The notes below the pieces were generated by a model that worked only from the letters and a program-made list of their open reading frames with translations, did not search any database and had not been told where the DNA came from. A stretch of 64,000 bases of DNA from Lachnospiraceae bacterium (GTDB taxonomy: Bacteria > Bacillota > Clostridia > Lachnospirales > Lachnospiraceae): the NCBI GenBank assembly GCA_029219245.1, contig JAQXTA010000008.1, positions 30,004-94,003 on the forward strand, in the 5' to 3' direction. This document shows positions 1 to 64,000 of the stretch, in pieces; the first letter of the stretch is position 1, and the number at the start of each line of letters is the position of its first letter. A program made the translations under genes and the position numbers.

Positions 1-917
1 GCTACAGCAATCGCATCAAATCCTGTATTACTTAATACTCTGGGCTGAATGGATGCATAATATCCCAAATAATAGGTTACACCTGCTAATCCTGCAAAAC
101 CGCCGGAAAGCATCATGGCAACCACTCTTGTCCTTCCTACCCTGATTCCGGCATACTCTGCAGCTTTTATACTGCTTCCGACTGCTTTAATTTCAAATCC
201 AAGGGTTGTCTTATTAAGCAAAACTGCAGTCACTGCAATACCAAGCAGCGCAATCAGTATTCCTAACGGAATATTCATCTTATAGTTTCCAATTACTACA
301 TCTACTAATGTCAACCTGCTGGCATCTCCAACGCTTTTAGATTGCCTGGAAACCGGATCTACAAAAAAGGTATTAATAAAGAAACTTACGATATACTGAA
401 TAATATAGTTAAACATAATCGTAGACACGACTTCATTAATATTAAACTTATGCTTCAAATACCCAACAAGGGCTCCTGCCAAAGCTCCAACCACAAATCC
501 AATCACAACTACCATAGGCTTTGCAAGGACAGCCGTCAGATCAGAATAGCCAACCAGAATGGATGCTGTAAATCCTGCAGCAAGCATCTGTCCTGACACC
601 CCAATATTGAAAAGTCCTGCTTTCATAGCAATTAACACCGATAAAGAAGCAAAAAGCATCGGTGTAAGTGCATCCAGGAAACTGGTAAAATCCGTAATCA
701 TGCCTTTGTAACCTGCATAAGATGCTTTTGGTGCCAGACCTGACCCTTGCAATAAATTATAATATGCATAAAAAGGATTTTTTCCTAATAGTGCAATCAC
801 TACCACACCTGCAATCAGACTTAACAGGATTGAGAATATAGGAATCATGTATTTTTGTCTTTTTTCATGACCTAATGTTTGTAAAACCACCTCTTTAAAG
901 ATACTTTTATTCTTCAC
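1..917 (-). CDS. ABC transporter permease, nucleoside/BMP-type importer (partial, C-terminus beyond window)
   Basis: This open frame runs off the left edge, so the ORF track does not list it. Translating the minus strand from a GTG at 917 gives about 305 residues starting VKNKSIFKEVV. It is a very hydrophobic protein with several membrane segments. Stretches such as AMKAGLFNIGVSGQML and FNINEVVSTIMFNYI are typical of the BPD_transp_2 permeases (YufP/NupB type) that work with BMP-family binding proteins. The GTG overlaps the end of the ATPase gene by 11 bases, which points to translational coupling. The predicted role is the membrane pore for nucleoside uptake. A second permease of the same family usually follows and would lie outside the window. 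Confidence 0.85.
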   Translation of the reverse strand, partial: MKNKSIFKEVVLQTLGHEKRQKYMIPIFSILLSLIAGVVVIALLGKNPFYAYYNLLQGSGLAPKASYAGYKGMITDFTSFLDALTPMLFASLSVLIAMKAGLFNIGVSGQMLAAGFTASILVGYSDLTAVLAKPMVVVIGFVVGALAGALVGYLKHKFNINEVVSTIMFNYIIQYIVSFFINTFFVDPVSRQSKSVGDASRLTLVDVVIGNYKMNIPLGILIALLGIAVTAVLLNKTTLGFEIKAVGSSIKAAEYAGIRVGRTRVVAMMLSGGFAGLAGVTYYLGYYASIQPRVLSNTGFDAIAV

Positions 918-2445
918 GACATCCTACCCCCATCATAAATTCTCCCACCTGACCGGGAGTCAGTGTTCTGGCATCGGCTATTTTCTGGATTTCCCCGTTA
1001 TAAATAACACCGATTGTATCAGCAAGGTTCATAACCTCATCAAGCTCCAGTGATATTAACAGAATCGCTTTTCCCCTGTCACGTTCGCCAATAATCTGTT
1101 TATGAATATTTTCAATGGCACCGATATCCAGTCCTCTTGTGGGCTGAACAAAGATAATCAGGGAAGAATCCAATTCTATTTCTCTGGCAATGATAGACTT
1201 CTGCTGATTTCCTCCACTCATAGAACGAACAATCGTAGCATTTCCCTGTCCGCTTCGAATATCGTATTTTTCAATCAGACGTTCTCCGTATTCTGCAAAC
1301 TTTTCTTCTCTGATCATGCCTTTGGAGGAAAATGGTTCCTCAAAATAGTTCTTCAATACCAGATTATCAGAAAGTGAAAAATCCATAACAAGTCCTACAT
1401 TTTGTCTGTCCTCCGGAATATAAGCAAGACCTTCCAGATTTCTTTTACGGATAGCATCGTTTGTAATATCAACACCATTCAATGTAATATACCCACTGCT
1501 TACCTTCATAAGCCCGGCAATTGCATCCGCAATCTCTATCTGCCCATTTCCCGATACACCGGCAAGCACAAAAATCTCACCCTTATGAATAGAAAAACTT
1601 ACATCCTTTACCACTTCATATTTATCCTGATTTTTTACGGTAAGATGTTCTACTTTCAGAACTTCTTCGCCAAATTTCGGCTCTGTTTTTTCTACTGTAA
1701 AGTTAACCTCTCTCCCTACCATAAGGTTCGCCATTTTTTTCGTATTCGTGGTGGCTACATCCAGTACATCTATCAGCTTTCCTCTGCACAAAATGGCACA
1801 ACGGTCTGCAATCTTCTTAATTTCCTCCAGCTTATGCGTAATCAGAATAATCGTCTTACCATCATCCCGAAGTCCTTTGATAATGTCCAGTAAAAAATCT
1901 ATCTCCTGCGGTGTCAGTACTGCGGTCGGTTCATCAAAAATCAAAATTTCCGCTTCCCGATACAGCATCTTCAGAATTTCAACCCTCTGCTGCATGGAGA
2001 CATTTACATCTTCAATCACTTTCGTTGGGTCAACTTCCAAACCAAACTTTTGAGATAATTCCAAGATTTCCTTATTCGCCTTCTTTAAATCAACCGCCTT
2101 CAGAAATCCAAATGTTTTCTTTACCGGTTCCATGCCCAAAATAATATTTTCGGCAATCGTATAATTACTGACCAGCTTAAAATGCTGATGCACCATGCCG
2201 ATATTTAACTTCGTAGCATGATTGGGAGATTGAATTTTAACCTTCTCGCCCCGGATAATAATCTCACCCTCATCAGGCTCATACATGCCAAAAAGCATAC
2301 TCATGAGTGTAGATTTTCCCGCTCCGTTTTCTCCTAGCAGCGCATATATCTCCCCTTTTTTTATCCGGATGGAAATATCATCATTTGCCACAATACCTGG
2401 AAAACGCTTTGTGATATGATTCATTTCAATAATGTAATCAGACAT
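907..2445 (-). CDS. ABC transporter ATP-binding protein, nucleoside/sugar type (two nucleotide-binding domains)
   Basis: The 512-residue protein has two fused ABC domains, as in NupA/YufO and the ribose-type ATPases. Domain 1 has a Walker A (GENGAGKST, about residues 38-46), a Walker B (ILIFDEPTAVLTP) and a weak signature (VSMQQ). Domain 2 keeps a clear signature (MSGGNQQ), but its Walker A is degenerate (GVSGNGQIEI) and the catalytic Glu after Walker B is replaced (FVQPTRGLD). That asymmetry is normal in this family and means that one composite site hydrolyses ATP. It is the motor of a cytoplasmic-membrane importer with the lipoprotein upstream and the permease downstream. A hairpin terminator separates it from the lipoprotein gene, so it is probably expressed at a lower level. 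Confidence 0.92.
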   Translation of the reverse strand: MSDYIIEMNHITKRFPGIVANDDISIRIKKGEIYALLGENGAGKSTLMSMLFGMYEPDEGEIIIRGEKVKIQSPNHATKLNIGMVHQHFKLVSNYTIAENIILGMEPVKKTFGFLKAVDLKKANKEILELSQKFGLEVDPTKVIEDVNVSMQQRVEILKMLYREAEILIFDEPTAVLTPQEIDFLLDIIKGLRDDGKTIILITHKLEEIKKIADRCAILCRGKLIDVLDVATTNTKKMANLMVGREVNFTVEKTEPKFGEEVLKVEHLTVKNQDKYEVVKDVSFSIHKGEIFVLAGVSGNGQIEIADAIAGLMKVSSGYITLNGVDITNDAIRKRNLEGLAYIPEDRQNVGLVMDFSLSDNLVLKNYFEEPFSSKGMIREEKFAEYGERLIEKYDIRSGQGNATIVRSMSGGNQQKSIIAREIELDSSLIIFVQPTRGLDIGAIENIHKQIIGERDRGKAILLISLELDEVMNLADTIGVIYNGEIQKIADARTLTPGQVGEFMMGVGCREE

Positions 2446-2529
2446 GTAAATCCTCCTGCATACTGTATATCCTGCCAGTTTCGTTATATTAATACTTTAT
2501 TATTATAACGAAAAAGAGCAAAAAGAAAA

Positions 2530-2569
2530 AGGCTGTAAAGAAATTTTTTGTATCTTTTCTTTACAGCCT
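2530..2569 (-). terminator. Intra-operon rho-independent terminator after the BMP lipoprotein gene
   Basis: On the minus strand a perfect 14-base stem (AGGCTGTAAAGAAA / TTTCTTTACAGCCT) with a 12-base loop is followed by TTTTTCTTTTT. It lies between the binding-protein gene and the ATPase gene of the same importer, where partial read-through would give excess binding protein over transporter. Confidence 0.75.
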
Positions 2570-2631
2570 CGTAACTTTTGTAATTTCTTATAAATTCATT
2601 ATTTCTTTACATGCATTCTCAGAACATAATT

Positions 2632-3864
2632 CTACCATGTAAAGTCTTCCGGTGTAATTCCGTTAAAGTTAGCCGCCGGTACAATTACCCCGGATTTAAC
2701 CAATTCATATGCTGCATCAATTTTCTCAATGGATTCAGCGCTCAACTGGCATCTTCCTTCTTCACTTACATAACCGGTAGAATCAGTATCTGCCTGAAGG
2801 GTTACATTACCACCTTTGAAAGAACCATCAGCAATAGAATTCAAAGCTCTCTCTACATTAAGATGCATAACCTTCAAAGCAGAGGTAAGAACGACATTGC
2901 TGTCTCCATTTGCACCATCGTCATACTGGTCAACATCACAACCGATGAATTTAACACCTTCTGCTTCTTTTACAGCTGTCAGCGTACCATTTCCGGATGC
3001 ACCTGCTGCAACAAATATAACATCAACACCTTCTGCAATAAGTGCATTACCTACAACCTTACCGGTTGCTTCATCTGCAAAAGAACCAACGTAGTTACCG
3101 CCTACATCTGCACCGGTAACATCTGTTCCTGCATAAGAAGGAAGTTCAACAATTTCTACCTCTTTACCTTCTGTTTCGTTCACATATTTCACACCACATT
3201 CAAAACCATACTGGTAGTTGACATTGGAAGGATATGCAATACCATTTACAACAGCAACTTTGTTTGTTGTTGTTTCAAGTGCAGCTGCCATACCTGCAAA
3301 GAAACCGGACTCCTGCTCTGCGAAGCACATAGCATATATGTTGTCCACTTCTATGGTGTTGCCTTCTGCATCGGATGGGAAAGAATCCACAAGTACGAAT
3401 TTAACATCCGGGTTTTCCTGTGCAATGGTTGCAATACCTGCAAACTGAAATCCACAGCAAACAATGACATCATAGTCTGCTACAATATCAGCAACTGCCT
3501 GAACAGCGGCTGCTGTATCGCCGGTTGTTTCCTGTACCGGTGTTACGGTAGAGTCAGGATTTGCTTCGATGAAGCTCAAAATACCATTGTAGTTATCTTC
3601 ATTAAAAGATCCGTCATCTACACCGGATGGACTGCTGACAATCGCAATCTTTAATGCTGCTCCTGCAGCATCTTCTGTTGTTTCTTCTGTTGTTTCTTCT
3701 GTTGCTGTATCTTCCTCTGTTGCTGTTTCCTCTGCTGCTGCATCGGTTGTTTCCTCTGCCTGCTCTGTTTCTGTATTCTCAGCAGTTTCTGCGCTGTTAC
3801 CACAGCCTGCCAGAGAAAATACCATAGCAGATGCAAGAACAAGTGCTAAAAGTTTCTTTTTCAT
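2632..3864 (-). CDS. BMP-family substrate-binding lipoprotein (nucleoside importer)
   Basis: The 410-residue protein starts with a lipoprotein signal peptide and a lipobox (SLAGC, Cys at about 21). A roughly 45-residue Glu/Thr/Ala-rich linker follows, then a BMP/PnrA-like domain from about residue 70. Motifs such as SSPSGVDDGSFNEDNYNG, VIVCCGFQF and VDVIFVAAGASGNG match the Med/BMP family, which captures purine nucleosides outside the membrane and hands them to the ABC importer. The gene is followed by the ATPase and permease genes and has its own promoter. The acidic linker is low complexity and generates a spurious 63-aa shadow ORF. The substrate is inferred from the family; related proteins can bind other small molecules. 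Confidence 0.9.
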   Translation of the reverse strand: MKKKLLALVLASAMVFSLAGCGNSAETAENTETEQAEETTDAAAEETATEEDTATEETTEETTEDAAGAALKIAIVSSPSGVDDGSFNEDNYNGILSFIEANPDSTVTPVQETTGDTAAAVQAVADIVADYDVIVCCGFQFAGIATIAQENPDVKFVLVDSFPSDAEGNTIEVDNIYAMCFAEQESGFFAGMAAALETTTNKVAVVNGIAYPSNVNYQYGFECGVKYVNETEGKEVEIVELPSYAGTDVTGADVGGNYVGSFADEATGKVVGNALIAEGVDVIFVAAGASGNGTLTAVKEAEGVKFIGCDVDQYDDGANGDSNVVLTSALKVMHLNVERALNSIADGSFKGGNVTLQADTDSTGYVSEEGRCQLSAESIEKIDAAYELVKSGVIVPAANFNGITPEDFTW

Positions 3865-3909
3865 AATCTTCTCCTCCTGATTATTGAATTGTTCTTCTGT
3901 TGCACTGAT

Positions 3910-3938
3910 ATATTAGCATTGTGCATCAAAAATTTCAA
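3910..3938 (-). promoter_or_regulatory. Sigma-A promoter of the BMP importer operon
   Basis: On the minus strand TTGAAA and TAATAT are separated by 17 bases, with TGC directly before the -10 (extended -10). It lies about 45 bases before the lipoprotein start, which has a GGAGGAG ribosome site. Confidence 0.7.
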
Positions 3939-3974
3939 GTTAAATCTATTTACCAAAATTTTTTAAAATTTACC

Positions 3975-3992
3975 GGAGATTAAAGAATCTCC
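3975..3992 (-). terminator. Possible terminator overlapping the end of the C39-like gene
   Basis: A 7-base perfect stem (GGAGATT / AATCTCC) encloses the stop codon of the upstream gene. The downstream tract is A/T-rich but not a clean U-run, so termination is uncertain. Confidence 0.4.
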
Positions 3993-4645
3993 AGATATCC
4001 TATTACTTTCGTTAAATCGAATGTTTTCAAAATCCCCAGATTCGGATCATAATAATTACCATCAAACCCTACCAGATAATGACTGTATCTTCCCATCTTT
4101 TCCATAATAATACAGCAATGTGGCAGTTTTACCTCCTTACCTAGCGTATACACAATCTTATCCGCATGACGAATACCAAGGTATTCCAAAGTACCAATCA
4201 TCTTGCCCATATTTGCCTGCCACTCACGACATTTCATAATGTCACTTGCTTCATCCAGCGTTGTTCCGGCAAGCATTGCAATACATGCCTGTCCGCAAAG
4301 TCCATCCCATGGCTGTGTAACCAAATCGATACTGTCTATCTTACGAATGGGATTTTCTATTGTGTATGGGCTGTCATTGCTTACCACAGCCGCATTTCCT
4401 ACGATTTCAATGGATATCAGATATTTTTTACCAAGCTCTACCCGGGACAGCGTACTATCATCAACCGGAATATCATAATATCCTTGACCTTTTGGTAACA
4501 GATTACAAGTAAAACATACATCATCAAAGCATACTCTTACCGGTGCATCACCGATTTTCTCACATACTTCCCATACATTAAATGGAACTGCAATGGAATT
4601 TTCATTTTCTCTAAATTCTACGGTTCCCTCAAATTCGTATTTCAC
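3980..4645 (-). CDS. DUF1905-like / peptidase C39-like fusion protein
   Basis: The ORF track starts this gene at a TTG (4660) that lies inside the ribosome site GGGAGG. The likely start is the GTG at 4645, seven bases after GGGAGG, giving 221 residues beginning VKYEFEGTVEF. The first 80 or so residues resemble DUF1905, a small beta domain often found with YdeI-like proteins. The second half looks like a papain-like C39 peptidase: Cys at about 117 in GLCGQAC, then a His in YSHYLVGFDG and an Asp in YYDPN. No signal peptide is visible, so a cytoplasmic location is likely. It has its own promoter. The substrate is unknown. Domain calls are by eye; the peptidase-like half is the more secure. Confidence 0.65.
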   Translation of the reverse strand: MKYEFEGTVEFRENENSIAVPFNVWEVCEKIGDAPVRVCFDDVCFTCNLLPKGQGYYDIPVDDSTLSRVELGKKYLISIEIVGNAAVVSNDSPYTIENPIRKIDSIDLVTQPWDGLCGQACIAMLAGTTLDEASDIMKCREWQANMGKMIGTLEYLGIRHADKIVYTLGKEVKLPHCCIIMEKMGRYSHYLVGFDGNYYDPNLGILKTFDLTKVIGYLEIL

Positions 4646-4708
4646 ACACATACCTCCCAAACTTTTTTTGCCTTCTCATTTCTATGTATTAAAAATACAG
4701 ACAGGTGT

Positions 4709-4737
4709 ATTTTAACATGATACTGCTTTCCCGACAA
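4709..4737 (-). promoter_or_regulatory. Sigma-A promoter of the DUF1905/C39-like gene
   Basis: On the minus strand TTGTCG and TAAAAT are 17 bases apart, with TG one base before the -10. It lies between the AraC gene and the C39-like gene. Confidence 0.55.
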
Positions 4738-4775
4738 CCATTGTATCTCATTTAAAACATAGAATCTTGGTTTGT

Positions 4776-5630
4776 TCAGCCTTTTACCATGGATGGCGCT
4801 ATCCCGATAATGTCCTTAAACCTTCTGGCAAAAGTAGAGTAATCGGAAAAGCCACATTCATAACACACTTTAGATGCCTGTTCACCCGTCATGATTCTCC
4901 TTTTTGCTTCCAGAATCCTCTTTTCATTGATGTACTGGTGAATGGAATAACCTGTTGCCTCTTTAAACTGCCGCATAAGATAATAACGACTGATATAAAA
5001 CTTTTCTGCAAGCAGATCAATACTTATTTCTTCCGTTAGGTGTTCCTGTATATAAGAAATTACATCTACTATTTTCTCATGATAAGAAGCTGTTGTGATA
5101 AATGCCTTCGGCTGTGCCATACATGCCCGGTTAAACAAAACCATAAATTCTAAGAATGCCGCTTCCAGCATTTTATCACTTAAAAACTCCTGCTCCTGCT
5201 CTGTTTCCCTCTCCATCCGCATCAGACAGGACAACAACTTTTCATAACTGCCCGGTGCAAAGTGAACTACGCTGTTACGGTTCTGCCTTGCAATTTCAAA
5301 GCATTTCTTCATACACTCCATCCGGTTGTTTTCCTGCTCCATAAATTCTTCCGACAAATAAATAATATACCTGTCATAAGGCATATCTGTGGCTATCTCC
5401 GGTTTATGAATTGCATTATAATCCACCAGCACAAAGTCATGTGGTTTCAGCTTGTAGCTTTTTCCTTCGATTTTATATTGAACATTACCATCCACAAAAT
5501 AAATGATTTTGTAAAAATCATGGTAATGAAAATCGAATTCCTTTTGCACGCAGTCTTTGATATGGAAAAGTTTAAAGGATTCCGTCAAAAATCCTGTCTT
5601 TTCATATTGTTCCAGGCTTTTTTCTTCCAT
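4776..5630 (-). CDS. AraC-family transcriptional regulator
   Basis: The start is placed at the ATG at 5630 (MEEKSLEQ), which follows GGAGG by four bases. The listed start at 5657 overlaps the previous stop but has no ribosome site. The protein of about 284 residues has an N-terminal cupin sensor domain (FDFHYHDFYKIIYFVDG, KLKPHDFVLV) and a C-terminal pair of helix-turn-helix motifs (IDLLAEKFYISRYYLMRQFKEATG, CGFSDYSTFARRFKDIIG). Such proteins sense a small ligand and act on nearby or metabolic promoters. It is the last gene of a YitT - GH25 lysozyme - AraC series, so it may control that operon or an unlinked target. The ligand is not evident. Confidence 0.9.
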   Translation of the reverse strand: MEEKSLEQYEKTGFLTESFKLFHIKDCVQKEFDFHYHDFYKIIYFVDGNVQYKIEGKSYKLKPHDFVLVDYNAIHKPEIATDMPYDRYIIYLSEEFMEQENNRMECMKKCFEIARQNRNSVVHFAPGSYEKLLSCLMRMERETEQEQEFLSDKMLEAAFLEFMVLFNRACMAQPKAFITTASYHEKIVDVISYIQEHLTEEISIDLLAEKFYISRYYLMRQFKEATGYSIHQYINEKRILEAKRRIMTGEQASKVCYECGFSDYSTFARRFKDIIGIAPSMVKG

Positions 5631-5653
5631 TTTTCCTCCATGGCCGGCCATAC

Positions 5654-6763
5654 TCATTCTCCGGAAAGGTCTTCAAAACTGATATTGATATCAACCTCTG
5701 TTTTAATACCGTCTACGCAACCTTTGTCCGTATACTGCCATATCTTAAAATCATATGGGAAATAGATTTCCGTATCATAATAAGCAATCCACTTATCATA
5801 TTCCTCTAACTGCTCCATATCCAGCATCATCGTAAAGGTTTTCAGGTTTCCATATATCATCGGTGTATAGCCTGCTTTTTTTATCATCTCGCAAAAGGCA
5901 ATGCAATACTCTGTTCTCTCTTCCATGGTCAAATCATTTGCACGCCCATTTTGATTGGCAACCTTCTCTACATCCAGAACAACCGGATAAGTAATATGAT
6001 ATGGTTCTATTGCATCCAGGACATATTTCGCTTCTTCTTCTGCTTCCTCCACACTGGTTGCCTGTGTAAAAAAATAAATTCCGACTGCCACATCATTCTT
6101 CAGTGCTCCGTTTATATTATCTTCAAAAGCTTCATCCGGCAAAATCTCACCCTTGGTGTAGCCACGAATACCAAGCCGGATAAAAGCATATTTAACATCA
6201 TCCTCAGCAACTGCTTCCCAATCAATATTCCCCTGATATTTGGATACATCAATCCCCTTATAAGAAATCAATTCTCCATTTTCATAATATTCGAGCATAT
6301 TTTCTTGTGTCTGCACAAAATTCTCTGCCTGATATGTATGTTTTTTCAGGCTGTCCTGAATTGGGAAGAACAAATATTGATTCGAATCCGCTACAATAAT
6401 GTCTTCCGGATAAAAATGCCGCAGAACATGGATAGTGCTTTCTCCTGCCTCAAGCATTTCCTTCATACCGGATAAAATCTCATCCTGTTTTGCTTCTGCC
6501 GCTTTTTTCGTCTGTTCGCTTAGCAGTGTATCTACTTCTTCCTGGGAATAATTCCTTTCCTGCGACGTCTGCATATCTGTCAGTTCTTTCATAACTTCTA
6601 TATTCTCCAACTGTACTGACCTATATTTCAATACAGCAACCAGACATATCGTAATAGCGCATAACGTTACAATACACATAATAATAGAACCAATCAATAC
6701 ACTGTTCTCATTTCTCCTGTATCTCTTTTTTCCTGTTTTCATCTGTCGTTTTTTATCCTGCAT
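5654..6763 (-). CDS. Membrane-anchored GH25 lysozyme (N-acetylmuramidase)
   Basis: The 369-residue protein has a basic N-terminus, one membrane segment (about residues 21-45), a charged linker of about 100 residues and a C-terminal GH25 domain from about residue 165. Family hallmarks are GIDVSKYQGNIDW, the acidic pair in YPVVLDVEKV, and IWQYTDKG near the end followed by EVDINISF. GH25 enzymes cleave the beta-1,4 bond after N-acetylmuramic acid in peptidoglycan. The anchor would keep the enzyme on the outer face of the membrane, unlike the secreted repeat-bearing GH25 at 53.8-55.1 kb. It sits 15 bases after the YitT gene and just before the AraC gene. Confidence 0.9.
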   Translation of the reverse strand: MQDKKRQMKTGKKRYRRNENSVLIGSIIMCIVTLCAITICLVAVLKYRSVQLENIEVMKELTDMQTSQERNYSQEEVDTLLSEQTKKAAEAKQDEILSGMKEMLEAGESTIHVLRHFYPEDIIVADSNQYLFFPIQDSLKKHTYQAENFVQTQENMLEYYENGELISYKGIDVSKYQGNIDWEAVAEDDVKYAFIRLGIRGYTKGEILPDEAFEDNINGALKNDVAVGIYFFTQATSVEEAEEEAKYVLDAIEPYHITYPVVLDVEKVANQNGRANDLTMEERTEYCIAFCEMIKKAGYTPMIYGNLKTFTMMLDMEQLEEYDKWIAYYDTEIYFPYDFKIWQYTDKGCVDGIKTEVDINISFEDLSGE

Positions 6764-6778
6764 AAAGACTCCTGTTCT

Positions 6779-7654
6779 CTAAATCCGTTCACTAAAATAA
6801 CTTTTGTATCCTTCTCCGAAAATTTCAGTTGCTCTTGTAATAATCATAAAAGCATCACTGTCTTCTTCTCTGACAATCTCTTCTACCTGCGGAGATTGCT
6901 GTTTTCTGACCGCGCACATCAGTACTTTTTTCTCCTTACCGCTGAACGCTCCCTGTCCTGCAATATGGGTGACACCGATTGCCAGTTCTTCTAACAGCCT
7001 GCCGGTAATTGCCTCTGAACTGTCACTGATGATATAAATCAGTTTTGCTTCATCCTTACCATATAAGACAATATCCATAACCGTCGATGTCATAATAACT
7101 GCAATCGCCGCATACAAAGCCGCATCAACATTCCGGAAAACAAACCCTGATATACTTACTATTATAACATCAGTAAAGAAATAAATCACTCCCGTCTTTA
7201 GATATGGCAGTTTTAAGCGAAGCCATTTTACAACGATATCCATACCTCCGGTTGTGGCACCATATTTCAAAATCAGGCCAATCGAAACTGCCGACAACAC
7301 ACCACCGGCAAGAGCTGCCAACAGTATATCATGGGTTGCTGCTCCAACCGGCGCTAAAATATTGGTAAAAATGGAAGTCAATGCAAGTGAATAGATTGTT
7401 GAAACCGTAAATTTGATGCCAAATTTCCAGATGGCAAATATTAAAATCGGAATATTCAGTAAAAAAATCAAAGTACCTGTTTCAATCGGTACCAATCGGC
7501 TGATAATAATGGCAATTCCTGTCACGCCACCCGGTGCCAGGTTGTTCGGGTCTGCAAACAGACTGATGGCAGCGGCATATCCAAGCGATGCTGCTGTAAT
7601 CACCAAGTATCTTTTTAATTCTTTTTTCCACCGCATTTTCTCTTTCTTTTCCAT
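6779..7654 (-). CDS. YitT family membrane protein (DUF161 + DUF2179)
   Basis: The true start is probably ATG 7654 (MEKKEKMRW), four bases after AAGGGAG. The longer frame in the track (7729) would run into a terminator hairpin. The protein of about 291 residues has five or six membrane segments (including YLVITAASLGYAAAISLF and GTLIFLLNIPILIFAIW) and a soluble C-terminal DUF2179 domain (KVLMCAVRKQQSPQVEEIVREEDSDAFMII). This family is widespread in Firmicutes and its biochemical role is not settled. The C-terminal domain resembles small ligand-sensing domains. The gene leads an apparent operon with the GH25 lysozyme and AraC genes. Confidence 0.88.
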   Translation of the reverse strand: MEKKEKMRWKKELKRYLVITAASLGYAAAISLFADPNNLAPGGVTGIAIIISRLVPIETGTLIFLLNIPILIFAIWKFGIKFTVSTIYSLALTSIFTNILAPVGAATHDILLAALAGGVLSAVSIGLILKYGATTGGMDIVVKWLRLKLPYLKTGVIYFFTDVIIVSISGFVFRNVDAALYAAIAVIMTSTVMDIVLYGKDEAKLIYIISDSSEAITGRLLEELAIGVTHIAGQGAFSGKEKKVLMCAVRKQQSPQVEEIVREEDSDAFMIITRATEIFGEGYKSYFSERI

Positions 7655-7711
7655 ATGACTCCCTTTTTCCTCTACTCTTTTTCCGTTTCTTCTTAATATC
7701 CGGTATCTGGC

Positions 7712-7745
7712 AAAAAATCCGCATACCATAGTATACGGATTTTTT
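7712..7745 (-). terminator. Rho-independent terminator after the threonine dehydratase gene
   Basis: A stem of about 14 bases (AAATCCGTATAC / GTATGCGGATTT with one wobble pair) and a four-base loop is flanked by A and T runs on the two sides, so it can also act in the other direction. It separates the dehydratase from the YitT operon. Confidence 0.75.
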
Positions 7746-7793
7746 ATCTGGAATATTTATTATAAAAAACTTTCTTTCTCTTCGGCTTCAGTA

Positions 7794-9017
7794 TTATATG
7801 CTTGCCCGAACCAGCTTGGGTTTATAATCATTTTCTTCCAACGCCTTAATAATCTGATTTTTATGCTCAGTACCATATGCTTCTAACGTAATACGAAGTT
7901 CCACAGCAGCATTCCGGTTGATGGATACAAACTGGTTATGCTCCAGCTTAATAACATTGCCGCTCTGCTTCGCAATCACATCTGCTACTCTGGATAATTC
8001 ACCCGGCTTATCCGGAAGCAGTACGGATACGGTAAAGATTCTGTCACGCATTACAAGTCCCTGCTGTACCACAGAAGACATTGTAATCACATCCATATTT
8101 CCTCCACTCAGAATCGATACAATTTTTTTGTTTTGCACATTCAGATGTTTCAATGCGGCTACGGTCAGCAAACCCGAATTTTCCACAATCATTTTATGAT
8201 TCTCTACCATATCAAGGAAAGCAACAACCAGTTCCTCATCCTCTACCGTAATGATATCATCCAGATTTTTGCTTACATATGGGAAAATAACACTTCCCGG
8301 TGTCTTAACGGCTGTACCGTCAGCAATCGTATTCACATGATCTAACGTAAGTACTTTTCCGGCCTTAACGGATTCCTGCATACAATTTGCTCCCGCAGGC
8401 TCCACGCCAATTACTTTGATTTTGGGATTTAGCAGCTTAGCAAGCGTAGAAACACCCGTTGCCAGACCACCGCCGCCAATCGGGACCAGAATATAATCCA
8501 CAAGCGGAAGCTCTTTGATAATCTCCATAGCGATGGTTCCCTGTCCGGTTGCTACGTCCAAATCATCAAACGGATGTACAAAAGTATACCCATGCTCCTC
8601 TGCCAGTTTATAAGCCTGTGCACAGGCCTCATCGTAGACATCGCCACACAAAACAACTTCTGCACCATAGCTCTTTGTCCGGTTCACCTTAATTAGTGGT
8701 GTCGTAGTCGGCATGACAATGGTTGCTTTCACGCCATAGCACTTTGCCGCATACGCTACTCCCTGTGCATGATTTCCGGCAGAAGCAGTAATCAGACCTT
8801 TCTGTCTTTCCTCTTCTTTCAGAGTGCTTAACTTATAGTAAGCGCCTCTCAATTTATAGGCTCCGGTAAACTGCATATTTTCCGGTTTCAGATATACCTT
8901 ATTATTGGTCTGTTTACTGAAATAATCACTATATACCAGCTTGGTTTCCAAGGTAACCTGCTTTACCACTTCACACGCTTCTTCAAATTTCTCCAATGTC
9001 AACTTTTTCTCTTCCAT
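7794..9017 (-). CDS. ilvA: Threonine ammonia-lyase (threonine dehydratase) with C-terminal ACT domain
   Basis: The 407-residue protein is a fold-type II PLP enzyme. The PLP lysine is about residue 55 in FTGAYKLRGAY, the phosphate-binding loop is PIGGGGLATG, and SAGNHAQGVAYA contacts the cofactor. It converts threonine to 2-oxobutyrate and ammonia. Residues from about 330 form one ACT-like regulatory domain (RIFTVSVLLPDKPGELSRVADVIAKQSGN). The length and single ACT domain match the shorter, YgeX/TdcB-like enzymes common in Clostridia rather than the 500-residue IlvA with two ACT-like domains. Whether it serves isoleucine synthesis or threonine breakdown cannot be read from context. It lies 37 bases after ftsY and may be co-transcribed with it. 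Confidence 0.9.
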   Translation of the reverse strand: MEEKKLTLEKFEEACEVVKQVTLETKLVYSDYFSKQTNNKVYLKPENMQFTGAYKLRGAYYKLSTLKEEERQKGLITASAGNHAQGVAYAAKCYGVKATIVMPTTTPLIKVNRTKSYGAEVVLCGDVYDEACAQAYKLAEEHGYTFVHPFDDLDVATGQGTIAMEIIKELPLVDYILVPIGGGGLATGVSTLAKLLNPKIKVIGVEPAGANCMQESVKAGKVLTLDHVNTIADGTAVKTPGSVIFPYVSKNLDDIITVEDEELVVAFLDMVENHKMIVENSGLLTVAALKHLNVQNKKIVSILSGGNMDVITMSSVVQQGLVMRDRIFTVSVLLPDKPGELSRVADVIAKQSGNVIKLEHNQFVSINRNAAVELRITLEAYGTEHKNQIIKALEENDYKPKLVRASI

Positions 9018-9054
9018 CTTTTCATGCCTCTGTTTCTTTTAAAATCTATTTCGG

Positions 9055-10014
9055 TTATGCTTCATTTTCCTGTTGTTCTTCCTCATTCCTGACATCAAAA
9101 AGAGCATTCACAAACTGATCTGCATCAAATTTCTGTAAGTCCTCTATGGTTTCTCCTACACCGATATATTTTACCGGGATTTGCAATTCGGACTGAATTG
9201 CTACCGCGATACCACCTTTGGCTGTTCCGTCCATCTTCGTTAAAATAATGCCGGTCAAATCTGCAACTTCCCCAAATTCTTTTGCCTGCTGCAGAGCATT
9301 TTGTCCGGTAGTACCATCCAATACGACCAGATTTTCTCTGTGGGCATTAGGGAATTCCTTGTCGATAATACGATTTATCTTTTTCAGTTCCTCCATAAGA
9401 TTTTTCTTGTTATGAAGTCTTCCCGCCGTATCACACAAAAGCACATCTACATTTCTTGCCTTTGCTGCGGCAACTGCGTCAAAAATTACGCTTGCCGGAT
9501 CAGAGCCTTCTTTACCGCTTATAATATCAACACCCGCCCGGTTCGCCCATTCGGTCAGCTGTTCTCCCGCCGCTGCCCGGAATGTATCAGCAGCCGCAAG
9601 AAGCACCTTTCTTCCCTGTGCTTTTAATTTTCCTGCCAGCTTGCCGACAGATGTGGTCTTTCCCACACCATTGACACCGATAACAAGCACAATCGACTGC
9701 TCATGTTCAAATTCATAAGCGGTTTCCCCTACCTGCATCTGTTCCTTGATGTTCTGGATCAGAAATTCCTTGCAGGCAGAAGGTTCTTTGATATGGTTTT
9801 CCTTTACCTGTTTACGTAGTTTATCCAGAATCTCTCCGGTAGCGTTTACACCGATATCTCCCATAATCAGAATTTCTTCCAGTTCTTCATAGAATTCTTC
9901 ATCAATCGCAGAAAAACCACTGAAAATAGAATCAATTCCATGTACAATATTATTTCTTGTTTTCGTAAGACCTGCTTTTAATCTGCTGAAAAAACCTTTT
10001 TTTTCTTCACTCAT
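9055..10014 (-). CDS. ftsY: Signal recognition particle receptor FtsY
   Basis: SRP GTPase of about 319 residues with an N domain (about 1-95) and a G domain. GTPase motifs are clear: [15 protein letters not shown] (P-loop), [20 protein letters not shown] and [10 protein letters not shown]. It receives the SRP-ribosome complex at the membrane for co-translational insertion. The acidic A domain of the E. coli protein is missing, as in most Gram-positives. The listed first codon is a TTG; the next codon, ATG at 10014, overlaps the smc stop by one base (TGATG) and is the better start. The smc-ftsY order is highly conserved in Firmicutes. Confidence 0.96.
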
Positions 10015-13000
10015 CAATCATCCAAATCCTTATCAATCAAATTAACACTTACCAACGTAGAAACACCCTTCTCCTGCATCGTAATACCATACAGTCTGTC
10101 TGCCTTTTCCATGGTACCGCGCCTATGGGTAATGACAATGAACTGTGTGTTCTTCGTCAGTTTATGTAAATATTTTGCAAAACGGGCCACATTGTTCTCA
10201 TCCAGAGCTGCCTCAATCTCGTCTAAAAGACAGAACGGCGATGGCTTTAAGTTCTGAATCGCAAACAGTAAACAAATCGCTGTTAATGACTTTTCTCCAC
10301 CGGACATCTGCATCATATTGACCAGTTTCTTTCCGGGTGGCTGTGCAATAATACGGATACCTGCCTCTAAAACATCTTCGTCCTCTATCAGCTCTAACGT
10401 TCCTTTACCACCACCGAACAATTCCTTGAATACTTTATCAAACTCCCTGTTAATCTGGGCAAATTTTTCATTAAACTGTTTACGCATGGAAGTATCCAGT
10501 TCTTCAATAATACCCATCAGCGTCTTTTCTGCTTCTACCAGGTCATCATGCTGCGTCTTTAAGAAAGTATACCGCTCCATCAGATTCTTATAATCTTCGA
10601 TTGCATTTACATTGACATCGCCCAGCTTTCGGATGGCATCCTTCAAACCGGAAATTTCTTTCTTCATACCGGGTAAATCCGTCATTTCCTCATCCCGCAT
10701 GGAAGAAGCATCCGATAAAGTAATTTCATATTCATCCCACATATAGTTAATCTGAGACTCAATGGATTCCTCCAGCTTCTCTTTCTGACTGTTCAGACGA
10801 TACACTTCTTTATCTAACGCATTCATGCGCTCGGACAGTTCTTCTCTTGTAGCAAAGAAATTTTTCTGTTTTGCAGACAATTCTTCTTTCGCTGCAATGT
10901 CTTCTTTGAGTTTGATTTCTGTATCAGACTGTGTTGTATGGGATGCAAGAATGGTTTTCTCTATCTCGATAATATTCTCCTTCTTGCGCTCTACTTCTTC
11001 CTTACTTAAGTTCAGTCCATCCTTTACTTCCTGTAATTCCCGCTCATGACGTTCCATCTCACCCAGAATACGATCAACATTCTGCTTATGAAATTCCTCG
11101 GTCTGACGCATTTTTTCTACTTCAACATCCCATTCCGATACCTTGGCTGCCTGCTCGGACTCCTCGCTGCGCAGGTCTTCCAGCCTGCTCTGGAACTGTG
11201 CAATCTGCACCTCCACATTTTTTTCTAATTGTTCAGAATCTTCCAATTCTCTTACAATCTCATCCTTACCGACTTGGATTTCTTTAATCTGTGTTTCAAT
11301 TTCCTGTTCTTCGTTCTTTAACTCTCCGAAGCCTTCTGTTGTTTCATCTTTTCGCTCTTTCGCCTGAATAACATTCAATCTGGCCGTATTCTGCTCAATA
11401 AACTTTCGCTGCAGTTGCCCTTTGACATCCTCAACCTCAAGGCGAAGCTTATTTCGATTCGCTTTGGTATCCTCAATATCCTGTAAGAGATTATCGATAT
11501 CAACAACGTACTGCTTTACCTTTTTCTCCAGTTCTTCCATTTCACGCCGACGGCCAAGTAAGTTGCTGTTGTTCTTAAAAGCACCACCACTGATGGCACC
11601 TCCCGGAACAAGAAGTTCACCTTCTATAGTAACCATCCTGATACCATAGTCAAATTTACGGGCAATTTTTACCGCATTGTCTACGTTATCCACTACCATA
11701 ATTCTTCCCAACATGGCTTTGGCAACATTCTTATATTTCTTATCAATCTTAACCAGTTCATCTGCCATACCGATAACACCCTTTTCCTTGAGTGCTTCCG
11801 GATTCTTAAATTCCTGTGGTTTCGTAATACTGGTAAGAGGCAGGAAGGTAGCTCGTCCGGCTTTTGCCTTTTTTAAATAAGCAATCATATTCTTAGCAGT
11901 TTCTTCATCTTCCGTAACAATATTCTGAATGTTACCGCCAAGTGCTGTTTCAATTGCAGTTTCATATCTGGCATCTACCTGGATAATATCCGCTACAACA
12001 CCGATAATGCCCTTTTCTTTGGATTTCTGTTCCATAACCGCTTTGACCGATCCACCATATCCTTCATACCGTTCGGTCAGGTTGGACAGCGCATCCAGTT
12101 TGGATCTCTCCTGATGGTATAATACTTGTGTGTCCCGAAGCTTCTGGTCTTTATTCGTCAGTGTTTCTCGCATTTCCACCAGCTTTTCTTCTAACACCTC
12201 CTGCTTGTCATGCAGCTCGCGAATCACTACATTTACTTTTTCAAATTCTTCTTCCAGAGTCTTAATATTCTCCACCTGTGCTGCTTCATCGGATTTCGCA
12301 CGAAGCAGGCGGGAATTTAACTCCGCTTTCCGAATCTGAATCTGTTCTAACATCGTATCATAGCGTCCCATCTTGGATTTGATGGTTGCCCGGTTATTTA
12401 ACGCATCAATAATGGTATTCTTTCCACTTTCAATGTTATTATTTAATTCTTCAATTTTACCCTGTACACTTTCCAACAGCGTTCTTGCTTCATCTCTTAC
12501 GTGCTCCAACGCTGTTAATTTTTCATCGATTTCTTTCTTTTCCTGTAAAATTCCATCTTTTTCCTGTGCCTTTTCATCAATCGATGCCTGGATGGTTTTG
12601 ATGCGATTCTGTAGATGTTCTTCATTGCCCTGTGCGGAATTAATCTGTTCTTTTAAAACATTGATTTCTCCTTCCAGTTTGGAACGCATCACACCGGTGT
12701 CTGTCAAGGTGGAACGAGCCTGGTCAATTGCCTGATCCAGCATCTCAATACGACTTTCTATTTGTTCATATTCTTCCTTGATATTTTCATACTTCTTGGT
12801 AGTATCTTCCAAATCACCACCGGCAATATGGAGTTTGCCATCCACTGCATCAAGCTGTTCTTTGATACGAACATTCTCCAAAAGGAAAACATTGACATCA
12901 AGTGTCTTCAACTCTTCTTTTTTCTTCAAATAAATTTTGGCTTTTTCAGATTGTTTCTCCAATGGTCCAATCTGTTTTTCGAGTTCTGACAGAATATCGT

Positions 13001-13574
13001 TTACACGAACCAGATTCTGCTTTTCATCCTCCAGCTTTTTCTGTGCCGCATATTTTCTTCGTTTAAACTTTACAATACCGGCCGCTTCGTCAAAAAGCTC
13101 CCTTCTCTCTTCCGGTTTACCGCTCAAAATTTTATCAATCTGTCCCTGCCCAATAATGGAATAACCTTCTTTACCGATACCGGTATCATAAAAGAGCTCA
13201 TTCACATCCTTTAAACGGCATATGGTACCGTTAATCATATATTCGCTTTCACCGGAACGGTACAATCTTCTGGACACCGTTACCTCATCATAGTCAATGG
13301 CCAACTGATGATCGGAGTTGTCCAGAGTAATTGCCACATAAGCATAACCAAGCGGCTTACGAAGCTCCGTACCGGAAAAAATGACATCCTGCATGGAAGC
13401 ACCGCGAAGCTGTTTAATGCGTTGTTCCCCGAGTACCCATCTGACTGCATCAGCAACATTACTTTTTCCACTGCCATTTGGTCCTACAATACCCGTAATA
13501 CCATTATGAAACTTAAATACAATTTTATTTGCAAAAGACTTAAATCCCTGTACTTCAATACTTTTTAAATACAT
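10014..13574 (-). CDS. smc: Chromosome partition protein Smc
   Basis: This is a full-length 1186-residue SMC ATPase. The Walker A is at about 31-39 (GPNGSGKSN). Two long coiled coils flank a hinge at about 500-650, with glycine-rich motifs such as GGAISGGAF. The C-terminal head has the signature MSGGEKSLTAI and Walker B CLLDEIEAALDENN. It forms the condensin core with ScpA and ScpB (not in this window) and organises the chromosome for segregation. It lies between rnc and ftsY in the order usual for Firmicutes. The coiled coil produces many antisense shadow ORFs in the track; none is convincing. Confidence 0.98.
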   Translation of the reverse strand: MYLKSIEVQGFKSFANKIVFKFHNGITGIVGPNGSGKSNVADAVRWVLGEQRIKQLRGASMQDVIFSGTELRKPLGYAYVAITLDNSDHQLAIDYDEVTVSRRLYRSGESEYMINGTICRLKDVNELFYDTGIGKEGYSIIGQGQIDKILSGKPEERRELFDEAAGIVKFKRRKYAAQKKLEDEKQNLVRVNDILSELEKQIGPLEKQSEKAKIYLKKKEELKTLDVNVFLLENVRIKEQLDAVDGKLHIAGGDLEDTTKKYENIKEEYEQIESRIEMLDQAIDQARSTLTDTGVMRSKLEGEINVLKEQINSAQGNEEHLQNRIKTIQASIDEKAQEKDGILQEKKEIDEKLTALEHVRDEARTLLESVQGKIEELNNNIESGKNTIIDALNNRATIKSKMGRYDTMLEQIQIRKAELNSRLLRAKSDEAAQVENIKTLEEEFEKVNVVIRELHDKQEVLEEKLVEMRETLTNKDQKLRDTQVLYHQERSKLDALSNLTERYEGYGGSVKAVMEQKSKEKGIIGVVADIIQVDARYETAIETALGGNIQNIVTEDEETAKNMIAYLKKAKAGRATFLPLTSITKPQEFKNPEALKEKGVIGMADELVKIDKKYKNVAKAMLGRIMVVDNVDNAVKIARKFDYGIRMVTIEGELLVPGGAISGGAFKNNSNLLGRRREMEELEKKVKQYVVDIDNLLQDIEDTKANRNKLRLEVEDVKGQLQRKFIEQNTARLNVIQAKERKDETTEGFGELKNEEQEIETQIKEIQVGKDEIVRELEDSEQLEKNVEVQIAQFQSRLEDLRSEESEQAAKVSEWDVEVEKMRQTEEFHKQNVDRILGEMERHERELQEVKDGLNLSKEEVERKKENIIEIEKTILASHTTQSDTEIKLKEDIAAKEELSAKQKNFFATREELSERMNALDKEVYRLNSQKEKLEESIESQINYMWDEYEITLSDASSMRDEEMTDLPGMKKEISGLKDAIRKLGDVNVNAIEDYKNLMERYTFLKTQHDDLVEAEKTLMGIIEELDTSMRKQFNEKFAQINREFDKVFKELFGGGKGTLELIEDEDVLEAGIRIIAQPPGKKLVNMMQMSGGEKSLTAICLLFAIQNLKPSPFCLLDEIEAALDENNVARFAKYLHKLTKNTQFIVITHRRGTMEKADRLYGITMQEKGVSTLVSVNLIDKDLDD

Positions 13575-13610
13575 ACCTACCTCACATCTATCTGTATAAC
13601 AGACGATTTT

Positions 13611-14297
13611 CTAATTGAACACCGCAAGTAACGCCTCATAGGCGGCCTGCTGTTCTGCCGATTTCTTCGTTCTGCCTGAACCGGTCCCGATTTTTTTCTC
13701 ATCAATTCTTGCCTCAACTACAAAAATCTTGTCATGGTCAGGGCCTTCCTCCCGAATCAATTCATAATGGAGCATTCCTCTTCCCTGCTGCTGCACCCGT
13801 TCCTGCAAAATGGTTTTGGCATCATAGAACAGCTGTTTATGTTCCAAATCAGACAAAATAAATTTATAAATATGCGCTGCGGCCTGTTCCATACCGCTGT
13901 CCAGATAAATGGCACCAATGACAGCCTCCATCACATCGGATACAATGGAATCCTTCTTTCTGCCACCCGTCATCTCTTCTCCCTTGCCAAGCAGAATATA
14001 TTCCTCCAGTCCAAACTCTCTTGCACAAAAAGCAAGCGCCGGCTCGCATACCATGGAAGCACGCAGCTTTGTAAGCTGTCCCTCCGGCATCTGTTTATGT
14101 TCCCGGAACAGGAAATCGCTGGAAACCAGTTCCAGCACCGCATCCCCTAAAAATTCCAACCGTTCATAGTCCTCGAACTTGTTGATTTTCTGCTCATTTG
14201 CAAAAGAACTATGCGTCAGGGCCTGTTTTAACAGCTTTTTGTTCTGAAAACAATATCCTATTTTATTTTCCAGTTCCTCCAGGGATTTCTGCATCAT
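13611..14297 (-). CDS. rnc: Ribonuclease III
   Basis: The protein of about 228 residues has an N-terminal RNase III domain with the signature ERLEFLGDAVLEL and a second acidic site in SDVMEAVIGAIYLDSG. A C-terminal double-stranded-RNA-binding domain follows (YELIREEGPDHDKIFVVEARID...KKSAEQQAAYEALL). It processes rRNA precursors and structured mRNAs. The track starts at TTG 14300; the next codon is ATG 14297, and AAAGGAAA lies a suitable distance upstream. It is separated from acpP by a terminator-like hairpin and followed by smc after 36 bases. Confidence 0.96.
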   Translation of the reverse strand: MMQKSLEELENKIGYCFQNKKLLKQALTHSSFANEQKINKFEDYERLEFLGDAVLELVSSDFLFREHKQMPEGQLTKLRASMVCEPALAFCAREFGLEEYILLGKGEEMTGGRKKDSIVSDVMEAVIGAIYLDSGMEQAAAHIYKFILSDLEHKQLFYDAKTILQERVQQQGRGMLHYELIREEGPDHDKIFVVEARIDEKKIGTGSGRTKKSAEQQAAYEALLAVFN

Positions 14298-14341
14298 CAA
14301 GCTTTCCTTTCCGGATTTATTCCATATATTTTATTTACTTC

Positions 14342-14372
14342 AAAAAAAGCCCTTCTTCGGAAAGGGCTTTTC
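14342..14372 (-). terminator. Terminator or attenuator between acpP and rnc
   Basis: Minus-strand hairpin AAAAGCCCTT - TCCGAAG - AAGGGCTTTT running into a run of T. It would let acpP be expressed far above rnc-smc-ftsY. Confidence 0.8.
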
Positions 14373-14384
14373 TTACAGTTCCAA

Positions 14385-14615
14385 CTATTCCATCGAATCT
14401 TTAATTAAATTAACAGCTTCCTCCACTGTTCTAATATTTTCCACTTTCTCGGCAGGAATTACAATATCAAACTCTTCCTCTATCCCCATAACAATTTGAA
14501 AAACATCCAAAGAATCTGCTCCCAAATCCTCCATAAAAGTCGTTTCCATTGTAATTTCTTCCGGATCTACATTTAAAATCTGTGCAATGACTTGTTTTAA
14601 TTTTTCAAATTCCAT
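14385..14615 (-). CDS. acpP: Acyl carrier protein
   Basis: The 76-residue acidic protein has the phosphopantetheine attachment motif GADSLDVFQI, with the modified Ser at about 36. It carries growing acyl chains in type II fatty acid synthesis and also donates acyl groups to PlsX. The gene follows plsX, a conserved arrangement, and is followed by a strong hairpin terminator, consistent with high and separate expression. Length and four-helix pattern are typical. Confidence 0.97.
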   Translation of the reverse strand: MEFEKLKQVIAQILNVDPEEITMETTFMEDLGADSLDVFQIVMGIEEEFDIVIPAEKVENIRTVEEAVNLIKDSME

Positions 14616-14671
14616 AACAACAGCCAGCCTTCCCGATTCTCTTTATCCCTTAAATAGTTTTCTGTCGAATC

Positions 14672-15703
14672 TTATTGTTCTTCTGTGCTTAACTTATCCT
14701 GCTCAGTAATCTTCTCTCTGATTTTTTCATTAATTTTCTGTTCTTTAAACGTTACACATTGTAAAATAGAGTTCTTAATCTCATTCGCTTTGGAACTTCC
14801 ATGTGTTTTAACAACAAGACCATTCAGACCAAGCATTGGTGCACCACCATACTGTTCTAAATCAAAAGCCTTCAGAGTCTGTTTTAATGCCGGTTTTACC
14901 AAAAGAGCGCCAATCTTGCTACGAAGGGAAGTCATCATTCCTTCTTTGACTTTCTTAATCAGAGACAAACCAACACCTTCATACATTTTCAGAATAACAT
15001 TACCGACAAATGCCTCACATACAACAACATCTGCCATACCGGCCGGTATATCTCTTGCCTCAATGCTGCCGATAAAGTTGATATCCGGACAATTTTTCAA
15101 AAGAGGAAACGTTTCTTTTACAAGAGCATTTCCTTTTTCTTCCTCAGCACCATTGTTCACAATAGCAACCTTTGGATTTTTAATACCCATGACATTTTCC
15201 ATATAGATAGAACCCATCTTGGCAAACTGTACCAGGTGAGATGGCCTTGCATCCACATTCGCGCCACAATCTACCAGAAGCGCACAACCATTCTCCGTCG
15301 GAATAAGCGGTGCAAGCGGTGGTCTTTCAACACCTTTGATTCTTCCGACAATAACCTGTCCACCTACTAAAGTAGCACCGGTACTTCCTGCCGATACATA
15401 CGCATCACAGGTTCCATCTTTTACCAGATTCAATGCTTTTACCAGGGAAGAATCCTTTTTCTTACGAATTGCCATGACCGGAGGTTCTGCAGTTTCAATA
15501 ATTTCTTCTGCATGTACAAGTTCAAGCTGTTTCGTATCGTATGTATATCCGGCAAGTTCTGCTTTCATTACATCTTCTTTTCCTACCAGATAAACCTTCA
15601 CTCTTTGATTTTCATTAATTGCATCTACTGCACCCTTAATAATCTCCTTCGGTGCATTATCTCCACCCATTGCATCCACTGCTACATTTATATATTCTCC
15701 CAT
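14672..15703 (-). CDS. plsX: Phosphate acyltransferase PlsX
   Basis: The 343-residue protein matches PlsX throughout: VAVDAMGGDNAPKEI at the N-terminus, VSAGSTGATLVGG in the middle and GLNGLVVKTHGSS near the C-terminus. It makes acyl-phosphate from acyl-ACP for PlsY, the first step of phosphatidic acid synthesis in most Gram-positives. It has its own sigma-A promoter and a GGAGG ribosome site. It is followed by acpP. No operator of the FapR type was recognised. Confidence 0.97.
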   Translation of the reverse strand: MGEYINVAVDAMGGDNAPKEIIKGAVDAINENQRVKVYLVGKEDVMKAELAGYTYDTKQLELVHAEEIIETAEPPVMAIRKKKDSSLVKALNLVKDGTCDAYVSAGSTGATLVGGQVIVGRIKGVERPPLAPLIPTENGCALLVDCGANVDARPSHLVQFAKMGSIYMENVMGIKNPKVAIVNNGAEEEKGNALVKETFPLLKNCPDINFIGSIEARDIPAGMADVVVCEAFVGNVILKMYEGVGLSLIKKVKEGMMTSLRSKIGALLVKPALKQTLKAFDLEQYGGAPMLGLNGLVVKTHGSSKANEIKNSILQCVTFKEQKINEKIREKITEQDKLSTEEQ

Positions 15704-15729
15704 ATCTTACCTCCTAAGCATCTTATACT

Positions 15730-15758
15730 AATATACTAGACCATCATGTAAAAATCAA
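15730..15758 (-). promoter_or_regulatory. Sigma-A promoter of plsX-acpP
   Basis: On the minus strand TTGATT and TATATT are 17 bases apart, about 27 bases before the plsX start. Confidence 0.7.
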
Positions 15759-15767
15759 GTTATTAGG

Positions 15768-15801
15768 CAAAAAAAGTCCCTGTTGGCAATGCCAACAGGG
15801 A
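15768..15801 (-). terminator. Rho-independent terminator after rpmF
   Basis: Perfect 10-base stem CCCTGTTGGC / GCCAACAGGG with a three-base loop, followed by CTTTTTTTG on the minus strand. It separates yceD-rpmF from plsX, which has its own promoter just downstream. Confidence 0.88.
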
Positions 15802-15808
15802 TTATGGA

Positions 15809-15988
15809 TTAGTTAACTGCGATAATTTCTTTTTTGTTGTATGTTCCACATTTCTTACATACTCTGTGTGGTACCATTAAAGCACCGCATTTGCTACATT
15901 TTACTAATGTAGGAGCAGTCATTTTCCAATTTGCTCTTCTCTTATCTCTTCTACCTTTAGAAGATTTGTTCTTAGGACAAATAGACAT
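15809..15988 (-). CDS. rpmF: 50S ribosomal protein L32
   Basis: This 59-residue gene is too short for the ORF track. Translating from ATG 15988 gives MSICPKNKSSKGRRDKRRANWKM... and ends ...KKEIIAVN. The N-terminal Ser/Lys/Arg-rich segment and the central CSKCG...CKKCG zinc-ribbon cysteines identify L32 in its zinc-binding form. It starts two bases after the stop of the DUF177 gene, the nearly universal yceD-rpmF pairing, and is followed by a strong terminator. Confidence 0.97.
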   Translation of the reverse strand: MSICPKNKSSKGRRDKRRANWKMTAPTLVKCSKCGALMVPHRVCKKCGTYNKKEIIAVN

Positions 15989-15990
15989 CG

Positions 15991-16515
15991 TTACACCTCC
16001 TTATTCGCGTTAAAGATATCTTTTATCACTGCCATCCGGGGATCAGGAACAAATGTATCACAGGAACATGCTCCCGTATTCAGGTCCTTGCCGCACTGTC
16101 TGCAAATTCCTTTGCAGTCCGGCTTGCACAATACCTTCATAGGCCAGTTGATTATGATTTCATTGATCAGTAAGTCATCTACATTCAATTGATAACCATC
16201 CATAAAACTCTGGTCATCTGCTTCCTCTGACATACCTATAACATCCGGTGCATAAACTTCTCTTGAAAAGTCTAATACGATTTTCTTCTGTACAGGCTTT
16301 AAACATCTGTCACAATTCATGGCCAATGTAACTTCTGCCTGTCCATCAATCCTTGCTTTTCCTTTGCCAAGAGCTTTAAAAGTAAATACAATGGGTGACT
16401 TTCCGACAAGTTCATATTGCTCCCTGCCCGTCGAAACGGTTTTTAACTGCGTTTCTACCTGCATGGTTACCACTTTGTCCTCAGATGTAAAAACATCCGT
16501 CAAATTCACAAACAT
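15991..16515 (-). CDS. DUF177 / YceD family protein
   Basis: The 174-residue protein has the DUF177 pattern: an N-terminal beta-rich part, CDRCL in the middle, and the C-terminal cysteine cluster CKPDCKGICRQCGKDLN, probably a zinc site. The family is nearly always encoded directly before rpmF and is linked to 23S rRNA accumulation in bacteria and plants. Here it is coupled to rpmF by a two-base gap. A promoter with perfect consensus boxes lies upstream. The name yceD is used for the E. coli homologue; I leave the symbol blank. Confidence 0.93.
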   Translation of the reverse strand: MFVNLTDVFTSEDKVVTMQVETQLKTVSTGREQYELVGKSPIVFTFKALGKGKARIDGQAEVTLAMNCDRCLKPVQKKIVLDFSREVYAPDVIGMSEEADDQSFMDGYQLNVDDLLINEIIINWPMKVLCKPDCKGICRQCGKDLNTGACSCDTFVPDPRMAVIKDIFNANKEV

Positions 16516-16541
16516 AGTTGACTCCTATCCACACTTAGATT

Positions 16542-16570
16542 ATTATACATAGGGCATTTGGGTTTGTCAA
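16542..16570 (-). promoter_or_regulatory. Consensus sigma-A promoter of yceD-rpmF
   Basis: On the minus strand TTGACA and TATAAT are both perfect and 17 bases apart. It lies just downstream of the accessory block, so rpmF expression does not depend on that block. Confidence 0.9.
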
Positions 16571-16584
16571 CCAATTTTTTATAC

Positions 16585-17016
16585 CTACAGGTCTTTTTTC
16601 TGGTATTCCTTCAACTGCTCATTTAGCTGCCTGGATGTTTTCCTGCCATTATTCCACATCACAAAGGATACAACAACAAATATAATGGCAATCAGCACTA
16701 TCATGCAAAAAACCATTTTCAGATTTCCGATAAAAAACCAGTCAAAGTAATAGCCACATTCCAAAACGATTAGATTGATATACAGATAATGCAATATCAT
16801 CCGAATACACATTTGCTTCTTAGAAAGTTCTTTATTTACAGGATAAAGCAGATTCCCGAATACACAGACCAAAGAGATTCCAAGTATCTGCCACAGTAAA
16901 TTTATAGAAACATAGGTGTCTGGTTTAAAAACAGTCAGAAAGAAAGCTGTTGCAAAAACAACTCCCGTCGTCACATATGAAAAAGTATATAGCATTTCTT
17001 TTATTTTTTCCCACAT
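16585..17016 (-). CDS. DUF3021 family membrane protein
   Basis: The 143-residue protein has four predicted membrane segments (starting TFSYVTTGVVFATAFFLTVF and LLWQILGISLVCVFGNLLY) and a charged C-terminal tail. Size, topology and position directly after a LytTR regulator match DUF3021, a family found mainly beside LytTR proteins in Firmicutes. Such partners are thought to control the DNA-binding protein from the membrane, but a mechanism cannot be read from sequence. It follows the regulator after 24 bases and ends 70 bases before yceD. Confidence 0.85.
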   Translation of the reverse strand: MWEKIKEMLYTFSYVTTGVVFATAFFLTVFKPDTYVSINLLWQILGISLVCVFGNLLYPVNKELSKKQMCIRMILHYLYINLIVLECGYYFDWFFIGNLKMVFCMIVLIAIIFVVVSFVMWNNGRKTSRQLNEQLKEYQKKDL

Positions 17017-17040
17017 GATTATTTGCTGCCATCCTTTCTG

Positions 17041-17478
17041 CTATATGCCAAGCTTCGCTTTTAAAAGCGGCACATACTGTCGGGAAATAATAACTCGTTC
17101 TCCATTTTTCATAAGTGCCTCAAATCTGCCGTTGAAGCTGGGGCTGAAGCTTTTGACCTTCGCCAGATTTAAAATAACAGATTTGGAAACCCTGAAAAAA
17201 TCCGTTCCGGCGAACTGTTTCTCGATTTCGTATAATTTTAACTTTGTTTCATACACATTCTGATTCAGATAAAGAAAAACCTTATTGTCGACCGCCTCAA
17301 AATAATAAACTTCCTGTGGATTAATCTGCATAATTTTATCTTCGTTTCTGACCGCCAGCTTCTCCTGTTTCATTTTTAAGGCATTGATAAGCTGCATAAC
17401 AGACTCATCCACGCTTCTGCACCGGATAATAATCTGTTCTTCTTCCTCTGCATCAATATCTTCAATAATAATTTTCAT
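17041..17478 (-). CDS. LytTR-domain DNA-binding regulator (no receiver domain)
   Basis: The 145-residue protein has a short N-terminal region (about 1-40) and a LytTR domain: IMQINPQEVYYFEAVDNKVFLYL, KLYEIEKQF and FFRVSKSVILNLAKVKSFSPSFNGRFEALMKNGERVIISRQY. There is no phosphoreceiver domain, so control is presumably through the DUF3021 partner encoded next. LytTR proteins bind direct repeats of about nine bases spaced by two helical turns. A candidate (CAAGTTG twice, 21 bases apart) lies upstream of the ABC-2 genes at 21.8 kb. The start follows GAGGGG. Confidence 0.9.
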   Translation of the reverse strand: MKIIIEDIDAEEEEQIIIRCRSVDESVMQLINALKMKQEKLAVRNEDKIMQINPQEVYYFEAVDNKVFLYLNQNVYETKLKLYEIEKQFAGTDFFRVSKSVILNLAKVKSFSPSFNGRFEALMKNGERVIISRQYVPLLKAKLGI

Positions 17479-17501
17479 ATTCCCCTCAAGCTCAGAATCG
17501 T

Positions 17502-18080
17502 TTAGTCAACCGCACACTGTATTTTATAGGCTTCAATCTCCTTTTGCAATTCTGCTATCTGCTTATCCAATTCCTCATTTTCTGCTGTCAGCTCCTCAAT
17601 ACGTTTTTCTGCCTCGGCATCCTCAATTTCCTCTATATCAGCCGTTTCCGGCACAGTTTCCATAGCTGCTGCATCTGCATTTTCCACAGTACCATCCATT
17701 TCTTCCACTGTTTGATCCTGTTCATCCGTTTTCGCAGAATTATCCAGTATTTCCGTACTCTTTGATGCCTCTACCAAATCATCTAATATATTACTATCAG
17801 AAAATCCCTGAGCTGAATATGCAAGCACCTGCTGTTCATAATAAACATATTCTTTTTCCAATGCTTTTTTCTGTTCCTGTAACGAAAGATTTTCCGTTGC
17901 CAATTTTCTATACTGCTCCTGAACCTCAGATACCTCTTCCCTTTCTTCCGGATTGTTTGTCATCTGTATTTCACTCACATTTCCCGTATCAACGGCTTCC
18001 TGTCCTTCCTTGTTTCCACAGCCGGTAAAGAAAAGACAGCCTGCCAAAAATAATTTCATAATCATTTGTCTTTTTCGCAT
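17502..18080 (-). CDS. Coiled-coil lipoprotein of unknown function
   Basis: The gene encodes a lipoprotein with signal MRKRQMIMKLFLAGCLFFTGC and lipobox FTGC. The mature part of about 170 residues is rich in Glu and Gln and contains two coiled-coil stretches (VQEQYRKLATENLSLQEQKKALEKEY and AEKRIEELTAENEELDKQIAELQKEIEAY). The start is uncertain. The track begins at 18110 inside a CATGA repeat; ATG 18080 is used here because it opens a normal signal peptide. A TTG two codons earlier has better spacing to AAAGG. No family is recognised. It lies 23 bases before the LytTR gene and is probably co-transcribed with it. Confidence 0.7.
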   Translation of the reverse strand: MRKRQMIMKLFLAGCLFFTGCGNKEGQEAVDTGNVSEIQMTNNPEEREEVSEVQEQYRKLATENLSLQEQKKALEKEYVYYEQQVLAYSAQGFSDSNILDDLVEASKSTEILDNSAKTDEQDQTVEEMDGTVENADAAAMETVPETADIEEIEDAEAEKRIEELTAENEELDKQIAELQKEIEAYKIQCAVD

Positions 18081-18101
18081 TATCAAAACCATACCTTTCT
18101 T

Positions 18102-18121
18102 ACATGTCATGTCATGTCATT
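18102..18121 (-). repeat. Pentanucleotide repeat before the coiled-coil lipoprotein gene
   Basis: On the minus strand ATGAC occurs three times in a row followed by ATGTA, giving four ATG codons at five-base steps, each soon followed by TGA or TAA, just upstream of the AAAGG ribosome site. Confidence 0.7.
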
Positions 18122-18170
18122 CCATTTCGTTTCAGTCAGACTTTCTGCATTCTATGTCCATCTGCCAATC

Positions 18171-19751
18171 TTACCAACCACTTTCCATGTCCATATATAC
18201 CTGGTTGGTTTCTTCTCCGTTCTCCGTCTGAACGGTTGATGAGCCACTATACTGCAAATTGCCACTGATTGGTGTGTCTGAACCTGCCACATCGAACATG
18301 ACATAAGAGGATGTCATATCAATCATAGTCAGATAAGCATATTTATAATTGGTATGTTCCAGACTGAACCCGACATTATTGGCTAACATATTATAATTTT
18401 CATCCATAAGCTGTAAACCGATTTGTTCTCCCGCCGGTGTATTTTGTATCTGTGTCATCAGCATTTTGGGCACCGCACCATTGATTGGCACTACATCACC
18501 GGTCAGCTCCTGCCAATAAACGGTAGAGCCGTCAGCACTCTTATTACCTCTATGATAAGTTACTTCTTCCTCGCCTGACTCTTCCTCACCTGACTCTTCT
18601 TCGCTCTTTGCTTCTTCACTTATCTCGCTGTTCTCTGCAGCATTCTCTTCTTTTTCCGGCTCAGAGGATGGCGAAATAATCGCATCTTCCGGTTTTTCCT
18701 CATCCTCTTCTTCACCCATAACAATTTCCGGTTCGCCAAAACTGCAATAGGAATCAAAGAAATCGGGATATTTCTCCATAATTTCATCGTAATAGATTAA
18801 GTTCTCTTTCTTCAGTACCTCAACCTGTTCCTCCGTAAAGTACCATGCATACTCTATCTCCTTACCTTCCATCAATTTCTTTTCTTCCGGAGTCGACCAG
18901 TTATCATTCCTGCTGGTAACCTTGTAAAAATATAGTTCCTGCCCATTTTGGGTAATCCTTGATGGCAATTTATTTTTATTTGGTCCATACACCACTTTAT
19001 TCTTTTCCTGATCATATATCGGTCCCCAAAAAGTATATTCCTGTAAGTCATCCTTTTTGTAAGAACACACTTCGTAATAATCTTCCTCCTGACTGTAATC
19101 GCTATCTCCTTTGCATAAGCTATAAGTAGTACAAACTCCGCCACCTTCTCTACCATATTCAAATTTTGAAGAAAGTTTCAACATATCTCCATATAGAATA
19201 TAATCTCTGCTGGCATCCTCATCTGCATCGTAAGTAATTCTTTCCATAGGACTTATCGTTTTTCCATCATCAAAACTCTTCGTATGGATTGAATAACCAT
19301 CTTCATATAATACGGATCGGCTATATAAATTGGTAATCATATTCCCCTCTTCATCCTTCATGGAAAAAACAAGACCTTTCGCCGGACTCTGCCCAAAATA
19401 ACAGACAGCTTCATTATTCTCATTGTAAACAGTAATGTATTTATATCCGTTCTTGAGTGTTTTGTCCGTATAAAGCCAGTTCTTTTCTGCACGATATCCA
19501 TTGTCCAATATAACACTATATCCCTGCTCATCGACCGCTTGCTCCTGCCACTGCGCCGGGTCAATACCGGATAAGGTTGCAAAACTGCCATCTGCATTTT
19601 TGACCTCAAAGCTGGACGGGACTATAATACCATTCCCCATATCTACCAGTTCAATTTCCGTTGTCTGTTCCACCTTTGCCTGACATGTCATGGACGGAAA
19701 CAAGAATCCACACAATGGAACAAGCAATAAAATCTTTTTCCAATTTTTCAT
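18171..19751 (-). CDS. Secreted protein of unknown function
   Basis: The 526-residue protein has a clear signal peptide (MKNWKKILLLVPLCGFLFPSMTCQAKV) with a likely cleavage site after CQA. The mature protein is rich in Tyr, Trp and acidic residues, and many short segments resemble beta strands (YKYITVYNENNEAVCYFGQSPAKGLVF). A low-complexity Glu/Ser stretch (about 360-410) separates it from a C-terminal domain of about 115 residues ending MDMESGW. I do not recognise a family, catalytic motif or cell-wall anchor. It has its own promoter and lies between the ABC-2 exporter and the lipoprotein-LytTR genes, so it may be exported or regulated by them. Confidence 0.75.
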   Translation of the reverse strand: MKNWKKILLLVPLCGFLFPSMTCQAKVEQTTEIELVDMGNGIIVPSSFEVKNADGSFATLSGIDPAQWQEQAVDEQGYSVILDNGYRAEKNWLYTDKTLKNGYKYITVYNENNEAVCYFGQSPAKGLVFSMKDEEGNMITNLYSRSVLYEDGYSIHTKSFDDGKTISPMERITYDADEDASRDYILYGDMLKLSSKFEYGREGGGVCTTYSLCKGDSDYSQEEDYYEVCSYKKDDLQEYTFWGPIYDQEKNKVVYGPNKNKLPSRITQNGQELYFYKVTSRNDNWSTPEEKKLMEGKEIEYAWYFTEEQVEVLKKENLIYYDEIMEKYPDFFDSYCSFGEPEIVMGEEEDEEKPEDAIISPSSEPEKEENAAENSEISEEAKSEEESGEEESGEEEVTYHRGNKSADGSTVYWQELTGDVVPINGAVPKMLMTQIQNTPAGEQIGLQLMDENYNMLANNVGFSLEHTNYKYAYLTMIDMTSSYVMFDVAGSDTPISGNLQYSGSSTVQTENGEETNQVYMDMESGW

Positions 19752-19784
19752 AGGATATTTCTCCTCTGTGATAATTTGTTTTTC

Positions 19785-19815
19785 TAGTCCATACTATCAC
19801 TACCATACAATATTT
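19785..19815 (-). promoter_or_regulatory. Probable promoter of the secreted-protein gene
   Basis: On the minus strand TTTACA is followed after 18 bases by TAGTAT, about 35-40 bases before the start, which has a GAGGAG ribosome site. Position is approximate. Confidence 0.5.
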
Positions 19816-19878
19816 GTAAATACCAGCTATAAATATAGATATTCCTACTTTTCTTCCATTGCTTATAATGCTTTCATT

Positions 19879-20793
19879 CTAGCGGTCACGCACTGCCCTC
19901 TTACTGCTGACTAAAGTTGCCATGCCAATAACCAATACGCTCAAAGTCAAAAGATAAGTAATCTGCATGCTCAGTGTAACTTCTGTTCCGTCAAACAAAA
20001 TGGTAATTCCCATGCTTTCCCGGAAACCTTCAGCCACTTCCGTAGGAAGTCCCGCAAAAGTAGTTTCCACTGCCTGCTTCGTGCAGATGCTCCGCATCAT
20101 TGCTGCGCCATGCAGAAATGGAAAACACTTTAGAATATCTGCTACTTTCTCCGGTATCATGGACATCGGAAGATAAATACCTCCGACAAAACCAACCAGC
20201 GTACCGATTACTGTTAAAATCCCACTCCATGCGCTTTCACTGTGCACAAACAACGCAAGAAAATAAGCAAGTGCTGCATACAGGAAAGTATTCAGTACAA
20301 TCATTCCCAATAATTCCACACAGTCTAATAATGTAAGTACCGTCTGTCCGGACAGCCACAAATACATCTGGGCTGCTGCCAGCGTAATCACGCACATGAT
20401 AACACCGATACTCCAGGCAGAAATCACATAACCAAGTGCTATCTGTATTCTTTTTACCGGTGTCACATAGAAGCTGGCCAGACGGTTCTTTGTTTCATCC
20501 TCAATCATACCACCAATAACCGTCATCGTAACGGTAACCGAGTTACTGAGCAAAATTCCTGCTAACGTCCAAACCTGTATCAGATAGTCCGCATTCGTCT
20601 TATCCTCTTCCGGATTCCTGTTTCCTCCAAACTGTTCCAACGCCTCAACAATATTACTGCTGTTCATATCACCCAGAAACAATATCATAAGTCCTAATAC
20701 AATGAGCATGGATAATACCGAAAAAAACACAGCCGCTCTGTCTCTTCCAAAAACAAGCATATTTCTTTTCACCAAATTTCCTATTTTTTTCAT
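19879..20793 (-). CDS. ABC-2 type transporter permease
   Basis: The 304-residue protein has a large extracellular or re-entrant loop after the first membrane segment and about six segments in all (AAVFFSVLSMLIVLGLMILF, ILLSNSVTVTMTVIGGMI, ILTVIGTLVGFVGGIYLP). The FYVTPVKRIQIALGYVISA region is typical of ABC-2/DrrB-like exporters. It forms an exporter with the ATPase encoded upstream; the two genes overlap by four bases (ATGA). The cargo is unknown; drugs, lipids or a peptide are possible. Confidence 0.88.
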   Translation of the reverse strand: MKKIGNLVKRNMLVFGRDRAAVFFSVLSMLIVLGLMILFLGDMNSSNIVEALEQFGGNRNPEEDKTNADYLIQVWTLAGILLSNSVTVTMTVIGGMIEDETKNRLASFYVTPVKRIQIALGYVISAWSIGVIMCVITLAAAQMYLWLSGQTVLTLLDCVELLGMIVLNTFLYAALAYFLALFVHSESAWSGILTVIGTLVGFVGGIYLPMSMIPEKVADILKCFPFLHGAAMMRSICTKQAVETTFAGLPTEVAEGFRESMGITILFDGTEVTLSMQITYLLTLSVLVIGMATLVSSKRAVRDR

Positions 20794-21716
20794 CCTTTTC
20801 CCTCCAAATCCTTACCGGTTACATTTAAAAAAACATCATCCATAGACCCTTGCACCAGTTCAAATCCTTCTATCATTCCCTGCACCTGGTCCAAGATGGG
20901 AAGCGCCGCCATACTTTCTGCTACCAAAACAGAAAAATACTCTTCTTTCTTTCTCCATGGCAATTGCAGTCTCGATAGAACGTCCTGCAATTCTGCTTCT
21001 TTTACTGCTTTGGGAATCAGTTTCAGTTTATCCTTTGCGTATTTTTCCTTTAAAGCAAAGGGAGTTCCCATCTCCTTTATCTGACCCGCATCCAGAATCG
21101 CAATATTGGATGCTTTCGCAGCTTCCTCCATATAATGAGTGGTCAAAAAGACCGTCATTTTCATTTCTTTTCGTAGCTGCTCCACACTTTTCCAGACACT
21201 TTTCCTGGTTGCCGGGTCCAACCCGGTTGTCGGCTCATCCAAAAAAAGAATTTCCGGCTGGTTAATCAATGCCCTTGCTATTTCACATCTTCTTTTCTGT
21301 CCGCCGGATAATTTCACGAATCTTCTATCATAAACGTCCTGCAACTCCAATATTTCGCATACATTCTGAATATTTTGTTTTAAGCTTCTGCTGTCCTTTT
21401 CATAAAGCGCGCCTCGGACAAACAGGTTTTCCTTTACGCTCAGTCTGTCATCCAGACAATTGTTCTGATATACAATACCAATCTTCCTTCGTATCTGTTC
21501 ATTTTCTTCTCCCAGACGGCAACCACAGATTTCTACCGTTCCCTCTGTCGGCGGATACAACGTACAAAGCATGTTAATCGTAGTGGATTTGCCAGCACCA
21601 TTTACGCCTAAGAACCCAAACAGTTCTCCTTTTTTAATCTGAAAGCTGATATCATCTACCGCCTTTACCTCTTTGAAATATTTTTTGAGATTGCTTACTT
21701 TTATCACATTTTCCAT
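20790..21716 (-). CDS. ABC-2 exporter ATP-binding protein (DrrA-like)
   Basis: The start is ATG 21716 (MENVIKVSNLKKYF), preceded by TAGGAG at seven bases. The track adds 14 unsupported residues. The protein of about 308 residues has a Walker A (GVNGAGKST), signature LSGGQKRRCEIA, Walker B ILFLDEPTTGLDPATR and an H-loop (TTHYMEEA). A C-terminal extension of about 80 residues ending QGSMDDVFLNVTGKDL is typical of DrrA-type antibiotic or lipid exporters. It pairs with the permease. Upstream are two CAAGTTG direct repeats that could be a LytTR site. Confidence 0.9.
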   Translation of the reverse strand: MENVIKVSNLKKYFKEVKAVDDISFQIKKGELFGFLGVNGAGKSTTINMLCTLYPPTEGTVEICGCRLGEENEQIRRKIGIVYQNNCLDDRLSVKENLFVRGALYEKDSRSLKQNIQNVCEILELQDVYDRRFVKLSGGQKRRCEIARALINQPEILFLDEPTTGLDPATRKSVWKSVEQLRKEMKMTVFLTTHYMEEAAKASNIAILDAGQIKEMGTPFALKEKYAKDKLKLIPKAVKEAELQDVLSRLQLPWRKKEEYFSVLVAESMAALPILDQVQGMIEGFELVQGSMDDVFLNVTGKDLEGKG

Positions 21717-21793
21717 TGTTTTTCTCCTACTTGTATTTCCAAATGACACTGCTACCATATCCGATTTTCTTTTTTATGACAATAAAATACAGG

Positions 21794-21821
21794 CAAGTTG
21801 TTAAGACGGTAAAACAAGTTG
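21794..21821. promoter_or_regulatory. Candidate LytTR binding site (direct repeat)
   Basis: CAAGTTG occurs at 21794 and again at 21815, exactly 21 bases apart (two helical turns), about 80 bases upstream of the ABC-2 ATPase start. Spacing and G-TT core fit the general LytTR site architecture. The link to the LytTR gene at 17.0-17.5 kb is inference. Confidence 0.35.
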
Positions 21822-21865
21822 CAAAATATCAGAGTAAGTTACACATATTATTTATGAAAGAGTAC

Positions 21866-21907
21866 AAAAAAAAAGAAACCGATACCTTTTTCTGCATCAG
21901 TTTCTTT
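21866..21907 (-). terminator. Rho-independent terminator after ackA
   Basis: Minus-strand stem AAAGAAACTGAT / ATCGGTTTCTTT (one wobble pair) with a 12-base loop, followed by a run of eight or nine T. Confidence 0.8.
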
Positions 21908-21919
21908 CCTATTCTATGA

Positions 21920-23116
21920 CTACTTTACGATTGCATACGTTTCTCTTGCAATGGCGAGTTCCTCATTGGTCGGAATCACAAGCACTTTGGTCTTTGAATC
22001 CGACGTTGTAATCACCAAATCCTCTCCACGCTTTTCATTCTGTTTTTCATCTAAGGTAATACCGAGATACCCTAACCGTTTGCAAATCAGATTTCTGACA
22101 AGCGGACTATTCTCTCCAAGACCTGCCGTAAAGCAGATACCATCCACACCATTCATGGATGCTACATATGCACCGATATATTTTGCTACACGATATGCAA
22201 AGGCTTCCATCGTACGAACACTTGCTTCCTGGCCTTCCAGATAAGCATCCTCTAAATCTCTGAAATCAGAGGAGAAGTTATCCGACAAGCCAAGTACACC
22301 GGACTTCTTATTTAGAATCGCCATAATCTCATCAATGGATTTTCCTTCTTTATGTGCCAAAAACTCAATAATTGCCGGATCAATATCTCCGGAACGTGTC
22401 CCCATAATCAATCCTTCCAATGGTGTCAGTCCCATAGAAGTATCAATACATTTGCCGTTCTGTACTGCCGATACGCTGGCTCCGTTCCCGAGGTGACAGA
22501 CAATCAGCTTCAAATCCTCATAGCTCTGTCCCAGTACTTCGGCTGCCTTTTTTGATACATAGGAATGGCTTGTTCCATGAAAACCATATCTTCTGATTTT
22601 GTATTTTTCATAATATTCATAAGGAATCCCATATAAGTAAGCTTCCTGCGGCATAGTCTGATGAAATGCCGTATCAAAGACCGCGACCATCGGCGTGTCC
22701 GGCATTAATTCCTTGCAGGCTGCAATACCGATTAAATTTGCCGGATTATGTAAGGGTGCCAGTTCATTACATTCCGTAATCGCTTCAATGACTTCCTCTG
22801 TAATTAAAGTAGATGCAGCAAACTTCTCTCCACCATGTACAATACGGTGTCCTACTGCCCCAATCTCAGACAGTTCCTTTACAACACCATTTTCCTTATC
22901 CGTCAACGCTTCCAACACAAGTTTAATTGCCTGTGTATGGTCTTCCATCGGGGTAATTGTTTTTATCTTGTCTCTCCCTGCCGGCTGATATACAAGCTGG
23001 CTGCCATCAATACCAATACGTTCACACAGACCTTTGGCAATCAATTTTTCGGTAACGGCATCTATTAACTGAAACTTCAGCGATGAGCTGCCGCAGTTAA
23101 TGACTAAAATGTTCAT
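21920..23116 (-). CDS. ackA: Acetate kinase
   Basis: The start is ATG 23116 (MNILVINCGSSSLKF), giving 398 residues, the usual length. Acetokinase signatures include NCGSSSLKFQLI, GHRIVHGGEKF, RYGFHGTSHSYV and FTAGLGENSP. It converts acetyl phosphate and ADP to acetate and ATP, the energy-yielding end of mixed-acid fermentation, and can run in reverse. It follows pta, with a long hairpin between the two genes, and ends with a strong terminator. Confidence 0.97.
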   Translation of the reverse strand: MNILVINCGSSSLKFQLIDAVTEKLIAKGLCERIGIDGSQLVYQPAGRDKIKTITPMEDHTQAIKLVLEALTDKENGVVKELSEIGAVGHRIVHGGEKFAASTLITEEVIEAITECNELAPLHNPANLIGIAACKELMPDTPMVAVFDTAFHQTMPQEAYLYGIPYEYYEKYKIRRYGFHGTSHSYVSKKAAEVLGQSYEDLKLIVCHLGNGASVSAVQNGKCIDTSMGLTPLEGLIMGTRSGDIDPAIIEFLAHKEGKSIDEIMAILNKKSGVLGLSDNFSSDFRDLEDAYLEGQEASVRTMEAFAYRVAKYIGAYVASMNGVDGICFTAGLGENSPLVRNLICKRLGYLGITLDEKQNEKRGEDLVITTSDSKTKVLVIPTNEELAIARETYAIVK

Positions 23117-23180
23117 TGCAATTTCCTTCTTTCTGCTAAAATATGTATCCGCTAACACGCACTCAAGAACTCTATTATCA

Positions 23181-23214
23181 GATAAGCAGATTTGCCGCCG
23201 TAAATCTGCTTATC
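23181..23214 (-). other. Perfect hairpin between pta and ackA
   Basis: A 13-base perfect inverted repeat (GATAAGCAGATTT / AAATCTGCTTATC) with an eight-base GC-rich loop includes two bases of the pta stop codon. There is no U-run after it, so it is more likely an mRNA processing or stability element than a terminator. Confidence 0.75.
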
Positions 23215-24214
23215 ACGCAAGTTGTGCCTGGACAGCGGTAAGTGCTACAACACCTACAATATCTTCCCAGGAACATCCGCGGGACAAATCATTTACCGGT
23301 TTGGCAATTCCCTGTAACATCGGTCCATAAGCTTCTGCTTTTGCCAGTCGCTGTACTAATTTGTAGCCGATATTTCCACAATCAAGGTTTGGGAAGATAA
23401 GGACATTAGCCTTTCCTGCCACCTCACTGCCCGGTGCTTTGGATTTTGCAACCTGTGGAACCAATGCAGCATCCGCCTGAAGTTCTCCATCAATGCACAG
23501 ATTCGGATACTGTTCGTGTGCAATTCTGGTTGCCTCTACCACTTTATCAACTAACGGATGTTTTGCGCTGCCTTTCGTGGAGTGGGACAACATGGCAATA
23601 ATCGGTTTTGCTCCAACAAGACTCTTAAAGCTTCTTGCGGAAGAATCAGCAATCGCTGCCAACTCTTCCGCTGTTGGATCCTGATTCAGACCACAGTCAG
23701 CAAATAAGAAAGTACCACCTTCCCCAAATTCACAGTCCGGTACATCCAGAATAAAGAAACCGGAAACCAGTTTTACTCCGGGTGCCGTCTTCAAAATCTG
23801 TAATGCCGGTCTTAACGTATCGGCTGTTGCATGGCATGCTCCTGCCACCATTCCGTCTGCATCATTTGCTTTTACCATAATGACGCCAAAAGTCAGATAG
23901 TCACTTAAAAGGATTTCTCTCGCTTTCTCCGGTGTCATGCCTTTGTTCTTTCTTGTTTCATATAATAAATTCACATAACTGTCTAATTTATCGGTTTTCT
24001 CCGGATCAATTATCGTAACGCCATCCAAATCGACTTCCAGCCATCCCGCGCCATCCAATATTTTTTCTTCATTACCAACCATAATAATATTGGCAATTCC
24101 TTCCTGCAGAACTTTAGATGCCGCAATCAGCGTTCTTTTATCATTTGTCTCCGGTAGTACAATTGTTTTCTTATCGCTCCTTGCCTTCTCCTTCATAAGA
24201 TCGATATAAGACAT
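23213..24214 (-). CDS. pta: Phosphate acetyltransferase
   Basis: The start is ATG 24214 (MSYIDLMKEKARSDK), preceded by AAAGGAG. The 45 extra residues in the track are not plausible. The 333-residue enzyme is the short Pta form without the N-terminal regulatory domain. Characteristic segments are IVLPETNDKRTL, MVAGACHATADTLRPALQI, LFADCGLNQDPT and VLIFPNLDCGNIGYKLVQRL. It exchanges CoA of acetyl-CoA for phosphate, feeding AckA. Expression is from a good sigma-A promoter that faces away from tmcAL. Confidence 0.97.
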   Translation of the reverse strand: MSYIDLMKEKARSDKKTIVLPETNDKRTLIAASKVLQEGIANIIMVGNEEKILDGAGWLEVDLDGVTIIDPEKTDKLDSYVNLLYETRKNKGMTPEKAREILLSDYLTFGVIMVKANDADGMVAGACHATADTLRPALQILKTAPGVKLVSGFFILDVPDCEFGEGGTFLFADCGLNQDPTAEELAAIADSSARSFKSLVGAKPIIAMLSHSTKGSAKHPLVDKVVEATRIAHEQYPNLCIDGELQADAALVPQVAKSKAPGSEVAGKANVLIFPNLDCGNIGYKLVQRLAKAEAYGPMLQGIAKPVNDLSRGCSWEDIVGVVALTAVQAQLA

Positions 24215-24256
24215 AACCCCATTCTCCTTTCGTTTCTCCTTTGAGATACTATCAAA

Positions 24257-24285
24257 ATTATACAAAAATAAGTTTGTGTATACAA
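24257..24285 (-). promoter_or_regulatory. Sigma-A promoter of pta-ackA
   Basis: On the minus strand TTGTAT and TATAAT (perfect -10) are 17 bases apart, about 40 bases before the pta start. Confidence 0.78.
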
Positions 24286-24329
24286 GATAATTTCCCCGAA
24301 AACATTGTCTAAAATTGAATACAAAATCT

Positions 24330-24363
24330 GTTACACATGTTTGTGGCATATCTCATATGTAAC
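24330..24363. promoter_or_regulatory. Inverted repeat in the tmcAL-pta divergent region
   Basis: GTTACACATG and CATATGTAAC form an inverted repeat with one mismatch and a 14-base spacer, immediately upstream of a TATACT-like -10 of tmcAL. It could be an operator; no binding protein can be named. Confidence 0.35.
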
Positions 24364-24415
24364 ATGTTATACTAAAGATAATACATTTTTGAAATTTGAA
24401 ATGAGGTTTAATCCG

Positions 24416-25654
24416 ATGAAAACAGTTGGCATTATTGCAGAATATAATCCCTTCCATAATGGACATGCTTATCAGATTGCCAAAGCAAAAGAAATAACCG
24501 GTGCTGATTATTGTATTATTGTTATGAGCGGTAACTTTGTGCAACGTGGAACTCCTGCCTTACTGGACAAATCACTCCGTACCAAAGCTGCTTTGCAAAG
24601 CGGAGCAGACCTGGTTTTGGAACTGCCTGTTTACTATGCTGTCAGCAGTGCAGAATATTTCGCTTCCGGTGCAGTTGCGCTTCTTGACAAGCTTGGCGTA
24701 ACTGATTACCTATGCTTTGGCAGTGAATGTGGCAATCTAACGATATTATCTGCTCTTGCAAATGCCTTACTGGATGAAAATGCTATTTTCCAATCCAATT
24801 TAAAGGAAAAATTAAAAGATGGTCTTTCCTATCCACAGGCACGAAACTACGCACTTGCTGCCTCTTCTCCCAACTTAAAAGCAGATCTGGACATTTTACA
24901 ATCCCCGAATAATATTCTGGGAGTTGAATATTTAAAGGCTCTGCAAAAAAGAAGCAGCCGAATTCTTCCCTATACCATTACAAGAGAAGGTGCCGGTTAC
25001 CATATGTCCAAGCTTCACGAATCTTACAGCTCTGCCCTTGCCATTCGCCAATCGCTTTGTGAAAAGCAGGATATTGCGCATGTTAAAGAGCAGGTCCCTG
25101 AATCAATGTATGCACTGTTTGAGGAAAATTATCAGAAAAACTTTCCGATTCTTCCGGAAGACATCTCTAATCTGCTTTGCTATAAGCTTATGATGGAACA
25201 GGAAAAAGGATTTACCGAATATCTGGATATTGACCATGATTTTTCCGACCGGATAAGAAAGCTGCTTTCTACCTATACAGACTATAGCAGCTTCTGCGAA
25301 CAATTAAAGTCCAAAAACAGGACCTATACACGTGTTGCAAGAAATTTGCTGCACATTCTGTTAGATATTTACCAAAATGATATGGAAGTTTTCTGTGCAG
25401 ATGACTATATCTACTATGCCAGAATACTTGGTTTTCGTAAGGATGCGGCACCACTTATGTCTGCTATCAAAAAAAACACTTCCATACCTTTTTTCTCCAA
25501 GCTGGCAGATTCTGATTCCTATATTTCTTCCACGAGCGGCAGAAAAATGCTACAAAAGGACATTCATACAAGCCATATCTATTCCCTGTTACTTCATCAG
25601 AAATTTGGACAGGGAATTCAGAACGAGTACAAAACCCAGGTGATTATTGTGTAA
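24416..25654 (+). CDS. tmcAL: tRNA(Met) cytidine acetate ligase
   Basis: The start is ATG 24416 (MKTVGIIAEYNPFHNGH), preceded by GAGG; the track adds 37 residues of noncoding sequence. The 412-residue protein is a nucleotidyltransferase-fold enzyme with the HIGH-like motif NPFHNGH and SGNFVQRGTPA. The family (YlbM in B. subtilis) uses ATP to activate free acetate and transfers it to C34 of elongator tRNA-Met, giving ac4C. The gene is divergent from pta-ackA, which produces its substrate. Its stop codon lies inside its own terminator. Confidence 0.94.
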   Translation: MKTVGIIAEYNPFHNGHAYQIAKAKEITGADYCIIVMSGNFVQRGTPALLDKSLRTKAALQSGADLVLELPVYYAVSSAEYFASGAVALLDKLGVTDYLCFGSECGNLTILSALANALLDENAIFQSNLKEKLKDGLSYPQARNYALAASSPNLKADLDILQSPNNILGVEYLKALQKRSSRILPYTITREGAGYHMSKLHESYSSALAIRQSLCEKQDIAHVKEQVPESMYALFEENYQKNFPILPEDISNLLCYKLMMEQEKGFTEYLDIDHDFSDRIRKLLSTYTDYSSFCEQLKSKNRTYTRVARNLLHILLDIYQNDMEVFCADDYIYYARILGFRKDAAPLMSAIKKNTSIPFFSKLADSDSYISSTSGRKMLQKDIHTSHIYSLLLHQKFGQGIQNEYKTQVIIV

Positions 25655-25670
25655 TCACCCGGGCTTTTTC
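25635..25670 (+). terminator. Rho-independent terminator of tmcAL
   Basis: CCCAGGTGATTA / TAATCACCCGGG hairpin followed by CTTTTT. The stop codon is within the descending arm. Confidence 0.85.
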
Positions 25671-25693
25671 ATTCACACTTTATCTTTCTGTCG

Positions 25694-27874
25694 TTATGTT
25701 TCCTCTAAGAGTTCAAATGGCAGCCAATCCAAAATCTTCTCACTAAGTTCCCTTATACTGATAGGCTTGGCAATGAAATCATTCAGTCCTTCTTTCAGGA
25801 ACATTTCCTTTGCTCCGTTAATAGCATTTGCGGTAAGTGCAATGATTGGGACATTTTTGTAATATTCGCCATCCATTGCACGAATAATATGAGTTGCTTC
25901 CACACCATCCATCTCCGGCATCATATGATCCATAAAAATAATATGATATTGTTCTTTCTTGAGCAATTCGATGGCTTCCTGTCCGCTCCTTGCCTTTGTT
26001 ATCTGCATTTCAAACGGCTTCATCAAACCGGCAGCTACCCTTAAATTTACCAGATTATCATCTACAATCAGGATTTTGGCATTCGGTGCCTTAAAATTAC
26101 CATACTCTTCTTTTCGTCCTGATTTTTTCTTTTCTTCCAACATCAGACCACAAGGCGTTTCATCCACTACCTGTTGCGGTACTTCAAAAGAAAATTTACT
26201 GCCCTCCTGATAGGCACTTTCTACTTGTATACTTCCTCCCATTAAAGTAAGTAGTTGCCGGGAAATAGCCAGTCCCAGTCCGCTGCCTTCCTTCTTCCGG
26301 TTCCGGAATGTATCCGACTGTTCAAAGGCATTGAAAATCCTCTCCAAATCCTCCTGACGGATGCCAATTCCGGTATCTGCAACCATTACCTTCAGCAAAA
26401 TACCTTCCTGTGTTTTCTCATAATCAACTGAAAGAGTAATACTACCTTTTTCCGTAAACTTAACCGCATTGTTTACCAAATTGATAAGTACCTGCTTCAG
26501 TCTGATTTCATCTCCCCGAAGCCCTCTCGGTATCAAAGGATTAACTTCAATCTTTAATTCGAGATTTTTATCCTTTACTTTACCCGAAACAATATGAGAT
26601 AAATCATTTATCATAGTATGTATGTCATAATCTGCTTCTACGATTTCCATCTTACCGGACTCTACCTTGGAAAAATCAAGGATATCATTGATAATCGTCA
26701 GCAAACTTATGCTGGCCGTTTTAATCTGTTCAATATACTCCTGCTCCTCTTCTCCAAGATTTCCATGTAGTGCCATTTCAGCCATCCCTAAAATCGCATT
26801 CATCGGTGTTCTGATTTCATGGCTCATATTGGCAAGAAATGCTGATTTAACAAGTGCCGCATGTTCTGCTTTTTCCTTTAACTCCTTCATCATTTTGGCC
26901 TGCATCATAACATCGGTAATATCTACGATAGAAATCATATATCCCCTTACCGATGTTCCATCCATAATTTCTGAAGAACGGATTTCATAGCTCTCCCCTT
27001 CCAATTCTACAACGGTACCAGATTGTTCGTAGATTGCCTGGATTTCCGATGCATCCACCATTCCCTCTCCGCGTTTCATATCCGGAAACAACTTACAGGC
27101 TGACGGATTTGCATAAAGGAATTGCATCCGGTTATTGGCAACGATGATTCCCTCATTCATGCTTTCCACAACCACTTCCTTTGCATTTTTCACCAGATCG
27201 AACAAGCCATATTTATTAACGGCAACCACAAGGAAAAAGACCGACATAAGAACTCCCAGCGGTGCAGTGTCAAACCCACCGGTTAATCCTACCAAGTATA
27301 AAAACAACATAATAAAAGGGGCAAGTCCTGCTCCGATTAACAAAGCCTGAACGCCTTTGGCTTCCACCTTTCCCTGTTTATTGGCATATTTGAAACAAGC
27401 GAATAGATACAGCAAAAGTTCAAACAGCATAAAGGCCATATTGAAATTGTACAAAGGAGCTTTTACAAGAACCAGGTAACAACCATTGGTATTTTTAGCC
27501 CATTCAATGGAAGAATAATATAGTGAATGATAATCACAGGTCATGATTATGCTAATCATAATTATATTTATACCAAGCAATACTCCCAGAATCTTCCTAG
27601 ACCAGTGTACTTTATAATAACGAAGAATAAAAGTTAACGCAAAAAAGTTTGCGAACATTTTACCCAAATATTCTATTTTACCAAGTACAAGCATTTCCCG
27701 TACTTCTGTTGCCATAATAAAAAGGCATTTGGACACAAGTACTACAATTGCACAGGAAACAGCCATCAAAAGCCTGCTCTTATACTCAGAATCTTTTTTA
27801 TCCAATACGGAAAACAACAGAACAAAAGCGATAATTGCTCCAACTATGTGGACACAAAGCCATACCATCTGCAT
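25694..27874 (-). CDS. Membrane-bound hybrid histidine kinase with receiver domain
   Basis: The 726-residue protein begins with seven or so membrane helices (about 1-220, 7TM histidine-kinase N-terminal type). A PAS domain (about 230-330) is followed by a HisKA domain with phospho-acceptor His (FLANMSHEIRTPMNAILGMAE), an ATPase domain (N box INLVNNAVKF, DTGIGI, GSGLGLAIS) and a C-terminal receiver (ILIVDDN, phospho-Asp in IIFMDHMMPEMDG). There is no output or HPt domain, so phosphate must pass to an unlinked partner or the receiver acts as a brake. It is the third gene after cls and plsC, with a 12-base gap, and AGGAG precedes the start. Confidence 0.93.
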   Translation of the reverse strand: MQMVWLCVHIVGAIIAFVLLFSVLDKKDSEYKSRLLMAVSCAIVVLVSKCLFIMATEVREMLVLGKIEYLGKMFANFFALTFILRYYKVHWSRKILGVLLGINIIMISIIMTCDYHSLYYSSIEWAKNTNGCYLVLVKAPLYNFNMAFMLFELLLYLFACFKYANKQGKVEAKGVQALLIGAGLAPFIMLFLYLVGLTGGFDTAPLGVLMSVFFLVVAVNKYGLFDLVKNAKEVVVESMNEGIIVANNRMQFLYANPSACKLFPDMKRGEGMVDASEIQAIYEQSGTVVELEGESYEIRSSEIMDGTSVRGYMISIVDITDVMMQAKMMKELKEKAEHAALVKSAFLANMSHEIRTPMNAILGMAEMALHGNLGEEEQEYIEQIKTASISLLTIINDILDFSKVESGKMEIVEADYDIHTMINDLSHIVSGKVKDKNLELKIEVNPLIPRGLRGDEIRLKQVLINLVNNAVKFTEKGSITLSVDYEKTQEGILLKVMVADTGIGIRQEDLERIFNAFEQSDTFRNRKKEGSGLGLAISRQLLTLMGGSIQVESAYQEGSKFSFEVPQQVVDETPCGLMLEEKKKSGRKEEYGNFKAPNAKILIVDDNLVNLRVAAGLMKPFEMQITKARSGQEAIELLKKEQYHIIFMDHMMPEMDGVEATHIIRAMDGEYYKNVPIIALTANAINGAKEMFLKEGLNDFIAKPISIRELSEKILDWLPFELLEET

Positions 27875-27885
27875 AAAAAAATCTC

Positions 27886-28605
27886 CTATTTTTTACGATT
27901 CGTTATCTGTTCAATATGTGTCGTAATCCGTTCGTGCACCATATCCGACACCTCAATTGCGGTCATGCCTTTATATTCTTCATAAGGAATATAAGGAAGA
28001 TAATGTACCTGTGTTGTGACTTTCCTGACAGACCACTCTTCAAATACTCGATAGGAGTCCACTAATACTACCGGAACAATCGGCACTTTGGCTTTCATCG
28101 CACTTTTAAAGCATCCCGGTTTGAACTCGCATACTTCATTATGATTATGATAATACCCGCCCTCCGGGAAAATAATATATTTTTTTCCTGCTGCTGTTTC
28201 TTCTGCCAGCTCTTTAATAATCTTAACAGACTGACGTAAATCATTTTTAACCATTCTTTTACCATGTAGTAAATCCACAAACTGTTGCACAAGCAGCGTA
28301 TGCGATTTCGCCTCATCTATCACCACAGAACAGGGTGATTCATGCGTATAAATAATTCCAAGCGCATCATATTTCCCCTGGTGATTTGGGAACATCATAT
28401 ATCCGCCTTCTTTCGGCAAATTTTTTGTTCCATATGCCTTGGTTTTGATATGACCTGACTTCATCATTCTTTTGATTGCCAGCTTCGCATAGGCATAACA
28501 CTCTTCTTCTGTATATTTCTCCGGATGAGCAGCACGATATGCCATAACCGGAATCATATAAGCCCTTGGCAAATTACAGACAATTACCTGTATAAAACGT
28601 AACAT
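27886..28605 (-). CDS. plsC: 1-acyl-sn-glycerol-3-phosphate acyltransferase
   Basis: The 239-residue protein belongs to the PlsC/LPLAT family. The catalytic HX4D motif is NHQGKYDALG and the FPEG motif is FPEGGYYHN. It adds the second acyl chain to lysophosphatidic acid at the membrane. It lies between cls and the hybrid kinase in one apparent operon. There is only a weak N-terminal membrane-binding segment, as usual. More than one PlsC homologue per genome is common, so it could be a paralogue rather than the main enzyme. Confidence 0.9.
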   Translation of the reverse strand: MLRFIQVIVCNLPRAYMIPVMAYRAAHPEKYTEEECYAYAKLAIKRMMKSGHIKTKAYGTKNLPKEGGYMMFPNHQGKYDALGIIYTHESPCSVVIDEAKSHTLLVQQFVDLLHGKRMVKNDLRQSVKIIKELAEETAAGKKYIIFPEGGYYHNHNEVCEFKPGCFKSAMKAKVPIVPVVLVDSYRVFEEWSVRKVTTQVHYLPYIPYEEYKGMTAIEVSDMVHERITTHIEQITNRKK

Positions 28606-28637
28606 AAACCCCTATCTCTCTTTCTCCCCATATAACT

Positions 28638-30167
28638 TTATAACAATGGTGAAAATAATTTTAACAACGGACCGATGACATTTGTCTTCACAAATTTCTT
28701 TTTACACCACTCTAATGTAATTTCTTCTGATATGATAAAAGTGTCCTCCATATCTTTTTTTATAACCGGAATCGAATTGGTCCGGTATAAGAAAACACCA
28801 CATTCAAAATGATGATAAAAGCTTCTGTAATCAAAGTTTATCGTTCCTACCGTCGCTATCTCATCGTCACACAATACACATTTAGAATGAATAAATCCAT
28901 CTGAATACTGATAAATTTTTACCCCTGCTTCTATCAGATTCTGATAATTGGACTGTGTCAGCCAGTATATGGTCTTTTTATCCGGAATGCCCGGTGTAAC
29001 AATGCGGACATCCACTCCTCTTTTTGCAGCAAGCTTCAGAGCTGTATTCATTTCATTGTCCATAATGAGATACGGTGTAAATACATAAATATATTTTTGG
29101 GCATACCCTATCATGTTCAGATAAACATTTTCACCAACCGTTTCATCATCTAACGGAGTATCTCCATATGGCTGTACAAAGCCGCTTTCCTCCTGTTTTT
29201 CCTCAAATGGATAACGATAAACGGAAAAATCCCTGTCGGTATCGCGGGACATATTCCACATCTGTAAAAACATTCCCGTAAGGCCCCATACTGCCTCTCC
29301 TTCCAGACGGATACCGGCATCTTTCCAATAGCCATGAACGGTCTTATAATTGATATATTCATCTGCCAGATTGATACCGCCGGTATAACCTACTTTCCCG
29401 TCGATGACAACAATTTTTCTATGGTCTCTGTTATTTAAAATAATTGCCATAAAAGGAACCAGTTTATTAAATGCCACACATTTAATTCCCTTTTCCTCCA
29501 TCATCTGGTCATAGTGTTTCGGCAAAACAAAAATACTTCCTATATCATCATAAATCAAGCGGACTTCAACCCCTTGTTGTACCTTCTTTTCCAGAATCTT
29601 CAAAATTTCATTCCACATAGTACCTTCGCCCAAAATGAAGAATTCTAGAAAAATAAAGTGCTCCGCTTTCTCGAGATCTTCCAACAACTGTTTCCAGTAA
29701 GGAAGTCCATCTGAATAATATACGGTATTCGTATTTTCCCAGACCGGAGTTGCCGAATACGATTTCAGATACTTCATCTGATTCGCCACTGCCGGATTCT
29801 GTGTTTCTACCTTCTGTACTACCAATTCATTTTCCGGCATACTCTCCCGCATAAGTTTCTCTGTCATCACCATCTGCTTGCGCAGTTTCCGGGAAATGAA
29901 GACATGTCCAAAAGCCAGATACAAAATACCACCAAATAATGGAAACAACATAATCGGAACAATCCAAGCCAGTTTAACTGCCGGATTGCTCGGTTTCCAG
30001 ATAAGATACAGAACAACACCAATGCTCAACAATTTCAGGGCAGTCGCAATCTCAACATAATGGTTCCCCCACTTAAAAATTTCCAGCAAAAAGAAGCCGA
30101 CCTGTATTAAAACAATCAGTGCCGTAATAAATACCCTATTAAAAATGAAATGAAAGAACTTCTTCAT
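28638..30167 (-). CDS. cls: Cardiolipin synthase
   Basis: The 509-residue protein has two N-terminal membrane helices and two phospholipase-D HKD motifs: HRKIVVIDGKVGYTGGINLADEY and HSKCVLCDDEIATVGTINFDYRSF. It joins two phosphatidylglycerol molecules to cardiolipin plus glycerol. Length and topology match bacterial ClsA/Cls. It is first in the cls-plsC-kinase operon and has a promoter in the short gap after sbcC. Confidence 0.94.
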   Translation of the reverse strand: MKKFFHFIFNRVFITALIVLIQVGFFLLEIFKWGNHYVEIATALKLLSIGVVLYLIWKPSNPAVKLAWIVPIMLFPLFGGILYLAFGHVFISRKLRKQMVMTEKLMRESMPENELVVQKVETQNPAVANQMKYLKSYSATPVWENTNTVYYSDGLPYWKQLLEDLEKAEHFIFLEFFILGEGTMWNEILKILEKKVQQGVEVRLIYDDIGSIFVLPKHYDQMMEEKGIKCVAFNKLVPFMAIILNNRDHRKIVVIDGKVGYTGGINLADEYINYKTVHGYWKDAGIRLEGEAVWGLTGMFLQMWNMSRDTDRDFSVYRYPFEEKQEESGFVQPYGDTPLDDETVGENVYLNMIGYAQKYIYVFTPYLIMDNEMNTALKLAAKRGVDVRIVTPGIPDKKTIYWLTQSNYQNLIEAGVKIYQYSDGFIHSKCVLCDDEIATVGTINFDYRSFYHHFECGVFLYRTNSIPVIKKDMEDTFIISEEITLEWCKKKFVKTNVIGPLLKLFSPLL

Positions 30168-30189
30168 ATTGTATTTTACTCCCGTTACT

Positions 30190-30218
30190 AATATAGCATA
30201 AAAAAAATGCTAAATCAA
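30190..30218 (-). promoter_or_regulatory. Promoter of the cls operon
   Basis: On the minus strand TTGATT and TATATT are 17 bases apart, with TGC before the -10. The -35 is just past the sbcC stop codon. The spacer is T-rich with AGCAT/ATGCT arms. Confidence 0.65.
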
Positions 30219-30222
30219 ACCT

Positions 30223-32535
30223 TCAGGCATTTTCTATTGTTACCTTACTTTCTCCATTTTTTCCTTTGGTTACTATAATCTGTTTTTCAATTCTCTCCTT
30301 CAATTCTGTTACATGCGAAATAATACCGACAAGTCTGTTTTTTCCTGCGAGCTGCTGCAAAACATTTACTGCCTGTGTCAGCGCCTCTTCATCCAACGAA
30401 CCAAAACCTTCATCAACAAACATCGTTTCCAGACTGATACCGCCGGACAATGCCTGGATTTCATCGGATAGTCCAAGTGCCAAAGATAAAGATGCCAGAA
30501 AAGCTTCCCCACCGGAAAGAGTCTTAATGCTTCGTGTTGTCCCGTTGTAATGGTCAATAACATCCAGTTCCAGACCGCTCTGGCTTTTCATATTCTGTGC
30601 CTGTCTGGCACGCATCATCTCATACTGCCCACCGGACATCTGCATAAACCGCGTATTGGCTCTGTCCAGGATATGGTCAAAATAAGTCATCTGAACATAA
30701 GTCTCCAGCATTATTTTATCTTTGCCCGGAACTGCCCCATTCATGGTTGCTGCCAATTCCTTCATAAGATTCCATTGTTGTTCTGTTTCCTGCATCTTCT
30801 TACCTTGTTTTTCAACAGATTGTAAGACACGGGTATTGGTTGTCACACGCAGGGCTATCCCCTGTTTTTCTTCTAAGAGTCTTCTTCGTTGTTCTTCAAT
30901 TTCCTGTCTTCTTTCTTCCAGAGAAGGAATATCACACATCGTTTCTTCTTCCACCTGTTTGGAAAGTGTTTCCACAATATTCTCATATTTCTGATATTCT
31001 TTTTCTCCATCTCTCCAGTGTGTTTCCGCCAAATTAACTGCTGTTTTAGCAAGCTCTGCTTCCTTTCTTTTCTTTCTTAGGCACTCCTGTGCTTCTTCAA
31101 TACTTTCAAATGCCGGCGGCTTTTCTCCACTGATTTTTTCCATAAGCTGTTCGTATTGTTCTTTCATGCTTTCCAGCTTACCTACAACCGCGCCTGCTGA
31201 CTCACTTGCCTGCCTTGCTCTCTCATTACCCGACTCCCAGTTTTTCTTTGCTGCTTCTACCTTTTCTTTGGAAGGTGCATCCGCTTTTCTTACCGCCGGA
31301 AAAGGATGACTGATAGAACCGCATACCGGACATTTTTCACCCTCCTGTAAGTGTTCCGCCAGAATCCCTGCTTGTCCGTCCAGATAACATTGTTCTAATA
31401 TATCATATATTTCTTTTAAACTGCGGCTCTGCGCCACTGCCTGTTTGTATTTTTTTTGTCTGCTTTCTACTTCCTCTTGAAGCTTTTCAAGCTGTTTCTC
31501 CATATTCTTTCTGTTTTCCAGCCGTTCCAGTGTTTCCTTTGATTCCTGATAAAGCTGCTCCGTCACCTTCTGCTCTGCTTCTGCCTTCTGTAACAGACTC
31601 TGTTTTTCTTCATATTGTTTTTTCCATTCTTCCAGACGCGGTTTTACTATCTGCATCTGTTTTCCTGCAAAATCCAACTCTTCCTTTCGCTTTTCTTTCT
31701 CTTTCGCCTTACCCACAATTTCATTTAATTCGGTAAGTTCTTGCTCAAAATTTTCCTGCTTCTTGTACAATTCCGCAAGCTGTTTTTCATCATCGCTTAT
31801 CTGGGCAGAAATGACCGTTGCCATCTCCTGTGTGGAAAGTATCTTCTGATTTTGACGTAATTTCTCTATAGCTTCCTTTGATTCATCCGGACATAAAATT
31901 CCTGCCAGATATTGGGAAATACTTTTCTCATAATCTTCGCATTCCATCCTAAGTCTTCCGGCTTCCGCTTTCAGCTTTTCCTGTAAAATCTGATAAGTCT
32001 TTGTATGAAAAATCTCCCGGAAAATTTTGCTTCTTTCTTCTGTTTTGGCAAATAACAGCTTTAAAAAATCACCCTGCGCAATCATGGCAATCTGTGTAAA
32101 CTGATTTTTGTCAAGACACAATAACTCTGTTACCGCCTTCGTCACTTCGCGGCTTTTGGTTATCAGATGTCCATCCGGATAAAGCAGTTCTGCATCTGCC
32201 TTATTGGTTGTATAGCCCTCTCCCTTTTTTAATGGGCGCAGATATTCCGGATTTCTGGTAATCCGATACTCCTTTTCCCGATAAGAAAAAATCAGACTCA
32301 CATAAGTCGGTGTTTCCGGTTTCGCATATTTGGAACGAAGCATATCAGCTCCTCTGGCTTCTCCGCTTGCCTCTCCATACAAGGCAAAAACAATGGCATC
32401 AAAAATAGTCGTTTTGCCCGCTCCCGTATCTCCTGTAATCAGATAAAGTCCTTCTGTTCCAAGCTTTGTAAAATCGATTTTCTCCTCTCCGGCATAAGGG
32501 CCAAATGCCGATACCGTCAGATATTTTGGTCTCAT
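30223..32535 (-). CDS. sbcC: Exonuclease subunit SbcC (compact)
   Basis: The 770-residue SMC-like ATPase has an N-terminal Walker A (GDTGAGKTTIFDAIVFALYG) and Q-loop region. Long coiled-coil arms surround a zinc hook (CPVCGS, about residue 401). The C-terminal head has the signature KTLSGGEAFLASLSLALGL and Walker B LETMFVDEGFGSLDEE. With SbcD it forms the Mre11-Rad50-type nuclease that opens hairpins and protein-blocked ends. It is shorter than the roughly 1000-residue E. coli SbcC because the coiled-coil arms are short. It overlaps sbcD by four bases (ATGA). Confidence 0.95.
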   Translation of the reverse strand: MRPKYLTVSAFGPYAGEEKIDFTKLGTEGLYLITGDTGAGKTTIFDAIVFALYGEASGEARGADMLRSKYAKPETPTYVSLIFSYREKEYRITRNPEYLRPLKKGEGYTTNKADAELLYPDGHLITKSREVTKAVTELLCLDKNQFTQIAMIAQGDFLKLLFAKTEERSKIFREIFHTKTYQILQEKLKAEAGRLRMECEDYEKSISQYLAGILCPDESKEAIEKLRQNQKILSTQEMATVISAQISDDEKQLAELYKKQENFEQELTELNEIVGKAKEKEKRKEELDFAGKQMQIVKPRLEEWKKQYEEKQSLLQKAEAEQKVTEQLYQESKETLERLENRKNMEKQLEKLQEEVESRQKKYKQAVAQSRSLKEIYDILEQCYLDGQAGILAEHLQEGEKCPVCGSISHPFPAVRKADAPSKEKVEAAKKNWESGNERARQASESAGAVVGKLESMKEQYEQLMEKISGEKPPAFESIEEAQECLRKKRKEAELAKTAVNLAETHWRDGEKEYQKYENIVETLSKQVEEETMCDIPSLEERRQEIEEQRRRLLEEKQGIALRVTTNTRVLQSVEKQGKKMQETEQQWNLMKELAATMNGAVPGKDKIMLETYVQMTYFDHILDRANTRFMQMSGGQYEMMRARQAQNMKSQSGLELDVIDHYNGTTRSIKTLSGGEAFLASLSLALGLSDEIQALSGGISLETMFVDEGFGSLDEEALTQAVNVLQQLAGKNRLVGIISHVTELKERIEKQIIVTKGKNGESKVTIENA

Positions 32536-33674
32536 GCTTTAACCTCCCATACCTTTTTGATGTAATCTGCCAGAAGTATTTCCTGTTCCTCTGACATTGG
32601 CTTGTTATTCTGTAGTAAAAACAGTTCTTTTGCCATAGCAAGTGGACTCTTTTGCTCTGCTTCCTCTATCGCAGTAATTTCCTGTTTGCTTCTCGTCCTG
32701 CAATTATCATATTCCAGTTTCATCAAATTCGGATAAATAACCCGTAATTTCCCCAAAGCATCAAAGATATCCTCTTCGTCCGTTAAAGTAATATGCACAT
32801 AATCCTTGGTATCCATATTTTCATAAAAGCTGCGGGCTGTTACTTCTTCGTATGTTCCTTTGATTTTCCGCATATCATGAAGCGGAACAAACGGTATCTG
32901 TCTGATATCCACATTTCCCTTTTCCCGCAATTCCAGAAGCGTTACCGACTTATGGTGTCCACACTCCGAAAAAGAATATTTTAAAGGTGTTCCCGCATAG
33001 CGAATCGTTTCTTTTCCAATCCACTGCGGACCATGAATATGCCCAAGTGCCACATAATCAAAATCCATAAACAGGGAAGCATCCACGTTATCCACACCAC
33101 CTACCGATATTTCTTCCGATTCGCATCGTGATGCCCCGGTTACAAACTGATGCGCTACCAGTACATTTCTCTGTGTCTTATCCAAAGGAATCTGCTCCAC
33201 AACCACTTGCATGGCATCCTGATAGGAAATAATTTCCTCTGCTCTTTCCGGAAAAGCATGCTTCACATAGGCCGGTTTGATGAAAGGAAGCAGATAGATG
33301 GATATCGGGCCGTAGGCATCCTCCAGTAAGATAGGTTCTACCTTCCCTTGATAACCAGTTGCTAAATGTATCTTATTTCTGGAAAAAATTTTGGCACCAA
33401 AAGATAGCCTTTCTGCCGAGTCATGGTTTCCGCTTACCAGAAAAATTTCTATCCCTTTCTCGGAAATTCGGGATAAAAAATCATCCAGAAGCTGCACCGC
33501 CTCGATAGACGGCACCATTTTATCATAAACATCACCGGCAATAATGATGCCATCTATGCCTTCTTTGTCCATGATATCAAGTACCTGCTGCAATATATAC
33601 TTCTGGTCCTCTATCATAGAAAACTCATAAACTCTTTTTCCAAGATGCAAATCTGCCAAATGCAATAACTTCAT
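32532..33674 (-). CDS. sbcD: Exonuclease subunit SbcD
   Basis: The 380-residue Mre11-type phosphoesterase has metal-binding motifs LLHLADLHLGKRVY, GDVYDKMVPS, VSGNHDS and VALGHIHGPQ. It cuts DNA using two metal ions within the SbcCD complex. The C-terminal region holds the capping domain and the SbcC contact. It starts an sbcD-sbcC operon with a perfect consensus promoter upstream, and its stop overlaps the sbcC start. Confidence 0.96.
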   Translation of the reverse strand: MKLLHLADLHLGKRVYEFSMIEDQKYILQQVLDIMDKEGIDGIIIAGDVYDKMVPSIEAVQLLDDFLSRISEKGIEIFLVSGNHDSAERLSFGAKIFSRNKIHLATGYQGKVEPILLEDAYGPISIYLLPFIKPAYVKHAFPERAEEIISYQDAMQVVVEQIPLDKTQRNVLVAHQFVTGASRCESEEISVGGVDNVDASLFMDFDYVALGHIHGPQWIGKETIRYAGTPLKYSFSECGHHKSVTLLELREKGNVDIRQIPFVPLHDMRKIKGTYEEVTARSFYENMDTKDYVHITLTDEEDIFDALGKLRVIYPNLMKLEYDNCRTRSKQEITAIEEAEQKSPLAMAKELFLLQNNKPMSEEQEILLADYIKKVWEVKA

Positions 33675-33711
33675 CGTTTGTTCCCGACTTTCTTTTTGAT
33701 GTATGATTGCA

Positions 33712-33740
33712 ATTATAGTATCTCAAAATAGTGGTGTCAA
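33712..33740 (-). promoter_or_regulatory. Consensus sigma-A promoter of sbcDC
   Basis: On the minus strand TTGACA and TATAAT are perfect and 17 bases apart, about 40 bases before the sbcD start. I did not recognise a LexA box. Confidence 0.88.
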
Positions 33741-33741
33741 A

Positions 33742-33779
33742 TAAAAAAACATCCCTGAAGTATTCCCTCAGAGATGTTC
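33742..33779 (-). terminator. Rho-independent terminator after metQ
   Basis: Minus-strand stem AACATCTCTGAGG / CTTCAGGGATGTT with mismatches near the loop, followed by a seven-T run. It lies immediately before the sbcDC promoter. Confidence 0.82.
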
Positions 33780-33799
33780 CTTTTCCATATGATTTCTTT

Positions 33800-34723
33800 T
33801 TAGTTCTGTGCCGGAATAACCGCGCCATTAAAATTATCGGTAATGAACTGTTTGATTTCATCAGACTGTAATACCGATACCAGTGTCTTGATTGCTTCAT
33901 TATCCTTGTTAGCTTCTGTTACCGTAATGATGTTGGCATATTCAGAATCTTCGCCTTCTCTCATTAAGTAAGAAGAAGTATCAATATCAGCTTCCAAAGC
34001 TCTGTTAACATTTACGAAATAAGCATCGAAATCAGCAGCGGAAGGAATAATGTTTGCCTGATCCATTTCCACGATTTCGATTGGAATCAGATATTCTTCA
34101 ATCTCGTTTACGGAAGCATCAGTTGCTGTCATATCCGGATTTAACTTAACAAATCCTTCTTTTTCCAGTACCTTTAAAGCTCTGTATTCGTTGGAAGAAT
34201 CATTCGGGATTGCAATAATGGCATTTTCCGGAAGTTCCTCTTTGGTTGCATATTTATCAGAAAAACATGCATAAGGTTCAATATGGATACCACCCATGCT
34301 GTATAAAGTAACACCCATTTCTTCCTCAATACTTTCCATAGCCGGTACGTGCATAAAGTAAGCGAAATCAATTTCTCCATCTACTAACATGTCATTCCAT
34401 GTTGCATCCCATGTGGTAGATACAATATCCAGTTCGATTCCTTTTTCTGCTAATAAATCAGCAGCCGCATTTAAAATTTCACTGTGAGGCGTTAAGTCAC
34501 ATACACATTTTAAAACAACCTTGTCTGCCACTTCTTCGGTTTCTGCCTCTGCTGTTTCTGCATCCGCAGTTTCTTCCGTTTCTGCATCTGTTGTTTCTTC
34601 TGTTGCTGTTTCCTCTGTAGATACCTCTGTTCCCTCAGTTGCCACATCACTGTTTCCACATCCTGCCAGTAAAGCAGAAGTTGTTACTGCAGCCAAAAGT
34701 AAAGCTGCCATTTTCTTTTTCAT
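33800..34723 (-). CDS. metQ: MetQ/NlpA-type methionine-binding lipoprotein
   Basis: The 307-residue lipoprotein has lipobox LLAGC (Cys at about 22), a Glu/Thr-rich linker of about 45 residues and a NlpA/MetQ domain. Landmarks are CDLTPHSEILNAAADLLAEKGIELDIV, DFAYFMHVPAM, IAIPNDSSNEYRALKVLEKEGFVKL and DAYFVNVNRALEA. It binds D- or L-methionine or a related compound and delivers it to the MetNI importer encoded upstream. The acidic linker resembles that of the BMP lipoprotein at 3.8 kb. Substrate is by family only. Confidence 0.9.
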   Translation of the reverse strand: MKKKMAALLLAAVTTSALLAGCGNSDVATEGTEVSTEETATEETTDAETEETADAETAEAETEEVADKVVLKCVCDLTPHSEILNAAADLLAEKGIELDIVSTTWDATWNDMLVDGEIDFAYFMHVPAMESIEEEMGVTLYSMGGIHIEPYACFSDKYATKEELPENAIIAIPNDSSNEYRALKVLEKEGFVKLNPDMTATDASVNEIEEYLIPIEIVEMDQANIIPSAADFDAYFVNVNRALEADIDTSSYLMREGEDSEYANIITVTEANKDNEAIKTLVSVLQSDEIKQFITDNFNGAVIPAQN

Positions 34724-34772
34724 ACTTTTTCTCCTCCTGAAAATATGTATTTATTTAATCAGCTTTCGCTGT

Positions 34773-35483
34773 TTAAATCAGATGTCGTTTCTTCAAAATA
34801 ACTTTCGATATCGTATCACCGATAAACTGTACTGCCTGCACAATTATGATAAGCACAATAATCGTCGCAAATAATAAATCATGTTGGAATCTGGTATAGC
34901 CGTAAGTAACAGCAATATAACCGATACCGCCTGCACCGAAGCTTCCTGCCAGTGCTGTCATGGAAATAACAATAACAACCGCATTGGTAAAAGCACGCAC
35001 CAGGGATGGTAAGGTTTCCGGTACCATAATCGTAAACAAAATTCTCATATTTCCGCTTCCCATCGCTTTGGCTGCCTCAATTTTTCCTTTGTCGAGTTCT
35101 AACAGGCTACTCTCCACCAGTCTTGCAAAAAGCGGCACACAGCTTGCTACCAGAGAAATAATACAAGCATTGGATCCATAGGATTTTCCGACAAGTGCCC
35201 TTGCTACCGGCAGCATGACAATAATGATAATCACTTGTGGCAGTGAACGGAAGCAGTTGATAATTGCTCCTAAAACGGTATGTATTATTTTACAGGGCAT
35301 CAGCCCTTCCTTGCTTGTCATTACTAACACCAGACCAAGTATGATGCCAAATACAAGAACAAAAAGAGATGACACTCCGACCATATACATGGTTTCGCTA
35401 ATGGCAGGTAATACCCGCTCCCACACCTCTTTGCTGAAGGAATGTACAAGCACTTCCCAAAAAGAATACTTATATAAACTCAT
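34773..35483 (-). CDS. metI: MetI-type ABC importer permease
   Basis: The 236-residue permease has about five membrane segments and the cytoplasmic EAA loop (IEAAKAMGSGNMRILFTIMVPETLPSLV), typical of MetI. The end of the protein (FGAGGIGYIAVTYGYTRFQ) also matches the family. It forms the membrane channel with MetN. Its start overlaps the metN stop by four bases (ATGA), indicating coupled translation. Confidence 0.93.
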   Translation of the reverse strand: MSLYKYSFWEVLVHSFSKEVWERVLPAISETMYMVGVSSLFVLVFGIILGLVLVMTSKEGLMPCKIIHTVLGAIINCFRSLPQVIIIIVMLPVARALVGKSYGSNACIISLVASCVPLFARLVESSLLELDKGKIEAAKAMGSGNMRILFTIMVPETLPSLVRAFTNAVVIVISMTALAGSFGAGGIGYIAVTYGYTRFQHDLLFATIIVLIIIVQAVQFIGDTISKVILKKRHLI

Positions 35484-36265
35484 TCTACTTCCTCCTGCCA
35501 GTAATCACTTCTGAATTTATTATAGACATTAATGAAATTTTTTGCAGTTTCACACTGCGGATTCTGAAAGATATCTTTCACAAGTCCCTGTTCCAGAAGC
35601 TTTCCATTTTCCATAACTGCCATTCTGTGACAGGTATATTTGATGACTTCCAATTCATGCGTAATCAGAATAATCGTCAACCCAAGCTTTTCATTAATTT
35701 CTTTTAGCAAATCAAGAACTGCAAGCGTTGTCTGTGGGTCCAATGCGCTGGTAGCTTCATCCGACAAAAGCACGTCCGGATTATTCGCCAAGGCTCTGGC
35801 AATGCCGACTCTCTGCTTCTGTCCGCCGGATAATTCCCCCGGATAAGCATTTTTCTTATCGGTCAGTCCAACTAACACTAACATCTCGTCCACTTTGGCA
35901 TCTCTTTCCTTAGCGGAAAGACCTGTAAGTTTCAACGGATATGCAATATTCTGTGCTACGGTCATAGAATCAAACAGATTAAACTGCTGAAAAATCATAC
36001 CGATTTTTCTTCTTTCTACATTTAACTGATCTTTTTTTAAGGAAGTAATCTCCTTGTCCCCAATACGGACAATCCCACTATCCGGTTCTTCCAAGCGGTT
36101 AATGCATCTGACCAAAGTTGATTTCCCTGCACCACTAAAGCCTACAATACCGTATATTTCACCCTTCTTTACAGAAAGGTCAATTCCCTTCAAGACCTCT
36201 ATGGACTGTTTCTTATTATGAAATGTCTTGTAAAGCTGCTTTACCTCAATAAATTTTTCCTCCAT
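35480..36265 (-). CDS. metN: MetN-type ATP-binding protein, without NIL domain
   Basis: The 261-residue ABC ATPase has a Walker A (GFSGAGKSTLVRCINRLEEP), Q-loop IFQQFNLFDS, signature LSGGQKQRVGIARAL and Walker B VLLSDEATSALDPQT. The DEATSALDP sequence is typical of MetN. Most MetN proteins are about 340 residues with a C-terminal NIL domain that senses methionine and inhibits transport; here the protein stops shortly after the ATPase domain. It powers the MetI/MetQ importer. The gene follows an HPr-like gene by 17 bases. Confidence 0.92.
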   Translation of the reverse strand: MEEKFIEVKQLYKTFHNKKQSIEVLKGIDLSVKKGEIYGIVGFSGAGKSTLVRCINRLEEPDSGIVRIGDKEITSLKKDQLNVERRKIGMIFQQFNLFDSMTVAQNIAYPLKLTGLSAKERDAKVDEMLVLVGLTDKKNAYPGELSGGQKQRVGIARALANNPDVLLSDEATSALDPQTTLAVLDLLKEINEKLGLTIILITHELEVIKYTCHRMAVMENGKLLEQGLVKDIFQNPQCETAKNFINVYNKFRSDYWQEEVE

Positions 36266-36282
36266 GCAAATACCTTTCCAAC

Positions 36283-36525
36283 CTATCCTTTCACGACATA
36301 TGGTGAAATCGCCTTTTCAATCTCTGAAATATTCTCATTTGTTTCCAAAATCCGGAATTCTACATTCCTTGACAAATCCATGGAAAAAATACCCATAATT
36401 GACTTGGCATCAACGACATATCTCCCCGAAACCAGATCAAAATAGCCGTCAATATTGTTGATGATTGAAACAAATCCCTTTACCTTCTCAATTGAATTTA
36501 AATTTAATATATAGCTTTTCATCAT
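36283..36525 (-). CDS. HPr-like protein lacking the phosphocarrier histidine
   Basis: The 80-residue protein fits the HPr fold. VVDAKSIMGIFSMDLSRNVEFRI aligns with the HPr Ser46 region (KSIMG), the site of HPr kinase. The segment that should hold His15 (HARPA in true HPr) reads NSIEKVKGF and contains no His, so it cannot carry PTS phosphate in the usual way. It could be a Crh-like regulatory protein or an unrelated use of the fold. It lies 17 bases before metN and has a GGTGGG ribosome site, so it is probably first in the met importer operon. Confidence 0.75.
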   Translation of the reverse strand: MMKSYILNLNSIEKVKGFVSIINNIDGYFDLVSGRYVVDAKSIMGIFSMDLSRNVEFRILETNENISEIEKAISPYVVKG

Positions 36526-36654
36526 TTTCCCACCTTCTGTTGCTACGCAATATGTTTCCTTATTATCCCTTTTTATTTCACGTTCTAAATGCTACCGCAT
36601 TTTTCATGATTTGTACAGTAAAATTTTCTTTTTTTCTATTTTTTTCTTTCCATA

Positions 36655-36692
36655 ATAAAAAAAGGAAACCCCATATTACAGGTTTTCTTTCC
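36655..36692 (-). terminator. Rho-independent terminator after the G1P dehydrogenase homologue
   Basis: Minus-strand hairpin AAAGAAAACC / GGTTTCCTTT (one wobble pair) with an eight- or nine-base loop, followed by TTTTTTTATT. Confidence 0.75.
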
Positions 36693-36701
36693 ATTTCATT
36701 G

Positions 36702-37748
36702 CTAAATCAACTGTTCATAAATCCTCTCAAGTCTATCTGTTTCCAAAGGAACTTCATTTAGGATCGTATAACGTTCTTTTCTGGTAGCAGCCGCCTTCTG
36801 CCATGCATCCACAAATATATCTTTCGTGATATTCCAATTCATCGGATTAATATCAATATCATAATCCTCCAGAATTTTGCGCAGCCTTATCACATTTCTT
36901 CCCTGTAAAATACAACTTACCACACTTCCTAATGCCACTGCCATACCATGTGGGATTTTGATTTCCGGATAATTCTCTTCTAAGGAATGACAGAAAAGAT
37001 GCTCCGAACCACTGCTTGGTCTGGAATTTCCGGCAATCTCCATTGCCAGACCTCCCATCACAAGAGACTGGGTAAGTATTTTAACAAATTCCTTGCTTTT
37101 TAAAGATTTTTCTTCATTATAACACAAGGCGGTAAGTGCCATATCCGAAATCATATAAGCGAAATCATCTACTCGTTCTCCATGTCTGGATGCATCTAAC
37201 TTCCAATCATATAAGGCAGTGTATTTACTGATAGTATCGCCAATACCGGATTTAAGCTGTATTGCTGGCGCACCCATAATCACATTGACATCTACCACTA
37301 TTCCCGTCGGAATTTTACATCCTAATGTCTTGCGTAGATTTTCATCAATATCCAGCACCGCGACCGGAGAAGCAAGACTATCATTGCTTAAGGTTGTGGG
37401 CAGACAGATATAGGGAATCTTTCCTACAAAACCGGCATATTTTGCTACGTCCAACACCTTGCCTCCACCAAGGCCGATAATCACCTGAAAGCCTCCTGTA
37501 AATATTTCTCTGGCAAGCTTCATTGCCTGTTCAAAGGAATTTTCTTCCACCAGATACAACTCGCTTTCCGGCAAATCTTTTCTCATTTCTTCCAGATATC
37601 TGCCCATAATATTCTCAAGAGCCGGTTCGGTTACAATCATAACCTTCTTTTTTGTGATTTCCGGAATACATTCCGTCAGAACTTCATCCAGATGCTCGTA
37701 TATTCCTTCTTCTATAATAAGACAATATGGTAAACAAAACTGATTCAT
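36702..37748 (-). CDS. sn-glycerol-1-phosphate dehydrogenase family protein (EgsA/AraM-like)
   Basis: The 348-residue protein is a member of the iron-alcohol-dehydrogenase superfamily. It has the NAD motif IIGLGGGKVLDVAKYAG, PTTLSNDSLASPVAV, GIGDTISKYTALYDWKL, SGSEHLFCHSLE and IPHGMAVALGS, the last two holding metal-binding His residues. The closest recognised group is the glycerol-1-phosphate dehydrogenases: archaeal EgsA and the AraM enzyme of Bacillus, which reduce DHAP to sn-glycerol-1-phosphate. Activity on another polyol phosphate is possible. The gene follows a ZIP metal transporter by 20 bases, which may supply its metal. Confidence 0.85.
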   Translation of the reverse strand: MNQFCLPYCLIIEEGIYEHLDEVLTECIPEITKKKVMIVTEPALENIMGRYLEEMRKDLPESELYLVEENSFEQAMKLAREIFTGGFQVIIGLGGGKVLDVAKYAGFVGKIPYICLPTTLSNDSLASPVAVLDIDENLRKTLGCKIPTGIVVDVNVIMGAPAIQLKSGIGDTISKYTALYDWKLDASRHGERVDDFAYMISDMALTALCYNEEKSLKSKEFVKILTQSLVMGGLAMEIAGNSRPSSGSEHLFCHSLEENYPEIKIPHGMAVALGSVVSCILQGRNVIRLRKILEDYDIDINPMNWNITKDIFVDAWQKAAATRKERYTILNEVPLETDRLERIYEQLI

Positions 37749-37768
37749 CTTACAGTACCCCTTTCCGG

Positions 37769-38545
37769 CTATCCCAAAGCGACATCCAAAATCATCATAA
37801 TCAAAAAGCCTGCGGCGAATCCCAAGGTAGCACCATCAGAATCCCCCTCTCTGGAAGCTTCCGGAATTAATTCCTCTACGACTACAAACATCATTGCACC
37901 CGCAGCAAAAGCCAGTAAAAACGGTAATGCTTTCTCTATGGTACCGGTAACTAAAATGGTAAGGAATGCACCAATGGGTTCCACAACTCCGGATAGTAAA
38001 CCATAAACAAAAGCCTTCAGCTTTCCGGTACCTCCACTTTTCATCGGCATGGAAATAATTGCTCCTTCCGGGAAATTCTGAATGGCAATCCCAACTGCCA
38101 ACGCAAAAGCTCCTGCTGCCGTAATTTCCTGACTTTGTGACAGCAGACCGGCAAATACAACACCGACTGCCATCCCCTCCGGAATATTATGCAGCGTAAC
38201 CGCAAGTGCCAGCATGGCCGTCTTTCCAAGTCCGCTTTTCATACCCTCCGGTTTATCTACCCCCAGGTGCAAATGCGGAATCAGTTTATCCAATCCATAT
38301 AAGAAAAGGATACCTATCAGGAATCCGACTGCTGCAGGTACAAAAGCAAACCGTCCATAACTCTGTGACATGTCAATGGCAGGAATCAGCAATGACCAGA
38401 TAGAAGCCGCTACCATAACACCGGAAGCAAACCCTAACAGTACTTTTTCTAATAGTGCATTCATTTTATTTTTCATAAAAAGCACGCAGGATGCTCCTGC
38501 CGCCGTCCCAAGGAAAGGAATCATAATTCCAAGAAAAATACTCAT
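37769..38545 (-). CDS. ZIP family metal ion transporter
   Basis: The 258-residue protein has eight predicted membrane helices. The conserved ZIP helices IV and V read LALAVTLHNIPEGMAVGVVFAG and GIAIQNFPEGAIISMPM, with the HNxPEG and QNxPEG metal-binding motifs. Such proteins import zinc, iron or manganese down the gradient. It resembles the ZupT/GufA-like bacterial branch; the metal cannot be read from sequence. It lies 35 bases after the alpha-glycosidase gene and 20 bases before the G1P dehydrogenase homologue. Confidence 0.93.
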   Translation of the reverse strand: MSIFLGIMIPFLGTAAGASCVLFMKNKMNALLEKVLLGFASGVMVAASIWSLLIPAIDMSQSYGRFAFVPAAVGFLIGILFLYGLDKLIPHLHLGVDKPEGMKSGLGKTAMLALAVTLHNIPEGMAVGVVFAGLLSQSQEITAAGAFALAVGIAIQNFPEGAIISMPMKSGGTGKLKAFVYGLLSGVVEPIGAFLTILVTGTIEKALPFLLAFAAGAMMFVVVEELIPEASREGDSDGATLGFAAGFLIMMILDVALG

Positions 38546-38580
38546 TTACAATTCTCCCATTCTTCTTTGTTCCATTCTTT

Positions 38581-40344
38581 TTATGCCTTGCAGATTTTAC
38601 GGATTAAAATCCCATTCCGAAGCAATGTACTGTCAATATAATGTCTTGAGAATAAGACTTCTCCCTCTCTTGGAATTTCAATATCTTCTTCCTCACAGTT
38701 GATAAAGACTTCCACATAATTATCAACCCATCCCATCTTATTGAATTCAATTACTCTCGGTTTATTGATTTTATTCGGAAAATGGAAGTTTCTTCCCCGT
38801 AAAAGTGGTTCCTTCTTTCGCAGGTTTAATAAATTACGAATAATCTCCATACGTTCCTTATAAACACCTGCTTCTATTTCTTCCCATGGCATACACCGCC
38901 TGCAATCCGGATCATGACCACCTTCCATGGCAATCTCCGTACCGTAATAAATGCATGGACTACCCGGCATAGTAAACAAAACGGCTAACTGCTGAAAATA
39001 TTCATCCAGATTTTTGACATCTGAACGAAGCCTTTTCGTATCATGGGAATCCAACAGGTTAAACAACACGTCATTCGTCTGCTGCATATATCCAGTATAA
39101 CACCGATTGATAGTATATTCAAAATCTTCGTTGGTCAGGCTCTTATCAATCCAGAAATCCTTGATACTTTCACCAAGCGGATAGTTCATAACCGCATCAA
39201 ATTCATCGCCACGAAGCCAAGGCATGGCATCATGCCAGATTTCACCCAGAATATAAATATCCGGCTTCATTGCTTTCAGGCACTTTCTAAGTTCTTTACA
39301 GAATACATGGGATATTTCATTTGCCACATCCAGGCGGATGCCATCGACATCATATATCTTTACCCATGTTTCGCATACACCCAGAAGATATTCCCTTACC
39401 TTTGGATTGTTCGTATTTAATTTCGGCATTTCATCATAAAATGCAAACGTGTAATACTGCTTTTCTCTTGCACGACTGACACCGTCCCGGAAAGGCCATT
39501 CATTAATCATAAACCAGTCCCAGTATTCAGACTCCGGTCCCTTCTTCTTTACATCCTGCCATGGTGCAAAACCTTCTCCGGAATGGTTAAATACACCATC
39601 TAACATAATCCGGATTCCACGTGCATGCGCTTCCCGCACCAATGTTTTCATGATTTCTTCATTTCCGAAATGAGGATCAATTTTCTGGTAATCCGTCGTG
39701 TCGTATTTGTGCGAAGATGGTGCTTCATTGATTGGTGTCAGATACAGCCCGGATACCCCAAGTTCTTTCAGATAGTCCAGCTTACTGATAATCCCCGGCA
39801 AATCCCCACCAAAAAATTCTTCGTTAGAAACAGAGCCTTTGTTTCTCCATGGCAGCGTTCCCTCCGGATTCAAAGAAGCATCCCCATTGCAGAACCTTTC
39901 CGGGAAAATCTGATACCAGATTGTTTCATTGACCCATGACGGTGTTACTGGAATATCAGCAGGATTCATCCATGGAAATACAAAGCACTGTCTGCTTCGT
40001 CCCTCTAACTGCATCTGTGCCTCTGATACGAAACCATCTTCAAAGTAAAACCACTTTTCATTTTCTGTCTGTAATTCAAAATAATATTTTAATCGCTTAT
40101 ATGGTGGTTCAATGGTTGTTGTCCACCATAACTGGTTTTTCAGTCTCTTCTTAAAAGGAATATTGATGGCATCTCCCGTCCATGTTTCTCCGCCACCCAG
40201 AATGCCGGCCTGAAACGGATCTCCCTGAATGATATTGACATATTTCACATCATACCCCGTTTTAATGTTGATTATTAGCTTATTCTCATCCAGTGGATAA
40301 CAATAATTATCATTTGCCCTGTGATACACTGCATTAAAGTCCAT
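38581..40344 (-). CDS. GH13 alpha-glycosidase (neopullulanase / cyclomaltodextrinase type)
   Basis: The start is ATG 40344 (MDFNAVYHRAND), eight bases after GGGAGG; the 12 extra residues in the track overlap an operator. The protein of about 587 residues has an N-terminal CBM34-like domain (about 1-120) and a GH13 barrel with conserved regions DGVFNHSG, GIRLDVANEI (nucleophile Asp), LGEIWHDA (acid Glu) and LLDSHDTKR. A C-terminal beta domain follows. No signal peptide is seen, so it acts in the cytoplasm on maltodextrins, cyclodextrins or pullulan fragments. The promoter and palindrome upstream suggest sugar-responsive control. Confidence 0.93.
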   Translation of the reverse strand: MDFNAVYHRANDNYCYPLDENKLIINIKTGYDVKYVNIIQGDPFQAGILGGGETWTGDAINIPFKKRLKNQLWWTTTIEPPYKRLKYYFELQTENEKWFYFEDGFVSEAQMQLEGRSRQCFVFPWMNPADIPVTPSWVNETIWYQIFPERFCNGDASLNPEGTLPWRNKGSVSNEEFFGGDLPGIISKLDYLKELGVSGLYLTPINEAPSSHKYDTTDYQKIDPHFGNEEIMKTLVREAHARGIRIMLDGVFNHSGEGFAPWQDVKKKGPESEYWDWFMINEWPFRDGVSRAREKQYYTFAFYDEMPKLNTNNPKVREYLLGVCETWVKIYDVDGIRLDVANEISHVFCKELRKCLKAMKPDIYILGEIWHDAMPWLRGDEFDAVMNYPLGESIKDFWIDKSLTNEDFEYTINRCYTGYMQQTNDVLFNLLDSHDTKRLRSDVKNLDEYFQQLAVLFTMPGSPCIYYGTEIAMEGGHDPDCRRCMPWEEIEAGVYKERMEIIRNLLNLRKKEPLLRGRNFHFPNKINKPRVIEFNKMGWVDNYVEVFINCEEEDIEIPREGEVLFSRHYIDSTLLRNGILIRKICKA

Positions 40345-40363
40345 TTTTGTAACCTCCCTTTTT

Positions 40364-40379
40364 TGGAAAACGTTTTCCA
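40364..40379. promoter_or_regulatory. LacI/CcpA-type operator of the alpha-glycosidase gene
   Basis: TGGAAAACGTTTTCCA is a perfect 16-base palindrome with the central CG typical of LacI-family operators, including cre sites. It begins about seven bases after the -10 box, so a bound repressor would block initiation or early elongation. Confidence 0.8.
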
Positions 40380-40386
40380 TATAAGA

Positions 40387-40415
40387 ATAATAATACAGAT
40401 ATCACAAAAATGCAA
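40387..40415 (-). promoter_or_regulatory. Sigma-A promoter of the alpha-glycosidase gene
   Basis: On the minus strand TTGCAT and TATTAT are 17 bases apart, directly followed by the palindromic operator. Confidence 0.75.
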
Positions 40416-40536
40416 GGAAAAATCTTACTCTCCTTATAAGCATTCTATGATATCTGTATCTGAAGGTTCCTATCCCATATATCTATCAGCACCTCTCAGT
40501 GCAACTGACAGCTTCCTTGTTTAAAAACATTTTCTG

Positions 40537-42540
40537 CTAAAACAGGCATAATACCTGATAAACAAGAAAAGATACCAGCCATGCCACACTGCACTGCATC
40601 AAAACAACTACTGCCGCCTGCCAAGCGGTTCCGAGTTCTCTTTTTATTGTAGCGATTGCTGCTACGCAGGGTGTATAAAGCAGTGTAAAAACTAAGAAGC
40701 TGATTGCCGATATTGGTGTAAAAATGCTGCCAAGGGATTCACTTAAATTGCTCATCGTTGTACCGGTTAAAACACTCAGCGTACTGACCACTGCTTCCTT
40801 TGCCGTAAAACCACTGATAAGTGAAGTTGCCACTCTCCAATCGTTAAAACCAAGTGGTGTAAAAATCGGTGCGATACATTTTCCAATCATAGCAAGCAGA
40901 CTGTCCTTACTGTCCACTACTACATTCAATCGGCTGTCAAAGGTCTGCAAAAACCAGATAATTAACGTTCCTAAGAAAATAACGGTAAAAGCGCGTTGCA
41001 AGAAGTCTTTTGCCTTATCCCACATAAGTAAAAGCACACTCTTTGCCGAAGGGAAACGGTAATTCGGAAGTTCCATCACAAAAGGCATCGGATTTCCTTT
41101 AAACACAAAGTGATTTAAAATCATAGCCACCAGTAATCCTACCAGAATGCCAAATACATATAATCCCATCATAACAAGTGCCTGATGCTCTTTAAAAAAG
41201 GCTGCCGTAAATAACGCATAAATCGGTATTTTGGCAGAACAACTGATAAACGGAATCAACAGAATCGTCATCTTCTTATCCCGATCGGAAGAAAGGGTTC
41301 TGCTGGACATAACCGCCGGAACACTGCATCCGAATCCTATCAGCATGGATACAAAGCTCTTACCGGACAGACCGATTTTACGAAGTGGTCTGTCCATTAC
41401 AAAGGCAATTCTTGCCATATAACCGGAATCCTCCAGAATAGACAAAAAGAAAAACAAAACAACGATAATCGGTAAAAAGCTTAAAACACTGCCCACACCG
41501 GCAAATACACCATCAATGACAAGGCTTTTTACAACCGGATTGATACCGTAATCTACAAGTGCCTGTTCTACCCAGGCAGATAGCACATCAATTCCCATAC
41601 TCAGCAAATCACTTAGAAAGCTCCCGATAACACCGAAGGTCAGCCAGAAAATCAAAAGCATGATAACTAAGAATGCCGGTATCGCAAAATACTTTCCGGT
41701 CAGAATCCTATCCATCTTCACGCTCCGGATATGTTCCTTGCTTTCTTTACATTTAATGACCGCACAATCGCAGACTTTTTCAATAAAAGTGTACCGCATA
41801 TCTGCTAAAGCAGCATTCCGGTCCATTTCACTATCCTGCTCCATTTCTACGATACTGTGCTCAATCAGTTCCAATTCATTCTGGGATAATTTCAGACGTT
41901 CCGTAATATCCTTATCCCCTTCAACCATTTTCGTTGCTGCAAAACGCGGCGACATGGCACTTGCCTCTGCATGGTCCTCGACCTGATGGCTGACTGCATG
42001 AATGCATCTATGTACCGGGCCTTTTTCACAGAAGTCCGTTACCTTCGGATAAATACGTCTTCCGGCAACTTCCTGAATTGCATGAATCAAATCTTCGATT
42101 CCTTCATTTTTTACGGCACTGATTGCCACAACCGGAATCCCTAACTGTTCCTCCATTTTAGCAATATCTATGGTACCACCGTTGCTCCGCACTTCATCCA
42201 TCATGTTCAACGCAAGAATCATCGGAATATGCATTTCCAACAACTGTAGTGTCAGATAAAGATTTCTCTCTATATTCGTTGCATCTACGATGTTGATAAT
42301 ACCATCCGGTTTTTCATTCAAAATAAAATTCCTTGTTACAATCTCTTCCCTGCTATAAGGACGGATGGAATAGATACCCGGTAAATCAACAACAGAATCT
42401 CCTTTTTCTCCCCTGATTTCTCCAACCTTCTGATCGACCGTAACACCCGGAAAATTTCCTACATGCTGATTGGAGCCGGTCAGCTGATTAAACAAGGTTG
42501 TCTTACCACAATTCTGATTTCCTACTAATGCGTATATCAT
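40537..42540 (-). CDS. feoB: Ferrous iron transporter FeoB
   Basis: The 667-residue protein has an N-terminal GTPase domain (G1 GNQNCGKTTLFNQL, G3 DLPGIYSI, G4 NMMDE), a helical spacer and a C-terminal membrane part with two Gate motifs (for example GFGCSVPAVMSSRTLSS and FISCSAKIPIYALFTAAFF). It imports Fe(II) across the cytoplasmic membrane, the main iron route in anaerobes. It overlaps feoA by four bases and is controlled from the promoter upstream of feoA. There is no feoC. Confidence 0.96.
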   Translation of the reverse strand: MIYALVGNQNCGKTTLFNQLTGSNQHVGNFPGVTVDQKVGEIRGEKGDSVVDLPGIYSIRPYSREEIVTRNFILNEKPDGIINIVDATNIERNLYLTLQLLEMHIPMILALNMMDEVRSNGGTIDIAKMEEQLGIPVVAISAVKNEGIEDLIHAIQEVAGRRIYPKVTDFCEKGPVHRCIHAVSHQVEDHAEASAMSPRFAATKMVEGDKDITERLKLSQNELELIEHSIVEMEQDSEMDRNAALADMRYTFIEKVCDCAVIKCKESKEHIRSVKMDRILTGKYFAIPAFLVIMLLIFWLTFGVIGSFLSDLLSMGIDVLSAWVEQALVDYGINPVVKSLVIDGVFAGVGSVLSFLPIIVVLFFFLSILEDSGYMARIAFVMDRPLRKIGLSGKSFVSMLIGFGCSVPAVMSSRTLSSDRDKKMTILLIPFISCSAKIPIYALFTAAFFKEHQALVMMGLYVFGILVGLLVAMILNHFVFKGNPMPFVMELPNYRFPSAKSVLLLMWDKAKDFLQRAFTVIFLGTLIIWFLQTFDSRLNVVVDSKDSLLAMIGKCIAPIFTPLGFNDWRVATSLISGFTAKEAVVSTLSVLTGTTMSNLSESLGSIFTPISAISFLVFTLLYTPCVAAIATIKRELGTAWQAAVVVLMQCSVAWLVSFLVYQVLCLF

Positions 42541-42767
42541 TTTATCATCTCCTGTACCTCAATCTCCTGCGCATCATCCTTCCGGATTGTCAACTCATAT
42601 CCCCGAAGCTGTATTTCGATCGGGTCTCCCATCGGAGCCATTTTCTGTACCTTTACTTTGGTTTTGGGAATCAGACCCATATCCAACAGGCGGCAGCGCA
42701 GCTCGCCTTCTCCTCCTACTTTCGTAATAACAGCTTCTTGTCCGACAGCAATCTGGTCTAACGTCAT
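42537..42767 (-). CDS. feoA: Ferrous iron transport protein FeoA
   Basis: The 76-residue SH3-like protein (MTLDQIAVGQEAVITKVGGEGELRCRLLDMGLIPKTKVKVQKMAPMGDPIEIQLRGYELTIRK) carries the FeoA hallmarks RLLDMGLIPGT-like and GDPIEIQLRGY. It assists FeoB in Fe(II) uptake. It is the first gene of feoAB; the start codon overlaps the feoB reading region only at its stop (ATGA overlap with feoB start). Confidence 0.95.
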   Translation of the reverse strand: MTLDQIAVGQEAVITKVGGEGELRCRLLDMGLIPKTKVKVQKMAPMGDPIEIQLRGYELTIRKDDAQEIEVQEMIK

Positions 42768-42804
42768 ATATAAACACCTCTTTTGTTGAGAAATATTTTC
42801 AAAT

Positions 42805-42820
42805 GTTAGTTTACGCTAAC
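42805..42820. promoter_or_regulatory. Candidate DtxR-type operator over the feo -10 box
   Basis: GTTAG-TTTACG-CTAAC is a perfect five-base inverted repeat with a six-base centre and covers the feoA -10 box. TTAG/CTAA half-sites are typical of DtxR/IdeR/MntR operators. The adjacent divergent regulator is the obvious ligand. Confidence 0.65.
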
Positions 42821-42836
42821 CTTTATCACTTGTCAA
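42808..42836 (-). promoter_or_regulatory. Sigma-A promoter of feoAB
   Basis: On the minus strand TTGACA (perfect) and TAAACT are 17 bases apart; the -10 lies inside the inverted repeat. Confidence 0.8.
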
Positions 42837-42842
42837 CTCAAT

Positions 42843-42871
42843 TTGCAAAGAATTCCCATTTATGATAGACT
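42843..42871 (+). promoter_or_regulatory. Probable promoter of the DtxR-type regulator
   Basis: TTGCAA and TAGACT are 17 bases apart on the plus strand, about 50 bases before the start. It does not overlap the feo promoter, so the two can fire independently. Confidence 0.5.
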
Positions 42872-42920
42872 GCATATATGACTTCATTATTCAGTTCCGC
42901 TTTTGGGGAGGTAATTTGTT

Positions 42921-43286
42921 TTGAAAATACAGGAATCCGCAGAAAATTATCTGGAAACGATTTTGATACTCGGAGAGAAAAAGGGCAATGTGCGCTCCAT
43001 TGACATCGCCAATGAGTTAGAATTTAAAAAACCGAGTGTCAGTGTTGCTATGAAAAATCTACGCGAAAACGGCTACATTAAAGTAGATGAAAATGGTTTT
43101 ATTACCTTGACTGCATCCGGCAGACAGATTGCTGAAACCATGTACGAAAGACATCTGTTCCTCTCCAAATGGCTGACAGCACTTGGAGTTGACGAAAAAA
43201 TTGCAGTAGAAGATGCCTGCAAAATAGAGCACGTTATCAGTACAGAAAGCTTTGTTGCCATAAAAAAGCACGTTGAACAGAAATAA
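42921..43286 (+). CDS. DtxR/MntR-family metal-dependent transcriptional regulator
   Basis: The 121-residue protein starts at TTG 42921, nine bases after GGGGAGG. It has a winged helix (NVRSIDIANELEFKKPSVSVAMKNLRENGYIKVDENGFITLT) and a dimerisation helix with metal ligands (GRQIAETMYERHLFLSKWLTALGV, EDACKIEHVISTESFVAIKKHV). It lacks the C-terminal SH3-like domain of DtxR and is slightly shorter than MntR. It probably represses feoAB when Fe(II) or Mn(II) is bound, based on the divergent layout and the operator over the feo -10. Confidence 0.9.
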   Translation: MKIQESAENYLETILILGEKKGNVRSIDIANELEFKKPSVSVAMKNLRENGYIKVDENGFITLTASGRQIAETMYERHLFLSKWLTALGVDEKIAVEDACKIEHVISTESFVAIKKHVEQK

Positions 43287-43297
43287 CTTTCCATATT

Positions 43298-43804
43298 TCA
43301 GGCTCTGGTACGCTGATATCGCATATACTCTTCCTCGCACTTATCAAACGTACCATCCTGTTCCATTCTGTCATGCCATTTCTCCCAGATTTCCCGCAGA
43401 CTATTCTGATAAGGTTCCCAATCCGCCACCATCATCTCCTGTGTATAATGCTGTGTACACTGATGTCCTTCTTTTCCTTCCAGGAATCGGCCACCCTTCG
43501 GTCGTTTGGAAAAAGGAAGGCTGCACCCGTTCCTTGTCAATGCAATACATTCTCCCATCGCATCCACACCGATAAAGGTAAAACATTTATGCCTCATTCG
43601 CAAATAATAAAATGCCCTTCCATGCATATGAAAAGAATCAATAGCAAATAAGCTGTTCTGTAACAGTGCTTCGATATTTTCCGGCGTTGCCTCTTTTCCC
43701 TCTAACGAAGCTATCATATCTTCCGGCGCTAAAGAGCACCCCATTGTTTTACAGCAGTTTCCACCACATGCTTTACAAACAGCATCACTTTCAAATCCGT
43801 TCAT
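43298..43804 (-). CDS. Cysteine-cluster protein (YkgJ-like)
   Basis: The 168-residue protein begins with a dense cysteine cluster (VCKACGGNCCKTMGC) and has later Cys residues in HKCFTF, GECIALTRNGCSL and HQCTQHY. The pattern resembles YkgJ-type CxxCC cluster proteins, which probably bind zinc or an iron-sulfur centre, but the family assignment is tentative. The gene follows the MATE gene after one base, so the two are co-transcribed. It converges on the DtxR-type gene with an 11-base gap. Confidence 0.7.
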   Translation of the reverse strand: MNGFESDAVCKACGGNCCKTMGCSLAPEDMIASLEGKEATPENIEALLQNSLFAIDSFHMHGRAFYYLRMRHKCFTFIGVDAMGECIALTRNGCSLPFSKRPKGGRFLEGKEGHQCTQHYTQEMMVADWEPYQNSLREIWEKWHDRMEQDGTFDKCEEEYMRYQRTRA

Positions 43805-43805
43805 C

Positions 43806-45185
43806 TTAGCTCCCCCTCTTTACAATACCCTTCTTTCGCCATCCACCCTGCAGATATCTTGCTATGGATACAAGTAAAGCAATCGTCCATCCGGCGCAGA
43901 ACGCCCACCAGATAATCTCTACACCAAAAACAGGTGCAAAACCGACCGTCAAAACCAGTCTGATAAAAAAACTCAATAAAGTGACAAGAATAAACCAGCC
44001 CATATCACCGCTTCCTTTAAAAACAGCCTTTACAATCATAAAAACAGAAAATACAATCAAGAATGCTCCTACGACTCTTATATATGCCGAGCCAACCGCT
44101 ATGACCTGGGCAATATCCGTTTCTTTCTCCTGTACAAAGAGTTTGATAATCTGTTCCGGAAACCATTCAAAAAAAACGGTCATAACAAGGGACAACACAC
44201 CACAGCTTAGAATAGATGCCCGAAGTCCGGGCCAGATTCGTTCCATCTTTCCGGCTCCGATATTCTGTCCTACATAATTGGAAAAAGCATTGCTGTAATT
44301 AATGGGAATCGCAGTTGCCAGATTCACAACCTTAGCTGCTGCTGCACTTCCCGCAATGACTGATGCTCCAAAGCTATTGATGGTTGCCTGCACCACCACA
44401 GAACCAACCGAAACAATCGACTGCTGCAAGGCAGATGGCAAGGCAAAGCCTAACATCGTTTTAAGCAGTTTGCCGTCAAAAAAAGGAAGTTCTTTATCCC
44501 GTTCAAATTCTGCTAGCAGCTTCGGCATATCCCATATTGCCAAAAGTGCCGCAACTACCTGAGAAATGGATGTTGCCAAAGCTGCACCGCCTACTCCCTT
44601 GTGTAAGCCTATGATAAAAAACAAGTCCAACAAAACGTTAATAACAGAAGAAATAATCAAAAAACGAAGCGGTGTTCTGGAATCTCCAAGTGCCACATAC
44701 ACTCCGTTTAATGCATTATAAATAAAAATAGGAACACATCCGAGAAAATAGAATCTAAGATAAGTCACTCCCATGGAAACAATCTCTTCCGGCGTATTCA
44801 CAAGCAACAGAAGCGGTCTGGCAAAAATCCAAATTCCAATCGTTGACAAAAGTGCCACACCCGCAGAAAAAATTGCAGAGGTTGTAGCACATTGCCATAT
44901 TTTCTCATTCTGACCTGCACCAAAATACTGGGCAATCACAATCGAGCCGCCCAGTGCAAGTCCGGTTGCAAGCTGTACAAAAACAGCCGTAATACTGCTT
45001 GCGCTTCCAACGGCGGCAAGTGCATCGGTACCAAGCTTCTTTCCTACAATGATGGTATCAATCACGTTATAAAGCTGCTGAAACAAGTTCGAAAGAATCA
45101 TCGGTATCGCAAAAAGAAGTACCGTTGTTAAGGGATTTCCTTCTGTCATCTTATGCGTTTTGGTTCCAGCTCCTGTTGCCGCCAT
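43806..45185 (-). CDS. MATE family efflux transporter
   Basis: The 459-residue membrane protein has 12 predicted helices in two homologous halves. The start of each half reads AIPMILSNLFQQLYNVIDTIIVG and ALPSALQQSIVSVGSVVVQATINSFG, typical of the DinF/NorM-like MatE family. It would export drugs or metabolites using a cation gradient. The substrate is unknown. Start has AGGCGG six bases upstream. Confidence 0.93.
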   Translation of the reverse strand: MAATGAGTKTHKMTEGNPLTTVLLFAIPMILSNLFQQLYNVIDTIIVGKKLGTDALAAVGSASSITAVFVQLATGLALGGSIVIAQYFGAGQNEKIWQCATTSAIFSAGVALLSTIGIWIFARPLLLLVNTPEEIVSMGVTYLRFYFLGCVPIFIYNALNGVYVALGDSRTPLRFLIISSVINVLLDLFFIIGLHKGVGGAALATSISQVVAALLAIWDMPKLLAEFERDKELPFFDGKLLKTMLGFALPSALQQSIVSVGSVVVQATINSFGASVIAGSAAAAKVVNLATAIPINYSNAFSNYVGQNIGAGKMERIWPGLRASILSCGVLSLVMTVFFEWFPEQIIKLFVQEKETDIAQVIAVGSAYIRVVGAFLIVFSVFMIVKAVFKGSGDMGWFILVTLLSFFIRLVLTVGFAPVFGVEIIWWAFCAGWTIALLVSIARYLQGGWRKKGIVKRGS

Positions 45186-45234
45186 TTTTTACCGCCTCTG
45201 TTTTCTTATTATAACTTTATGATACTGATTGAAA

Positions 45235-46599
45235 TTAGTTCTTAAAGCTATGTATCGGTGCAGGGATTCTGCCTCCCCGATTTACAAAAGCATCACAGGA
45301 GAATTGGTTTACCGGCATAATCGGTGCATAACCAAGCAAACCACCGAACTCTACCGTTTCTCCTACCCCTTTTCCGATAACCGGAATCAGACGGACTGCC
45401 GTTGTTTTCTGGTTTACCATACCGATTGCCATCTCATCCGCAATAATACCGGAAATGGTTGTAGCCTTTGTATCTCCGGGAATCGCAATCATATCCAGAC
45501 CTACTGAGCAGACACAGGTCATTGCTTCCAGTTTTTCTAAGGTAAGTGCCCCTGCCGTAACCGCATCAATCATACCCTGATCCTCACTGACCGGAATAAA
45601 GGCACCGCTTAAACCACCTACATAAGAGGATGCCATAACACCGCCCTTCTTCACCTGATCATTCAGTAAAGCAAGCGCTGCTGTCGTACCCGGTGCACCG
45701 GCATGCTCCAATCCGATTTCACAAAGAATATCTGCAACACTGTCGCCGATTGCCGGAGTCGGAGCCAGAGATAAATCCACAATACCAAAGGGGATATTTA
45801 AGCGTTTGGAAGCCTCTTTTGCCACAAGCTGTCCGACACGCGTTACCTTAAAGGCCGTTTTCTTAATCGTTTCACAAAGAACCTCGAAGTTCTCTCCTCT
45901 TACCTTACCCAGTGCCGTTTTTACAACTCCCGGACCGCTGACACCGACATTGATAATCTTGTCAGCTTCTGTTACTCCATGGAAAGCACCCGCCATAAAC
46001 GGGTTATCATCCGGTGCATTGCAAAAGACTACCAGCTTCGCACAACCAAGAGAATCCTGTTCTTTCGTTGCCTCTGCCGTCTTCTTTATCATTTCACCCA
46101 TCAATTTTACGGCATCCATATTGATGCCTGTTTTAGTGGAACCTACATTCACAGAGCTACATACCCGTTCTGTGACAGAAAGTGCCTGTGGAATGGAGCG
46201 AATCAAAAGTTCATCTGCCGGAGTCATTCCTTTAGACACCAATGCGGAATATCCACCAATAAAGTTTACCCCTACCTCATGTGCAACCTTGTCCAGAGTC
46301 TTTGCTATCGTCACGAAATCCTCCGTCGTTTTGCAGGCAGCTCCACCTACCAGCGCAATCGGTGTTACCGAAATTCTCTTATTCACAATCGGAATCCCGT
46401 ATTCTCTGGAAATCTGTTCTCCGGTTGCTACCAGGTCTTTGGCGGCTTCGTGGATTTTGTTATAAATCTTCTCATTTACCTTCTGTAAATCAGAATCGAT
46501 ACAATCCAAAAGACTGATCCCCAGAGTGATTGTTCTCACATCCAGATTTTCTTTCTCAATCATTTCATTTGTTTCTGCTACTTCAAATATGTTAATCAT
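45235..46599 (-). CDS. PFL-like family protein (UPF0210 / DUF711)
   Basis: The protein of about 454 residues (start at ATG 46599, [14 protein letters not shown]) matches UPF0210: [73 protein letters not shown] and [19 protein letters not shown]. The family has a fold related to pyruvate formate-lyase but lacks the glycyl radical, and its function is not established. It is nearly always next to a small ACT-domain gene, as here (19 bases). Confidence 0.9.
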
Positions 46600-46617
46600 A
46601 GGAATAACCATACCTTT

Positions 46618-46890
46618 CTAAATTCTGTGCATCTGATTAAAAATCTCTTCTTTCTGACATTTGATAATAACACCAATGCTCTCACCCAGTTTATTCAGTT
46701 CCTCCACAATGATGCCAAACTCCTTTTCAGTATGGTTGGTATCTACAATCATCATCATATTAAAATACCCCTGTACAATTGTCTGGGAAATGTCTAAAAT
46801 ATTAATCTGATTGTCTGCCAGATAAGTACACACTTTGGCAATGATACCTACGGTATCTTTTCCTACAACTGTTATAATTGTTTTCTTCAT
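46618..46890 (-). CDS. ACT domain protein (UPF0237)
   Basis: Starting at ATG 46890 (MKKTIITVVGKDTVGIIAKV), the 90-residue protein consists of one ACT-like domain (IITVVGKDTVGIIAKVCTYLADNQINILDISQTIVQGYFNMMMIVD). It is related to the GcvR-like ACT repressors and probably binds an amino acid. It is encoded before the PFL-like gene and likely regulates or partners that protein. The five extra residues in the track are not supported by a ribosome site. Confidence 0.9.
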   Translation of the reverse strand: MKKTIITVVGKDTVGIIAKVCTYLADNQINILDISQTIVQGYFNMMMIVDTNHTEKEFGIIVEELNKLGESIGVIIKCQKEEIFNQMHRI

Positions 46891-46944
46891 GGTTTTTCTC
46901 CTCATGTCTTTTTATTTTTACTTTTATTACTTTTCTTTATTCCT

Positions 46945-47742
46945 CTATATGGCTATCATCTGTGATACTTCACTTCTTTTGGCAACGTAAATCGGGAAGT
47001 CATCCCCCTTATAACCCGTATCGGACATGGTAATTTCCATCCGTACTGCTTCATAGGCGAGCTCCGGCAGATTATTTTCCTTACTCAGATGTCCTAATAC
47101 GACCGCCTGCATATGGTCGTTCAGAAGCTGACTCAAAAGCTTGCCGGAAGCCTCGTTGGACAAATGTCCCCGTTCCCCCAAAATACGCTGTTTCAGATAA
47201 TAAGGATACGGGCCGACCTGAAGCATATTGATATCATGGTTTGCCTCCAGATATAATACATCCAAATCCTGTAAGCATGCAACCGTATAATCATTATAGC
47301 AGCCTAAATCCGTTATAATTCCTATCTTCTTTCTGTCATGACTTACCCGGTATGCCACCGGCTCTGCCGCATCGTGTGATGTGCGCATCGGATATAAAGT
47401 CATATCCTTTATCCGTATTTTCTCATCCGCCTGAATACAATGGAAAAGGGATTCATCTATCTTCCCAAGAGAAGAAGTATTCTGTATCGCCCGAATAGTT
47501 CCTGCTGTTCCATAAATCGGAATCCCATATTTTCTTGATAATACACCAAGACCGCTTATATGGTCTGCATGCTCATGGGTAATAAATATCCCATCAATTT
47601 CTGATAATTTTAATCCCAGTGAAGCAACACCTTCTTCTGTTCTTTTTCCGCTGATACCCACATCTATCAACAGATGGGTTGCATCCGAACCCACATAGAC
47701 ACAGTTCCCGCTGCTGCCGCTGGCAATACTGCATAATCTCAT
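46945..47742 (-). CDS. MBL-fold metallohydrolase, WalJ/YycJ type
   Basis: Start is probably ATG 47742 (MRLCSIASGSSGNCVYVG), though two TTG codons a little upstream are possible. The protein of about 265 residues has the metal-binding motif ITHEHADHISGL, LIDVGISGKRTEEG and downstream His residues (TSHDAA, GHLSKEN). The GSSGN start is diagnostic for YycJ/WalJ, a predicted 5'-3' exonuclease linked to the WalRK cell-wall system in Bacillus; no walRK genes are in the window. It slightly follows the FtsA-like gene. Confidence 0.9.
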   Translation of the reverse strand: MRLCSIASGSSGNCVYVGSDATHLLIDVGISGKRTEEGVASLGLKLSEIDGIFITHEHADHISGLGVLSRKYGIPIYGTAGTIRAIQNTSSLGKIDESLFHCIQADEKIRIKDMTLYPMRTSHDAAEPVAYRVSHDRKKIGIITDLGCYNDYTVACLQDLDVLYLEANHDINMLQVGPYPYYLKQRILGERGHLSNEASGKLLSQLLNDHMQAVVLGHLSKENNLPELAYEAVRMEITMSDTGYKGDDFPIYVAKRSEVSQMIAI

Positions 47743-47750
47743 AAGTACAT

Positions 47751-49862
47751 TCAATCTTTCCAATAAATTTCTATAACATCACCGCTGTGAATCGGCTCCA
47801 TATATTGTGCCGGTCTGCCGTTTAGATTCGTCACAATGCCGCTTCCCTGCGGGGAAGATAAATCAAAGTCGATATACTGGAATACATCCACATAAACATA
47901 TTCCGTCTTACCCTCTAAGTGTACCGGACTGCCATTTACTGTAACCTGTATGGATAATGGAATACCATTGTTTGGAATCTCCGTCTGCCCCGACAACTCT
48001 TCTGTTGTTTTGAGAGCTTCCTCATCCGTCCCATTGTCCTCCGGCAAATTTTCAAACGTATCCGATGTGCCGTCTCCATAAACATCCCGGTCTGACAATT
48101 GCAATTCCTCCATGGTCCAGATAACCGAAAAGTTCTCATACACCTTGGTTTCCATATCAGCGAGTTTATTGTTGACGTATATGTTCATGTTTTTATTGAT
48201 AATCACATCCATAAACTCTGCAATCTGTCTGACCGTATAATAATTCAGAAATTCAATCCGGTCATTCTCCTTAATACTGTAATAACCAGACTGCAATTGT
48301 CCGTTTACCGAAGCAAATTCCGGCAGTTCAACCTTTTTCTCATTTACCTCTACCCACATAGTTGCACCGTATTCCGGAAGCTGGTTGATATCCAATGCTG
48401 CCGCTTCTCCTGCTGTGGATTCGATTACCTTAATATTATCGTTGGCATGTACCGGTGTATAAATATCGGCTTCCTGCCCATTCACAGTAATAACCGCTGA
48501 CTCTCCGAGTGCACCTCTGGTAATACGCGCTTTGCCATTCACAAAATAATTCAGTTCCCTGCCACGTTTCGGGAAAAGACCATCATTGGAAAACTCTGCC
48601 TGCATTGCTGCATCGACTACCGCCAGCTTATTATTGTCATAAAGCTTGATTCTCTGCTCATTAAAATAGACAAAAATAAAATTATTGCTCTGTTCATAAA
48701 AACTCAGACAGATGCCTATCGGTGTTACCATCAGAGAATCCTTTCTGGCATCTGCTTCCAGAAATTCAATTCCCTGCATCACTTCTTCTCCTCGGACAGC
48801 TACTCTTTCCTTCTGGATACCAAGTTCCGCCGCCAAAGAGTCGGTATACCCCGACATTTTACCGCCACCACCGACAACAAATACCGCACTGACCGATTTA
48901 TTACCATTTAATTCCTTGATTTTATCCGCCACCTGTTTTGTCATCTCCTGAATGACCGGTTCGACTACTTTACCGATTTCTTCTCCGGATATCAACTGAG
49001 GCAGTCCCATGATATCTTTGTACTCAATACTTTCCTTTTCGCCTGCTTCTCTTTTAATCTGCTCCGCGGTTTTAAAATCCACCAGACAGTGCTTGGCAAT
49101 GACCTCTGTCAACGCATCGCCCGCTATCGGAATCATACCATAAGCAACAATACTGCCGTCTTTGGTTATGGAAATATCCGATGTCCCGGCTCCTACATCC
49201 ACCAGGGCAATATTTAACATTCGATACATTTCCGGTATGGCTACCTGAATTGCTGCAATCGGCTCCAAGGTCAAATTGGCAACTTCCAGTCCGGCAAGTC
49301 CCACTGCTTTATGTAAACCATCTACCACATCATCCGGTAAAAACGTAGCAATAATATCCGCTCCAATAACCTTTGCTTTATGCCCTTCCAGATTACCCAT
49401 AGGATAGTGGTTCATGTAATAACGTACCACCGAATATCCCACACAGTAAAACTTCATATCCGTATCATTGGTTTCCAAAAATTCCTGATAAGCTTTCTCA
49501 ACACCCATGGAATCCAACGCATAAATATCCTCGCCGGTTACTTCCTTGTCACTTCCGAAATCATATTCCACACTGGTCGTTACTGTCCGCAGCACACGTC
49601 CAGCTGCTGCAATACATACATCCTTAAGCGGTCTGCCAATTTTTTCTTCCAGCCGGCTTTTTACTTCATTAATCGTATTACCAACCTTATGGATATCGTG
49701 AATCTGCCCATCCAGCATGGCTCTTGTTTCATGCTCTCTGATGCATTGTGCAATAACATGAAAACGTTCACCGACACGATATCCTACCGTTCCGACAATG
49801 CTTCTTGTTCCGATATCCAAACCAAATACTAATTGTCCTGGAAATTTCATCATTTCTGACAC
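47751..49862 (-). CDS. FtsA-like actin-fold ATPase with C-terminal beta-grasp-like extension
   Basis: The 703-residue protein starts at GTG 49862 after GGGGGAG. The first 400 residues resemble FtsA/PilM: phosphate-1 GLDIGTRSIVG, a SHS2-like 1C insertion (DVCIAAAGRVLRTVTTSV), phosphate-2 LVDVGAGTSDISI and the adenosine motif VFVVGGGGKMSG. The remaining 300 residues are not in normal FtsA. They include segments such as AVITVNGQEADIYTPVHANDNIKVIES and a terminal ITNLNG-like beta-grasp (QVTVNGSPVHL...VTNLNGRPAQYMEPIHSGDVIEIYW). No amphipathic C-terminal helix is seen. It sits between coaE and the WalJ-type gene, away from division genes. Confidence 0.82.
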   Translation of the reverse strand: MSEMMKFPGQLVFGLDIGTRSIVGTVGYRVGERFHVIAQCIREHETRAMLDGQIHDIHKVGNTINEVKSRLEEKIGRPLKDVCIAAAGRVLRTVTTSVEYDFGSDKEVTGEDIYALDSMGVEKAYQEFLETNDTDMKFYCVGYSVVRYYMNHYPMGNLEGHKAKVIGADIIATFLPDDVVDGLHKAVGLAGLEVANLTLEPIAAIQVAIPEMYRMLNIALVDVGAGTSDISITKDGSIVAYGMIPIAGDALTEVIAKHCLVDFKTAEQIKREAGEKESIEYKDIMGLPQLISGEEIGKVVEPVIQEMTKQVADKIKELNGNKSVSAVFVVGGGGKMSGYTDSLAAELGIQKERVAVRGEEVMQGIEFLEADARKDSLMVTPIGICLSFYEQSNNFIFVYFNEQRIKLYDNNKLAVVDAAMQAEFSNDGLFPKRGRELNYFVNGKARITRGALGESAVITVNGQEADIYTPVHANDNIKVIESTAGEAAALDINQLPEYGATMWVEVNEKKVELPEFASVNGQLQSGYYSIKENDRIEFLNYYTVRQIAEFMDVIINKNMNIYVNNKLADMETKVYENFSVIWTMEELQLSDRDVYGDGTSDTFENLPEDNGTDEEALKTTEELSGQTEIPNNGIPLSIQVTVNGSPVHLEGKTEYVYVDVFQYIDFDLSSPQGSGIVTNLNGRPAQYMEPIHSGDVIEIYWKD

Positions 49863-50455
49863 AGATACTCCCCCAATTTCTCGTCTATTTGCTGATAAGC
49901 TTCGGCAAGGCTGCCGCTGTTATCAATAACAACTTTACAGTGCTTCCTGAATTCCCCTTCGGACAGCTGTCCCTGTAAAATCTGATTGATTTTTTCATCC
50001 GAATAAGCTCTGGATACTTTTAAGCGCTCCCGCCGTATATCCAGCTTTGTATAAATATACCAAAGTTCATCTACAATCTGTTCATAACCATCTTCTATCA
50101 AAAGTGCTGCTTCAATAAAAAGGAAATCCAGCTTTCCCTCTTTCTTTTTCTCTGCAATCTTCTGCAAAATATATTCTTTAACCGCAGGATGAACCAGTTC
50201 ATTGACTTTCGCAAGCAGCCTGCTGTCTGCAAAAATTTTCGCTGCCATCCTTGTCTTCTGAATCGTTCCATCCAGATTTAAAATATCGGCACCAAGCAAA
50301 GCAACCAATTCATTATAACATTTCTGTCCCGGTTCTTCTACCTGATGTGCCACGTTATCTGCCAAAATTACCTGACAGTTATAATGTTCCCTGATATAAG
50401 CCAGAATCTCCGATTTCCCGGCACCGACTCCGCCGGTAATCCCGATAATTTTCAT
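49850..50455 (-). CDS. coaE: Dephospho-CoA kinase
   Basis: The start is ATG 50455 (MKIIGITGGVGAGKSEIL), right after GTAGGA. The 201-residue P-loop kinase phosphorylates dephospho-CoA in the last step of CoA synthesis. The Walker A GGVGAGKS, LADNVAHQV and the LID region RRERLKVSRAYSDEKI are typical. It follows polA (31 bases) as in many Firmicutes, and its end overlaps the start of the FtsA-like gene by 13 bases. Confidence 0.95.
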   Translation of the reverse strand: MKIIGITGGVGAGKSEILAYIREHYNCQVILADNVAHQVEEPGQKCYNELVALLGADILNLDGTIQKTRMAAKIFADSRLLAKVNELVHPAVKEYILQKIAEKKKEGKLDFLFIEAALLIEDGYEQIVDELWYIYTKLDIRRERLKVSRAYSDEKINQILQGQLSEGEFRKHCKVVIDNSGSLAEAYQQIDEKLGEYLCQK

Positions 50456-50486
50456 ATTCCTACCTGTCTTCTCTCTTTCTGCTATG

Positions 50487-53198
50487 TTACTTGGCATCAT
50501 ACCATGTCATTCCGGTGTGAAGATCAATCTCTAACTTTACGGAAAGCTGTGCCGCAGCCTGCATCTCCTCTGATAGAATTTCCCGGACTCTCTCCTCTTC
50601 CGATGCATAGGTTTCAATCAGAAGTTCATCGTGCACTTGCAGAATCAGTCGGGAATGGAGTCCTTCTTCTTTCAGCCGCGCCCACACATGAATCATGGCA
50701 ATTTTAATAATATCTGCCGCTGTTCCCTGTATCGGTGAATTCATGGCAACACGTTCTCCAAAAGAACGCTGCATGAAGTTGCTGGAAGATAATTCAGGGA
50801 TTGGTCTTCTTCTTCCAAACATGGTCGTTACATACCCCTGCTCTTTGGCATCCGCTACCAGCTTATCCAGAAATGTTTTAATTCCCGGATAGGTTGCAAA
50901 ATATTGTTCAATATATTCCGCCGCCTCTTTTCTGGAAATACTCAAATCCTGACTCAGTCCGAAAGAACTGATTCCATACACAATCCCGAAATTAACCGCC
51001 TTGGCATTTCTTCTCTGTAAATCTGTTACCTCTACAAAAGGTGTATGGAATACTTTCGATGCCGTAATCCGGTGAATATCTTCATCCATCTGATAAGCTT
51101 CAATTAACTGTTTGTCATCCGACATATGTGCCAGAACCCGCAATTCAATCTGAGAATAATCCGCATCCATGAAAAGATAACCCTCTGCCGGAACAAAAAC
51201 TTTACGAATTCTTCTTCCAAGTTCCATCCGCATCGGAATATTTTGTAAATTCGGCTCCGTGGAACTGATTCTTCCGGTTGCCGTAATAGTCTGGTTGAAC
51301 GTAGAATGAATCCGGTTGCCCTCATCAATATATACCGCAAGACCGTCTGCATAGGTTGATTTTAATTTTGCCAGTCCCCGGTATTCCAGAATATCCGATA
51401 CAATCGGATATTCCGGTGCCAGCTTTTCTAACACATCCGCTGCTGTGGAATAACCGGTCTTCGTCTTTTTCCCACCGGAAATCCCCATTTTTTCAAAAAG
51501 AATCTCTCCTAGCTGCTTCGGTGAATTGATATTAAACTGCATTCCTGCCTGTTGATAAATGGACTTCTCTAACTCTGTAATCCGTCCGGTCAAAGCCTCA
51601 CCATATGCTTTCAGTTCATCGGGACGGACCATGATTCCATACTGTTCCATCTCATAAAGCACCTTCGTCAAAGGCATTTCAATTTCATAAAGGAGCGTAA
51701 GCATTCCCTGTTCTTCCAGTTTTTTCTGCAATACTTCCTGTGCCATTTTGCAGGTATATGCCTGAAAACAGGCAAACTCCATAAATTCCTGTGGCTTTTC
51801 TTCCATGGTCTTAGCAAAGGATGCTTTGCCACAGACCTGTGTTTTATCCGGCAGCATCAATCCAAGATATTCTCCTGCAATCGCTTCCGTATCGTAATTA
51901 TTTTTCAGCGGATTGATTAAATATGCAGCAAGCAGAATATCAAAATATTTTTTCTCCCGATAGGGTTTCATAATATCTGTCGGCACCGTTTCCCGGTCAG
52001 CCTGCTCTATAATGCCATAAATCTGCTTGATATCGCATACGCTCAGTTTACAGAACTCATTTTTATTTAATTCTTTTACTTTTTCTGCCAGATAAGCTCC
52101 TGTCACAAAACCCTGACAGGGGACAAAATAGATTTCTTTCTCATCAAATGCAAGCGAAATCCCCACACATTTGTCTTCCTCTTTTCCATCCTGCATAACA
52201 GAAAGACCAATCACAAACCCATTTTCACTTTGGTTACAAAACGTTTCTGCTTTCTGGAATATTTTTTCTACTTCGGCGAAATCCATTATGCACTGAAAAT
52301 GTTCACTCTGGTGGTTTGTCGCAACCGCATCCTTTTCAAAGCGTGCCAGGAAATTTTTAAATTCCAACTGCTTACATAGGATATATGCCTCTTCGGTATA
52401 GAAATTTTCCACCCTGGCCTGCTCAAAGTGAAAGTCTATATCACTGTTTATATTAATCGTCGCCAGTATCTTACTTAAATCTGCCAGTTCTTTGTTGTTG
52501 ACAAGTGATTCTTTCACCGCTTTCTTCGTCACTTCATCAATTCTTGCATAAATATTTTCCAATGAACCAAACTGCACCATCAGTTCAGTAGCTGTCTTTT
52601 CTCCAACCTTAGGTACTCCGGGAATATTGTCGGCTGTATCTCCCATCAGTGCCTTTAAATCAATGAACTGCACTGGGTTTACCCTATATTTTGCTTCCAC
52701 ATCCGCCGCATAATAATCTTCGATTTCCGTTTTACCGCCTTTCGTTTTCGGAATACGGATTTTAATATGTTCTGAAGCAATCTGCAGCAAATCCCTGTCA
52801 CCGGAGACAAGTGCCACTTCCATGCCCTCTTTCTCTCCACGTTTGGCAATGGTTCCGAGTATATCATCAGCTTCCAGTCCCGGCTTTTCCATAATACAGA
52901 TTCCCATTGCCTGAAGCATCTTTTTCATGACAGGAACCTGCTCCCGCAATTCCTCCGGCATCGGCTTTCTGGTACCTTTGTATTCTTTATAGATTTCATG
53001 CCGGAAAGTCGGTGCATGCACATCAAATGCAACCGTCAGAAAATCCGGTTTTTCCTCTTCAACAATTTTAAACATAATATTTAAAAAGCCATAAACGGCA
53101 TTGGTATGAAGTCCCTGACTATTTGTTAAATCCGGTACCCCATAAAAAGCTCTGTTTAAAATACTGTGTCCGTCAATTAAGACCAATTTCTGACTCAT
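50487..53198 (-). CDS. polA: DNA polymerase I
   Basis: The 903-residue protein has a 5'-3' exonuclease domain (about 1-290: LVLIDGHSILNRAFYG, SGDRDLLQI, GDTADNIPGV), a middle 3'-5' exonuclease-like domain (about 300-480) and a family A polymerase domain (DADYSQIELRVLAHMS, RRNAKAVNFGIVYGIS, LILQVHDELL). The DxE motif expected for proofreading is replaced (GFVIGLSVMQDG), so the middle domain is probably inactive, as in Bacillus and Thermus. It fills gaps in repair and removes RNA primers. Confidence 0.97.
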   Translation of the reverse strand: MSQKLVLIDGHSILNRAFYGVPDLTNSQGLHTNAVYGFLNIMFKIVEEEKPDFLTVAFDVHAPTFRHEIYKEYKGTRKPMPEELREQVPVMKKMLQAMGICIMEKPGLEADDILGTIAKRGEKEGMEVALVSGDRDLLQIASEHIKIRIPKTKGGKTEIEDYYAADVEAKYRVNPVQFIDLKALMGDTADNIPGVPKVGEKTATELMVQFGSLENIYARIDEVTKKAVKESLVNNKELADLSKILATININSDIDFHFEQARVENFYTEEAYILCKQLEFKNFLARFEKDAVATNHQSEHFQCIMDFAEVEKIFQKAETFCNQSENGFVIGLSVMQDGKEEDKCVGISLAFDEKEIYFVPCQGFVTGAYLAEKVKELNKNEFCKLSVCDIKQIYGIIEQADRETVPTDIMKPYREKKYFDILLAAYLINPLKNNYDTEAIAGEYLGLMLPDKTQVCGKASFAKTMEEKPQEFMEFACFQAYTCKMAQEVLQKKLEEQGMLTLLYEIEMPLTKVLYEMEQYGIMVRPDELKAYGEALTGRITELEKSIYQQAGMQFNINSPKQLGEILFEKMGISGGKKTKTGYSTAADVLEKLAPEYPIVSDILEYRGLAKLKSTYADGLAVYIDEGNRIHSTFNQTITATGRISSTEPNLQNIPMRMELGRRIRKVFVPAEGYLFMDADYSQIELRVLAHMSDDKQLIEAYQMDEDIHRITASKVFHTPFVEVTDLQRRNAKAVNFGIVYGISSFGLSQDLSISRKEAAEYIEQYFATYPGIKTFLDKLVADAKEQGYVTTMFGRRRPIPELSSSNFMQRSFGERVAMNSPIQGTAADIIKIAMIHVWARLKEEGLHSRLILQVHDELLIETYASEEERVREILSEEMQAAAQLSVKLEIDLHTGMTWYDAK

Positions 53199-53269
53199 GG
53201 TATCAGCTACCCTTTCCTTCTTCTATCTATCAAATATCTGTCAAATCTATTTCCCCGAAACTTCTATAA

Positions 53270-53593
53270 CTATAACTTAAATATAATCAGACATGCTATT
53301 AAAATAGCAACTGCAACCGCAGCCTCCAGACAAATCAGCGTATACTGCAATCCCCTATGCAGCCGAACCTTTTGATTTGCATTATACAACCTCTCTGCCA
53401 GAGTATTCTGCAGATTAAAATTGTTCCCGGCTTCCAACCGTTCCATACTTTCTGCTACCAGAAATTGTATGGAAAGCTCTTCTTTACACTCCGGACACTG
53501 TTCTATATGTTCCATAAAATCTTCCAAATCATTTCCATCCAATGTATTTTGAAGAAAAGCAGGAATCATTTTTTCCGTTTCTTTGCAATTCAT
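53270..53593 (-). CDS. Anti-sigma-factor-like zinc-finger membrane protein
   Basis: The start is ATG 53593 (MNCKETEKMIPAFLQ), six bases after GGAGG; the track adds 30 residues. The protein of about 107 residues has an N-terminal zf-HC2 motif (HIEQCPECKEEL, with an earlier Cys in MNCKE) and a single C-terminal membrane helix (LICLEAAVAVAILIACLIIFKL) with almost no outside part. Such proteins usually hold an ECF sigma factor at the membrane, but none is encoded nearby. It is encoded directly before polA. Confidence 0.8.
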   Translation of the reverse strand: MNCKETEKMIPAFLQNTLDGNDLEDFMEHIEQCPECKEELSIQFLVAESMERLEAGNNFNLQNTLAERLYNANQKVRLHRGLQYTLICLEAAVAVAILIACLIIFKL

Positions 53594-53695
53594 ATCTATC
53601 CTCCGGCATGTAACTGCTCTTTCAGATAAAACCCATATTGCATTTATTATATACCATAATGCTACCCTTTGCAAAGTGAGCATTTTCCTATCGCA

Positions 53696-53733
53696 TAAAA
53701 AAATGACATTTCATCAAAGAAATGCCATTTTCA
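53696..53733 (-). terminator. Rho-independent terminator after the repeat-bearing GH25 gene
   Basis: Minus-strand hairpin AAAATGGCATTTC / GAAATGTCATTTT (one wobble) with a six-base loop and a T-run. Confidence 0.82.
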
Positions 53734-53757
53734 TATTCTATATACAATATATGCATA

Positions 53758-55065
53758 CTACGCTGCTGGCTGTCCTTCGGCAGCTGCTATACCTTCACCA
53801 GTCGTTTCAACCGGTTGTGGTGCTTCTACCGGAACCGCTGCTGCCACACCATTCTTATTGGTCTGATAAAGTACTCCATCTACTGTAACTTCACTGTTTC
53901 TTACAAGAGCACCTGTCTCATCATAAAAATACTGTTTGCCATCTGGCTTCGTTACCAGACCAACCTGCATCACACCATTTTCTGCAAAGTAATAATCTTT
54001 TCCTTCAATAGTTACATCACTGACTAACATATGACCATCTTTGGTTGCCAGAAAATATTTTCCGGTTTCGTCTTCAAACCAGCCATGCACCATAACTCCT
54101 GTATCCGGCGCATAATAATATTTTTTATCTTCTATCGTAACCCATCCGACGTTTCGAACTCCATTTCCATCAAAATAATAATTCTGTCCGTCCAGAGAAA
54201 CCTGCCCTCTGGCAACACTACCATCTGCCGTCAGATAATAAGTACCACTTTCGTCCGCAAACCAACAATTTCTCTGCAAGAAACCATTTGCATCCAGATA
54301 ATATCTGGTGTCATTGTAAGCCACCCAGCCACGCTGCATCTTATAGCCTGCGAAGAAAAGTGTCTGCCCGTTTCTATCCACAAAACCATCCGAAATGATT
54401 AAAGAGGAGAAATCCTTGAATTGATAGTTGATATCCACTCTTGTGCCGACTCCCGCTACACTTCCATGAGATGTACACTGCCAGAAGGAAGCTCCATTAT
54501 ATTCCAGATTGTCCGCATACTGTGCTACCCATTTATCATAACCTACATTACCAATTCTCTGATTAAACCAGTTCTTACTGGAATAAACCATTGGATAATA
54601 ACCTGCTGCTGAAACCGTAGAACAGAAGGTATTGATAAGTGCCTGTAATTGTTCCTGTGACATACCCTTATGACAAGAATCTTCCACATCATAAACAACC
54701 GGAAAAGTTACCGTATAGTTGGAAAGCCATCCCAACAACAGATTTGCTTCATTCTGCGCCTGCTCTACTGTCGTTGCATAAGAGTACAGATAAACACCGA
54801 CTTTTAATCCGGCATTCTGCGCACCACGCATATTGGCATCAAAATAAGGATCTACACCTGACTTCGTACTCCCTGCTTTGATAAAAGCAAAGGAAATACC
54901 AGAAGACGGGACACTGCTCCAGTCAATTGCTCCATTATGCTTTGATACATCAATTCCTTTGGCAATTGCATTGCCTGCTCCTGCCGCCTGCACATAATTT
55001 ACCGGTGCAAAAGCCATCATTCCGGCAAGTACAAAGGCTATCACTTTCTTCCCCCATTTATTCAT
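53758..55065 (-). CDS. Secreted GH25 lysozyme with cell-wall-binding repeats
   Basis: The 435-residue protein has a signal peptide (KKVIAFVLAGMMAFAPVNYVQAAGA), a GH25 domain (about 35-235: KGIDVSKHNGAIDW, acidic pair FPVVYDVED, FWQCTSHGSVAGVGTRVDINY) and about eight choline-binding-type repeats (for example GWVAYNDTRYYLDANGFLQ, GWVTIEDKKYYYAPDTGVMVH). The C-terminal 30 residues are Pro/Ala/Glu-rich. The repeats suggest binding to cell-wall polymer and the enzyme cleaves peptidoglycan. It resembles the GH25 at 5.7-6.8 kb only in the catalytic domain. Confidence 0.93.
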   Translation of the reverse strand: MNKWGKKVIAFVLAGMMAFAPVNYVQAAGAGNAIAKGIDVSKHNGAIDWSSVPSSGISFAFIKAGSTKSGVDPYFDANMRGAQNAGLKVGVYLYSYATTVEQAQNEANLLLGWLSNYTVTFPVVYDVEDSCHKGMSQEQLQALINTFCSTVSAAGYYPMVYSSKNWFNQRIGNVGYDKWVAQYADNLEYNGASFWQCTSHGSVAGVGTRVDINYQFKDFSSLIISDGFVDRNGQTLFFAGYKMQRGWVAYNDTRYYLDANGFLQRNCWFADESGTYYLTADGSVARGQVSLDGQNYYFDGNGVRNVGWVTIEDKKYYYAPDTGVMVHGWFEDETGKYFLATKDGHMLVSDVTIEGKDYYFAENGVMQVGLVTKPDGKQYFYDETGALVRNSEVTVDGVLYQTNKNGVAAAVPVEAPQPVETTGEGIAAAEGQPAA

Positions 55066-55267
55066 TTGTTTTCTCCACTTTCTTATGTATTTTATTATGT
55101 AATCATCTATAAACAGGTTGCTATTAACCGTTTTCTAAATGTTACAAAATTATTTCATTTCTTAACAAATATATCATAAACCGACATTTTTGTACATACC
55201 TATATTATTCCAATTTTTTCCATGCAAATTTTACATTGCAAATTCTAAAAATTTATGCGAAAATTAC

Positions 55268-55296
55268 TTGCCAACTTATTCTAGTTATGCTATTAT
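55268..55296 (+). promoter_or_regulatory. Promoter of tRNA-Leu
   Basis: TTGCCA and TATTAT are 17 bases apart on the plus strand with TGC before the -10, 20 bases before the mature tRNA. Confidence 0.75.
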
Positions 55297-55316
55297 ATAA
55301 CTCGGTTGTTAGAAAT

Positions 55317-55399
55317 GCCGGCGTGTCGGAATGGCAGACGAGGCAGACTCAAAATCTGTTGTGGGCAACCACGTATGGGTTCAAGTCCCATCGCCGGCA
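55317..55399 (+). tRNA. tRNA-Leu (anticodon CAA)
   Basis: The 83-base sequence folds as a class II tRNA. The acceptor stem is GCCGGCG / CGCCGGC, the anticodon stem GCAGA / TCTGT with loop CTCAAAA (anticodon CAA), a long variable arm GTGGGCAACCAC and a T-loop GGGTTCAAGTCCC. It reads UUG leucine codons. CCA is not encoded; the base after the acceptor stem is A followed by GTC. It has its own promoter and terminator and is one of few plus-strand genes. Confidence 0.96.
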
Positions 55400-55407
55400 G
55401 TCTTTTA

Positions 55408-55436
55408 AGAGAAGCAGCATTGCTTCTCTTTTTTGT
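55408..55436 (+). terminator. Rho-independent terminator of tRNA-Leu
   Basis: AGAGAAGC / GCTTCTCT stem with a six-base loop and TTTTT. Confidence 0.88.
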
Positions 55437-55482
55437 TATTGAAATTGCTCACTTGCGGGAAATGCCATTTCAGCCAATCAAA

Positions 55483-55533
55483 AAGACACTTCTTTGTACA
55501 GACTCAAGCAAGTCCATAAAAGAAGTGTCCTTC
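55483..55533 (-). terminator. Rho-independent terminator after lysA
   Basis: Minus-strand long hairpin: outer stem AAGGACACTTCTTT / AAAGAAGTGTCTTT and inner GGACT / AGTCT, followed by TTTTTGA. Confidence 0.8.
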
Positions 55534-55543
55534 TTGTAAAAAA

Positions 55544-56815
55544 TTAGAATTCTATCTTGTTATAAACATCGAAGCAATCTAACGTTGCAAAATAATCCTT
55601 CGGGGTTTCCGCACGTCTGATTAACTGTACGCTTCCATCCTCTTTTAATAAAAGCTCTGCCGATTTCAGCTTACCATTATAGTTATAACCCATTGCATAA
55701 CCATGTGCTCCAGTATCATGAATTGCCAGATAATCTCCAATTTTAATCTCCGGCAACATTCTGTCTACTGCAAATTTATCATTGTTCTCGCACAAAGAAC
55801 CTGTTACATCATATTTATGGTCACAGGGCGCATTCTCTTTACCAAGCACTGTAATATGATGGTATGCACCATAGATTGCAGGGCGCATCAGGTTAACCGC
55901 ACATGCATCTACACCAATGTATTCTTTATGTGTATGTTTTTCATGTATAGCTTTGGTAATAAGCTCACCATAAGGTCCCATCATGAAACGTCCCATTTCC
56001 GTATAAATGGCTACCTCTCCCATTCCTGCCGGAACAAGCACTTCTTCATAAACCTTACGAACACCTTCTCCAATTACACAAATATCATTTGCTTCCTGAT
56101 CCGGTGTGTATGGAATTCCTACACCACCGGAAAGATTGATGAATTCAATATTGGCACCAGTTTCTTCTTTTAATTTAACAGCGATTTCAAAAAGCTGTTT
56201 TGCAAGCTGAGGATAATATTCATTCGTAACGGTATTGCTTGCCAGAAATGCATGAATACCAAAGTGTTTTACCCCCTTTTCCTTTAAAATACGGAAACCT
56301 TCAAATAACTGTTCGGTTGTAAAACCATATTTCGCATCTCCCGGGTTATCCATGATACCGTTGCTCATCTGGAAAACACCACCCGGATTGTAGCGGCAAC
56401 TCATGGTTTCCGGAAGCTTTCCAAGAATCTTTTCCACGAAATCAATATGTGTAATATCGTCCAGATTGATGATAGCACCTACCTTTGCTGCATATTCATA
56501 ATCTTCCGCCGGTGTATCATTTGAAGAAAACATAATATCATGTCCATTGATTCCAAGCGCATTGCTTAACATGAGTTCTGTCAAGGAAGAACAGTCACAA
56601 CCGCAGCCATATTCGTGCAGAATATTGATTAAAAAAGGATTGGGAGTTGCTTTTACTGCAAAATATTCTTTAAAACCTTTATTCCATGCAAAAGCCTCTT
56701 TTACTGCTTTCGCATTTTCCCGGATTCCTTTCTCATCATAGATGTGAAAAGGTGTGGGGTAAGTTTTTGTAATCTCCTCAATCATTTCCTTTGTTACAAA
56801 TGGTACTTTTTTCAT
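55544..56815 (-). CDS. lysA: Diaminopimelate decarboxylase
   Basis: The 423-residue PLP enzyme has an alanine-racemase-like barrel with the PLP lysine at about 55 (EYFAVKATPNP), CDCSSLTEL, the phosphate-binding loop LSGGVGIPY, and the C-terminal domain motifs VTGSLCENNDKFAVDRMLP and YAMGYNYNG. LysA makes L-lysine from meso-diaminopimelate. Some relatives act on carboxynorspermidine or ornithine, but the LCEN (CESxD-like) motif supports DAP decarboxylase. It is monocistronic with a promoter and a terminator. Confidence 0.9.
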   Translation of the reverse strand: MKKVPFVTKEMIEEITKTYPTPFHIYDEKGIRENAKAVKEAFAWNKGFKEYFAVKATPNPFLINILHEYGCGCDCSSLTELMLSNALGINGHDIMFSSNDTPAEDYEYAAKVGAIINLDDITHIDFVEKILGKLPETMSCRYNPGGVFQMSNGIMDNPGDAKYGFTTEQLFEGFRILKEKGVKHFGIHAFLASNTVTNEYYPQLAKQLFEIAVKLKEETGANIEFINLSGGVGIPYTPDQEANDICVIGEGVRKVYEEVLVPAGMGEVAIYTEMGRFMMGPYGELITKAIHEKHTHKEYIGVDACAVNLMRPAIYGAYHHITVLGKENAPCDHKYDVTGSLCENNDKFAVDRMLPEIKIGDYLAIHDTGAHGYAMGYNYNGKLKSAELLLKEDGSVQLIRRAETPKDYFATLDCFDVYNKIEF

Positions 56816-56850
56816 CTTTTCTCCTCCTCGTATCTGCTATTACTATAATC

Positions 56851-56880
56851 ATATTAGCACTAAAATGTTTTATTTGTAAA
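56851..56880 (-). promoter_or_regulatory. Promoter of lysA
   Basis: On the minus strand TTTACA and TAATAT are 18 bases apart with TGC before the -10, 35 bases before the start. No lysine riboswitch fits in the remaining leader. Confidence 0.65.
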
Positions 56881-56940
56881 TATGATTATATGAATATCAG
56901 TAATTCGATTTTTTAATAAATATTAATTTCTATTTATACC

Positions 56941-57624
56941 TTATTCCGGAATATTCTCAATCTGCCAATCTATTGGTTCCACTCCGTTTTCTTGTAAAAA
57001 AGCATTTGCCTGACTAAAATGCCTGCAGCCAAAGAATCCTCTGTAAGCCGACAAAGGACTGGGATGTGGTGCCTTTAAAATCAAATGTTTCGGATTGGTA
57101 AGCATGGGAATCTTACTCTGTGCCGGTCTGCCCCAAAGGAGATAAACAATCGGTCTATCCTGTGCATTTACCGCATGAATGACTGCATCCGTAAACTGTT
57201 CCCAACCTCTTCCCTGATGGGAATTAGCCTGATGTGCACGCACAGTTAATACGGTATTTAAGAGTAGCACTCCCTGGTCAGCCCATTTCTGCAAATAACC
57301 ATTGTTCGGTATGTAACATCCCAGGTCATCATGTAATTCCTTATAAATATTCTGCAACGAAGGGGGAATCTCTTTCTGATCCGGCAACACAGAAAAACTC
57401 ATACCATGTGCCTGGTGTTCATTATGATATGGGTCCTGTCCAAGCAGCAATACTTTCACATTTTTTAACGGCGTAAAATGAAATGCATTAAAAATATCAT
57501 CTGCCGGGGGATAAATCACAGTTCTGCTATATTCGTCTTTCACAAACTGATACAACTGCCTGTAATATGGTTTTTGGAATTCTTCCCCTAGAGCTTCCGC
57601 CCAATCGTTACTCAGCATTGCCAT
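56941..57624 (-). CDS. ung: Uracil-DNA glycosylase
   Basis: The 227-residue family 1 UDG carries the catalytic water-activating motif GQDPYHNEHQAHGMSFSV (Asp at about 64) and the C-terminal HPSPLSAYRGFFG loop with the catalytic His. It removes uracil from DNA. Start at ATG 57624 is preceded by GGAGG at seven bases. Gene is between hisF and lysA with no clear functional link. Confidence 0.97.
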   Translation of the reverse strand: MAMLSNDWAEALGEEFQKPYYRQLYQFVKDEYSRTVIYPPADDIFNAFHFTPLKNVKVLLLGQDPYHNEHQAHGMSFSVLPDQKEIPPSLQNIYKELHDDLGCYIPNNGYLQKWADQGVLLLNTVLTVRAHQANSHQGRGWEQFTDAVIHAVNAQDRPIVYLLWGRPAQSKIPMLTNPKHLILKAPHPSPLSAYRGFFGCRHFSQANAFLQENGVEPIDWQIENIPE

Positions 57625-57660
57625 AATGCTTCCTCCTTCGTTCTATCTCATAACAAGACA

Positions 57661-57690
57661 ATAAGCACTGAAATATTTTTCAATGCTTAT
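57661..57690 (-). terminator. Hairpin terminator overlapping the hisF stop
   Basis: Minus-strand stem ATAAGCATTGAAA / TTTCAGTGCTTAT (one wobble) with a four-base loop includes the hisF stop codon. The downstream U-run (TTGTCTTGTT) is imperfect. Confidence 0.55.
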
Positions 57691-58448
57691 ATTCTGACTG
57701 AAATTCCTTTTTCTCGCAGATATTTCTTCAAATCCCGAATTTCCATCTCTTTGAAATGGAACAAAGATGCTGCCAGTGCTGCATCTGCCTTTCCTATGGT
57801 AAAGGCTTCATAAAAGTGCTCCATCGTACCGGCTCCACCAGAAGCAATGACTGGAATCGATACATTTTCAGAAATCAATCTGGTAAGTTCCAAATCATAG
57901 CCTGCCTTCGTACCATCACCATCCATACTGGTCAGAAGAATCTCTCCGGCTCCAAGCTTATCCGCCTGCATTGCCCATTCAATGGCATCAATTCCCATAT
58001 CGACTCTGCCGCCATTTTTATAGATATTCCAACCGGAACCATCCTCACGCCGTTTGGCATCAATGGCAACTACAACACACTGACTACCGAATTTATCTGC
58101 TGCATCCGAAATCAGTCTTGGATTCATAATCGCTGCCGAATTGACCGATACCTTATCAGCACCCTCGCGCAAAATTGCCTTAAAATCATCTACCGTACGG
58201 ATTCCACCGCCCACTGTAAACGGAATAAAAACCTTTTCTGCGACCTTGCGCACCATTTCTACTGCGGTTTCCCTTGCATCGGAGGATGCCGTAATATCCA
58301 GAAATACCAGTTCATCCGCACCGGATTTATCATAGGCAGCACCAACTTCTGCCGGATCTCCCGCATCTACGAAATTAACAAAATTAACGCCTTTTACCAC
58401 TCTGCCGTTTTTTACATCCAGACAGGGAATGATTCTCTTTGTATGCAT
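57687..58448 (-). CDS. hisF: Imidazole glycerol phosphate synthase subunit HisF
   Basis: The 253-residue TIM barrel matches His[22 protein letters not shown] with the first catalytic Asp, [27 protein letters not shown] with the second Asp region, and [17 protein letters not shown]. It uses ammonia from HisH to form IGP and AICAR in histidine synthesis. It starts on the last base of the hisH stop (TAATG). No other his gene is in the window. Confidence 0.97.
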
Positions 58449-59110
58449 TATCTTTCCTCCCCATCTTTTTTATTTATACTTTTACTTTCTGTTCCAGAAA
58501 TACTTAAAAAATTCTTCAAAATTGTCATACCAACCTCGGAACTTTTTTCCGGATGAAACTGACAGGCAAACACATTGTCCTTTTCAACCGAAGCATGAAT
58601 TAATGTACTGTATTCAGTCGTTGCGGTAACAATTTCCGGTTCTTTCGCCTGCAAATAATAGGAATGTACAAAATAGACATAAGAATCTTCTGCAATTCCC
58701 TGAAATAGTCTGCCTTTGTTTGGAAATTTTAAAGAATTCCATCCGATATGCGGAATCTTTAAATCCTCTTTGTCCGGAATCCGTACAATTTTACCGGGAA
58801 GAATACCAAGCCCTTCTACTCCTTCGCTTTCTTCACTGCTCTCAAACATAAGCTGCAATCCCAGACATATGCCCAGAAAAGGGGTTTTCTTCTCAACAAC
58901 CTCGTGAATTACTTCAACCAAATGATACCCTCTCAGTTTTCCCATCGCATCGCCAAAAGAACCGACTCCCGGCAAAATAACATGGTCTGCGGATAAAATA
59001 GTTTCTCTGTCACGTGTCACAATTGCATCCTGTCCAAGTGCATAAACCGCTTTTTCCACACTTTTAATATTTCCGGCATCGTAATCAATAATTGCTACCA
59101 TTTTCTTCAT
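58448..59110 (-). CDS. hisH: Imidazole glycerol phosphate synthase subunit HisH
   Basis: The 220-residue class I glutamine amidotransferase has the nucleophile elbow [11 protein letters not shown] (Cys at about 84) and the catalytic His-Glu pair in [12 protein letters not shown]. It feeds ammonia to HisF. The start could be ATG 59110 or 59101; neither ribosome site is strong. The C-terminal tail after the family core ([18 protein letters not shown]) is slightly longer than usual. Confidence 0.95.
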
Positions 59111-59153
59111 TCCATTTCTATTCTGTCATATTTTACTGTTAACATATAGCGTA

Positions 59154-61451
59154 CTATTCGGTCATACCATTCATAATTTCCTGTTCTTCCGGCAATACAT
59201 CTTCTACTGTATCTGTCGCGTTTTCTCCGGCTAAATCATCGTAAATTGTGCCGAATACAATAGAACGTAAATGCTCCGTATAAACAACATTATCCTCTGA
59301 TGCAATAATATCTAATACATCCGCTTCAGACAATCCATACTGCTCTGATAAAATATTTAATATTTCCTGATAAACTTCCTTTATTTCATCGGAAACATTA
59401 TATTCATCTGCATCCGGAAGCAATTCATAATATAAGGATACGCCCTGTATCAAAGCATCTAATGCCTCCAACTCTTTATTGTCCATCTTCTGATAACTCT
59501 GATATGCTTCCAGCTTACGATTCATTCTCAATATAATGCGGCTCTTATGTAATATTATCTCATCTTCTTCACTCAATTTCTTACCGGACAATAAATCATA
59601 AACCTCTTCATAATTTCCCAAATCGTAAGCAACGTGTGCATCCCGCTTTTCCAAATAAGAAGGAATAACAGAAGATAATAATACAATGCATACTGCAATG
59701 GTTGCACAAAACAAAACAACTGCGATTATTTTCTTCCTGGAAACCTTTTTAGTCGGCTTTTCCTCTACAACTTCCTCATTTTCCTTTTTCTTCTTTTCTT
59801 TCTTAGGACGTTTCTTCTTTTTACCTTTTGCACTTTCTTCGGACTCTTCCTCGCTCATTTCATCATCCTGTGCATCTTGTCCTTTTTTGTTTTTCTTATC
59901 TTTCTTTCCTTTCTTTTCTTTTTTACCTTTCTTATCTTTTTTGCCTTTTTCTTTCTTTGCCTTATTATCTTCTGCATTTAGTTCATTCAAAATATCCTGA
60001 TTTTCATCCGACGTTTCTCCAAGAAGCAATTCGTCCAAAGAATCTGTTTTACTTGCATTCTTGTCCTCGTTCTCTTCTTCCTCCTCATCTGCTTCCATGA
60101 GAAAATCAATTATTTTCGCAAAAAAACCTTTTTTCTTTCCGGTTTCATCCGTTTTGGATGCAAGTCCCGGCACATCTGCCCCCACATCAAGGCCTTCCAT
60201 CATAGTGAGATCCAGTCCATCCATGTCCTGACTTCCACTAATTTCAGCATCACCATTATTTTCATCCGTTTCCGAATTTTCTTCCGGCTGTTCACCTTTT
60301 TTCTTTCTGCCGAATCTTCTTTCCTTCTTTGCTTTCCTTTCCTTTTTTTCTTTCTTTTTCTTTGCTTTCTTATCAGGAATTTCCTCTATATTTTCATTGT
60401 CTCCAGTAATTTCACCTTGTTCATTATTTTCAGCACCTTCATTGAAAAAATGAAATGCATCCTCACTTGCTTCACCTAATTCCTGATCTGAAGAATCAGA
60501 CAAACTCTTTAAAAGTTCGAGCATCTCTTCATCAACGTCTTCCTGTCCTGACTGCTCCAACAGGCCATTAATTTCTGCCATATCCTCATCAATATTACCG
60601 TCATCTATGGCAAAATCAGCCATATCACTTAAATCAATATCGCCTGCATCGCTATCATTATCACTTTCGCCAGTATTGTCTTCTTCGATTGCCATATCTG
60701 CCATACCAAGCAAATCTGCCAAATCACTGTCAAGTGTATCTATCTCTCCATTCTCGTCCGGAATTTCTTCATCCGTATCGCCTAGACCAGTATCTTCTGC
60801 CATGTCTGTCATATCTGACATGCCAAGCAAATCTGCTAAATCATCATCGATGGTTTCTCCCACAATTTCCCCGGATGTTTCTTCCATTGGCTCCTCAAAA
60901 CCAGCATCCAGACTTGGAGTTTCCTCCATGCTTTCAAATTCATCCAGACTGGGAGTTTCTTCCATACTCTCAAATTCATCCAGACTGGGAGTTTCTTCTA
61001 TACTCTCAAATTCATCCAGACTGGGAGTTTCTTCTATACTCTCAAATTCATCCAGACTGGGAGTTTCTTCTATACTCTCAAATTCATCCGGACTGGGAGT
61101 TTCTTCTATCGCATCTTCATTATCGGACAATGGCATATCTGCCATAGCAAATAAATCAGACAAATTATCCAATCCGCTATCTTCCGACATTGTACTATCT
61201 TCTTCCAACTCATCTACCGATGCATCACTATTCCCCATTGCTGCAAACATTGCCTCAATTTCTTCGGGGCTCATTGCCTTATTAGCATCCTGTGACTGTG
61301 GTTGTGGCTCTGCCACACTCTCCGGTTCTCCGCCAGACAGCAATTCAATTGCACTTTTTGGTTTATCCTTTTCATCAGCAGATGATTCCGGCGTTTCTCC
61401 ATTTATCATAGATTGTAACAGATTTTCTAAGTATTCTTCACTTGAACTCAT
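59154..61451 (-). CDS. Large acidic membrane-anchored scaffold-like protein with tandem repeats
   Basis: The 765-residue protein has four parts. (1) A very acidic N-terminal region (about 1-370). It includes tandem 12-residue repeats, five full copies of EETPSLDEFES(I/M) plus a partial one, and three copies of a motif like DLADLLGMSDM. (2) A Lys/Glu-rich charged region (about 370-565) with long KKEKKERKAKKE-type runs. (3) One membrane helix (about 570-597, KIIAVVLFCATIAVCIVLL). (4) A C-terminal domain of about 165 residues that looks helical and TPR-like (AYDLGNYEEVYDLLSG). The basic side next to the helix predicts a cytoplasmic N-terminus. No family is recognised. It precedes nothing on its own strand except hisH after 43 bases. 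Confidence 0.8.
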   Translation of the reverse strand: MSSSEEYLENLLQSMINGETPESSADEKDKPKSAIELLSGGEPESVAEPQPQSQDANKAMSPEEIEAMFAAMGNSDASVDELEEDSTMSEDSGLDNLSDLFAMADMPLSDNEDAIEETPSPDEFESIEETPSLDEFESIEETPSLDEFESIEETPSLDEFESMEETPSLDEFESMEETPSLDAGFEEPMEETSGEIVGETIDDDLADLLGMSDMTDMAEDTGLGDTDEEIPDENGEIDTLDSDLADLLGMADMAIEEDNTGESDNDSDAGDIDLSDMADFAIDDGNIDEDMAEINGLLEQSGQEDVDEEMLELLKSLSDSSDQELGEASEDAFHFFNEGAENNEQGEITGDNENIEEIPDKKAKKKKEKKERKAKKERRFGRKKKGEQPEENSETDENNGDAEISGSQDMDGLDLTMMEGLDVGADVPGLASKTDETGKKKGFFAKIIDFLMEADEEEEENEDKNASKTDSLDELLLGETSDENQDILNELNAEDNKAKKEKGKKDKKGKKEKKGKKDKKNKKGQDAQDDEMSEEESEESAKGKKKKRPKKEKKKKENEEVVEEKPTKKVSRKKIIAVVLFCATIAVCIVLLSSVIPSYLEKRDAHVAYDLGNYEEVYDLLSGKKLSEEDEIILHKSRIILRMNRKLEAYQSYQKMDNKELEALDALIQGVSLYYELLPDADEYNVSDEIKEVYQEILNILSEQYGLSEADVLDIIASEDNVVYTEHLRSIVFGTIYDDLAGENATDTVEDVLPEEQEIMNGMTE
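60906..61112 (-). repeat. 36-base tandem repeat inside the scaffold-like gene
   Basis: Five full copies and one partial copy of a 36-base unit (on the plus strand CATCCAGACTGGGAGTTTCT...) encode the 12-residue EETPSLDEFES(I/M) repeats. Copies are almost identical at base level, which implies recent expansion and possible copy-number change. Confidence 0.9.
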
Positions 61452-61499
61452 AATCTCTCTCCAAATAATTGTTTATGTTTCATTTTATCACATACTGTC

Positions 61500-62297
61500 T
61501 CATTTAACAAATCCATTGGCTAAAAAATCGACAGGTTTTTCTTTGATGCTCGTTCCTCTTTCCCCAATCTTCTCCCCCAACTGATATAAAGAAGAATGTA
61601 TTCTATACAAATGAGATTTCTGATTATACAAAACAATTTTTTCAAATGGCCATCTGATTATAGAAGGCATATCTAATCCAACACCTAATTCTATAACACA
61701 TAACTTTTTATTTACGGTCCCTTGTAGCCATTTCGTATAAATTTGCCATTGTGTTAAATAACCTTCCTCTGCGTATTTATGCACGCCCAACTGATTAAAA
61801 CGTTTCTTTTCACCACATCTGCTACAAATCGGTTCCTCTAACTCACCTATAGTTATATCTTTATTATAATAGGACTTTACTTTCTCATATGTTTCATCAT
61901 CAACATCCATTATTTCACCATTGCAATTATAATCACATTGCATCCTCCGAAAACCGCCCACAGGTGTAACAATTCTTTCTTCTTTCAATCCATGTTGGTA
62001 TATACTGTCATCTATAGCCGTTGAAATGATAAAATAATTTTTTTCAGAAATTATCTCTTTTAAAGTTTCATATGCACGATTAAGCTGTATATCTGCTTGT
62101 TTATCAATCATCATTTTTTGCAAAAAAGGAATAACCCATAAATATTCCTCTCTTGCATCGATTTCCTTTTCAATTTCCTGATATCGTTTATCCTGCTGTA
62201 AAATATCCCAATCGAATTGAAACTCTTCCCCAATTCCTATCAAAATCAAATCTGATTCCTTACATTTTTCAACTATTTCAGACAATATCTGATTCAT
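61500..62297 (-). CDS. Degenerate sirtuin-like (SIR2-fold) protein
   Basis: The 265-residue protein can be laid on the SIR2 fold by eye: an N-terminal Rossmann start (DLILIGIGEEF), a NID-like segment (STAIDDSIYQHGL), GGFRRMQC leading to a zinc ribbon (CDYNC ... CSRC) and a late strand (VIELGVGLDMPSIIRWPFEKI) in place of GTSL. The catalytic His and the Asn of QNID are missing (TPVGGF and TAID), so classical NAD-dependent deacylation is unlikely. It may bind NAD, ADP-ribose or a partner instead. It lies between CheV and the scaffold-like gene with short gaps. Confidence 0.6.
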   Translation of the reverse strand: MNQILSEIVEKCKESDLILIGIGEEFQFDWDILQQDKRYQEIEKEIDAREEYLWVIPFLQKMMIDKQADIQLNRAYETLKEIISEKNYFIISTAIDDSIYQHGLKEERIVTPVGGFRRMQCDYNCNGEIMDVDDETYEKVKSYYNKDITIGELEEPICSRCGEKKRFNQLGVHKYAEEGYLTQWQIYTKWLQGTVNKKLCVIELGVGLDMPSIIRWPFEKIVLYNQKSHLYRIHSSLYQLGEKIGERGTSIKEKPVDFLANGFVK

Positions 62298-62352
62298 ATA
62301 TCTGTTCTACCTGCTTTCTGCTTCTCTCTACTGCATAATAATACTACTATAA

Positions 62353-62380
62353 CAAATAAAAGCCGGGAAAATCCCGGCCT
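62353..62380 (-). terminator. Rho-independent terminator after cheV
   Basis: Stem GCCGGGA / TCCCGGC with a four-base loop, flanked by A and T runs. It follows the cheV stop on the minus strand and precedes the sirtuin-like gene. Confidence 0.85.
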
Positions 62381-62390
62381 TTGTTTTATC

Positions 62391-63287
62391 TTATTTCAAT
62401 ACTAATTCATCAACAACCTTTACTAAATTACCAATTTCTGGTTTAGAAAGCTGCGCATCAGCACCTAATGCTTCACCTTTTCTCTTCATCTCATCATTAA
62501 CGAGTGAAGAGAAAATAACAACCGGGATATTCTTTGTTTCATCATCCTCTTTAATTAGCTTCGTTAATCTGTGACCATCCATAATAGGCATTTCAATATC
62601 GGTAATAACACATTTCACATGTTGATCCAATGTACCTTCTCTTTTACATTCCTGAATAACATCATATGCCTGTTGTCCATTTTCTGTATGAATCAGGTTA
62701 GCATAACCGGCTTTATGTAAAGAATCAACAATCAATTTATTTAACAAAGGAGAATCTTCTGCTACCAAAATAGGAACGTCATTTCTTTCTCTTTCGCCAA
62801 GTGCATCGATCTCTGTCATTTTAAGACCGGTTTCCGGATTGATATCTGTCACAATCTTCTCAAAATCAAGAATGATAATCAATCTGTCCTCATATTTAAT
62901 AATACCGGTAGAAATTCCTTCTTCCGTTGCTGACACAGTAGCATCCGGTTTGATTATATCTTTCCATGATACTCTATGAATTCCAACAACAGAATCCACA
63001 TGGAATGCAATATTTAACTTATTGAAATTCGTAATAATAAATAAACCACCCGGCTCAGATACACCACGCTGTAAGCAATTTTTCAAATCAATTGCTGTAA
63101 TCATAGTATCACGTGGCATAAAAATACCTTCTATACTTGGATGAGCATTCGGAACAGGTGTAACTTCCTGATATGTAATTATTTCTCTAATCTTTGCTAC
63201 ATTAATACCATATGCATTTCCGTCTAACTTAAATTCAAGTATCTCTAACTCATTTGTTCCATTCTCTAGTAGAATCTTTGTATCCAT
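62391..63287 (-). CDS. cheV: Chemotaxis coupling protein CheV (CheW + receiver)
   Basis: The start is ATG 63287 (MDTKILLENGTNELEILEF) after GAGGTGG, giving 298 residues. The N-terminal CheW domain (about 10-150: EFKLDGNAYGINVAKIREII, FMPRDTMITAIDLKNCL, VVGIHRVSWKDI) is followed by a receiver domain (PILVAEDSPLLNKLIVDSL, phospho-Asp in VKCVITDIEMPIMDG, VVIFSSLVNDEMKRKG). It couples chemoreceptors to CheA and is adjusted by phosphorylation. No other chemotaxis or flagellar gene is in the window. Confidence 0.94.
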   Translation of the reverse strand: MDTKILLENGTNELEILEFKLDGNAYGINVAKIREIITYQEVTPVPNAHPSIEGIFMPRDTMITAIDLKNCLQRGVSEPGGLFIITNFNKLNIAFHVDSVVGIHRVSWKDIIKPDATVSATEEGISTGIIKYEDRLIIILDFEKIVTDINPETGLKMTEIDALGERERNDVPILVAEDSPLLNKLIVDSLHKAGYANLIHTENGQQAYDVIQECKREGTLDQHVKCVITDIEMPIMDGHRLTKLIKEDDETKNIPVVIFSSLVNDEMKRKGEALGADAQLSKPEIGNLVKVVDELVLK

Positions 63288-63588
63288 GTAATCCACCTCA
63301 CGTTGTATTTTTAGAAAACAGCCTTTCTTTACATTATAATTTGCATACCCCAAAGCATATTTTCTATTTCTAATTATAAACCAAAATAATTATATCATAA
63401 AGTGAAATAAAAAAAAACACTATTTACATTTTTTTGTAAATAGTGTTTTGACATGCCCTCAAAACCAAATACTAAAAATCTCCATCCTTCCTTGTTACCC
63501 TTCCGCCTTTTTTCATCTACTTCTTTCTTTTATTCTCCAGAAGAATCACTTGTGATTCTTTGCAGATAATTTACGAAGTAAATTTTCT
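63288..63588. other. Intergenic region between cheV and the 23S rRNA gene
   Basis: These 301 bases hold no gene. They contain the rRNA terminator, a perfect palindrome AAGAATCACTTGTGATTCTT at 63541-63560 and a smaller inverted repeat (AATTTAC/GTAAATT) near 63568-63584, both in the 23S 3' flank and plausible processing sites. A TATAAT-like box upstream of cheV has no good -35. No 5S sequence is present. Confidence 0.8.
63410..63455 (-). terminator. Terminator of the rRNA operon
   Basis: Minus-strand perfect 15-base stem AAAACACTATTTACA / TGTAAATAGTGTTTT followed by a run of T. It lies about 140 bases after the 3' end of 23S. Confidence 0.85.

Positions 63589-64000
<412 letters not shown>

Follow-up and report, generated by a model that had tools for sequence, protein, structure and literature searches.

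Lachnospiraceae code for a conserved, unnamed membrane protein that is linked to chemotaxis and encoded beside cheV. The link to chemotaxis is strong, and from short helices that resemble the CheY-binding peptide of FliM and FliY we infer the binding partner. We propose that the protein is a chemotaxis-associated, membrane-tethered multivalent docking scaffold, most likely for CheY-P or CheV, a reading that we judge to have about an even chance of being right; it is probably an unrecognised component of the navigation machinery of this family. Roseburia and Butyrivibrio, both Lachnospiraceae, are among the main motile gut commensals, and we know of few protein-level studies of Lachnospiraceae chemotaxis. 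The window, the whole stretch of DNA analysed, is 64,000 nucleotides long (contig JAQXTA010000008.1 of assembly GCA_029219245.1, positions 30,004 to 94,003), and its features are listed in Table 1.

A disordered acidic protein on a single membrane helix

In the full-length AlphaFold model, pLDDT falls below 50 at 488 of the 765 residues and the cytoplasmic part is mostly disordered, punctuated by short, isolated helices (residues 3-16, 62-72, 289-300, 308-316, 443-452, and 482-492). Charge segregation is marked in this protein and in its orthologues; the cytoplasmic part begins with an acidic stretch (32% D+E and a net charge of -0.26 per residue ahead of its final 120 residues) and continues into a Lys/Glu-rich block adjoining the membrane helix (32% K+R over the 120 residues that precede the helix). 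Because the K/R-rich flank of the membrane helix is the cytoplasmic side, an N-in/C-out topology is expected.

The C-terminal domain is predicted with confidence (mean pLDDT 90.8) to be all-helical, and carries an AxxAYxxGxYExAYxxL pattern; TPR matches in Pfam are weak and occur in only 2 of 42 members. HMM and structure searches with this domain, as proposed in a preliminary description of the DNA, identified no Pfam family, PDB sequence, or PDB fold: its profile retrieved only coiled-coil noise from PDB sequences, and Foldseek of the model against the PDB gave nothing at E<=0.001, the matches being to 14-3-3 and TPR-like helical bundles (best E 0.18). The full-length protein has no family match in Pfam or NCBIfam, and no FliM, CheC, or FliN (SpoA) domain was found in it with Pfam. 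The preliminary description had depicted an acidic, multivalent protein, disordered and attached to the membrane, that belongs to no known family, and our analysis supports these points.

The same description stressed two classes of repeated motif, and both are present as described. The 36-bp array has 5.7 copies with a 96% match, corresponding in the protein to six EETPS(L/P)D units of 12 residues each (starting at residues 116, 128, 140, 152, 164, and 176, the last truncated), and three L(A/S)DL(L/F)(A/G)M motifs lie near residues 97, 205, and 244. These motifs are lineage-specific, however, and so are not the conserved core: EETPSLDEFES and L(A/S)DL(L/F)xM are each present in one of the 83 orthologues examined, which is this protein itself. 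Absence of the motifs from orthologues had been named beforehand as counting against the proposal, and for these two literal sequences that is what we find. Orthologues from other genera have different acidic repeats in the same style, such as SLDDISLDDLS, MGIEGIADD, and EEGLVDVFADT; a 12-mer in at least three copies is found in 23 of 78 orthologues versus none of 78 shuffled sequences, and the acidic repeats of the orthologues are not due to chance. Judged from sequence, the conserved core consists of the C-terminal helical domain and of a disordered acidic tail that bears short helices, one with EDYLDxLL at the extreme N-terminus and others of the EIxxLL type.

Table 1. Features of the scaffold locus, with positions numbered within the window
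Feature	Position	Strand	Basis or remark
Scaffold gene; product a 765-aa single-pass membrane protein	59154..61451	-	ORF with ATG start; orthologues and synteny
Helical (TPR-like) domain, predicted extracytoplasmic, with the conserved tail DVLPEEQE	59157..59660	-	AlphaFold; basis of family profile A1
Membrane helix, single, near residue 575	59663..59735	-	Positive-inside rule gives N-in/C-out
Juxtamembrane block rich in Lys/Glu, containing the short conserved helices GFFAKIIDFLM and SDENQDILNELN	59736..60430	-	Composition, orthologues, AlphaFold
Conserved double helix AEINGLLEQSG...DEEMLELLKSL	60501..60578	-	EIxxLLxKSD in orthologues; predicted helices 289-300 and 308-316
DLADLLGM motif, copy 2	60693..60725	-	Lineage-specific
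DLADLLGM motif, copy 1	60810..60842	-	Lineage-specific
Acidic repeat EETPSLDEFES(I/M), about 6 copies of a 36-bp unit	60905..61109	-	Tandem array; lineage-specific, not in orthologues
LDNLSDLFAM motif	61143..61172	-	Lineage-specific
FliM/FliY-like motif MSPEEIEAMFAAM (MSPEEIEAMF segment), residues 60-72	61236..61274	-	Isolated predicted helix 62-72
N-terminal helix SSSEEYLENLLQSM, top-conserved cytoplasmic motif	61407..61448	-	In register with FliY SQDEINALLSGM and FliM SQNEIDNLLAAL
Uncharacterised gene X, between cheV and the scaffold gene in many, not all, genera	61500..62297	-	No Pfam match
cheV (CheW and receiver domains), upstream syntenic partner	62391..63353	-	Pfam CheW 7e-31, Response_reg 3.6e-17

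Short helices resembling the FliM/FliY docking peptide

The CheY-P site of FliM and FliY is an EIDALL peptide at the N-terminus (PMC9126983). The N-terminal peptide of the scaffold protein is MSSSEEYLENLLQSM, and its EDYLDxLL motif aligns with MLSQDEINALLSGM of FliY and VLSQNEIDNLLAAL of FliM, both encoded in the same genomes; scored as YL[DEN]xLL, it is present in 59 of 78 intact orthologues, with none expected from shuffles. Two further FliM-like motifs lie inside the protein, such that the three correspond to the AlphaFold helices 3-16, 62-72, and 289-300, and EINGLL of the conserved double helix resembles EINALL of FliY. Across the orthologues, internal [ED]IxxL[LFM] occurs 83 times, versus 6.8 in shuffled and 13 in reversed sequences. 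An (L/M)S(A/P)(D/E)(D/E)IAA(L/M)FA version is repeated in five genera, and tandem FliM-like copies number 13, 7, 6, and 3 in some genera; this protein has a single LS-type copy, and LS-type motifs are found in a minority of orthologues. Scanning 16 whole genomes for SxDDIAALFA gave 33 matches, all at the scaffold locus, and none in the reversed control.

We also scored N-termini with a FliM/FliY-peptide matrix, comparing those of the target proteins with 684 background ORFs and with composition-matched shuffles. Target N-termini score above the background ORFs (Mann-Whitney p 3e-30), and 31 of 78 lie above the 95th percentile of the shuffles and 8 of 78 above the 99th, with none reaching the scores of real FliM or FliY. 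The quoted background thresholds are conservative, because the top of the background includes unfiltered FliY-type ORFs and an L048 fragment that we take to be a piece of a target gene. The scaffold motifs are short and weak, and the N-terminal one has Tyr at the Glu position of FliM. The likeness to the FliM/FliN EIDALL peptides that had been pointed out earlier is nonetheless real for FliM and FliY as a statistical enrichment, weaker than in true FliM/FliY; it holds against the shuffled, reversed, and background controls and fits the linkage to chemotaxis and the flagellum.

Two observations on individual orthologues are added here. At L048 (genome G112, contig C22, 2240-3611) some of the FliM-like copies precede the called ORF, and the repeat-rich scaffold gene of G112 may therefore be frameshifted or misassembled. 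Fourteen divergent orthologues (L061, L065, L066, L070, L073, L125, L130, L132, L136, L147, L151, L154, L156, and L159) begin with a region that contains a zinc-ribbon-like CxxC...CxxC segment, in many cases directly before the YLDxLL helix.

The scaffold gene accompanies cheV in flagellated genomes

Searching 200 Lachnospiraceae genomes, about one per genus, with the C-terminal 188 residues identified relatives in 85. A 42-member profile (A1) set 84 clear members (E<1e-31) apart from one doubtful match; we regard the profile match in genome G028 (E 2e-6, 79 positions) as spurious. In a class-level sample clear matches were confined to Lachnospiraceae, with three weak ones beyond (E 2e-4 to 7e-4). 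FliM is present in 81 of the 84 scaffold-positive genomes and FlhA in two more, the last being a 76%-complete genome. Co-occurrence with FliM over the 200 genomes gives a Fisher p of about 5e-31, not corrected for phylogeny; genera are not independent, and we therefore give more weight to synteny.

The order cheV-(X)-scaffold gene-hisH-hisF-ung is conserved at about 40 loci from as many genera, and wherever the region beyond cheV can be seen it holds a kinase, a response regulator, and a lipoprotein. At most loci read in genomes that lack FliM or have the divergent type, the kinase or X directly precedes hisH-hisF, and cheV and the scaffold gene are absent. Since non-flagellated relatives thus keep kinase-(X)-hisH-hisF, we interpret cheV and the scaffold gene as a cassette that is lost with the flagellum from a locus that is itself stable, and gene X, which some of these relatives retain, as probably lying outside it. 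The scaffold protein is absent from all 19 genomes whose FliM is divergent (E 1e-27 to 1e-43). It is also missing from eight flagellated genomes of the common FliM type. Seven of these have no copy of this CheV either; the eighth, G014, has cheV at a contig edge (154-1068), so the scaffold gene may be off the contig end. G147 is the reverse exception, with a scaffold copy at a contig end. In the sampled family the protein is thus restricted to flagellated, cheV-bearing genomes, apart from the exceptions just named, although joint loss with cheV is not independent proof because one deletion can remove adjacent genes.

Several features of the neighbourhood are recorded for completeness. The product of gene X, conserved at the locus, has GIGEE and CxxCG motifs; a by-eye identification as 'sir2' has no support from Pfam. 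A short conserved lipoprotein with an EYAAGLLLKYD-type segment lies between the kinase and cheV (L043, L058, L069, and L074) and appears to be missing where the kinase directly precedes hisH in non-flagellated relatives. A search for a sigma-28 promoter gave no general pattern, and only two loci have a candidate box, some 175 bp ahead of cheV; in the window, an extended -10-like sequence, TGATATAAT, lies upstream of cheV, and what reads by eye as the end of a 23S rRNA gene (63600-64000, - strand) is directly upstream of cheV. The CheV receiver has Gln in GADAQLSKPEI, as do 32 of 32 orthologues checked, at a position that we take, by eye, to be that of the aromatic switch Tyr106 of CheY. This Gln may make for unusual signalling; a non-canonical switch position has been reported for some Vibrio CheV proteins (PMC8789113).

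Proposed function and alternatives

We favour a docking platform because this membrane-tethered chain of FliM-like helices is encoded next to cheV and is retained in swimming bacteria alone. The C-terminal helical domain would sit outside the membrane, anchored by one helix, and the disordered acidic tail would display in the cytoplasm several amphipathic helices similar in form to the N-terminal peptide with which FliM and FliY bind CheY. Most likely the helices dock a receiver-domain protein at the membrane, with CheY-P as the first candidate and the neighbouring CheV as the second, and so localise or buffer the motor-switch signal, with a presumed effect on swimming. Because FlhG is an interaction partner of the FliM N-terminus or of FliY (PMC12826062), it is a second candidate client. 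The preliminary description had also suggested a docking scaffold; the chemotaxis and flagellum linkage and the FliM/FliY-like helices support it in part, although the repeats it emphasised are not the conserved part. More specifically, and tentatively, the protein could be a new chemotaxis component, a membrane-bound multivalent CheY-P sponge or relay in which FliM-like peptides are multiplied on a disordered tether.

A somewhat unlikely alternative is a HubP/FimV-like positional landmark that places flagella and/or chemoreceptor arrays, with FlhG, FlhF, or array proteins as clients and no role in CheY-P level control. Its strength is the plan of the protein, which matches HubP/FimV in its single pass, long acidic cytoplasmic region, genus-variable repeats, and TPR-like domain (PMC12918733); HubP moreover positions chemotaxis arrays and affects CheV4 (PMC8789113), the FlhG interaction would fit, and one target-positive genome has an FlhG-like ORF (locus L076). 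The predicted orientation is reversed, however, with the TPR-like domain outside, and no LysM domain was seen; among flagellated genomes, the scaffold protein tracks cheV and not the flagellum alone, which points to chemotaxis over flagellar placement.

That the protein has a different envelope or signalling function and merely resides in the cheV operon, its acidic amphipathic motifs being by-products of composition, seems improbable: motif enrichment persists against composition-preserving shuffles and reversal, and the gene is lost with flagella and cheV whereas the kinase and hisHF stay, even though the locus also contains a sensor kinase, a response regulator, a lipoprotein, and metabolic genes and the acidic repeat sequences are not conserved. 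Very improbable is a charge-driven condensate between the acidic tail and the Lys-rich juxtamembrane block that recruits clients non-specifically, which charge segregation in the protein and its orthologues and long predicted disorder would allow, but which leaves the conserved short helices and the cheV linkage unexplained.

As a family-wide, cheV-locked protein absent from all family libraries searched, the docking scaffold would be a missing part of Lachnospiraceae chemotaxis. If its motifs bind CheY-P, the docking peptide of FliM would have been put to a second use, in multiple copies on a tether in the membrane, and Gram-positive bacteria would have evolved a HubP-like design independently; were the CheY-P sponge or relay true, Lachnospiraceae would have a tunable means of keeping the motor signal at the membrane.

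Comparison with known systems

Like HubP/FimV, the polar landmarks of gammaproteobacteria, the scaffold protein is single-pass, with an acidic disordered cytoplasmic region, variable repeats, a TPR-like domain, and a link to chemotaxis and flagella. The acidic repeats of HubP/FimV differ in number and composition among genera (PMC12918733), and HubP influences CheV4 placement in Vibrio cholerae (PMC8789113). Unlike them, the scaffold protein lacks LysM (no Pfam match over the full protein), has its cytoplasmic part at the N-terminus, and bears FliM-like helices of its own; the C-terminal FimV/TPR domain of HubP/FimV is cytoplasmic, whereas that of the scaffold is predicted to lie outside the membrane and matches no Pfam family. 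With the orientation reversed, LysM absent, and a sequence relation not found, we do not regard it as a member of HubP/FimV.

It resembles the FliM/FliY peptide (EIDALL) in its S-x-x-x-[ILV]-[DN]-x-L-L register and in a place at the extreme N-terminus ahead of a flexible linker, and differs in having no FliM, CheC, or FliN domains, in its Tyr at the Glu position, and in its multiple internal copies. The C-terminal CheY-binding helix of CheZ has a similar S-x-x-x-[VL]-D-x-L-L-x-S pattern; unlike CheZ, the scaffold has no four-helix domain and its motif is N-terminal. CheV, its neighbour, is a soluble CheW-receiver fusion, whereas the scaffold is a membrane protein with neither domain, and the two have in common an operon-like locus and their phyletic pattern.
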